Source: Bacteroidota bacterium
GTDB lineage: Bacteria; Bacteroidota; Bacteroidia; Chitinophagales; Chitinophagaceae
Assembly (NCBI GenBank): GCA_013288285.1
Contig: JABDCE010000031.1
Coordinates: 1-33,017 of the forward strand
Length of the DNA: 33,017 nucleotides
Reading direction: 5' to 3'
Positions within the stretch are counted from its first letter, which is position 1, and each line of letters opens with the position of its first letter. Positions 1-33,017 of this stretch are shown piece after piece. The position numbers and the translations under genes are program-made. The notes under the pieces were generated by a model, which ran no database searches, was not told where the DNA came from, and was given only the letters and a program-made list of their open reading frames with translations.

Positions 1-237
1 GGGCGGATAAGCGCACATGAGGTGACGCCAGCGCAAGTGGCAGCCGCAGGTGCTTATGTAGAGCAGTTTGCGAAGGGTACACTATACGCACGGGTGGATG
101 GGGTGATGTGCAATGGCGCATTTCACCTGATGGAACTGGAATTAATAGAACCTTATCTATATTTAGATACGGATAGCGCCTCTTTTGGTAATTACTACCA
201 GGCGCTTTCTGCGCTTACGGTGGCTGCGGCAGTTTAG
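1..237 (+). CDS. C-terminal end of an ATP-grasp family protein (partial)
   Basis: The frame is open from base 1 to a TAG at 235-237, so the gene begins before the window; 78 codons are visible. The segment reads YARVDGV, a short spacer, then MELELIEPYLYL. This is the pattern of the last strands of an ATP-grasp domain, where Glu residues of the ELE motif bind the Mg-ATP and an Arg-Asp pair precedes them (family knowledge). Such enzymes ligate a carboxylate to an amine or thiol. The substrate cannot be read from this fragment; glutathione-synthetase/RimK-like proteins end this way. An internal GTG at 22 is not needed as a start because the frame continues upstream. Family assignment is fairly safe, substrate unknown. 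Confidence 0.7.
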   Translation, partial: GRISAHEVTPAQVAAAGAYVEQFAKGTLYARVDGVMCNGAFHLMELELIEPYLYLDTDSASFGNYYQALSALTVAAAV

Positions 238-336
238 GGGGACAAAAGACAGGTAACAATTTGGTAATAATTTATTCACATTTCAGCGGAGCCTACGAGT
301 TACTTTTGCCTGTTAATAAAGCTAATATCTATATAG

Positions 337-1551
337 ATGGTTTACAGGTATATTGTATCATTTGTTTTGTTTTTAGGTGTGTACATGCCTGCAAATGCCC
401 AAACAGGCTGCACAGATCCGGCGGCTACTAATTACAATCCACTCGCCACTACCAATGATGGTTCCTGCATATACCCGGTTACCAGCTACAGTCCGCTGTT
501 CAGGGCTAAGCTGAACCCGATAATCACGGAGACTTCAGGACTTGTGTGGACTGATGGGAAACTATGGACACATAACGACAGTGGCAACCCGGCTGAAATG
601 TATAGCGTGGACACACTGACGGGCGCTACATTGCAGACCGTGGATATAGACAACTATCCGAATATAGACTGGGAAGATATAACTGCCGACAGCAACTATA
701 TATACCTGGGCGACCACGGTAATAACAAAGGCACACGTACCGACCTGAAAGTACTGAAGATAGCCAAGGCCGATATAGGCACGGGCAGCGTAGTGCATGT
801 AAATGCCCAGGCCATCGCTTTCTCTTACACCGACCAGACTAGCTTTGTATCCAGCAGCACCAATAACTTCGACTGCGAAGCGCTTATATCGATAAAGGAT
901 TCGCTCTACATTTTTACAAAGGACAGGGGAGATATGCAAACGAGGGTATACAAGATGCCAAAGGTACCCGGCACTTATGCGCTTACCCCATACACCAACT
1001 ACAATGTAGCCGGCCTCATTACCGGCGCCGACTATAACTCTACGACAGGGGAGATAGTGCTGATAGGTTATCTGAGCGGGCATGTGAGCTCCTTCCTGTG
1101 GTTTCTGAATGACTATGCAGGCGACATGTTTTTCTCCGGCAACAAACGCAGAATAGAGATAGGTAGCAGCAGTACTGAGTGGCAGACAGAGGGTGTAGCG
1201 TGGCAATCGCCGAGCAGGATATTCATATCCAACGAGACGGCGGGTACCATTGACGCCTCGGTATATATAAGCGCAAAGCCGGCTGTGCCGACTACTGCGG
1301 TAAAGAATGTAACCAATACGCTTGCCTGCGATGTATTTCCTAATCCGGCTTCGGGCGTTTTATATGTAGATAATCTGCTATCGCCCGCAACCTATACCGT
1401 TACCAGCATAGCGGGTAAAGTGATTGAGAAAGGAAACCTGGAGGCCGGTAATAACAACCTCATTATCAGTAACTATCCGCCGGGCATCTATATCATAAAC
1501 ATGGCGGCACAGGACGGAACAACGTCTGTGGCCCGCTTTACAAAACAATAA
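337..1551 (+). CDS. T9SS-exported protein with DGSC-type motif and C-terminal sorting domain
   Basis: The 404-aa product starts with a signal peptide (residues 1-21, ending PANAQ). Next comes a Cys-containing segment at about 23-46 of the form CTDPxAxNYNPxA...DGSCxY, common in exported Bacteroidota proteins. The body (about 55-310) contains repeated Trp/Asp-rich strands (SGLVW, HNDSG, DWEDI, YLGDHGNN) and looks like a beta-propeller-type extracellular domain; I cannot name a reaction. Residues from about 330 on (VFPNPASGVLYVDNL, then GIYIINM and a terminal KQ) are a typical type A T9SS C-terminal sorting domain. The protein is therefore expected to cross the outer membrane and be released or anchored. 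A promoter-like TACTTTTG lies at 301-308. The function of the central domain is unknown. Confidence 0.8.
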   Translation: MVYRYIVSFVLFLGVYMPANAQTGCTDPAATNYNPLATTNDGSCIYPVTSYSPLFRAKLNPIITETSGLVWTDGKLWTHNDSGNPAEMYSVDTLTGATLQTVDIDNYPNIDWEDITADSNYIYLGDHGNNKGTRTDLKVLKIAKADIGTGSVVHVNAQAIAFSYTDQTSFVSSSTNNFDCEALISIKDSLYIFTKDRGDMQTRVYKMPKVPGTYALTPYTNYNVAGLITGADYNSTTGEIVLIGYLSGHVSSFLWFLNDYAGDMFFSGNKRRIEIGSSSTEWQTEGVAWQSPSRIFISNETAGTIDASVYISAKPAVPTTAVKNVTNTLACDVFPNPASGVLYVDNLLSPATYTVTSIAGKVIEKGNLEAGNNNLIISNYPPGIYIINMAAQDGTTSVARFTKQ

Positions 1552-1710
1552 GTCACGATTGCGGAGTTATGTCAATAACTTTGTAGAAATAGTGCTACTT
1601 AAGTGGGTTCTATAGAATAAGCTGCGCTCCGATAACATATAATACGCTATCTTTACACAACTCCACAGCCATCATACTGATTTTTCTATGTGTTTGACCG
1701 GGGGTATTTA

Positions 1711-1953
1711 ATGTGTAATATGCCTACAGAAAACGAAGTATTCAGGAAAATAAAGGAAATAAGTACCCGGACCGTACAACCAAGACCGCTGGTAAATACG
1801 ACGGACCTGGCCAAAGAATTGAGCATGTCTCGCGAGCACCTGCTGCCGCAGCTCACCGAATTAAAGAAACTGAGGCTCGTCAACTTCAACGATACGCAGG
1901 GATCGGCCATAAGGCTTACTTTGCTGGGCACTGTGGTGAAAAGAGATAAGTAG
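1711..1953 (+). CDS. Small winged-helix-like protein, function unknown
   Basis: This is an 80-aa protein if it starts at ATG 1711, which has a GGGGG run six bases upstream; another ATG lies at 1720 and a GTG at 1690. It is helical and charged. The order is an N-terminal helix (EVFRKIKEIS), then TTDLAKELSMSREHLLPQLTELKKLRLV, then a short hairpin ending in LTLLGTVVKR. This is the helix-turn-helix plus wing layout of small DNA-binding modules (MarR/ArsR-like size), so binding to DNA is an inference from pattern only. It stands alone: the next gene is on the other strand with its stop only 12 bases away. It could be a small regulator. Confidence 0.6.
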   Translation: MCNMPTENEVFRKIKEISTRTVQPRPLVNTTDLAKELSMSREHLLPQLTELKKLRLVNFNDTQGSAIRLTLLGTVVKRDK

Positions 1954-1965
1954 TCTGTCTGAGAT

Positions 1966-2634
1966 TCATTTCATCATCTTAATGCGTTTTTCAAGGAGTG
2001 CCTTCAGCAAAGCAAAGGCGACCAGCGCATAGGTTATTTTATCGTAGTTGGTGGTGATGAATGTAACGGCCAGGAAGGTAACAAATGCGATAGTCATAAA
2101 AAGCGTTTCCAACAAGAATTTTGCTTTTTCCTTCTTCACCAGTTCAAAAGAAAAATCTTTGTGCCTCACGATGGCTATATGGTATAGCACATACATAAAC
2201 AGGCTAGCCGTTATATTATTGATGAGGAACAGCCGCACCGACAGCACGACTATAGCGGGATTGTGCTCCAGGCTTGTAGCAACAAACGCGCTGGTAAACG
2301 GAAAGAAAATAATAGGTAACAGCAGGAAGAAATTCGCGATAACGATCCCATCGTTGTAGTTGTGGATGTGCTTAAAGAGGTAGTGGTGCAACCGCCAGTA
2401 GAAGGCGATAAGGTAGAAGCTGATGAGCAGGGAAAACAATTCCGGCCTCAATTCATTTAATTGTTCAAGAACGCTGTCTAATGTACTTTCTTTAGTGATT
2501 GGCGGCACCTTAAACTCAATGATGAGCAGCGTAATGGCAATGGCAAACACGGCATCGCTAAAGAATGCCAACCGCTCTACCTGGAAATCCTGCTTGGGGT
2601 GCTTGTGTGGATCAATTGCTCCGTTTTCGCTCAT
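1966..2634 (-). CDS. TMEM175-family (DUF1211) integral membrane protein, putative K+ channel
   Basis: The product has the hallmark FFSDAVFAIAITLLIIEF followed by VPP near its N-terminus, the FSD-containing first helix of the TMEM175/DUF1211 family. Bacterial members form tetrameric potassium-permeable channels (established for the family). About six hydrophobic segments follow. I chose ATG 2634 (222 aa, starting MSENGAID); the longer frame back to 2685 would need a TTG start and adds a segment unlike the family. The gene lies downstream of the VOC-family gene on the same strand, so the two are probably co-transcribed. A second, divergent copy of this family is at 12036-12755. Ion selectivity cannot be read from sequence alone. 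Confidence 0.85.
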   Translation of the reverse strand: MSENGAIDPHKHPKQDFQVERLAFFSDAVFAIAITLLIIEFKVPPITKESTLDSVLEQLNELRPELFSLLISFYLIAFYWRLHHYLFKHIHNYNDGIVIANFFLLLPIIFFPFTSAFVATSLEHNPAIVVLSVRLFLINNITASLFMYVLYHIAIVRHKDFSFELVKKEKAKFLLETLFMTIAFVTFLAVTFITTNYDKITYALVAFALLKALLEKRIKMMK

Positions 2635-2694
2635 ATCGCTATTGGTTACCGGCAATGAAAATAGCTGCTGGCAGGCAGATTTCAAAATCCTCGC

Positions 2695-3192
2695 TTAATA
2701 CACGGTAGTTCCCGGCCCCAGGGCATAATACGCTGTGTCGTTCGGTTCCCAAAGCTCTATACGGTTGCCTTCCGGGTCTTTGATGTGCACAAAGCTGCCG
2801 TAAGATGCGCGCTCCACAGAGTCTATTGGCCGAATGCCATGAGCTGCCAGGCTGGTCAGCAAAGCGTCCATGTTGCTGACACGGTAGTTGATCATAAATT
2901 CCTTTTCAAAGTACTTAGACGTTTCCTTAAAAGGCGCCCAAAGTGTGAAGCCTTTCTTTGTGCTGTCACCTGCCTGGCGCCACTCAAAGTTGGCGCCATA
3001 GTCTGTGCTTCTGACGCCGAGATTGGCGCTGTACCATTCTTTAAGTTTCTTAGGGTCTTTGCACTTAAAGAAGATACCACCTATGCCTGTGACACCATTA
3101 GTGGAGGTATGCTCCGCTTTCTTTATGCCTACCGCATACCCAATGGCGAATGAACAGATGATAACGGCAATGAGTGTGGATAGTTTTTTCAT
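2695..3192 (-). CDS. VOC-family (glyoxalase/bleomycin-resistance fold) protein with N-terminal membrane anchor
   Basis: The 165-aa product begins with a hydrophobic stretch (MKKLSTLIAVIICSFAIGY) that is either a signal peptide or a single anchor, so it acts outside the cytoplasm. Residues from about 36 to 150 form one VOC module: GIGGIFFKCKDPKKLKEWY, then a hydrophobic middle, then HIKDPEGNRIELWEP. The last is the typical final strand carrying a Glu metal ligand. VOC proteins include dioxygenases, glyoxalases and antibiotic-binding proteins; nothing here decides which. It is the upstream member of a two-gene reverse-strand unit with the TMEM175-like gene. An exported VOC protein is less common than a cytoplasmic one. 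Confidence 0.8.
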   Translation of the reverse strand: MKKLSTLIAVIICSFAIGYAVGIKKAEHTSTNGVTGIGGIFFKCKDPKKLKEWYSANLGVRSTDYGANFEWRQAGDSTKKGFTLWAPFKETSKYFEKEFMINYRVSNMDALLTSLAAHGIRPIDSVERASYGSFVHIKDPEGNRIELWEPNDTAYYALGPGTTVY

Positions 3193-3338
3193 CTTTTTTG
3201 CGTTTGGGATAAAAATAGTATGAATTGGCAGGATTATTTAAAAATACAAAGGCCGCGGGCGGCTCATTTGCCGAACACTTTCCTCGTAGTTGTACATTTT
3301 ATGGCTTATGCTCAGGAATTTTTTGCATGTTTCTTTCT

Positions 3339-4283
3339 TTATTGAAATGTCACCTTTGACAGATCAGCCCCCATTCCTTTGAGTTCGGCATAGGTTAGCT
3401 TATCCATGATAGCACCGTCAAAGCAGATGGTTTTGATGGCCCGGTAATATTTATTTGTAAGGGCATATGTTGGACGGAAAGAAACATTCTGAAGCTTAGC
3501 GCCATTGAATGTCGCTTCTTCCAGAGCCGTTTTGTCGAACTTAACACCAATGAAGCTCTGACCATCAAGGCGCAAATTCCGCATATCGGAATACTTAAAG
3601 TCTACATTTTTAAAGATGCAATTTTCGAAAACCGTCTTTCTAAGGTCTGTCTTTGTCAGCTTTACATCAATCAGTTCAGCGCCACTGAATTTTGCTCCTG
3701 CCAGTCCTGATGCACTAAATACAGTACGGACGAGAATGGTTTTGTTAAAGATTGCATTTGTAAGGTCATTGGCAGACAGCGCGCAATCGGTCAGGTTAGT
3801 CCGATCGAAATTGGCTTCACGTATATCGCAAGCTTTAAATGAACTGCCAGTCAGGTCTGCACCGGTGAAGTCGGAGCCGCGCAATGCACTACCATTAAAT
3901 GCCCTTTTGTGTGCGGTAACGCCAGCAAAGTCACTGTCTGACAGGTTACCTCCGCTGAAGTTCATCAGCAACGGTCGCTCCTGCGACAAAGAGACGTGGT
4001 TAGCGGATGTTTGTGCTGTTTGTTCGATGTCTCCACTGTTGTCAATGGACTTAAACGCCGTATCGCCATCTGACGAAGGAAAATTTTCTGAAAAGTAATT
4101 AAGGTCAACATCGAGAATTTCCGCGAGCCGGTTAATAGTAACGATGTCGGGGATTGATTCCCCCCGTTCCCATTTTCCAACTGCCTGCGGGCTGATAAAT
4201 AGAAGTTGCGCGAGTTGCGCCTGGGACATATTTTTCTGTTTTCTTGCTGCGGCAATTTTGCTGCCGACCATCTTAGTATCCAT
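3339..4283 (-). CDS. XRE-family HTH regulator fused to a pentapeptide-repeat domain
   Basis: The 314-aa product has two parts. Residues 6-62 are an XRE/Cro-type helix-turn-helix (KIAAARKQKNMSQAQLAQLL, then SPQAVGKWERGESIPD). After a Ser/Thr/Asp-rich linker (about 66-105), residues 109-269 form an almost unbroken run of roughly 32 pentapeptide repeats of the A(D/N)Lxx / AxFxx type. Such repeats fold into a right-handed quadrilateral beta-helix that in some families mimics DNA (family knowledge). The start ATG at 4283 fits the HTH position. A TTTG/TACCTTTG promoter lies directly upstream, preceded by three phased GTTGT repeats (4357-4402) that may be its own operator. The gene is monocistronic. 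A sensory or protein-binding role for the repeats is inference. Confidence 0.88.
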   Translation of the reverse strand: MDTKMVGSKIAAARKQKNMSQAQLAQLLFISPQAVGKWERGESIPDIVTINRLAEILDVDLNYFSENFPSSDGDTAFKSIDNSGDIEQTAQTSANHVSLSQERPLLMNFSGGNLSDSDFAGVTAHKRAFNGSALRGSDFTGADLTGSSFKACDIREANFDRTNLTDCALSANDLTNAIFNKTILVRTVFSASGLAGAKFSGAELIDVKLTKTDLRKTVFENCIFKNVDFKYSDMRNLRLDGQSFIGVKFDKTALEEATFNGAKLQNVSFRPTYALTNKYYRAIKTICFDGAIMDKLTYAELKGMGADLSKVTFQ

Positions 4284-4305
4284 AAGTAATGTTTTTTTGA
4301 TACTG

Positions 4306-4340
4306 CAAAGGTATTTCAGAGTAGTCCCTGAATCAGCAAA
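4306..4340 (-). promoter_or_regulatory. Bacteroidota-type promoter for the HTH/pentapeptide gene
   Basis: Read on the reverse strand, TTTG (4340-4337) is followed after 23 bases by TACCTTTG (4313-4306), matching the TTTG...TAnnTTTG pattern of Bacteroidota sigma-ABfr promoters. It sits 23 bases before the ATG at 4283. Confidence 0.6.
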
Positions 4341-4355
4341 AAGTCAAACACTCTT

Positions 4356-4402
4356 AGTTGTCATTTCGCTACTTGCAGTTGTATTTAACAACTGTGGGTT
4401 GT
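4356..4402. repeat. Three GTTGT direct repeats spaced about two helical turns
   Basis: The pentamer GTTGT occurs at 4357, 4378 and 4398, each followed within one base by ATTT, with spacings of 21 and 20 bases. All three copies therefore face the same side of the DNA helix, just upstream of the -33 box of the HTH/pentapeptide gene. This geometry suggests a cooperative regulator site; which protein binds is not shown. Confidence 0.4.
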
Positions 4403-4437
4403 ATTTGCGAGATAACTTGATAGTAGACTCTTTTTTT

Positions 4438-4458
4438 TGATTGTAAGGGAAACAATCA
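4438..4458. repeat. Perfect 7-bp inverted repeat in the 300-bp spacer
   Basis: TGATTGT (4438-4444) and ACAATCA (4452-4458) are separated by seven bases. The reverse strand continues into an A tract rather than T, so it is not a terminator in that direction. It may be an operator or chance in an AT-rich spacer. Apart from this, the promoter and the GTTGT array, I see nothing else in 4284-4583. Confidence 0.25.
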
Positions 4459-4583
4459 TAAAAATGTTTATAAATAGTTGACAATTTAAGTACATTATCT
4501 AAGAACGTTTTCTTACCAAGGATATCTGTAAGTTAGTCGGGCAGTTTTCTTCTTTATCAAAACCTCTTAAACAACTGGCCAAG

Positions 4584-5939
4584 CTAGTGTGCCTTTGCGC
4601 TGCTTTTGAATATGCCGGGGTATAATACACCATCAGGTGCGGTAAAATCAAGATTGAGTAATTGTGCTATGATTGGGGCTATATCTTCAAGTCCCATTTG
4701 TGGTATTACCATGCCCTTATTAAAGGCGGGGCCATAACCTATGAAGCCGGTCTGTATCTCTTTAAAGTCGGGGTAGTAGCCGTGTGTGCCGCCATGCGCA
4801 GCTTTTAGTTCATCGCCGTCTATGGCGCTGCTCATATTTATGCCTTGTATGGGCGTGAGCGCCAGTGCCACATCGGGGTCTGCGCCCCTTGCCTGTAGCT
4901 CAACTCCCTTTACTACCCGAAACAATTTTTTGGTAGCCGGGGGAAGGCCGGCGAGTATTGCTTCTACCTGCTCCAGTGTTTTTTTGTCGTCTTTGTCTTT
5001 CAAGTGCAGAAATGCCGCAGCACCTGATGTGTGGAATATGGCTTTGTATTCCGTTTTCCCGTTGATCTTTGATACCAGCCCCTTGGCAGCCAGCCAAACG
5101 TTGGGCGATAGCGTAGTATGGATATCTACAAAGCCGTGGTCGCCGGTGATAATGATGGCTGTGCTGTCTTTAATGCCGGCCATCTGCACGGCTTCGAGTA
5201 TTTTGCCAATGGCATTATCGGCATTTGCTACCGCTCTTTTTACCATCGCTCCCTGTCGGCCTTCGGCATGTTCATAATGGTCTACACAGACGAGGTGTAT
5301 AGCCAGGAGGTTTGGCTTGTAGGTGCGCAGGATGTAGGAGGCCATGCGGGCTATGTTCTCGTCCTTGGTCAGATAATTTTCATTGAGGGCGTCTGCTGTT
5401 ATTTTGCCGGTGGCGTTTTGTTCAATCTCTTCAAACAGGCCCTTGGGTGTGGTGTTATCGCGTATGGGGGATATTTTGTCTGCCTTACTGTCGAGCGGCC
5501 ATATTTCGGGGACATTATAATCGATGGGAGCGCCCACAGATACCGGCCATGACACTGCTGCTGACCTGAGGCCTGCTTTATGCACTGCATCCCACAGCGT
5601 AGGTGTTTTTATGGCGCTGGTATACCAGTACCATCTTCCTTGCAGGCCGGCGAGGTCGAAAAGTTCGTTGTAATAGATGCCATGCTTTGATGGCAGGGCC
5701 CCTGTGACCATAGTAGTATGTGAGGGATAGGTGACAGACGGGAATACACTGGTGACGCCATCGGCATAAACGCCGGCATCCTTCATCTGGTGCAGCACAG
5801 GTGTACCCCATGCATCGTCTTTATAGAAGTCGGGCCGTGAACCATCAATACTAATGAGTATGACATACTTGGTGGATTGCGCCATGCAGGCAATATGTAA
5901 CAGGCACACGGCAAATAAAAGAAGTAGCGTTTTGTACAT
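4584..5939 (-). CDS. Secreted nucleotide pyrophosphatase/phosphodiesterase (NPP) of the alkaline phosphatase superfamily
   Basis: With ATG 5939 the product is 451 aa with a signal peptide ending near residue 21 (CMAQ); the frame could extend seven codons to a TTG at 5960. It carries the NPP metal-site set: D32 (ISIDGSRPD), the Thr nucleophile T70 in FPSVTYPSH, D220 and H224 (VCVDHYEHAEG), D267-H268 (ITGDHGFVD) and H386 (GGTHGYYP). These bind two Zn ions. The family hydrolyses phosphodiester or pyrophosphate bonds of nucleotides or choline phosphodiesters; the Thr nucleophile marks NPP-type rather than Ser alkaline phosphatases. It is expected in the periplasm or outside the cell. It diverges from the lipoprotein gene at 6120, with which it shares a 180-bp spacer. 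Confidence 0.88.
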   Translation of the reverse strand: MYKTLLLLFAVCLLHIACMAQSTKYVILISIDGSRPDFYKDDAWGTPVLHQMKDAGVYADGVTSVFPSVTYPSHTTMVTGALPSKHGIYYNELFDLAGLQGRWYWYTSAIKTPTLWDAVHKAGLRSAAVSWPVSVGAPIDYNVPEIWPLDSKADKISPIRDNTTPKGLFEEIEQNATGKITADALNENYLTKDENIARMASYILRTYKPNLLAIHLVCVDHYEHAEGRQGAMVKRAVANADNAIGKILEAVQMAGIKDSTAIIITGDHGFVDIHTTLSPNVWLAAKGLVSKINGKTEYKAIFHTSGAAAFLHLKDKDDKKTLEQVEAILAGLPPATKKLFRVVKGVELQARGADPDVALALTPIQGINMSSAIDGDELKAAHGGTHGYYPDFKEIQTGFIGYGPAFNKGMVIPQMGLEDIAPIIAQLLNLDFTAPDGVLYPGIFKSSAKAH

Positions 5940-6064
5940 GAGCAGAGATTGTTTCTCCAAACTTATTGATGCAGTATTGCTTTAGTGTTGCGGCGGTGTT
6001 GTGTTTTTGTAATGTTTTTAGGGGGTAAAATCCGGAATAATTGTCTATACATATGTGCTAAGAC

Positions 6065-6086
6065 TTGTTTCTGCAATCAGAAACAA
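6065..6086. repeat. Perfect 9-bp inverted repeat between divergent genes
   Basis: TTGTTTCTG (6065-6073) and CAGAAACAA (6078-6086) flank CAAT. The element lies in the spacer between the divergent NPP and retropepsin-like genes, 33 bases before the lipoprotein ATG. It has no T tract on either strand, which favours a dimeric regulator site over a terminator. Binding protein unknown. Confidence 0.45.
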
Positions 6087-6119
6087 ATATCTTGTCCATC
6101 ACACACTAATAAATTAAGG

Positions 6120-7334
6120 ATGAAATTCATTCAAACAACAGCACTTGCCTTGCTACTAGGCCTTACTTCGGGCTGCAGCACGCTGAAAACACTTAAATAC
6201 ATAAAGGGTGGGAGCCTGTACCCGGCTGCTTTTAAGACAGAAGTGGCTTTTGAAATGCGCTTGGGGCTTATAGTGCTCAAAGTGAAAATACATGGGAAGG
6301 AGCATAGCTTTATACTTGATTCCGGCGCGCCCGATGCGATATCAAAGGAACTGGCGGCGGAACTGGGCATAAAAAATGCGGGCAATGGAAAACTCAAAGA
6401 TTCGCAGGGAAACAGCAGCAGCCTGGGGTTTGCGGCGGTAGACAGTATGGATTTTGGCGGCCTGCTATTTCTTAATGTTGGCACTGCGATCGTAGATCTG
6501 CCACCATCGAACGACATAACTTGTTTTAACGTGGATGGGATCATAGGCGCCAACCTGATGCGCAAGGCTATATGGGAGATAGATTATGAGCGGCATATCA
6601 TTACCATAACCAGCAGCCTTGATTCGCTCACGGTTCCCGCCAATGCACAAACAGTTAAGTTTCACACAGACCTTGTGGGCGTACCAATGATAGACGTGCA
6701 ACTGAACGGGGTAACTGAACACAATGTGATTGCTGACCTGGGCTCTAACCACGATTTCAACTGCTCGATGGCGACATATAAAAAGCTGGAGGAAAATGGC
6801 CTTCATACCAATACCTATGAATATGGCGCGGGCTCTTCCGGAGCGTTTGGCAGAGGCAAGGATGACACAACCTGGTATACGGTTGTTTCTTCCATTGGGT
6901 TGGGCAATCTGAAACTCACTGATCAGGTAGTGGATTTCAGTGAAAAGGCCTCAAAAACTATTGGCACCAATTTCTTTAAACATTACCGACTCATATTCGA
7001 CTGGTCGGCGCATGAGTTAACGATGATACCGGTAAGTACGTATGACAACACGAGCAAAAAGTCATACAGCTTTTCGCTCGAGCTGAGGGACAACAAAGTC
7101 TTTATTAGTTCGGTGCGAACTAAGATAGGTGTAGCTGCCACAGGCCCGCAACTGGGCGACCAGGTATTGGAGATAGATAGGGTGGACTACCGTACCTGCA
7201 GCCATGATAGTTGGTGTGGGCTGCTCAGCCGGCGTTTTTATGATACAGCCACCAGTGCCTCTATACTGGTGAAGCGCGGAGATAAGGAATTGAAGTACGA
7301 GGTGGAGAAGGAGGCGATGGTTAGCGGGAAGTGA
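6120..7334 (+). CDS. Lipoprotein with duplicated retropepsin-like aspartyl protease fold and PDZ domain
   Basis: I start at ATG 6120 rather than 5985 because it gives a lipoprotein signal peptide with cleavage before C19 (LTSGC). The 404-aa product has two pepsin-like halves. The first motif is D67-S-G (FILDSGAPDAIS) with the flap/psi-loop GIIGANLM near 140. The second is D206-L-G-S (VIADLGSNHDF), where DTG/DSG would be usual. A PDZ-like module follows at about 320-365 (DNKVFISSV, then GPQLGDQVLEIDRVDYR). Bacteroidota encode many aspartyl-protease/PDZ proteins of this layout. It would sit on the periplasmic side of a membrane. The Leu in the second motif may reduce or alter activity; whether it cleaves anything is unknown. 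Confidence 0.8.
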   Translation: MKFIQTTALALLLGLTSGCSTLKTLKYIKGGSLYPAAFKTEVAFEMRLGLIVLKVKIHGKEHSFILDSGAPDAISKELAAELGIKNAGNGKLKDSQGNSSSLGFAAVDSMDFGGLLFLNVGTAIVDLPPSNDITCFNVDGIIGANLMRKAIWEIDYERHIITITSSLDSLTVPANAQTVKFHTDLVGVPMIDVQLNGVTEHNVIADLGSNHDFNCSMATYKKLEENGLHTNTYEYGAGSSGAFGRGKDDTTWYTVVSSIGLGNLKLTDQVVDFSEKASKTIGTNFFKHYRLIFDWSAHELTMIPVSTYDNTSKKSYSFSLELRDNKVFISSVRTKIGVAATGPQLGDQVLEIDRVDYRTCSHDSWCGLLSRRFYDTATSASILVKRGDKELKYEVEKEAMVSGK

Positions 7335-7441
7335 GGCGACAACTTGCAAAGGATATATCTGCACATTTAAGGATCAGGCAATATTTTCAGTAGGTTTTTC
7401 TGTGATAGATGTTTTTTCGAAAAATGTGGCAACTTTGCAAT

Positions 7442-7651
7442 ATGAAAGCAGCAAATATTCTTATAGCACATCCGGCTAACAGCAATAAACTAAATGCTTT
7501 AATGGCTGTGATGAAGGCGCTGGACATAAAATACGAAGTGTCACCATACGATCCTCAATACGTTGACATGATTCTACAGGGAGATAAGGATAGAAAAGAG
7601 GGCAAGGGAAAGAAAATTTCAAAGGATGAGTTAGATGCGCTACGGAAATAA
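7442..7651 (+). CDS. Small DUF2683-like protein (antitoxin-like), no toxin partner
   Basis: With ATG 7442 the protein has 69 residues (MKAANILIAHP...). It shows the order of small Bacteroidota DUF2683-type proteins: a strand, a KLNALMAVMKALDIKYEV helix-strand, YDPQYVDMI, then a Lys-rich tail (KGKKISKDELDAL). These resemble antitoxins in size and layout, but no toxin gene lies beside it: both neighbours are unrelated and downstream is a hairpin and a reverse-strand gene. An 11-codon N-terminal extension from ATG 7409 is possible but adds nothing family-like. A CAACTTTG -7-like box ends only six bases before the ATG, so a very short leader is possible. Confidence 0.6.
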   Translation: MKAANILIAHPANSNKLNALMAVMKALDIKYEVSPYDPQYVDMILQGDKDRKEGKGKKISKDELDALRK

Positions 7652-7662
7652 TTCTCCTTCCT

Positions 7663-7701
7663 ATTGCTCAAGAGAATTTGCCTTATTGGCAAAGAAGCAA
7701 T
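7663..7701 (+). other. Nested hairpin downstream of the small DUF2683-like gene
   Basis: An outer stem ATTGCT/AGCAAT (7663-7668 and 7696-7701) encloses an inner stem TTTGCC/GGCAAA (7677-7682 and 7688-7693) with a five-base loop. There is no clear T tract after it, so it may protect the mRNA 3' end rather than terminate. The remaining bases up to 7824 show nothing I can name. Confidence 0.3.
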
Positions 7702-7824
7702 AATAAGATAGTTTTGAAACGAATTGCATCCTTATAAAGGCAATAGCCGAAGATCCATACCGTGCTAGTAAAATCGTAAAAAAAACAAACGAATACCACG
7801 TTGAGCAGAATAGAATCAAATCTC

Positions 7825-8556
7825 TTATTCGTCTCTCAACTGTTTGCGCATCCTGTAGTAGACAAGGCGCAGATTGTCAAAGATAAGAGCGGTGATCAGT
7901 ATCAAGGTTGCTACAATAAGTGTTTTGAATTGTATAGCCAGGTACAAAAAGCCTCCTGCCACACAGCCCGAAAAGAAAAAGACAATGATGCTTCCATGTA
8001 ATCCTATATTCCGGATCAATCGCTGACGTTGATTTTTTTCCTTGTAGAAAAACAGTTGGGATAGCTCGATGCCGAGATCAGTAAACAAACCGGTTAAATG
8101 CGTAGTGCGAACAGCAGAATTTGAAACTTTACTTACTAAAGAGTTTTGCAGCCCCATCGCAAACAATAGCACACAGGCAAGCAGTGGCTTACTAATGCCT
8201 GCATCTACAAATCGGTCGCCGCATACGCCCATGGTCAGCAACAGCAGTATTTCCAGCAGCATTGCCGCAGTATGTGGGGCTTTCCGTTCTTTAATTATAT
8301 AGTATTCCGTCAGCAGGCTCGACAGGAACGAACCGGACAGGAAAGCTAGTATGTAAAATAGAAAGTGAACACCAAATAATTCATTCTTCTTCAACACCCC
8401 CTCGGCAAAATAAGCGAAGTGCCCTGTGACGTTGGTGGTAAGTACGCCAAGAGCGAGAACACCGCAAATATTGACTATCCCGGCTATAAAAGATAAGAAT
8501 GCCGCTAACCTGAAATTGTGATTGAAGGTGCGCGCCTTGCCCTTGTGTCTGAACAT
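7825..8556 (-). CDS. YoaK/DUF1275-family integral membrane protein
   Basis: The 243-aa product has about six hydrophobic segments. The N-terminal region is characteristic of DUF1275: LAAFLSFIAGIVNICG followed by LTTNVTGHFAYFAEG. Further on is GLQNSLVSKVSNSAVRTTHLTGLFTDLG, where the family has its conserved N-T-T-x-x-TG region (quoted here in parts: LQNSLVSK and RTTHLTG). The family is widespread in bacteria; its transport substrate or role is not established. It is monocistronic, with the ATG at 8556 immediately followed by a basic N-terminus. Family assignment is firm, function is open. Confidence 0.85.
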   Translation of the reverse strand: MFRHKGKARTFNHNFRLAAFLSFIAGIVNICGVLALGVLTTNVTGHFAYFAEGVLKKNELFGVHFLFYILAFLSGSFLSSLLTEYYIIKERKAPHTAAMLLEILLLLTMGVCGDRFVDAGISKPLLACVLLFAMGLQNSLVSKVSNSAVRTTHLTGLFTDLGIELSQLFFYKEKNQRQRLIRNIGLHGSIIVFFFSGCVAGGFLYLAIQFKTLIVATLILITALIFDNLRLVYYRMRKQLRDE

Positions 8557-8732
8557 ACATTAACGGATGAGTACTTTCTGGAGTGTTCTGAAGAATGCCT
8601 GTGTCTGAAAATCTGGCCAATCTGCGACTGGAATTCAAGACGGAAAGTTAAACAATAAAACTGCATGAAAACCGTTAAAAAATTGAAATGCAATAAATTA
8701 CAGAAATAATACGTTGTTATGGAAATGCTTTA

Positions 8733-9512
8733 ATGACAAAATCAAACTCCAGAATTTCTACCGGTTTATTTCCTTTCCTATTTGTAAAGTATCAAGAAAA
8801 AGCGTCGAAAAAAATTCCCTTTTCATTTACCAAACAGGATAGTAGCGTATGGGCTATTGTTTGTTTTGCTGCTGTCTTCCCGCTATTGTGTTCAGGTCAA
8901 TCGTCTGTATTTGAACCGGCTATCGCGATACCATTGTTTTTAAAAGTAAACGGTGATCTTAATTCGCATGCAAAGAGTTCTATGCTGGGCGCAACCGGAA
9001 TTGAGGCGGCAATTAAAGTGAATGGTACGGGTGAAAGTGCCATGTCCTTTTTACAGATAATAGGCTTGCTGGATGATAAGCGATCGTTTCAAACTGAGCC
9101 TGGAAGCGAAATTAGCACGGGCCTATTTTTCTTAGATGTCAATCCGAATGTGCTGATCCGAACCAAATGGGATGATCTGAAATTTTCTATCGGGATAGGA
9201 GCATTAATAAATGTTGGTCAAAGCATTGAATCTTCTACAAGCACTCAATCATCAGGGACTTACTATGTGAAAGAGGATAGTATTGACCAGGTTATTAACA
9301 ATAATAGCCGGGGTATAATTCCCTACCTGTCGCTGGGCGCTGTGTATACTATCCGAAAACACCTGAAGGCACAGGCGCTGTTACAACCAACCTTGGTTAA
9401 TTTTTATGACCCGGATACAAAAATCACCTACAACATCAATTATAGTCTTAAAAATTTCCCGCTTAGTTACCAGCCAGTTTATTTCGGTGTACGGCTATTT
9501 TACTTTTTTTAA
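8733..9512 (+). CDS. Putative outer-membrane beta-barrel protein, unknown function
   Basis: This is a 259-aa product starting at ATG 8733. A hydrophobic segment at about 37-55 (VWAIVCFAAVFPLLCSGQ) looks like a signal peptide, but it is preceded by an unusually long, basic N-terminus. The true start may therefore be further in, although no in-frame ATG stands just before it. The rest alternates polar and hydrophobic residues (GIEAAIKVNGTG, LKFSIGIGALINVG, IIPYLSLGAVYTIRKH). It ends in YFGVRLFYFF, and a terminal Phe is the usual end of outer-membrane barrels. A five-codon ORF (ATG GAA ATG CTT TAA) directly upstream overlaps the start as TAATG. No family recognised. Confidence 0.6.
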   Translation: MTKSNSRISTGLFPFLFVKYQEKASKKIPFSFTKQDSSVWAIVCFAAVFPLLCSGQSSVFEPAIAIPLFLKVNGDLNSHAKSSMLGATGIEAAIKVNGTGESAMSFLQIIGLLDDKRSFQTEPGSEISTGLFFLDVNPNVLIRTKWDDLKFSIGIGALINVGQSIESSTSTQSSGTYYVKEDSIDQVINNNSRGIIPYLSLGAVYTIRKHLKAQALLQPTLVNFYDPDTKITYNINYSLKNFPLSYQPVYFGVRLFYFF

Positions 9513-9648
9513 GTGACGTTCGCTCCATTTTGCAGTATCCACCGCTGCAGTATGTCTATTGTTTTGGCCCTAGTAAAGATGACTAAATGCGATCTGGCAA
9601 CCCAGTGTGCTGCAGTTCATTGAAATTTTTTATAGTGTTTACTTCGGT

Positions 9649-11769
9649 CTATTGCTTAACAAACTTTCTAACATCCATACCATTGACTTTTACAAAGTAC
9701 ACACCTGCAGGTAGGGTAGAAACATCAATTTGTGCCTCCTTTGTATCGTGGCGTTGGCTATAAATGACTTGTCCAAGTGGGTTAGTAACCGTTAAGCTAG
9801 CGATCTTTTGTGTACATGTTACTGTTAAACTATTCAACGCAGGATTTGGAAAAATTTGTATGTCCCCTGACGCATTTATTGTAGTGGTCAGTAATGTTAT
9901 TGTCGTTTCTTTGGGACAGCCGATAACTGTTTTAGCGGTGTCCGTCATTACTACTGCGTTGCTATCAAAAAATATACCAGCATGATTAAAAATTTCGTCA
10001 CCATTACCCAGGCCACTTTTAGTATCAATATTAAATACAATCATCCCTTCACACTGATTATGATGACTACTGTCTAATAGATTAATATCGGGAAAGCTGA
10101 ATTCATAAATATTATGGGAAACACAGTCATACCATTTTGAAATGCCCATCGGACCGGACGCTGTTACAATGTTTAACGAACTCGCATTTAAATTATCAGA
10201 TAATGTATCCATAATATAAATATTGTGCGCAGTATCGTTGCCAGTATTCTCGAATATTATGGTGTATTGCAGTGTAGAAACTGCGTTCGAAAGTGTGCAC
10301 CCGGGAGCCACTGTTATCTGATTGGGGTCGTGACAAATTCTAACTGTGTCTATTATATCAATGGTGTTGTTTGAAGGATTTATGTCGCCGGTTGTCGGAT
10401 TTACAACACATTTTGTATAAAAGGTATCACCCGCAGAAAGTGCCCCACCTGCCGGCGGCAGGTTGAGACGTATACTAGCTGGTGAATTCATGTATGAAAT
10501 ACTGCCAAGGTTCCAGGTAACAGTATTGCCAATAACTGATGAGGGAACAGGTGTTGAACTTCCAAAATTCAATTTTGGGCTAAAATTCAGTGTTAGGGTA
10601 GTTGGTGTAGGGGAACAATAATTATTATTTACCAGCATACAAACTGTTTCGTTTTTCGGGTCTGTACTCACAGCTAAATCGACTTGCAGATCAAAATTAG
10701 TAGATGGTGCGCAAGAAAGTCCAAAATACTTAGGTGCGCTGGCTGTGGAACTAATTGTATCAACTAGTATTCCAGACGAAGGACAGGAAACATAAATCCC
10801 AGGCGGAGAAGAGATGACCTTAAATGAATAAACAGTACCATTTCCACCAGTAGCATGATAATATATTTTGCTGGTTGCTGAAACTGTATCCATGGGAACT
10901 CCATTCGCACTTACTTGTATAGAAACAGGAAGTGTATTGTATTTCTCGGTTCCTTCTTTTACACAATCACCGTCAGCATCAAGATATAATTCTATCGGGA
11001 AAATATTATTGGCGATACCACTCGAGTCGGTAAACATACCTACTTCTGATGGACTTAATACCCGGTTATAAAATCTGATCTCGTCTAATACGCCGTTGAA
11101 CCAAAATTCATAACTTGGGCGATCCTCGCTTTTGCCAAAATTGAGACTGTCTGTGCTGCTTGTATAAGTGCACGTATTATAGAAGCTATCCATCAACACG
11201 CTATTCACGTATATTTTTGTCGAGTTGCCATCGTAAGTCAGCACAACGGCATACCATAATCCAGAGTCTACAGTAGGCGTATAATACCAGTCAGTTTGCG
11301 GTGTCCGTGAAGTTGTCGAGCCAGTCCACCCAGCAAATACATCCTGTGTAGGTGAGTAGATGAGGTCGCTGTTATCATAAGCATTATCAAAAAATTCCAG
11401 TTGGTAGGAAAACGTGCCTGAAATATCGTCTCCTCTCCATATAACGGAATTACCTTGACTATTATAGGGATAAAACCCCATCGGTTTTAACAAAGCACAA
11501 AACGAATGTATTTTCGTATTCATCAGACTATTATATGGAACAGTAATGTAATCAGATGTGCCGTTAAACAAATATGCTGTATTAGGCAAACCATTTATGC
11601 CAGCAGTTAATGTGGCACCACGAACAATACCGTTAAGTCCATTGCCGCTAACATCGTTAGCGTCGCCATTGAATGTCCATCTTCCTACAAGACCTGAATA
11701 TCCCTGGCAATAAGCTGATGGCGAGTTGAGACTGACAAGTATGATTAAAACGAAAAATATCTTTTTCAT
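9649..11769 (-). CDS. Large T9SS-exported protein with LamG domain and DUF11-like repeats
   Basis: The 706-aa product has a signal peptide (1-21, ending AYCQ). A LamG/concanavalin-like domain follows at about 28-250: LVGRWTFNGDANDVSGNG, then LFNGTSDYITVPYN, then FNGVLDEIRFYNRVLSPSE. A short DADGDC segment leads into several Ig-like/DUF11-type units (about 360-610; ILEYTIIFENTGNDTAHN-like strands, TLSDNLNASSL). The C-terminal about 75 residues (IQIFPNPALNSLTVTC, LPAGVYFVKV) form a type A T9SS sorting domain. LamG modules bind sugars or surfaces, so adhesion or glycan binding is plausible but inferred. The gene is more AT-rich than the ispD region. It is monocistronic and is convergent with the barrel gene. 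Confidence 0.85.
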   Translation of the reverse strand: MKKIFFVLIILVSLNSPSAYCQGYSGLVGRWTFNGDANDVSGNGLNGIVRGATLTAGINGLPNTAYLFNGTSDYITVPYNSLMNTKIHSFCALLKPMGFYPYNSQGNSVIWRGDDISGTFSYQLEFFDNAYDNSDLIYSPTQDVFAGWTGSTTSRTPQTDWYYTPTVDSGLWYAVVLTYDGNSTKIYVNSVLMDSFYNTCTYTSSTDSLNFGKSEDRPSYEFWFNGVLDEIRFYNRVLSPSEVGMFTDSSGIANNIFPIELYLDADGDCVKEGTEKYNTLPVSIQVSANGVPMDTVSATSKIYYHATGGNGTVYSFKVISSPPGIYVSCPSSGILVDTISSTASAPKYFGLSCAPSTNFDLQVDLAVSTDPKNETVCMLVNNNYCSPTPTTLTLNFSPKLNFGSSTPVPSSVIGNTVTWNLGSISYMNSPASIRLNLPPAGGALSAGDTFYTKCVVNPTTGDINPSNNTIDIIDTVRICHDPNQITVAPGCTLSNAVSTLQYTIIFENTGNDTAHNIYIMDTLSDNLNASSLNIVTASGPMGISKWYDCVSHNIYEFSFPDINLLDSSHHNQCEGMIVFNIDTKSGLGNGDEIFNHAGIFFDSNAVVMTDTAKTVIGCPKETTITLLTTTINASGDIQIFPNPALNSLTVTCTQKIASLTVTNPLGQVIYSQRHDTKEAQIDVSTLPAGVYFVKVNGMDVRKFVKQ

Positions 11770-12035
11770 AAAACAATTTTTAGGGTTCCTTATATATCAA
11801 AAATACATAAAAATTAAACGCACAACATTATCTATAAAAATAAAGTATAAAAGATACTAAACAGGTCATATGGTCTGTTTATCGAATTCGAACCAACTAC
11901 CTCTACTTTCTCCCGATGTTAGGTTGGGACTATCAAACAACCCTACGTCCCGAAAAAATCGCAGTCAGATCAAGGATTTCGGTTGAAAACGCAATATTCC
12001 GCGACAATGACTATTTTGTTTGCAAATGCAGTCAC

Positions 12036-12755
12036 ATGGTACGTAAGTATTTTAAGAAATCGACAAAGGACAAGATCCAGTGGCGCAGTCATGAGCCTGC
12101 CCGTATTGAGGCATTCAGCGACGCGGTTTTCGCTTTTGCCATTAGCTTGCTCATCATATCGCTTGAGGTGCCTAAGTCGTCTGACGAGCTGCTGAAAAGT
12201 ATGAGGGGATTTTTGCCGTTCTTCTTTTGCTTCCTGTTGATTTTCTATATATGGTACGAGCAGTACCGTTTTTTCAGGCGGTTTGGTATGCATGATACCC
12301 TCACTAATTTGCTAAACGGGGGATTGATATTTATGGTGCTGTTCTACATGTACCCGCTTAAGTTCCTGGCTAACTTATGGATGAACAGGGAAGGATATAG
12401 TTTCAGGGGCGAGGATTTTGTGCCGATAATATTAGTGTATAACGGTGGGTTCGTTGTTATTTTCCTGCTGTTTGCGGCGATGTACTGGAACGCCTGGATG
12501 AAGAATGAAGAGATAGGGCTGACTGAAATGGAGCTATTCGAAACGAAGAGCAGCATGTATTCCCACCTGTATGCGGCTTGTGTGGGCATTGTTGTAATTC
12601 TTATTTGTTTATTTGGTGGCAGGTACGCGCCTGCTGGCATGGGCGCGTATGGCCTTATGGGCGGCATGAGCGTTCTTGACGGAGTAAGGAAGAACCGGTT
12701 CCATAAGCGGTTTGGTAATGTGCCTATGAAGGAGCCGCTGCATGGCACAGAATGA
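12036..12755 (+). CDS. Second TMEM175-family (DUF1211) membrane protein
   Basis: I use ATG 12036 (239 aa, MVRKYFKKSTKD...), because the frame upstream to 11916 adds 40 residues without family character. The product contains ARIEAFSDAVFAFAISLLI followed by LEVP, the FSD first-helix signature of TMEM175/DUF1211 channels. The order is then a short loop, a second helix (GFLPFFFCFLLIFYIWY) and further hydrophobic segments to about residue 220. It shares the motif with the protein at 1966-2634, but the two are clearly diverged outside helix 1. Potassium conduction is known for studied bacterial members; for this one it is inference. It reads divergently from the LamG gene. Confidence 0.83.
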   Translation: MVRKYFKKSTKDKIQWRSHEPARIEAFSDAVFAFAISLLIISLEVPKSSDELLKSMRGFLPFFFCFLLIFYIWYEQYRFFRRFGMHDTLTNLLNGGLIFMVLFYMYPLKFLANLWMNREGYSFRGEDFVPIILVYNGGFVVIFLLFAAMYWNAWMKNEEIGLTEMELFETKSSMYSHLYAACVGIVVILICLFGGRYAPAGMGAYGLMGGMSVLDGVRKNRFHKRFGNVPMKEPLHGTE

Positions 12756-12939
12756 AAGACCAGGGAGCACGTCGAATTTTTTCATGCCGCAAGCAAAATG
12801 CTTTAGCCGGTAAAAAGCTTATTTTTACTGTAGATTTCACAATCAGATGCTTAAAGATGTGTCAAATTTGTGAAAATTTTAATTCAGAATTGCAAATAAT
12901 ATTATTTACTTCAGACCTTCTTTTCAGGATTCAGACCGC

Positions 12940-13632
12940 ATGAGTGATCATAAAAAATACGCAGTGATAGTGGCAGGTGGCAGAGGTACCCGTATGGGTG
13001 CGCCGGTGCCTAAGCAGTTCCTTCCTTTCCTGGGCAAACCCTTGTTGTGTTACGCCATTGAGGCATTTGCCGGCGCAATGCCCGGCATACAGATAATACT
13101 GGTGCTGCCAGCCGACCAGCTGAAGAGCGCGCAGATAGTGCTGAGGTCATACATAGGGGATATAGAGGTGACCGTGGTGGCAGGCGGTGAGACACGGTAC
13201 CATAGTGTGCAGAACGGCCTAAAGGAAGTAAGTAATGACGGTATCGTGTTTGTGCATGATGGCGCCAGACCGTTGATCTCTGACGACTTGATTTTGCGGT
13301 GCTACAAGCAAGCCATAGCATTAGGCAGCGCCATACCGGCCATACCCATAACTGAGAGTGTGCGTATCGTGGAAGGTGATTCGTCAAGATCAGTAGACCG
13401 CGAACAACTGCGTGTGATACAGACGCCGCAAACATTCAAGACCGAACTGATACTGCCTGCATTTGAGCAGCCGTACCAGCCTTCGTTTACTGACGAGGCT
13501 ACCGTGGTGGAAGCCATGGGTACCCCCGTGCATCTTATAGATGGCCTGCAGGACAATATCAAGATCACCATACCGGAAGATATGATCATTGCCGAGGTGC
13601 TGCTCAATGCACGTGTGAGCGCAAATGTGTAA
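12940..13632 (+). CDS. ispD: 2-C-methyl-D-erythritol 4-phosphate cytidylyltransferase
   Basis: This enzyme transfers CMP from CTP to MEP, the third step of the non-mevalonate isoprenoid pathway, in the cytoplasm. The 230-aa length is normal. It shows the nucleotide-binding loop (VIVAGGRGTRMG with PKQFLPF), VHDGARPLIS in the centre, REQLRVIQTPQTFKTELI and FTDEATVVEAMG, and ends with the NIKITIPEDM strand, all diagnostic for IspD. ATG 12940 places the loop at residues 9-20 as expected. The last eight bases overlap the start of the next gene (ATGTGTAA), implying translational coupling. No other pathway gene is in the window. Confidence 0.96.
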   Translation: MSDHKKYAVIVAGGRGTRMGAPVPKQFLPFLGKPLLCYAIEAFAGAMPGIQIILVLPADQLKSAQIVLRSYIGDIEVTVVAGGETRYHSVQNGLKEVSNDGIVFVHDGARPLISDDLILRCYKQAIALGSAIPAIPITESVRIVEGDSSRSVDREQLRVIQTPQTFKTELILPAFEQPYQPSFTDEATVVEAMGTPVHLIDGLQDNIKITIPEDMIIAEVLLNARVSANV

Positions 13633-14557
13633 TTTCTTTTTGAAAAAGATATTCTTTTATCTGGCCCTTTTATGCTTGTGTTCGGGCGGCTATTGCCATG
13701 CTCAGAACAATGATACCGGCAGTGTGTTTAAATTTCCGGTACAGCTCGATGCAGTGACGGTGAAGAGCGGCTTTGATATAAATGCATTTATTCGCAGGGT
13801 ACAGTCTGATACCTCATTTTACAAAGCATTCAAGAACCTGCATTTTGTACCCTATACTGCGGTCAATGATATAAAGGCGTATGATAAAGACGGTGCGCTA
13901 ACTGCGTCATTACATAGCCGCACAAAGCAGCACATCAACAAGAAATGCCGTAACACTGAAGTACTGGAACAACAGGTAACCGGCGACTTTTACAAGAGCA
14001 ACGGAGACTACAACTATTATACGGCCGGGCTGTTCGATCATTTGTTCTTTGCCGCAAAACCTGTGTGCAATGAATCCGACATAGTGGCGGGATCGATGGA
14101 GCGGCAGGGCAGTGGCGAGATGGAGAAAAGCACGTATGAGTTGAAACAGCTTATTTTCAACCCGGGTTCAAAGGTGAGCGGCATACCGTTTATGGGCGAC
14201 CGCGCATCCATATTTGAAGAAGGCGAAGCCGAGAAGTATGACTTTAAAATAACCCAGGAACTTTACAATGGGGAAGCCTGCTATGTGTTTAAGATAATAC
14301 CCAAGGCTGGCTACGAGCACAGCGTTATCTATAACGAGCTGACCACCTGGTTCAGAAAAAGCGACTACAGTATTGTAGCGCGCGATTACTCGCTCTCTTA
14401 CCATACACTCGTTTATGACTTCGATGTGCGCATGAAGGTGCGTATGCAGCAGCAGGACACAAAACTATATCCCACATTCATAAGCTACGATGGCAACTGG
14501 CATATACTCTCTAAGAGAAGGGAGCGGGTGAAGTTTTCAATAGCTATTACCTATTGA
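13625..14557 (+). CDS. Secreted protein of unknown function, coupled to ispD
   Basis: The 310-aa product begins with a signal peptide (about 1-27, ending YCHAQ). It then reads VQLDAVTVKSGFDINAFIRRVQ, the link seen in Bacteroidota envelope proteins after carboxypeptidase-regulatory-like modules. The C-terminal half (about 190-305) alternates strands such as YDFKITQELYNGEACYVFKI, YNELTTWFRKSDYSIVARDY and VYDFDVRMKVRM. This resembles an extended LolA-like or outer-membrane-associated beta-sheet. I do not recognise a named family. It starts inside the ispD stop, so both come from one mRNA, but a functional link to isoprenoid synthesis is not evident. Its stop is only six bases from the stop of the convergent DUF1569 gene. 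Confidence 0.7.
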   Translation: MCNFFLKKIFFYLALLCLCSGGYCHAQNNDTGSVFKFPVQLDAVTVKSGFDINAFIRRVQSDTSFYKAFKNLHFVPYTAVNDIKAYDKDGALTASLHSRTKQHINKKCRNTEVLEQQVTGDFYKSNGDYNYYTAGLFDHLFFAAKPVCNESDIVAGSMERQGSGEMEKSTYELKQLIFNPGSKVSGIPFMGDRASIFEEGEAEKYDFKITQELYNGEACYVFKIIPKAGYEHSVIYNELTTWFRKSDYSIVARDYSLSYHTLVYDFDVRMKVRMQQQDTKLYPTFISYDGNWHILSKRRERVKFSIAITY

Positions 14558-14563
14558 TTGATC

Positions 14564-15022
14564 TTATGCACCGAACTGCCTCAGGTGGTGGTCGAGATGT
14601 TTGTAATTAAGGGCGTTCCATTCTTTAGCGTCCATTTTCCCGAAGAAAGAGTGGGGTACTGCGGCTAACTTTTCCGGGTCTGTTGCCGACAAGCGTTTTA
14701 TCAGTGGGATAAGACGTTGTTTTTCTGTCTCAAAATTTCTGCTGTCCGCAACTACAAAACGTGAATCAGTAGGCAACCCCTGCTTGAATGGCTGGTCGTT
14801 GGTGATGGACTTCTTTGCGAAACCACCCAGTATCTTACCCAGGAAGCTTTGCTTGATCTTTTTATCGCCAAGCGTGTTTTCGAGTGCATTGGCACAATGC
14901 GCCAACATCTGTGATACATCCATTTTACCCCATGCACGCTGAGCGTCTGGTTTCAGTTTATCAAATCGCTGGAGGATCTCCTGCAAAATAGCTGGCTCGT
15001 GAAGGTTCTTTATCGCTTGCAT
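14564..15022 (-). CDS. DUF1569 protein (DinB-like four-helix fold)
   Basis: The 152-aa product matches DUF1569 throughout. Near residue 32 it has WGKMDVSQMLAHCANALE, with the His of the metal-site triad. In the middle it has LPTDSRFVVADSRNFETEKQRL. At the end it has HSFFGKMDAKEWNALNYKHLDHHLRQFG, carrying the last His residues. DUF1569 belongs to the DinB/YfiT-like putative metalloenzymes; the reaction is unknown, and thiol-dependent transferase activity is a family-level guess. It is monocistronic with its start at ATG 15022, divergent from the Bax-inhibitor gene. Confidence 0.85.
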   Translation of the reverse strand: MQAIKNLHEPAILQEILQRFDKLKPDAQRAWGKMDVSQMLAHCANALENTLGDKKIKQSFLGKILGGFAKKSITNDQPFKQGLPTDSRFVVADSRNFETEKQRLIPLIKRLSATDPEKLAAVPHSFFGKMDAKEWNALNYKHLDHHLRQFGA

Positions 15023-15118
15023 ACCGGTTTAGTTTTCGAATTCAAATATACAGATTTACTTCTTGCCGGATAGCAGCCCACAATAATTGATAAAAAGTTA
15101 AAACCATTGTTTTCAATG

Positions 15119-15147
15119 TTGTTATTTACAATTATATCCTAACTTTA
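15119..15147 (+). promoter_or_regulatory. Bacteroidota-type promoter for the Bax-inhibitor-1 family gene
   Basis: TTG (15119-15121) is followed after 18 bases by TAACTTTA (15140-15147), one mismatch from TAnnTTTG, 21 bases before the ATG at 15169. Confidence 0.5.
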
Positions 15148-15168
15148 CGTGACAATTTCACTACTTGT

Positions 15169-15933
15169 ATGGAAAATACTAATCAACAGGAGTTCTCGCG
15201 TTATACCGTGATCGATAGTCAGCCAATGTCTGGCACCGGTACGGTAGCGAAAAAATTTATGGCCAATGTCTTTGCCTGGATGTTCGCGGCATTAGGCGTT
15301 TCTACTTTGTGTGCAGTTCTTTTCTCCTCAGAGCCCACTTTTCGCGATATGCTGTACACGCAAACCGAACGCGGCCTTAGCATGAATGGTTTGGGAATGA
15401 TCTCTGTTTTCGCTCCTATAGTGTTCGTGATGGTGATGTCATTTGCTTTCAACAGGCTTTCGGCGCCATTGCTTACGCTGTTCTTTATGCTGTATGCGGC
15501 TACCACAGGTATGAGCCTTAGCGTTGTGCTGCTTGCGTACACCTCCGGCTCAGTTATCGGGTGTTTTGCATCTGCATCTGCCATGTTCGGTATTATGGCG
15601 GTAATGGGGTACACTACAGAGAAAGACCTTACGTCATTTGGCCGTCTGCTGACCATGGGACTCTTTGGAATAATGATATCTTTCATCATAAATTTCTTTT
15701 TGAAAAGCCCGGCACTGGACTACCTGATCAGCATCATTGGTGTGGCTGTGTTTACCGGCCTTACCGCTTATGATGTGCAGGTGCTGAAGCGCATTGGCGC
15801 TGGCGTGGAATATGAAGGCACATCGGCAAACGATACAAAGAAGCTGGCCGTAATGGGTGGGTTGCGTTTGTACCTCGATTTCATTAACCTGTTCCTGATG
15901 CTGCTTCGTCTCTTCGGTAACAGGAGAAACTAA
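15169..15933 (+). CDS. Bax inhibitor-1/YccA family membrane protein
   Basis: The 254-aa product has seven hydrophobic segments after a short soluble N-terminus. Family landmarks include VAKKFMANVFAWMFAALGVS, the SAPLLTLFFMLYAATTGMSLS segment (quoted parts: LLTLFFMLYAATTG) and the C-terminal TAYDVQVLKRIG, with the Asp pair region that forms the pH-sensing Ca2+ leak site in studied bacterial homologues. It ends LYLDFINLFLMLLRLFGNR, the usual family end. It probably acts in the inner membrane as a Ca2+/H+-linked channel or protease-associated factor. A perfect hairpin follows at 15953-15978. Family membership is firm. Confidence 0.92.
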   Translation: MENTNQQEFSRYTVIDSQPMSGTGTVAKKFMANVFAWMFAALGVSTLCAVLFSSEPTFRDMLYTQTERGLSMNGLGMISVFAPIVFVMVMSFAFNRLSAPLLTLFFMLYAATTGMSLSVVLLAYTSGSVIGCFASASAMFGIMAVMGYTTEKDLTSFGRLLTMGLFGIMISFIINFFLKSPALDYLISIIGVAVFTGLTAYDVQVLKRIGAGVEYEGTSANDTKKLAVMGGLRLYLDFINLFLMLLRLFGNRRN

Positions 15934-15952
15934 ATCAACAATATATTTGTTA

Positions 15953-15978
15953 AGTGGCTACCTGATTGGGTAGCCACT
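15953..15978 (+). terminator. Hairpin terminator after the Bax-inhibitor-1 family gene
   Basis: AGTGGCTACC (15953-15962) and GGTAGCCACT (15969-15978) form a perfect 10-bp stem with a six-base loop, 20 bases after the stop. The T tract is weak (CTCATTTAAAT). Confidence 0.65.
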
Positions 15979-16002
15979 CTCATTTAAATAAACAACACAC
16001 AC

Positions 16003-16572
16003 ATGCTCAACCTGAAAATAATAATAGCCAGTACCCGGCCCGGAAGAAAAGGCCCTGCAATAGCCTCATGGTTTTATGATATAGCTGCTCAATACCCTGA
16101 TTTTAGTACAGAAGTATTAGACCTTGCCACCATAAACCTGCCATTCTTTGATGAGCCTCATCATCCTATGCTGCAGAAATATGAGCACCAGCACACGAAG
16201 GATTGGAGCGCCAGTATAAATAGCGCCGATGCTATTGTGATCGTTACATCCGAATACAATTATAGCTTTCCTGCATCTCTGAAAAATGCCCTTGATTTTC
16301 TGTACAAAGAATGGAATTATAAGCCTGTAGGGTTTGTAAGCTATGGTGGCGTCTCTGGCGGCACCAGGGCTATGCAGATGCTGAAACAAGTAGTTACTGC
16401 CCAGAAAATGATGCCGGTGCCAGAAGCGGTGCCGATCCCGTTTTTCATGAAATTTATGGATGAGCCGGGTAAGTTCAACGGCGATGCGGCACTGGAGAAG
16501 TCAGCCAACGATATGCTGAAAGAACTGCACAAATGGGCTGTAGCTTTAAAGACAATGAGAGTACCTGCTTAG
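16003..16572 (+). CDS. NAD(P)H-dependent FMN reductase-like flavoprotein
   Basis: The 189-aa product has a flavodoxin-like fold. The phosphate-binding loop is at residues 9-15 (ASTRPGR), the FMN-contact motif at 82-96 (TSEYNYSFPASLKNA), and the second flavin loop at 114-121 (SYGGVSGG). These define the NADPH-dependent FMN reductase family (SsuE/ChrR/azoreductase type), which reduces flavin, quinones or chromate at the expense of NAD(P)H in the cytoplasm. The physiological acceptor cannot be read from sequence. It is preceded by the terminator of the previous gene, so it is transcribed alone. Its last four bases overlap the end of rimO on the other strand. Confidence 0.9.
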   Translation: MLNLKIIIASTRPGRKGPAIASWFYDIAAQYPDFSTEVLDLATINLPFFDEPHHPMLQKYEHQHTKDWSASINSADAIVIVTSEYNYSFPASLKNALDFLYKEWNYKPVGFVSYGGVSGGTRAMQMLKQVVTAQKMMPVPEAVPIPFFMKFMDEPGKFNGDAALEKSANDMLKELHKWAVALKTMRVPA

Positions 16573-17876
16573 ATCACGTCTCCTTCCAGGTCGTAGTCAA
16601 ATGCCTTGGTGATCTTTACGTTCACAAAGTCGCCTATGGGTAGTGCTTTTTTGCTGTGTATCACCACTTCGTTATCCACCTCTACACTGTCAAATTCGGT
16701 GCGGGCAAGGTACCGGCCTGCTTCTTTTTTATCTACGATCACCTTGTAGGTATGACCTATCTTTTCCTGGTTCTTCTCGTACGATATTTCCTGCTGCACC
16801 TCCATTATTTCTTGCGCGCGTGCTTCTTTTTCCTCTGAAGGTATGTTATCAGTCAGTGCGTATGCCGTAGTATTTTCTTCATGTGAATAGGTGAAGATGC
16901 CCACACGGTCAAGCCGGGTATCTGTGAGGAACTGCTTTACGTCCTCCACATCATCACGGGTTTCACCGGGGAACCCTGCAATAAGTGTGGTGCGTATGCA
17001 AATGCCGGGTACGCGGTCGCGTACATTGGCAATAAGTTCAGTTATCTCCTGCCGGGTAGTGTGCCGTTTCATGGCCTTTAGCATCGGGTCTGATATGTGC
17101 TGCAACGGCATGTCTAAGTAGTTGCAGATATTCTCCCGCTCCCGCATCACGTCCAGTATTTCCAGCGGGAACTTGTGCGGATAAGCATAGTGCAGGCGTA
17201 TCCATGTGAGGCCTTCTACGTCTGACAGATGCTTGAGCAGGTCGGACAGCGCGCGTTTTTTGTAAATGTCTATGCCATAATACGTCAGCTCCTGGGCTAT
17301 AAGCATTATTTCCTTTACGCCTATTTTTACCAGGTGTTTTGCCTCTGCCACTACTTCCTCAATTGTTTTGGACACATGTCCGCCACGCATCAGTGGTATA
17401 GCGCAGAAAGAACAGGTACGGTTGCACCCCTCCGATATTTTTAAGTAAGCATAGTGTTTTGGTGTGCTCAGCAAGCGTTCTCCTACCAATTCCGACTTAT
17501 AGTCTGCGTTGAGTTGTTTGAGTATCAGCGGCAGTTCCATTGTCCCGAACCATGCGTCTACTTCAGGTATTTCGTTGAGCAGGTCGCCGCGATAGCGTTC
17601 GCTCAGGCAACCGGTCACATATACTTTGTCCAGCTTGCCATCGCGCTTCAGCGCCACCTGTTCCAGTATCGTATTTACGCTTTCTTCTTTTGCCTTATCT
17701 ATAAAGCCACAGGTATTCACCACCACTATATTGTGGTCCAGCTTCTTGTTCTCATGGGCCACATTAATGCCGTTTGCATTAAGCTGTCCCCCCAGCATCT
17801 CGCTGTCCACCATATTCTTGGAGCATCCAAGCGTGATGATGTTGACCTTGTCTTTCTTTAATGTTCTTGTTTTCAA
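16569..17876 (-). CDS. rimO: Ribosomal protein uS12 methylthiotransferase RimO
   Basis: RimO methylthiolates the conserved Asp of ribosomal protein S12 using two 4Fe-4S clusters and S-adenosylmethionine. The 435-aa product has the complete layout. The N-terminal MTTase domain has cluster cysteines C18, C56 and C90 (TLGCSKNMVDSE, NTCGFID, VTGCLSERY). The radical-SAM motif is C151-x3-C155-x2-C158 (CNRTCSFC). A TRAM domain lies at about 365-433. The TLGCSKN form and the S12-type radical core fit RimO rather than MiaB. No ATG stands before the first cysteine and a stop lies just upstream, so translation must begin at TTG 17876 or another weak codon. It follows der by 50 bases, one operon of ribosome-maturation factors. 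Confidence 0.95.
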   Translation of the reverse strand: MKTRTLKKDKVNIITLGCSKNMVDSEMLGGQLNANGINVAHENKKLDHNIVVVNTCGFIDKAKEESVNTILEQVALKRDGKLDKVYVTGCLSERYRGDLLNEIPEVDAWFGTMELPLILKQLNADYKSELVGERLLSTPKHYAYLKISEGCNRTCSFCAIPLMRGGHVSKTIEEVVAEAKHLVKIGVKEIMLIAQELTYYGIDIYKKRALSDLLKHLSDVEGLTWIRLHYAYPHKFPLEILDVMRERENICNYLDMPLQHISDPMLKAMKRHTTRQEITELIANVRDRVPGICIRTTLIAGFPGETRDDVEDVKQFLTDTRLDRVGIFTYSHEENTTAYALTDNIPSEEKEARAQEIMEVQQEISYEKNQEKIGHTYKVIVDKKEAGRYLARTEFDSVEVDNEVVIHSKKALPIGDFVNVKITKAFDYDLEGDVI

Positions 17877-17926
17877 CCTTTACGTAACTTATTTATATAC
17901 TGCTTGTATTTATTATTCAAACAAAA

Positions 17927-19249
17927 TTACTTCTTCCTGATGAATATCCTGATCGGTACACCGCTGAAATTAAAGTGGCTGCGCAGCTTATTCTCCAGGA
18001 AGTTCTTATAAGGTTCTTTGATGCCATCCGGGTGATTGGCAAAGAATGCGAAAGATGGCACTGCAGTAGGTATCTGCTGCACAAACTTGATCTTCACTGA
18101 ATAACCACGATAGAACGGGGCAGGGTAGCGCTCTATCTCGCGCAGCATGATCTCGTTAAGTACAGAAGTAGTGATGCGCCTGCCCCTGTTATCATTTACC
18201 TCCAGCGCCTTTTCCATACCCTGGAAGATGCGGGTCTTATCCTTTGCCGATATAAATATAACCGGTACATCGGTAAATGGCTCCAGCCTTTCTTTCAGTG
18301 CTTTTTCAAAGTCGCGGGCCGTATTGGTTTCCTTCTTCATCAGGTCCCACTTGTTTACCAGTATCACCACGCCCTTGCCCTTACGGGTAGCCAGGCTGAA
18401 GATACTTACATCCTGGGCGGTCATGCCTGTTTCAGCATCTACCAGCATCATGCACACATCGGCCTCGTCCATGGCCTTTATGGCACGTATAACGGAGTAA
18501 AACTCCAGGTCTTCATGTACGTTCTTCTTCTTACGGATACCTGCGGTATCTATCAGTATGAAGTCCTTACCAAACAGGTTGTAATGGGTGTGTATAGTGT
18601 CGCGAGTAGTGCCGGCTATTTCAGATACGATGGTACGCTCTTCGTTTACCAGTGCGTTCAGCAGGGTAGACTTACCGGCGTTTGGCTGTCCTATGATGGC
18701 AAATTTTGCCAGCGGGTTACCATCTTTATCCAGTTCTGTAGCCTCTGCCTCATCTGTTATGTAAGTGACTACCTCGTCCAGCACTTCGCCGGTACCGCTG
18801 CCTGATATGGAGGATAACAGGAAGGTCTTTTCAAAACCAAGCGAATAAAATTCGGTGGCATACAGCGCCCTTTCCTGGTTGTCTACTTTGTTTACTACCA
18901 GCAACACCGGCTTTGTAGACCGGCGCAGCACATCGGCCATCTCTTCATCCTGCAGCGTAATACCTGTAGTGGTATCACAAACAAAGAGAATGAGGTCGGC
19001 CTCATCTACAGCTATATGTACTTGCTTGCGTATCTCCCTTTCAAATACATCTTCCGACCGGGCCACAAAACCACCCGTATCTATTACGTTGAATATTTTG
19101 CCATTCCAGTCGGCAATACCATATTGGCGGTCGCGGGTTACGCCGCTCTGATCGTCAACGATAGCTTTGCGCTGCTCCAGCAAGCGGTTAAATAACGTTG
19201 ATTTTCCTACATTTGGCCTTCCCACAATGGCAACCGTAAAACCTGGCAT
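17927..19249 (-). CDS. der: GTPase Der (EngA), ribosome biogenesis
   Basis: Der is an essential double GTPase acting in 50S subunit assembly. The 440-aa product has two G domains. The first has GRPNVGKST at 10-18, DTGG and NKVD; the second (from about 182) has GQPNAGKST, DTAG and NKWD. The KH-like C-terminal domain is at about 355-440 (PFYRGYSVKIKFVQQ). Length and order are normal. The ATG at 19249 is preceded by a TACCTTTG box at 19283-19276. It leads a two-gene unit with rimO, which suits joint control of ribosome maturation. Confidence 0.97.
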   Translation of the reverse strand: MPGFTVAIVGRPNVGKSTLFNRLLEQRKAIVDDQSGVTRDRQYGIADWNGKIFNVIDTGGFVARSEDVFEREIRKQVHIAVDEADLILFVCDTTTGITLQDEEMADVLRRSTKPVLLVVNKVDNQERALYATEFYSLGFEKTFLLSSISGSGTGEVLDEVVTYITDEAEATELDKDGNPLAKFAIIGQPNAGKSTLLNALVNEERTIVSEIAGTTRDTIHTHYNLFGKDFILIDTAGIRKKKNVHEDLEFYSVIRAIKAMDEADVCMMLVDAETGMTAQDVSIFSLATRKGKGVVILVNKWDLMKKETNTARDFEKALKERLEPFTDVPVIFISAKDKTRIFQGMEKALEVNDNRGRRITTSVLNEIMLREIERYPAPFYRGYSVKIKFVQQIPTAVPSFAFFANHPDGIKEPYKNFLENKLRSHFNFSGVPIRIFIRKK

Positions 19250-19275
19250 ATTAAAAATTTATTATTAAGAGGGTG

Positions 19276-19283
19276 CAAAGGTA
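19276..19283 (-). promoter_or_regulatory. TAnnTTTG -7 box upstream of der-rimO
   Basis: On the reverse strand the sequence TACCTTTG matches the Bacteroidota -7 element 26 bases before the der ATG. I do not see a clear TTG -33 box at the right distance, so this is a partial match. Confidence 0.4.
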
Positions 19284-19325
19284 CCGCTAAATATGCAGCG
19301 GATCACTATTTCTTTTAATTAAAGA

Positions 19326-19353
19326 TTGTTAAATCGATAATCCATTATCTTTG
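19326..19353 (+). promoter_or_regulatory. Bacteroidota-type promoter for the PNGase F-like gene
   Basis: TTG (19326-19328) is followed after 17 bases by TATCTTTG (19346-19353), a full -7 consensus match, 20 bases before the ATG at 19374. It diverges from der. Confidence 0.6.
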
Positions 19354-19373
19354 TCTGATAATATAAACATAAC

Positions 19374-21362
19374 ATGAGGAAGGTATTTTGTTTGCTTGCT
19401 GTGGCATTATTGTTTCAATTGGCTTCGAAGGCGGCACCCGGAGATACTACCTGGGTACAAGGTAATATCACTAACCTGGATGGCTATGGTAATTATGACT
19501 CCATGGTGGCGTTCCCTGCTGGTACAAGTGGAAAGACCTGGCGTAAAATATACATGATCTTCACTTTGGGCAAGCACATGTGCCCCGGGGCTACTTATTG
19601 CGGCGACTGGGATTATACCGTACAAAACTACCTGATGGTGCCTGGTGGCGATACGCTGGAGATAGGACGCCTGATAACGCCTTATGCCAATGCTGGCGCA
19701 CCCCGCACCCCATGGACCTGGTTGCAGCATTATGTATATGATGTTACCGACTATGCCTCTTTATTGCACGATAATGCAGCCATGCGTATCTTCTATTCCG
19801 GTTACTCTGGCGGATTTACCGCCAATATTACTTTTGCGTTTATAGAGGGCATTCCGGAGCGTAACGTTCTTGATGTGAAGAGGCTATGGGGCGGTAGCTT
19901 TGGTTATGGCGGCACTCCCGATATCAATTCGCATTTCCCCGCGCTTACAGAAACACCGCCTGCGGGCACGGTAAGCACCAGCCTTAAATTCTGTGTTACC
20001 GGCCATGGCTCAGATGCAAACGGTTGCTGTGAATTTGCCCAACATAACTACCAGGTAATGCTGAACGGTAATTCTGTGGCCAATACCCTCATCTGGAGAG
20101 ATAACTGCGGTAGCGCTGAATTATCCCCCCAGTCTGGTACCTGGCTGTACCAACGTGGTAACTGGTGCCCCGGCGCCATGGTGTACCCTCACTTCCACGA
20201 TCTGGCAGGCCTTTCAGCAGGCACTCCTTACAGCATTGCCCTTATGTTTGATGCGTATAGCGGCGGCGGTAGCTATACCACAGAAGCTACTTTGTTCGAT
20301 TATGGCGTTTTCAACAAAACACTGGATGCCTCGCTCGATGATATCATAGCACCCACTAACAACGAGAACCATTTCAGGGAAAACCCTATTGTAGGGTCAC
20401 CTACTGTGCATGTGCGTAATTCAGGTTCTACAGTCATTAATTCTATTACTTTCTCTTACGGCCTGCAGGATTCCGTGATGCGCAGCTATACCTGGAGTGG
20501 TACGCTGAATCCACTAACGGACTCTGACTTTATACTGCCACAGCTTTCTCAATTGAATGAGGTTGCAGGCACACCGGGTACGTACACCTTTGTGGCGCAG
20601 ATACAGGCCGTAAATGGTGTTACGGACAATGATACGACCAATAATAAGATGACTTCACAGTTTGTGGCTGCCCCTAACTGGCCATCTTCCTTTAAGGTGG
20701 TTTTAACCCCTAATAATGAGGCACTGGTCTCTAATCCGGCTATTAGTGAAGACAGTTGGGCCATCTATGACGCCAGCAACAATATTGTAGCCCATCGCAA
20801 TAATGTACCGATCAACGCAAGCGGCGGCACACAGGTAACGTATACCGATACGGTCAATCTTACCCCCGGCCTGTATAAACTCGTGCTTACGGATAGCGGC
20901 TGCGACGGGCTGCAATGGTGGGTGCATGCCAACGCTAACGATGGGGTTACTGCAGGCAATTTTTATGTAAGGAAATTCCCGAACATCAGCCTGGCAATGA
21001 ACGGATATAACTATGCAGGTACTTATAACAACGATTTTGGCTGCTCATTCACACAGTATTTTTATACCGGCGTAGCACCAGATCTTACAGGTGTTCATAA
21101 CCTTTCTGAAGAGAATGTGAGCATAGAAGCATACCCTAACCCGGCGCAGGACATTGTAAATGTGGAGATAAACGGCATAGACCAGGTACATGGTACGTTG
21201 CAGGTAATTGATGCACTGGGCAGGGTAGTATCTGAGGCGCCGTGTAATAATGAGCGACAGGTGGTGAGCCTTGCAGGGTTTGCAAATGGCGCTTATACCA
21301 TACTTTTTGTCAATGCCAACACAGGCAATAAGCTGACAACAAGGGTATTGAAAATGAAGTAA
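19374..21362 (+). CDS. PNGase F-like glycoamidase-fold protein with T9SS sorting domain
   Basis: The 662-aa product has a signal peptide (about 1-20). A region at about 22-325 follows the two jelly-roll domains of peptide:N-glycosidase F. D80 in CGDWD aligns with catalytic D60 (CDEWD), E220 in GCCEFAQH with E206 (GCAEWCFRTH), and RGNWCPGAMV with RAGWCPGMAV. LEIGRLITPY and DVTDYASLL match as well. The residue aligned with the third acidic residue, E118, is S142 (RIFYSGYS against KIYTETW). A central beta-rich region follows (CARDB-like, about 340-435), another domain to about 560, and a T9SS type A tail (EAYPNPAQDIVNVEI to the end). It probably acts on glycoproteins outside the cell, but activity without E118 is uncertain. 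The alignment was made from memory. Confidence 0.85.
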   Translation: MRKVFCLLAVALLFQLASKAAPGDTTWVQGNITNLDGYGNYDSMVAFPAGTSGKTWRKIYMIFTLGKHMCPGATYCGDWDYTVQNYLMVPGGDTLEIGRLITPYANAGAPRTPWTWLQHYVYDVTDYASLLHDNAAMRIFYSGYSGGFTANITFAFIEGIPERNVLDVKRLWGGSFGYGGTPDINSHFPALTETPPAGTVSTSLKFCVTGHGSDANGCCEFAQHNYQVMLNGNSVANTLIWRDNCGSAELSPQSGTWLYQRGNWCPGAMVYPHFHDLAGLSAGTPYSIALMFDAYSGGGSYTTEATLFDYGVFNKTLDASLDDIIAPTNNENHFRENPIVGSPTVHVRNSGSTVINSITFSYGLQDSVMRSYTWSGTLNPLTDSDFILPQLSQLNEVAGTPGTYTFVAQIQAVNGVTDNDTTNNKMTSQFVAAPNWPSSFKVVLTPNNEALVSNPAISEDSWAIYDASNNIVAHRNNVPINASGGTQVTYTDTVNLTPGLYKLVLTDSGCDGLQWWVHANANDGVTAGNFYVRKFPNISLAMNGYNYAGTYNNDFGCSFTQYFYTGVAPDLTGVHNLSEENVSIEAYPNPAQDIVNVEINGIDQVHGTLQVIDALGRVVSEAPCNNERQVVSLAGFANGAYTILFVNANTGNKLTTRVLKMK

Positions 21363-21393
21363 CGAACGTGTAAAGTATAATGGTAAAATTGTA

Positions 21394-21421
21394 AAACAGG
21401 CTGCATCTTTGCAGCCTGTTT
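21394..21421 (+). terminator. 12-bp perfect hairpin after the PNGase F-like gene
   Basis: AAACAGGCTGCA (21394-21405), loop TCTT, TGCAGCCTGTTT (21410-21421). The stem is perfect; the A/T ends make it able to work in both directions, although the U tract is short. Confidence 0.7.
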
Positions 21422-21453
21422 GTATATCAAATGCTGTTTACTGTTTAATTTTG
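21419..21453 (+). promoter_or_regulatory. Promoter for the TPR-tilS unit
   Basis: TTTG (21419-21422) overlaps the end of the terminator stem and is followed after 23 bases by TAATTTTG (21446-21453), a -7 match 18 bases before the GTG start at 21472. Confidence 0.45.
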
Positions 21454-21471
21454 GCTGTATAAATTTTAATA

Positions 21472-21786
21472 GTGTCGGAAAGAATAGAAAAAATAAAAGG
21501 CTATTTAAAGGCGTCGCCCGCCGACTGTTTCCTGAACCACGCACTGGCGCTGGAGTATGTGAAGCAGGGAGATGAGGAGCAGGCGAAAACATACTTTGAA
21601 GTAAACCTGCGCAACGATCCCGGCTATGTAGCCACCTATTATCACCTTGGTAAACTACTGGAACGGATAGGGCAGACTGCTGAGGCTACCGCCATATACC
21701 AGCAGGGTATGGAGCATGCCAAGGCGGCAAAAGATATGCACGCCTATAGCGAACTGCAGGGCGCTTATGAAGACCTCGTTTATTGA
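21472..21786 (+). CDS. Small tetratricopeptide-repeat protein
   Basis: The 104-aa product starts at GTG 21472 (MSERIEKIKGYL). It consists of about two and a half TPR units: FLNHALALEYVKQGDEEQAK at about 21-40, VATYYHLGKLLERIGQTAEA at about 53-72, and IYQQGMEHAKAAKDMHAYSE after that. Conserved TPR positions (A/L, G, Y, A) are kept. TPR proteins act as scaffolds for protein contacts; no partner can be named. It has no signal peptide, so it is cytoplasmic. It lies 26 bases before tilS and shares its promoter, so the two are made together. Confidence 0.85.
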   Translation: MSERIEKIKGYLKASPADCFLNHALALEYVKQGDEEQAKTYFEVNLRNDPGYVATYYHLGKLLERIGQTAEATAIYQQGMEHAKAAKDMHAYSELQGAYEDLVY

Positions 21787-21812
21787 TCTGAAAAGTTAAG
21801 CTGTTAGCAACT

Positions 21813-23144
21813 ATGACATTGACCCCACAATTCCTCGAACACTGGACTGCCAAACAATTTGCTTTGCCCGCAGAGTCCATCTTGCTTGCGGTAAGCGGGG
21901 GATCTGATTCTATGGTCATGGCGCACCTGTTCCTGGAAAATAACATAAAGTTTGGGGTAGCCCACTGCAATTTCGGGCTGAGGGGCGAGGCCTCGGACTT
22001 GGATGAACAACTGGTGCGCGACTGGTGCGCGACAAAGAATATCCCTTTTCACAGCACTACCTTCAATACAAAACAAAGCGCGCAGGACTGGAAGAAAGGC
22101 ACGCAGGAAACGGCCCGCATACTTCGTTATGAATGGTTTGAACAGATCAGGAAGGAACAGGGCTACGCAAAGATTGCCACTGCCCATCATGCCGATGACA
22201 ATGTAGAAACCCTGCTCATCAACCTGTTTAAAGGCACGGGTATCAGCGGGCTGCATGGCATCTTGCCGCAAAACGGCGACATCATCAGGCCGCTGCTGTT
22301 TGCCACTAAAGAAATGATAGCGGAGTATGTTACCACCCAAAACGTTCCTTACCGCGACGATGCCTCTAATGCCAGCGACGATTACCTGCGCAATGCGGTT
22401 CGGCATAATATTGTGCCTGCTGTAAAAGAGTGGTTTCCACAAGCGGTTACCAGTGTCAGCAATAGCATAGAGCGCTTTGCGGAGGCAGAGATATTGTACA
22501 AGGCTGCAGTAGCGGCAGAGCGCAAACAACTCCTGGAACAGAGAGGGCAGGACTATTATATACCCATTCTTAAATTCCGCCATCACCAGCCACAGGCCAC
22601 TATCTGCTATGAATTGCTGCAGCCTTTTGGTTTTACATCGGGCCAGGTGCCTCATATACTGGCTCTGCTCCATGCCGAGACCGGCCACTATGTATCGTCC
22701 GCTACACACCGTGTCATCCGCAACAGGGATTTTCTCATCATTACCACGCTTCCGGCTGCCACAGCAGATATGATAGTGATAGATGCCCCCGGTACAGTGA
22801 ACACAGGCCGGTATAGCTATTCATTTACCATCACCGACAAGCCTAAGAACATCCCCGCTGATGCCGATACAGCATGCTTAGATATGGCCGCTATCACATT
22901 CCCGCTATTGCTGCGCAAATGGCGTACTGGCGACTATTTCTATCCGCTGGGCATGAAGATGAAGAAGAAAAAAGTAAGCCGCCTGCTGGTAGATGAAAAG
23001 ATAGCCTTGCACGATAAAGAAGAGATAAGGATAGTGGAGTGCAACAAGCGCACAGCATGGGTGTCGGGCATACGGCCCGATGAGCGGTTCAAGGTAAAGG
23101 ACAGCACTACCAAGGTGCTCATGATAAAGCGCACGCTGAACTAA
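21813..23144 (+). CDS. tilS: tRNA(Ile)-lysidine synthetase TilS
   Basis: TilS attaches lysine to C34 of the CAU-anticodon tRNA-Ile with ATP, changing its identity from Met to Ile. The 443-aa product has the PP-loop SGGSDS at residues 28-33 (ILLAVSGGSDSMVMAH). Further landmarks are the Asp/His-rich HHADDNVETLLINLFKGTGISGL segment (quoted parts: HHADDN, FKGTGISGL), RPLL, YRDDASN followed by RNAVRH, and the C-terminal anticodon-recognition region (LLRKWRTGDYFYPLGM, VSRLLVDEKI, WVSGIRPDERFKV). Length and order are those of a full bacterial TilS. The stop overlaps the end of the convergent rhomboid gene. Confidence 0.96.
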   Translation: MTLTPQFLEHWTAKQFALPAESILLAVSGGSDSMVMAHLFLENNIKFGVAHCNFGLRGEASDLDEQLVRDWCATKNIPFHSTTFNTKQSAQDWKKGTQETARILRYEWFEQIRKEQGYAKIATAHHADDNVETLLINLFKGTGISGLHGILPQNGDIIRPLLFATKEMIAEYVTTQNVPYRDDASNASDDYLRNAVRHNIVPAVKEWFPQAVTSVSNSIERFAEAEILYKAAVAAERKQLLEQRGQDYYIPILKFRHHQPQATICYELLQPFGFTSGQVPHILALLHAETGHYVSSATHRVIRNRDFLIITTLPAATADMIVIDAPGTVNTGRYSYSFTITDKPKNIPADADTACLDMAAITFPLLLRKWRTGDYFYPLGMKMKKKKVSRLLVDEKIALHDKEEIRIVECNKRTAWVSGIRPDERFKVKDSTTKVLMIKRTLN

Positions 23145-23740
23145 CTCGGGTGCGTGAGCTGAAAAAGGAACGATTGCCCATGCGTAGGGTCTATCAGCAA
23201 GGCGAAGAGCATGCCATATAACGCACCAGATATATGCGCATCATGCCCTATATTATCTGTTCCCCGTTTCGACATAAAGTAAGAGTACATCAGGTACAGT
23301 ACCGCAAAGATGATGCTGGGTATATGTATGGGTATGAAGATGATGCCCATACGCGACCATGGGAAATAGTAAATAGAAAAGAACACTATTGCCGATACCC
23401 CACCTGACGCACCCAGCGACCGGTAGTAACTGTTGTTCCGGTTTTTGATAAAAGGAGGAATAGACGATATAATTATAGCCGACAGGTACAGAACAATATA
23501 AAGAAAGGGGCTGCCAATGAAATCCTCCATTTGTGAGCCAAACATGTATAGCGCATACATATTGAAGATCAGGTGGTTCCAGTCGGCATGAATAAAGCCC
23601 GATGTGAGGAACCGGTAATATTCCTCCGGCGAGTTCATTTGCCTGGGGTAGAGTATCAGCTTGTTCAGCAACGAGGTGTTGTTGAAAGCCGCAATAGATA
23701 CCAGCGCAGTAATAGCAATGACGATCAGTGTAATACTCAT
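23141..23740 (-). CDS. Rhomboid-family intramembrane serine protease
   Basis: The 199-aa product has about six TM helices and all rhomboid landmarks. These are HADWNHLIFNMYALYMFG at 51-68 (H-x-x-x-N in the L1/TM2 region), nucleophile Ser112 in SLGASGGVSA, and catalytic His169 in DAHISGALYGM. The catalytic dyad cleaves TM segments inside the inner membrane; substrates are unknown. Its ATG at 23740 overlaps by four bases (ATGA) the end of a short open frame running from the rlmH side. It may therefore be translated in a unit with rlmH and that small ORF. Its stop interlocks with tilS. Confidence 0.93.
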   Translation of the reverse strand: MSITLIVIAITALVSIAAFNNTSLLNKLILYPRQMNSPEEYYRFLTSGFIHADWNHLIFNMYALYMFGSQMEDFIGSPFLYIVLYLSAIIISSIPPFIKNRNNSYYRSLGASGGVSAIVFFSIYYFPWSRMGIIFIPIHIPSIIFAVLYLMYSYFMSKRGTDNIGHDAHISGALYGMLFALLIDPTHGQSFLFQLTHPS

Positions 23741-23889
23741 TTGTTTTTCAGGTCTTTAAGGAACATTGTTCCTAGGGCGAAATTAATGCCATTTACACTC
23801 CCATTTTCATTTACCGGCGGTATAACATAAATTTCACGTTTACTATCACCCTGTTTCTTTGGCCTATACGTGATGATACGGCGAGTTAT
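23737..23889 (-). CDS. Possible small protein without ATG start, between rlmH and the rhomboid gene
   Basis: A continuous reverse-strand frame fills the whole spacer between rlmH and the rhomboid gene. It ends in TGA at 23739-23737, overlapping the rhomboid ATG (ATGA). From the upstream stop it reads ITRRIITYRPKKQGDSKR, then EIYVIPPVNENGSVNGINFA, then LGTMFLKDLKNK: about 50 residues of coding-like composition. The only in-frame ATG would give nine residues, and the first codons are ATA, ATC and ATC, so a weak start or an eroded 5' end must be assumed. Its 5' end overlaps the rlmH stop. The coupling to the next gene and absence of stops suggest a real gene; family unknown. It could also be chance. 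Confidence 0.35.
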   Translation of the reverse strand: MTRRIITYRPKKQGDSKREIYVIPPVNENGSVNGINFALGTMFLKDLKNK

Positions 23890-24337
23890 TCAGGATGCTG
23901 AATGTACGGTATACCTGCTCTGCTACTATGAGGCGCACCAGTTGATGCGGAAATACCAGGTGGGATAACGACCAGCATTGGTCAGCCCGTTTTTTCACCT
24001 TGTCAGTGACCCCGTAGGCGCCACCTATCAGTATTACCAGCGTCTTCACCCCCTGGTTCATACATTGCTGGAACTGTTGCGACCATTGTATGGAATTCAG
24101 CATTTTGCCCCGCTCATCCAGCAGCACCAGGTAGTGGTTGGGTTGCAGCTTCTTCAGTATCAGCTCTTCTTCCTGTAGCTTGGTGCGCTCTATATCTGTG
24201 GTGGCTGCCTTCTTTGACGTTTGCAGCACCACCAGGTCTATAGGGTTCCAGGGCTTTGTCTTTTTAAAATAATAGGTCAGCCCCTACTCAATAAAAGAGT
24301 CATTTTCCTTGCCCAGCGACCATATTTCTACCTGCAT
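23864..24337 (-). pseudogene. rlmH: rlmH, 23S rRNA pseudouridine-1915 N3-methyltransferase, interrupted by in-frame TAG
   Basis: Read from ATG 24337 the frame gives MQVEIWSLGKENDSFIE, then TAG at 24286-24284 (codon 18). It then continues in the same frame GLTYYFKKTKPWNPIDLVV through the whole enzyme to a stop at 23864. Without the stop the protein would be 157 residues, the normal RlmH length. The SPOUT methyltransferase landmarks are intact after the stop: YLVLLDERGK, LVILIGGAYGV, and FPHQLVRLIVAEQVYRTFS with the terminal PYHHV. The stop falls where relatives have a Glu or Lys before Gly, so one G-to-T or A-to-T change explains it. Restart at GTG 24232 would give 122 residues lacking the first strand-helix unit. 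RlmH methylates helix 69 of mature ribosomes and is usually not essential. Confidence 0.85.
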
Positions 24338-24388
24338 TCTGCGCTATTTTGGGCCAAAGATGGCATTTTTTAGATACTGTAAAAAGTA

Positions 24389-24420
24389 TTTGCTTAGATA
24401 TCCAAGGTTCATTATCTTTG
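24389..24420 (+). promoter_or_regulatory. Promoter of the tRNA-Arg gene
   Basis: TTTG (24389-24392), a 20-base spacer and TATCTTTG (24413-24420) match the Bacteroidota consensus exactly, ending 19 bases before the mature tRNA. This is the best promoter in the window. Confidence 0.75.
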
Positions 24421-24439
24421 CAGTCCCAAAAAAGGGATT

Positions 24440-24513
24440 GGCTGCGTAGCTCAACTGAATAGAGCATCTCACTACGGATGAGAAGGTTTCAGGTTTGAAT
24501 CCTGACGCGGTCA
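24440..24513 (+). tRNA. tRNA-Arg (anticodon ACG)
   Basis: The 74 bases fold into a cloverleaf. The acceptor stem is GGCTGCG/CGCGGTC (with two G-U pairs) and the discriminator is A73. The D stem is GCTC/GAGC, the anticodon stem TCTCA/TGAGA with loop CTACGGA, the variable loop AGGTT, and the T stem TCAGG/CCTGA with loop TTTGAAT. The anticodon ACG at the middle of the loop reads CGN Arg codons, with A34 expected to become inosine. The 3' CCA is not encoded. It has its own promoter and terminator. tRNA genes are frequent island insertion sites, and the accessory region begins directly after this one. Confidence 0.95.
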
Positions 24514-24519
24514 CTAAAA

Positions 24520-24552
24520 AGCTCTACAGAAATGTAGGGCTTTTTTATTTTT
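24520..24552 (+). terminator. Rho-independent terminator of tRNA-Arg
   Basis: AGCTCTACA / TGTAGGGCT forms a 9-bp stem (one G-U) closed by a GAAA tetraloop, followed by TTTTTATTTTT. Confidence 0.85.
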
Positions 24553-24588
24553 GCAAGTCAGGAATTTTATTATTACTGCATAAATTCA

Positions 24589-24807
24589 GTGTTACGGCCG
24601 TTCTCTTTATGTTACAATAGAGCGATTCCTTTCAAAATGCTCCTGAAACATGAAGGCATCATTTACCCTCGGAACTCAATTACAGAGCGGATTCCAAGGG
24701 GGCGTACCTTATTCAAAACGGTGCTCACAATAGAAGAAGAAAATCAAGAACTTGCTGAACTCCGTGATTGGTTGTTGCATATATTAACAAATGGGCAGTT
24801 AAGATGA
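24589..24807 (+). pseudogene. Remnant of a type I restriction specificity subunit (hsdS) C-terminus
   Basis: An open frame of 72 codons from GTG 24589 ends with ENQELAELRDWLLHILTNGQ (about 24739-24798), then LR and a stop. This is the characteristic last helix of HsdS proteins (usual form: EN/QNQxLxxLRDWLLPMLMNGQV). A full HsdS has about 400 residues with two target-recognition domains; only this tail is recognisable. The upstream 50 codons do not resemble an HsdS domain, so the frame was probably joined by deletion. No hsdM or hsdR is present. It marks a former restriction-modification locus next to the tRNA gene. Confidence 0.7.
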
Positions 24808-25147
24808 CTAACCTGTAAAATATATTATCATTTAGTATTCAGTTCAGAATCAATACTATACTATACTATCATTAGGAATTCAAATGAAAGTATCAAAAGC
24901 AAGAGAAATATTAGCTAAACATAGTAACCGATGAACCAATAAGTTATATTTGAACTCCGATGCTGGACGTCCTATTATGTTGTTAGTAAAGTCTCAAGAG
25001 TAATGGCACACCTTAATTCCGAGATTGATTATTATCAATGCTGGTGAAGGGGTTAGTGAAGATAAACGGAGAAAGAGTAGTAAAAATATATGATAGCGGC
25101 TGAGCCAGAATGGGGCATGAGAGAAATAAAAGACAAATTACAAATCC
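24808..25147 (+). other. Decayed non-coding stretch before the ATPase gene
   Basis: These 340 bases hold no intact gene. Short in-frame pieces look like broken coding sequence. From ATG 24884, MKVSKAREILAKHSNR meets TGA at 24932 and the frame then continues TNKLYLNSDAGRPIMLLVKS to a TAA. From 25038, MLVKGLVKINGERVVKIYDSG ends at a TGA, and from 25090 a 24-codon ORF runs into the ATPase start. None is recognisable. ACTAT is repeated about three times at 24854-24870. I see no clear promoter for the ATPase gene. Confidence 0.45.
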
Positions 25148-27883
25148 ATGAAAAAACTAGATAGTTGGCATAGTATATATCGTCACATTGCAGAGCTACT
25201 AAACGAGTTCTATTTGACATACCAGTCAAAGTCTTCTGCTGAGTTATACAAGAAATTAGCAAATTCAGATTTTGGTAATAGCAATTCTCGTTTATTCAAT
25301 TTTGATCTTTATGATTCTCATAAAGGATTAGATCCAATACAGGTTTTTTGTACGTTTAATTACTCTAGAATTTCTAATGAGAGCCGAGTGAAAAACCTTA
25401 GGCTTTTGCTATCCGCTTTAGAGTCAAAAGCTGAGATGAGTTTAGGTATTGATTTTACTGGTATTCCTGCTCCAATAATTACACGTGTTATTCAATTTAG
25501 AGGTGTCAATTTTCAGAATGAAATCTGGGTTGAGTTTAACAAGGTTTTCGAAAAGGGTGTAACAGGGATAAACCAAAAAACATTTAATTCTATTCGGACC
25601 TGGAAAGGTATTGATACACCATCTTTTACAATGTTTCTTTTTTGGGTCGATTCTGAGCAGTTCCTGCCATTAGACCAAAAAACTATAACGTTTCTTAAGT
25701 TATATGGCTTAATTCCCGCTCGCCCTAGTTCATATGACGAATACAAAACCTGCTTGCAGAAAATAAAAACGTTCGGTTATAAGTCAATCAATAGTGAAAG
25801 TGCAATAAGATTAATTGTTAGTGACGCTTACAATTTTTCGGATAAATCCTATCTAGGCCCAATCATTAGTGGCACTACCGCATCTATAATTGCTGAAGGT
25901 CGTACCGAAGAGGCTATATTAGAACAAATCCAACAGCAAGCAGCAAAAAACCGAAAAGAACTTTTCAAGAACTTTGAAATCATTGCGATTCGGCCGAAGC
26001 ACAAACAAGGAAATTCTACCAAAGGAGGTAAACAAAGACACTTAAAGAATCTGATTACTGGGCAGCTCTATCAATTTTACGCCTCTTATGTTTTTAGCGA
26101 TAATGATGATGCAACTATCGAATACAATAATGCCAAAGAGGTAGACATCTTCGGCATAAACGGGCTAAATGTTTCAATAAGTGCAATTGTTGGAAAGAAC
26201 GGGTCCGGTAAAAGCACCCTTATCGAATTATTTTACCTAATAGTAAATAAGATTGCGTATGTAAAAGAAATGAAAGCCGGATTAAAACTCATCAATGAAG
26301 AAGTATTTGCCGATCTTTTCTTTAAGTCTGATAAAGTATATAAAGTTTCAGTTGGTAATACGATTCAACTATTTGAATATAAGTTTGACGACGAGTTAAA
26401 GTTATATAAGCAAGTTACAAAAGACCATGAAAGCGAAAAGACGTTTCATGATTTCGATATCGAAAGCTTTTGTTATTCGCTTGTAATAAATTACTCACTC
26501 TACGGACTTAATGCTAAGATAATAGGAGATTGGATCAATCCGCTCTTTCATAAAAACGACAGCTATCAAGTTCCAATTGTGTTAAATCCTAAAAGAGACA
26601 ATGGGGTAGTAGACGTTAATATCGAAGATGGACTGGCAAAATCCAGATTGCTCTCAAATCTCTTGGAGCCAGACCTGATTGATTTTGATAAGAAAATAGT
26701 TCCAGAGTTGGTTCCAGGAGCTGTCCCCTGCAAACTTGAATTCATACTTGATGACGAAAAAATTAGAAGGAAGCGAAATATCTACGAAAAGTTCAATGAC
26801 AAGAAGATTTCTAAACGTGACATCAATAAGGTTATAAAATACTACGACCTGAAAATCTTAGACTCTGTTGAATTCGTTGATGAAGCTAAGGAATACATCT
26901 ACCTAAAAACGATTACAATAGCGCACAGCTATCCAAAGTTTAAACCATACAAAGCTGTTGCCAGTCGATTAGATGAAGAAGAAAAGCTGTCCAAATATGT
27001 AGGCTTACTCAAGATAGAAAGAAGCCACATCACCTTTAAACTCCGGCAAGCAATCAATTACTTACAATTTGGACTATATCAAACTGAGGGAGATAACTCA
27101 GTGTTGTCACTTTCAGCAAAAATAGAAAAACTTAAAATTGGCAACACTTCGGAGGAAGAAATAAGGACAATTGATCTGACACCGCCTTCGTTTCTTAAAA
27201 CCAATGTGGTTTTTCAGCATGGAGGCGATTTCAATTCGCTTAGTTCAGGTGAAAAGCAGCAAGTTTTTTCAATAAATACGATTGTATATCACTTGTATAA
27301 TATTAAATCAGTAATGGTTTATCAAGGTATTTACAAATACAACTGTGTTAACGTCATTTTTGATGAAGTAGAGTTGTATTTCCATCCCGATATGCAGCGC
27401 ACCTACGTTAATAACCTACTTAAACGCATAGGAACTCTTGGATTAAATGTAGACAACGACATAAACAATATTAATATTATATTCGTAACGCACTCTCCAT
27501 TTATTTTATCTGATATACCTAAGTCAAATGTATTGCGACTAGAGGTAAGTGAAGAAGGATTATCCAATCCCGGCGTTCCCGAAAAAAACACATTTGCAGC
27601 AAACGTACATGAATTGCTTGCTGATAGCTTTTTTCTCTCCTCCTCAATTGGTGAATTTGCCAAGAACAAAATAAATGAAATAATTGCCTTTTACATCAAA
27701 GTCAAGAATGCGAGAAATACCAAAGAACTTTTGTCACTCAAAAAAGAGTATGAAAATTTAAAAGAGTTATATACCAAAATACTTGATAACATAGGCGAAG
27801 ACGTTATTCAAGGCTTGATGAAAAATCACATTGAGTTTATAGACGAAAAGCTGACAGAAGTTCACACTAAAATTGCACTTTGA
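25148..27883 (+). CDS. ABC/SMC-type AAA ATPase with long N-terminal extension, Septu PtuA-like
   Basis: The product has 911 residues. The ATPase core has Walker A GKNGSGKST at 349-357, the ABC signature LSSGEKQ at 698-704, Walker B VIFDE with D739-E740 (followed by VELYFHP) and the switch His at 782 (FVTHSPFIL). This is the set of overcoming-lysogenization/RecF-like ATPases used in PtuA, GajA and similar defence proteins. No TOPRIM domain follows; the tail (about 845-911) is helical. Residues 1-340 are an unrecognised extension containing SFTMFLFWVDSEQFLPLDQK and a later EGRTEEAILEQIQQQ helix. The DNA is strikingly AT-rich (17 G/C in bases 26341-26400). It is one base from the HNH gene, so the two form an operon. 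Septu-like defence is inferred. Confidence 0.85.
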   Translation: MKKLDSWHSIYRHIAELLNEFYLTYQSKSSAELYKKLANSDFGNSNSRLFNFDLYDSHKGLDPIQVFCTFNYSRISNESRVKNLRLLLSALESKAEMSLGIDFTGIPAPIITRVIQFRGVNFQNEIWVEFNKVFEKGVTGINQKTFNSIRTWKGIDTPSFTMFLFWVDSEQFLPLDQKTITFLKLYGLIPARPSSYDEYKTCLQKIKTFGYKSINSESAIRLIVSDAYNFSDKSYLGPIISGTTASIIAEGRTEEAILEQIQQQAAKNRKELFKNFEIIAIRPKHKQGNSTKGGKQRHLKNLITGQLYQFYASYVFSDNDDATIEYNNAKEVDIFGINGLNVSISAIVGKNGSGKSTLIELFYLIVNKIAYVKEMKAGLKLINEEVFADLFFKSDKVYKVSVGNTIQLFEYKFDDELKLYKQVTKDHESEKTFHDFDIESFCYSLVINYSLYGLNAKIIGDWINPLFHKNDSYQVPIVLNPKRDNGVVDVNIEDGLAKSRLLSNLLEPDLIDFDKKIVPELVPGAVPCKLEFILDDEKIRRKRNIYEKFNDKKISKRDINKVIKYYDLKILDSVEFVDEAKEYIYLKTITIAHSYPKFKPYKAVASRLDEEEKLSKYVGLLKIERSHITFKLRQAINYLQFGLYQTEGDNSVLSLSAKIEKLKIGNTSEEEIRTIDLTPPSFLKTNVVFQHGGDFNSLSSGEKQQVFSINTIVYHLYNIKSVMVYQGIYKYNCVNVIFDEVELYFHPDMQRTYVNNLLKRIGTLGLNVDNDINNINIIFVTHSPFILSDIPKSNVLRLEVSEEGLSNPGVPEKNTFAANVHELLADSFFLSSSIGEFAKNKINEIIAFYIKVKNARNTKELLSLKKEYENLKELYTKILDNIGEDVIQGLMKNHIEFIDEKLTEVHTKIAL

Positions 27884-27884
27884 G

Positions 27885-29015
27885 ATGAATAAAATAAACT
27901 ATCCTTCGATGCCCAAAGAAAAGGTAGACTTCGAAAATGAATACTACGACGCCCTTATCAAGACAAACGTTGCTAAAATTAATACTCATTTAAAAACGAT
28001 CCCTTACAAAGCAGCACCACTAAATTTTGAAACCTTGGTGAAGTTACCTTTACACGAATTAATATCGTTAATGCCAGCTATTGAGAAATATAGCGACAGC
28101 AAAAAAAGGTCTATAACAAAAAAAGGAAAAAAAGTAGTGGTTAACAAGTTTTTAGATTTATTTAACTATGAGGGAAATCAACAAAATATAGCAGGTTTTT
28201 TCATGGCTAAAACCGAGTTTAGAAGTTGCTGCTATTGTTCAATCGACTACATTAATGCTTTTGCTGATTTTCCGGACTATAAAGATGAGTTAGTATTTGT
28301 TGATACGGCTTCATCTAGTGAACTAGAGTTAATAGAAGGGATAGACAAGTCAATTGCAAAAAGTATAATAGCAGGAAGACGAAAAAAGGGTTATTCTGAT
28401 ATCAGTAAAATTCCGGCATCCAAAAAAATACAAGACAATATTAAAAAATCTATATATGAAGACTCCCATAATCATTTCACTTTAGATCATTTAATACCAC
28501 AAAATGCCGGAAAATTCTATTCGCTATGCTTATATAATCTCGTTCCATCTTGCTATGCCTGTAATTCAAAATTCAAAAAGAAGATAGAGTTCAAAATTGA
28601 TTCAGATTTGATTTACGTTAGTCCAACGACCGATAGTTATTCAGTTCGGGAGAATTTTGAATTTCAAATATTTTATTCGGTTAGTTTGGATAAGATTAAA
28701 AATGTCGCTGATTTTCGATTAACGAAAAAAATAACAAAGCACCACGGTCAAATGGAGAACTATTTAAGAATGTTCAAGATAATGGGCAGATACACTTATC
28801 ATAAAGATCAGATTCTAAAACTAATTGAAAATAAAGTCAACTATTCTGATTCTAAAATAAAAGAGCTTTCATCAGATACGGGTATCTCTCAAAGAGAATT
28901 AAGGAAGATGATTTTTGGAGAGGATTTATATAACTCAGAATTTGATCAACATCCTTTTGTTAAGTTCCGTCGGGATATTGCAAAGAACAACATAAACATT
29001 AAAGGCATTTTGTAA
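27885..29015 (+). CDS. HNH endonuclease with helix-hairpin-helix inserted in the HNH fold, PtuB-like
   Basis: Start ATG 27885 is one base after the ATPase stop; the product has 376 residues. Zinc-knuckle cysteines C115/C118 (SCCYCS) and C223/C226 (PSCYACNSKFKKK) frame the catalytic segment HFTLDHLIPQ (D201-H202) and N218, the beta-beta-alpha-metal HNH site. Between the first knuckle and D201 there are about 80 residues instead of the usual few tens. Residues 147-176 (ELIEGIDKSIAKSIIAG, then RRKKGYSDISKI) match a ComEA-type helix-hairpin-helix that grips DNA without sequence specificity. The C-terminal part (about 285-370) is helical. As partner of the ATPase it probably cuts DNA when released or activated. 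AT-rich like its partner. Confidence 0.85.
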   Translation: MNKINYPSMPKEKVDFENEYYDALIKTNVAKINTHLKTIPYKAAPLNFETLVKLPLHELISLMPAIEKYSDSKKRSITKKGKKVVVNKFLDLFNYEGNQQNIAGFFMAKTEFRSCCYCSIDYINAFADFPDYKDELVFVDTASSSELELIEGIDKSIAKSIIAGRRKKGYSDISKIPASKKIQDNIKKSIYEDSHNHFTLDHLIPQNAGKFYSLCLYNLVPSCYACNSKFKKKIEFKIDSDLIYVSPTTDSYSVRENFEFQIFYSVSLDKIKNVADFRLTKKITKHHGQMENYLRMFKIMGRYTYHKDQILKLIENKVNYSDSKIKELSSDTGISQRELRKMIFGEDLYNSEFDQHPFVKFRRDIAKNNINIKGIL

Positions 29016-29071
29016 TGGACGAAAATACACTCATATTCGTCCTACTAGTTCTCATCGGAGTTTGTATCTAG
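29015..29071 (+). CDS. 18-residue hydrophobic micropeptide overlapping the HNH gene
   Basis: The ATG at 29015 overlaps the HNH stop (TAATG), the classic coupling arrangement. It encodes MDENTLIFVLLVLIGVCI: an acidic start followed by about 13 hydrophobic residues, enough for most of one membrane helix. The frame stops at TAG 29069; beyond it the same frame continues LYWIYLTKYSSLF before another stop. It may therefore be a truncated single-TM gene of about 32 codons. It abuts the end of the convergent two-TM gene. Expression is inferred only from position. Confidence 0.35.
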   Translation: MDENTLIFVLLVLIGVCI

Positions 29072-29374
29072 TTATACTGGATATATCTGACGAAGTATAG
29101 CTCGTTGTTTTAACTCATGAACATTTTGGACGTTTGAAAAAGCACCAATCCGCCAGCGTGGTAACATAAAGAAGTAATAGGAAAGGGACAGAGTTATCTG
29201 GAATAGTACAATTAATAGAGTGCAAACTATATTCACCCAGATTATATCACCGGCTATCGGGTATAGGAAAACACAAACAAATAACGCACCTGTCCCAAAA
29301 AAAACAAGCAATGGAGTCCATAAGAATAACCATCTGCCTTTTCTTATAGCTGCATCAATTGTGATTGTTTGCAC
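29072..29374 (-). CDS. Two-TM membrane protein of unknown function
   Basis: The 100-aa product starts at GTG 29374 (MQTITIDAAIRKGRW) and has two hydrophobic helices (about 15-38 and 45-68) with a short loop. A basic, soluble C-terminal tail follows (LPRWRIGAFSNVQNVHELKQ). It is downstream of the SLOG-TM gene on the same strand with an 83-base gap, so it may belong to the same transcript. No family recognised. In this context a membrane component or accessory of the SLOG effector is possible, but a host gene is equally likely. Confidence 0.55.
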   Translation of the reverse strand: MQTITIDAAIRKGRWLFLWTPLLVFFGTGALFVCVFLYPIAGDIIWVNIVCTLLIVLFQITLSLSYYFFMLPRWRIGAFSNVQNVHELKQRAILRQIYPV

Positions 29375-29457
29375 CTTGAAATAGATTTATTACCAATATA
29401 TGTGAGCCGCAACTATTTACCTAAAGGAAAGGCCTGAAATTATCTCTGTATAACACC

Positions 29458-30999
29458 CTACGTTGGCACCTCATTCTTATCGTGCATATACTTTTCCCAG
29501 TCCAGGTTTTCTACCAGCATATCCCGGTTTATGGAGTTGAGGAAGTCTTCAAGTTCTGCTTCCGTACGAATGCGTTTTAGTTTCTGCGCCTTACCGCTGA
29601 AGTAGGCCGACATGGCTGCCGACAGCGTAATGATCTTCTCCCACTCATATAGGTACTTCAGGGCTTCGCAGGCGGCAATGGTGGGCGGTATGAACAGCGA
29701 TACAAACAGGGTAGCCTCTTCAAATGCATGTGTGTCGAAAAAAGACGGCCAGAACGACGACAAATGAACCCCCAGGTGATGAAAAAACTCATTGGCATCT
29801 TTTACATAGTGCAGCATAATGCCCAGGGCCACCATCAGGAATAGAAGTGTCCGTATCTTCTTATATAGGTTATTCCTTTTCTTGAATTTTACTTCCTTGC
29901 GCTCGTGGTAGTGCTGCTGATTCAGTATCAGCTCCTTTTCCAGGTGTTCTTTCTTCTGTTCAAACGGCCAGTACGAGAAAGCGCTCAGGTTGATGAGCTT
30001 TATGGTATTGTCCAGTATCACGAACTCCGGTTTTGCTTTCAGCGAGAAGTAGATGGGGCTTACTGTTGTCTCGTATATGCGGTAGCCCAGCTCACAGAAG
30101 AAACGCTTTATTCGCAACCGTTCGCTGATGATCCGGTAGTGCACATATTTGCGGTGCAGGGCCTTTGAATTGCCAAATATCACCAGCGAGATGATGAACA
30201 TTAAGCAGAGGAACTCTACGGTAGCCAATATAAAGTTGAAAGGCAGTTCCGGCTTTAGCGTAGTGTTCAGCGAGAAGGCAAGTACTTCTATCAGGCCGGC
30301 CACAAACCCTATCGTCCATAGCTTGCGGTATTTGTTGTTGTATACCACAGCGTCATCATCAAACTCGTCCTGTTTCCTGATGATGAAAGATGCCAGGTGG
30401 TTGGTCTCTGGCGGGTAGACAACACCCTCTGCCTTGTAGCTTTCTTTATGGTCGTGGTGCAGGTAGTTGATGCGGGGATGCTCTTCTTCCGGGTTGATGA
30501 GCAGCAGGTTCTTTTTGTTTTTCATGGCATAGGTCACCGTGTCTTCGGTGCCGCCCTTGCCCTTCCCGTTCTTTTCGTTCCATATCGCTATCAGGTAGTC
30601 GGTGCTGTTCACCATTTCCACACCCAGCGCCAGGAACAGATCATTCGCTTCCTTTCCGTTAAGGGTATTCAGTTCGCGTCTATGCTCCTTGAGTACCTGG
30701 TTATATATCACCTCAAATTCACGTCGTTCCTTGTCCGATGAGAATCCCTCCAGGTATTTGCTACGTTCAAAAGGGAGCACTATTTCCAGCGGTATGCCCA
30801 CCTCTATGGCTACGCGTGCAAAAATGGTATCTGCCCCCTCTGCCAGTGGACTGATGGCTTTGAATTTTGTATCGGCATCCTGCTCCCGCTCTATGAATAT
30901 GATGTTCTCCAGCGCCCTTTTTATCACAGGTTTTATCTGTTCCGCCTGCTTTGGGCTGAGCATCCGGTGGCCTGTTATACCTATGGTTATTGTGTTCAT
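29458..30999 (-). CDS. SLOG-like sensor domain fused to transmembrane segments (putative membrane immune effector)
   Basis: The 513-aa product has an N-terminal Rossmann-like domain. It has GITGHR at 7-12, ISPLAEGADTIFARVAIEVG at 49-68, LPFERSKYLEGF at 75-86 and DYLIAIWNEKNGKGKGGTED at 134-153. These follow the SLOG superfamily pattern (LOG/DprA-related ligand-binding domains). TM pairs follow at about 227-245 and 253-276, and again at 383-399 and 427-446, with cytosolic helical parts between (290-380) and after. SLOG domains fused or linked to 2TM SLATT-type modules are predicted to sense nucleotide-derived signals and open membrane pores in anti-phage immunity (published computational prediction). 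Base composition is host-like (34 G/C in 29641-29700), unlike the ATPase/HNH pair. Confidence 0.7.
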   Translation of the reverse strand: MNTITIGITGHRMLSPKQAEQIKPVIKRALENIIFIEREQDADTKFKAISPLAEGADTIFARVAIEVGIPLEIVLPFERSKYLEGFSSDKERREFEVIYNQVLKEHRRELNTLNGKEANDLFLALGVEMVNSTDYLIAIWNEKNGKGKGGTEDTVTYAMKNKKNLLLINPEEEHPRINYLHHDHKESYKAEGVVYPPETNHLASFIIRKQDEFDDDAVVYNNKYRKLWTIGFVAGLIEVLAFSLNTTLKPELPFNFILATVEFLCLMFIISLVIFGNSKALHRKYVHYRIISERLRIKRFFCELGYRIYETTVSPIYFSLKAKPEFVILDNTIKLINLSAFSYWPFEQKKEHLEKELILNQQHYHERKEVKFKKRNNLYKKIRTLLFLMVALGIMLHYVKDANEFFHHLGVHLSSFWPSFFDTHAFEEATLFVSLFIPPTIAACEALKYLYEWEKIITLSAAMSAYFSGKAQKLKRIRTEAELEDFLNSINRDMLVENLDWEKYMHDKNEVPT

Positions 31000-31135
31000 T
31001 GGTGATGATTATCCCTAAAAAGTGTTCAAAATAATATAACTCTGGCAAAGCTTATGATTGTTCGAAATTTTATTGTTATTTTGACCTGTCAAATATACAC
31101 GCTGTGTTATTTATTATAAATGAGAATACGTAAGG

Positions 31136-32029
31136 ATGTTTAGGGATATAATAGAACATACGCCATATATTAACCTGCATGGCATCGACCGGCCTGATAT
31201 CTTCATTAAATTAGAATGTGATCAGTTTAGCAACTCCTTTAAAAGCAGGGGTATAGTTAGTTTTTTAAGTGGGGTTGAAACGGTGAATGGCCTGGTTACA
31301 TACACTACCGGCAATCATGGTATTGCGCTTGCCGCCATTGCAAAGGCGCTGGGTGTAAAAGCAATCATTGTAAGTTCCGACAAATTATCGGCCTACAAAC
31401 GTACTGTTATAGAAGGCTATGGCGCCACCATCCACCCGCTGAAAATACACGGTGTGGACATGGCAACACAATACGCAAAAGACCTTGCCGAAAAAATGAA
31501 CTACACATTTGTTCCCCTCTTCGACAATGCGTCACTGCTCGATGGGTATAGCCAGATCACCAATGAGATATTTGAAGATTTTCCCGGCCAGCAGCTTGCT
31601 TTATTCTTTCCTATAGGTAGCGGTTCACTGTTGTTGGCCAATGCAAGGCGCGCAAAAGAAATTGACCCTGCCAACATCGTTTACGGAGTAGAACCACATA
31701 TCTTCCAGCGCCTTGGGGCTACACGCCAGCAAGATAAAGTATCACAAAGTATTGCCGACAGCTTATCTATTGACAAGATACCGCACAGCAATTTAGAGTT
31801 GCTGCAATATGCCGATGAGATAATCCCCATTGAAGAGGATGCCATGATCGAATCCACTAAGTTGATACACGACCAGTACGGCTTGATTACCGAACCAAGC
31901 GGAGCCATAACGCTGGCTGCCGCACTCACTAAGCCATACAGCGACATCAAAAAAATTGCCGTCATCACCGGTAAAAATATATCGAAGGAGCATTTCGAAT
32001 TAATTACGTCGGCGGTAAAAGAAAAATAG
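31136..32029 (+). CDS. PLP-dependent threonine/serine dehydratase-like enzyme
   Basis: The 297-aa product has fold type II PLP features. Schiff-base Lys36 is in SFKSRG, the substrate loop is TTGNHG at 57-62, and a phosphate-binding Gly/Ser loop is in FPIGSGSLLLANA. The family converts Thr or Ser to the 2-oxo acid and ammonia, or racemises Ser. There is no C-terminal ACT domain, so it is the biodegradative/short type. The last strand reads VITGKNISKEHF where SGGN is usual; this segment contacts the PLP pyridine ring, so the substrate may differ. ATG 31136 fits the family start. It is followed after four bases by a GNAT gene, suggesting a linked amino-acid or amine reaction (inference). Confidence 0.82.
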   Translation: MFRDIIEHTPYINLHGIDRPDIFIKLECDQFSNSFKSRGIVSFLSGVETVNGLVTYTTGNHGIALAAIAKALGVKAIIVSSDKLSAYKRTVIEGYGATIHPLKIHGVDMATQYAKDLAEKMNYTFVPLFDNASLLDGYSQITNEIFEDFPGQQLALFFPIGSGSLLLANARRAKEIDPANIVYGVEPHIFQRLGATRQQDKVSQSIADSLSIDKIPHSNLELLQYADEIIPIEEDAMIESTKLIHDQYGLITEPSGAITLAAALTKPYSDIKKIAVITGKNISKEHFELITSAVKEK

Positions 32030-32033
32030 AGCG

Positions 32034-32588
32034 ATGATCATAGGATATTCATTGGCCCACAATCAGTTGTTTGCTCCGGTATTCCAGGAGTCGCTGGGTT
32101 ATTTGTCGAAGGTAAAAGAACTGGGCTTTGTAGAAAAAGAGGAAGATGTAGTGATAGGGCAGAAGTGCCTGCGCGCAGAATACCAGAAGAAGGGTATCAT
32201 GGAGCAGATGGACAAGATACTCTACAATTACCTCAGTGATTATTTTAAATACTACATGGCTTCCATTGCCCTAGTAAATACAAATTCGCTCAATTTCGTT
32301 ACCAAGCGCGGCTATAAAAAAGTATATGCTTCCGACACACGCGCGTACTTTATTACCGGCATGGAACCCCAGGCGCTTACCAGCGATAGCTATGAAACTA
32401 CTGCCGGCAATGGCGCAGTTATCCGCTACAGGTTCGCTACTTCTGCCGACATATCCGCTTTGAAAAACCTCAATCATGAATTTCTGAAAGAGAACCGCGC
32501 CGATTTGTCAAACGGTTACCTGGCCGCCGTGTTCTCTGAAGAAAACTGGGAATTTATGATCAGCCGCAAATGGGTGGTGCTTGGCTAG
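32034..32588 (+). CDS. GNAT-type acetyltransferase with halves in reversed order
   Basis: The 184-aa product begins with what is normally the middle and end of a GNAT domain. This comprises IIGYSLAHN (strand beta3) at 2-10, VVIGQKCLRAEYQKKGI with the acetyl-CoA loop at 39-55, and SIALVNTNSLNFVTKRGYKKV at 77-97 (quoted parts: NTNSLNF, KRGYKKV). After a linker (108-127) comes the normal GNAT beginning: VIRYRFATSADISALKNLNH at 129-148 to ISRKWVVLG at 176-184 (beta1 to beta2). The C-terminus would join the N-terminus as a usual beta2-beta3 hairpin. It is either circularly permuted or cut from a tandem repeat. The upstream frame closes at 32016 and it is tightly coupled to the PLP enzyme. Confidence 0.7.
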   Translation: MIIGYSLAHNQLFAPVFQESLGYLSKVKELGFVEKEEDVVIGQKCLRAEYQKKGIMEQMDKILYNYLSDYFKYYMASIALVNTNSLNFVTKRGYKKVYASDTRAYFITGMEPQALTSDSYETTAGNGAVIRYRFATSADISALKNLNHEFLKENRADLSNGYLAAVFSEENWEFMISRKWVVLG

Positions 32589-32593
32589 TTGTT

Positions 32594-33017
32594 TTAGGCC
32601 TGCATTACTGCCGTTCCTGCTTCTGACGCATGCCCGTGTTCTGTGTCGCTGTTCAGTTGCCGTTGCTTTAGGGTCATTAATATCCCCAGCGCCAGTGCAT
32701 CTGTCCTTACTGCTACATTATCTTCGGTTCGCAACTCTACTATATACGACTCGTTTGCAGTGCTTCTTGCCATCGATGGGCCGCTGTTTACTTTATTAGG
32801 CCGGTAGATAGAGATCCCATAGTTAAATAAATAGGAAGAGTATTTCCGTATGTCGCCGTAGTTGCTGCTCAGCTGATCCAGTATATCCAGCTTCGCATGG
32901 TACATTGGCTCTGTGGTGCCGGAGTATATTTCTTCCGCCCTGAATTTAAGGCTATCTAAGCTATTAGACCTGAATGCCGAGATAACATGCTGCTCGTCTG
33001 CTATCCGGTTGTATACT
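32594..33017 (-). CDS. C-terminal part of an unrecognised protein (partial)
   Basis: The reverse-strand frame is open to the window edge and ends with a stop at 32594; about 140 residues are visible (from VYNRIADEQHVISAF). An internal ATG at 32905 exists, but the upstream codons look coding, so the gene begins outside. The segment is helical and polar with a strand-like middle (NYGISIYRPNK, SYIVELRTEDNVAVRTDALA). It ends in a His/Ala/Gly-rich tail (EHGHASEAGTAVMQA). There is no membrane segment or known motif, and I cannot assign a family. It converges with the GNAT gene at a five-base gap. Confidence 0.65.
   Translation of the reverse strand, partial: VYNRIADEQHVISAFRSNSLDSLKFRAEEIYSGTTEPMYHAKLDILDQLSSNYGDIRKYSSYLFNYGISIYRPNKVNSGPSMARSTANESYIVELRTEDNVAVRTDALALGILMTLKQRQLNSDTEHGHASEAGTAVMQA

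Follow-up and report, generated by a model that had tools for sequence, protein, structure and literature searches.

A Septu-like ATPase–nuclease pair of the PDC-M62 branch with a McrB-type N-terminal module in a Bacteroidota genome

Why does an ATPase of the PtuA kind, encoded next to an HNH nuclease in a member of the Bacteroidota, carry an additional domain at its N-terminus, and to which kind of system does the pair belong? The locus lies in contig JABDCE010000031.1, and the whole stretch of DNA analysed here (33,017 nt, the window) comes from a genome 57.7% complete, in 128 contigs; all the features described below are on the + strand. A sequence-only reading had described an ABC/SMC-type ATPase and an HNH nuclease one base apart, markedly AT-rich and beside a tRNA gene and an hsdS remnant, and each part of this description was confirmed. 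The ATPase gene (25148–27883, 911 aa) is followed, after a single base, by the co-directional nuclease gene (27885–29015, 376 aa from the ATG at 27885; an upstream TTG in the open reading frame listing would give 380 aa), and the GC content of the pair is 33.8%, whereas the window without its accessory stretch has 45.4%. The motifs of the ATPase had also been placed correctly: Walker A is at residues 349–357 (G349–T357, 26192–26218), the ABC signature LSSGEKQ at residues 698–704 (27239–27259), the Walker B ends in D739-E740 (27350–27367), and the H-loop is H782. When the protein was aligned with four relatives, K355, S356, G701, E702, E740 and H782 were identical in 5/5 sequences.

The tRNA is a tRNA-Arg(acg) (24440–24514), and the hsdS remnant, from the 3' end of a gene for a type I restriction specificity subunit, is found at 24634–24804, where a 57-residue peptide resembles the C-termini of HsdS proteins (best E 1.3e-7, over peptide residues 15–57; best E in 20 shuffles 0.87). 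The part recognised as hsdS in the window amounts to no more than 57 codons of the gene's end; in other genomes, some of the HsdS genes matched by the peptide are found a short way upstream of this cassette. The window was compared with six loci of the same genus. The shared stretch extends from tilS in four of them, and from rlmH in the other two, up to the tRNA-Arg, where it breaks off at the tRNA itself or no more than 36 bases from it; two of the six contigs run out inside the tRNA, and a third does so 245 bases past the match. Since the synteny stops there, we conclude from the sequence comparison that the pair lies in accessory DNA after the tRNA. A search for direct repeats as attachment sites between 24300 and 31200 found none at the tRNA. 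This setting bears on whether the pair has a role in defence at all. Both ABC/SMC-type ATPases and HhH motifs are frequent in repair proteins, which would suit a repair or housekeeping ATPase and nuclease; however, relatives of the nuclease occur in only 8 of 395 genomes from the phylum, one of them its own, the DNA after the tRNA is unmatched in the same-genus loci that continue beyond it, and restriction and pAgo genes are near part of the relatives (in L035 a pAgo gene is immediately upstream, 1.2e-194). We regard a non-defence function as highly improbable.

The best PADLOC profile was, for both proteins, that of the candidate system PDC-M62: PDC-M62A for the ATPase (5.3e-40) and PDC-M62B for the nuclease (1.6e-30). 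The PDC-M62A match covers residues 313–889 and leaves out residues 1–312, so that the ATPase does not match this model over its full length; a full-length match is not known to be a requirement for membership. The PADLOC profile of PtuA itself matched the ATPase at 1.9e-16, and PtuA was first when a profile of the ATPase core was compared with solved structures (8ee4, 1.3e-8). In NCBIfam the best match was TIGR04435, 'restriction system-associated AAA family ATPase' (7.7e-14, 51 bits for a cut-off of 300), and the PtuA model NF041760 gave 35 bits for a cut-off of 500; the latter is the model of the retron Ec78 PtuA and is thus more informative on retron I-A than on Septu. The closest named relative of the ATPase, at 63% identity, is from a Flavipsychrobacter MAG. 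As for the nuclease, its model aligned, on a second look, with PtuB-type chains of Septu and retron I-A. The PtuA/PtuB-type pairing proposed earlier is therefore supported by the PADLOC profiles, the PtuA structure match and the alignment with PtuB, and, judged by profiles and models, the pair is kin to Septu and belongs to the PDC-M62 branch.

The nuclease has two zinc knuckles and the residues D201-H202-N218. The catalytic-type D201-H202 (28485–28490) is invariant in 32 aligned sequences (the window and 31 others), as are C115, C118, N218, C223, C226 and N227; in a wider set, one nuclease (L102) is without the Cys at 223. The DNA-binding module that had been thought to be inserted in this protein is a predicted helix-hairpin-helix (HhH) unit of ComEA type, held in a stretch of 79 residues that separates the first zinc knuckle from the catalytic DH (28239–28475) and recognised by Pfam HHH_3 (E 2.5e-4, 21.5 bits, below the cut-off of 27) and by a ComEA fold match. 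With the whole nuclease model, Foldseek gave nothing under E 0.8, the top row by E-value being unrelated; two ComEA rows were at probability 0.96–0.98. The insert is present in 15/75 nucleases.

What sets the ATPase apart is its N-terminus. About 340 extra residues had been proposed; the extension is real, but it is shorter, as about 275 residues precede the shared ATPase core, and the extra domain corresponds to residues 1–236 (25148–25855), all outside the PDC-M62A match. A Pfam scan of the 27 N-domains found fused to ATPases of this family revealed no family common to more than one member (E up to 1). When other genomes of the same phylum were sampled, the single domain as query matched 6/394, and a profile of the 27 fused domains 7/394. 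Six of the seven profile matches are long open reading frames with McrB-like AAA parts, read as such by eye; L119, the seventh, has an open frame that stops at the P-loop. By hhalign, the fused N-domains matched the six McrB-like ones at 99.8% (E 4.6e-27, 230 columns), and, by this profile comparison, the domain is homologous to the N-terminal domains of McrB-like type IV restriction proteins; the matched module is one among several McrB N-modules and is not universal to McrB. The copy of L018, where Pfam gives the order N-domain, EVE, AAA_5, was used as query on plasmids and matched 22 named-plasmid records, 17 of them from Deinococcus. In D. radiodurans MP1 the match falls on a 'McrB family protein' adjoining McrC and starts upstream of the annotated start, in pR997 it falls on an 'AAA family ATPase' adjoining mcrC, and one plasmid match is an FRG-domain protein; in L120, too, the N-domain is followed by FRG in Pfam. 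Five residues (W7, P63, P107, W127 and L164) are kept in 27/27 fused and 10/10 other copies. The occurrence on McrB-like and FRG proteins, with these residues kept, fits an independent functional module. No N-domain was found in phage and viral collections, two of these searches being made by short exact patterns.

To follow the history of the fusion, we used the best 80 of the 311 relatives of the ATPase found in a scan of species genomes, a choice that favours full-length matches, so that the proportions are biased. The tree was built on the core only and has 82 rows: these 80 relatives, the window and a viral-contig locus (L110). The family was found at two loci in viral contigs, and the second, L111, was excluded as partial (397 aa); L065 was included though the contig end cuts its nuclease. 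The N-domain is present in 27/82 rows, window included, and absent in 55/82. The free tree accounts for its distribution with 2 changes, and the tree that forces all 27 fused members into one clade had the higher likelihood (p-AU 0.996); these two results make a single origin of the fusion likely, as far as the core sequences tell, gain and loss being indistinguishable on an unrooted tree. The HhH insert needs 8 changes on the same tree. The fused members are all Bacteroidota by record title except L038, a MAG labelled Sulfurimonas. A nuclease gene adjoins the ATPase in 26/27 fused loci, and in the remaining one (L034) the sequence ends 23 bases past the ATPase. More generally, phmmer found a nuclease in 74 loci; in 68 of them it follows the ATPase on the same strand, and in six it is upstream (L058, L059, L076, L077, L081 and L085).

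These data also allowed us to weigh whether the locus is a plain PDC-M62/Septu pair, in which the N-domain is a structural add-on for oligomerisation or autoinhibition and which shares its trigger and target with other PtuAB pairs. The core and the nuclease alone suffice for the kinship with Septu, and the N-domain is absent in two thirds of the rows, counted in a list that favours full-length matches. On the other hand, the same domain recurs on McrB-like ATPases and an FRG protein, partly beside mcrC or EVE, and its five constant residues are shared by all these copies; we consider the plain pair a possible but rather improbable explanation.

PrrC and RloC, encoded beside hsd genes, are models for a guard of type I restriction. 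By analogy, the pair could be silent as long as the Hsd complex is intact, the nuclease firing once phage proteins disable it. The hsdS remnant upstream of the pair is in line with this view, as is the name of TIGR04435. In a search with phmmer seeds taken from fused loci (E 1e-8), type I restriction genes were found in 7/27 fused and 15/55 unfused loci, and in 0/13 control stretches (12 kb each, from seven genomes); taken together, the difference between 22/82 loci and 0/13 controls has p 0.035, and in 8 of the 22 loci an hsdR-hsdM-hsdS run is upstream on the same strand. Models of type I methyltransferase and specificity subunits also topped the PADLOC listing of 189 flanking ORFs from 26 fused loci; among the 25/48 families listed for the controls (108 ORFs scanned, one of 109 being omitted for length) there was no type I model, while PD-Lambda-5, MTase_II and mad3 were present. 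Nevertheless, 60/82 rows show no hsd gene at this threshold in the stretch examined, and the window keeps only a piece of hsdS, yet the frames and motifs of the pair are intact. Moreover, the association is equal with or without the N-domain (Fisher p 1.0), and we rejected the idea that this domain is tied to type I restriction. A guard function thus seems unlikely to us.

The AlphaFold model of the N-domain (pLDDT 91) gave, among the best 50 PDB matches listed, only DNA glycosylases of the HhH-GPD type, with low TM-scores. In the model, DSSP assigns a predicted helix-hairpin-helix to residues 143–167 (25574–25648), and alignment and model place Asp176 (25673–25675) just before the next helix, a place that we take to be like that of the catalytic Asp of HhH-GPD enzymes, by analogy. 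Residue 176 is D in 26/27 and E in 1/27 fused proteins, and D in 6/10 and N in 4/10 McrB/FRG proteins. Our best guess for the lysine of bifunctional glycosylases is residue 158, in an uncertain register; a Lys is there in 1/27 fused proteins and at 159 in 7/10 McrB/FRG copies. Sequence profiles did not confirm the resemblance: hhalign of the N-domain with profiles of Nth, MutY and AlkA and with a pooled one (16 HhH-GPD sequences from related genomes in total) gave 0.2% or less, and the PDB search with N-domain profiles gave either no match or noise from proteasomes and designed proteins, with E no better than 0.59. Against viral models the best Foldseek E was 0.18, and a viral DNA glycosylase ranked third (E 0.43). 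The fold is therefore predicted to resemble, weakly, that of HhH-GPD glycosylases. Could the domain be an active base-excision enzyme, creating in modified phage DNA abasic sites that are then cut by PtuAB? The glycosylase fold matches and the acidic residue kept before the helix would agree with it, as would the report that Septu PtuAB targets nicked DNA (PMC11555353) and that of other glycosylases defending against T-even phages (PMC11078745). Against it stand the scarcity of Lys at the guessed position in the fused proteins, the Asn in place of Asp176 in 4/10 McrB/FRG copies, and the fact that Brig1 and Brig3 belong to the uracil-glycosylase superfamily, a fold different from the one predicted for the N-domain; we hold an active enzyme to be quite improbable.

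The domain make-up, the PtuA/PtuB kinship, the homology of the N-domain with that of McrB-like proteins, the HhH insert, the intact motifs and the presence of restriction genes close to some of the relatives were all computed here. The reading that we favour, with slightly better than even confidence, is that of a PtuAB-type defence pair of the Septu family, PDC-M62 branch, with a McrB-type N-module that reads nucleic acid. PtuA would have gained this module from the type IV restriction kind, and the N-domain would recognise something in the incoming DNA, most probably a base that is modified or otherwise flipped out; we propose modified-base reading because the other hosts of the domain are mainly type IV restriction proteins, one beside EVE. 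The PtuA-like core would then close and oligomerise in an ATP-dependent manner and so pass the signal to the HNH partner, which, anchored to DNA through its HhH insert, would be activated and cut. The reading of a modified base, DNA as the target, the order of activation and protection from phage are thus what we infer for the pair, whose McrB-like module suggests the sensing of chemically marked foreign DNA. Known PtuAB pairs are described as cutting DNA or depleting tRNA-Tyr, depending on the pair (PMC11555353). In a bolder and doubtful version, the glycosylase-fold domain on PtuA would find, and perhaps remove, modified phage bases and license the HNH partner to cut there. If true, this reading, with its built-in base-excision or base-flipping step, would combine type IV restriction and glycosylase defence with Septu in a single machine, and some of the PtuAB family would have a defined trigger.

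In the literature on Septu, PDC-M62 and McrB we found no description of a fusion between a PtuA/PDC-M62 ATPase and a McrB-type N-domain, most subscription papers being outside this scope. In the main text of a 2024 McrBC census the word 'glycosylase' is absent (PMC11090510), and the table of a 2025 mini-review gives the 'activation mechanism of nuclease' of PtuAB as 'Unclear' (PMC12198126). A PtuA-like clade with a McrB-type module offers, for that clade, a testable answer, namely that the trigger may be a DNA mark; the predicted fold of the N-domain is open to a check at the bench. The domain itself is a defence-associated one, found on McrB-like, PtuA-like and FRG proteins, for which no Pfam family was found.

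As noted on first inspection, size and domain order are unlike those of the Septu examples; the proteins are larger, and two modules are extra. With PDC-M62 the pair shares the best profile for both proteins and the adjacency of the genes, and differs in the N-domain, outside a PDC-M62A match that starts at residue 313, and in the HhH insert, present in a minority of the nucleases. With Septu type I and retron I-A it shares the PtuA-type ATPase core and the PtuB-type HNH partner, a likeness that concerns the PtuAB proteins only; the ATPase has 911 residues compared with 456–552 for the matched PtuA-type chains, the nuclease 376 compared with 206–234 for the PtuB-type ones, and the N-domain and the HhH insert are extra here. 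Septu PtuAB is described as a 6:2 complex (PMC12948488), and defence by Septu Ec-B88 needs the Walker A/B residues of PtuA and the HNH residues of PtuB, motif types that are present here (PMC13096335). The element in common with McrBC is the N-terminal domain, which has homologues in McrB-like proteins, whereas the motor is of ABC/PtuA type instead of the McrB AAA+ GTPase, and the partner is an HNH protein instead of McrC. HhH-GPD glycosylases (Ogg, MutY, endonuclease III) are the best fold matches of the N-domain model, with the order HhH, loop, Asp, helix, but they show no detectable sequence-profile relation and low TM-scores; unlike ComEA-type HhH units, the one of the nuclease sits inside the HNH domain. 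The pair is thus a well-bounded variant of Septu/PDC-M62 with a McrB-type N-terminal module.

The synteny of the window with six loci of the same genus has its boundary at a tRNA-Arg gene (24440-24514), beyond which the DNA differs between the window and these loci. This difference suggests a hotspot, although no attachment repeats were found at the tRNA. Upstream of the ATPase gene, the region 24884-25000 contains short peptide fragments that, by eye, resemble remnants of a small antitoxin-like gene.

Downstream of the ATPase/HNH pair, two adjacent ORFs lie on the minus strand (29075-29374 and 29461-30999), neither of them with a Pfam match at 0.01 or a PADLOC match at 0.001. Judged by eye, the product of the longer one resembles a nucleotide-binding domain of the SLOG type with membrane helices after it and, because of this resemblance, the accessory stretch may carry a second defence unit besides the pair.

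Among the relatives in which the ATPase is fused to the McrB-like N-domain, the one at locus L035 is immediately preceded, on its 5' side, by a pAgo gene (L035:4463-5983; PADLOC pAgo_I, 1.2e-194). Another (L038:1799-4876) was found outside Bacteroidota, in a MAG labelled Sulfurimonas, which may reflect transfer or mis-binning. The N-domain also occurs on other proteins: in a Parabacteroides distasonis plasmid it is fused to an FRG domain (L120:5998-7479), and in a Deinococcus psychrotolerans plasmid a related region belongs to a hypothetical protein (L195:4151-5908) that matches AAA weakly and whose gene adjoins others annotated as BREX ATP-binding-domain proteins.

Within the PDC-M62-like family, locus L089 has tandem PDC-M62A-like ATPase genes (4678-6507 and 6541-8535) preceding a single HNH gene, and at L058, L059, L076, L077, L081 and L085 the usual order is reversed, with the nuclease gene upstream of the ATPase gene.
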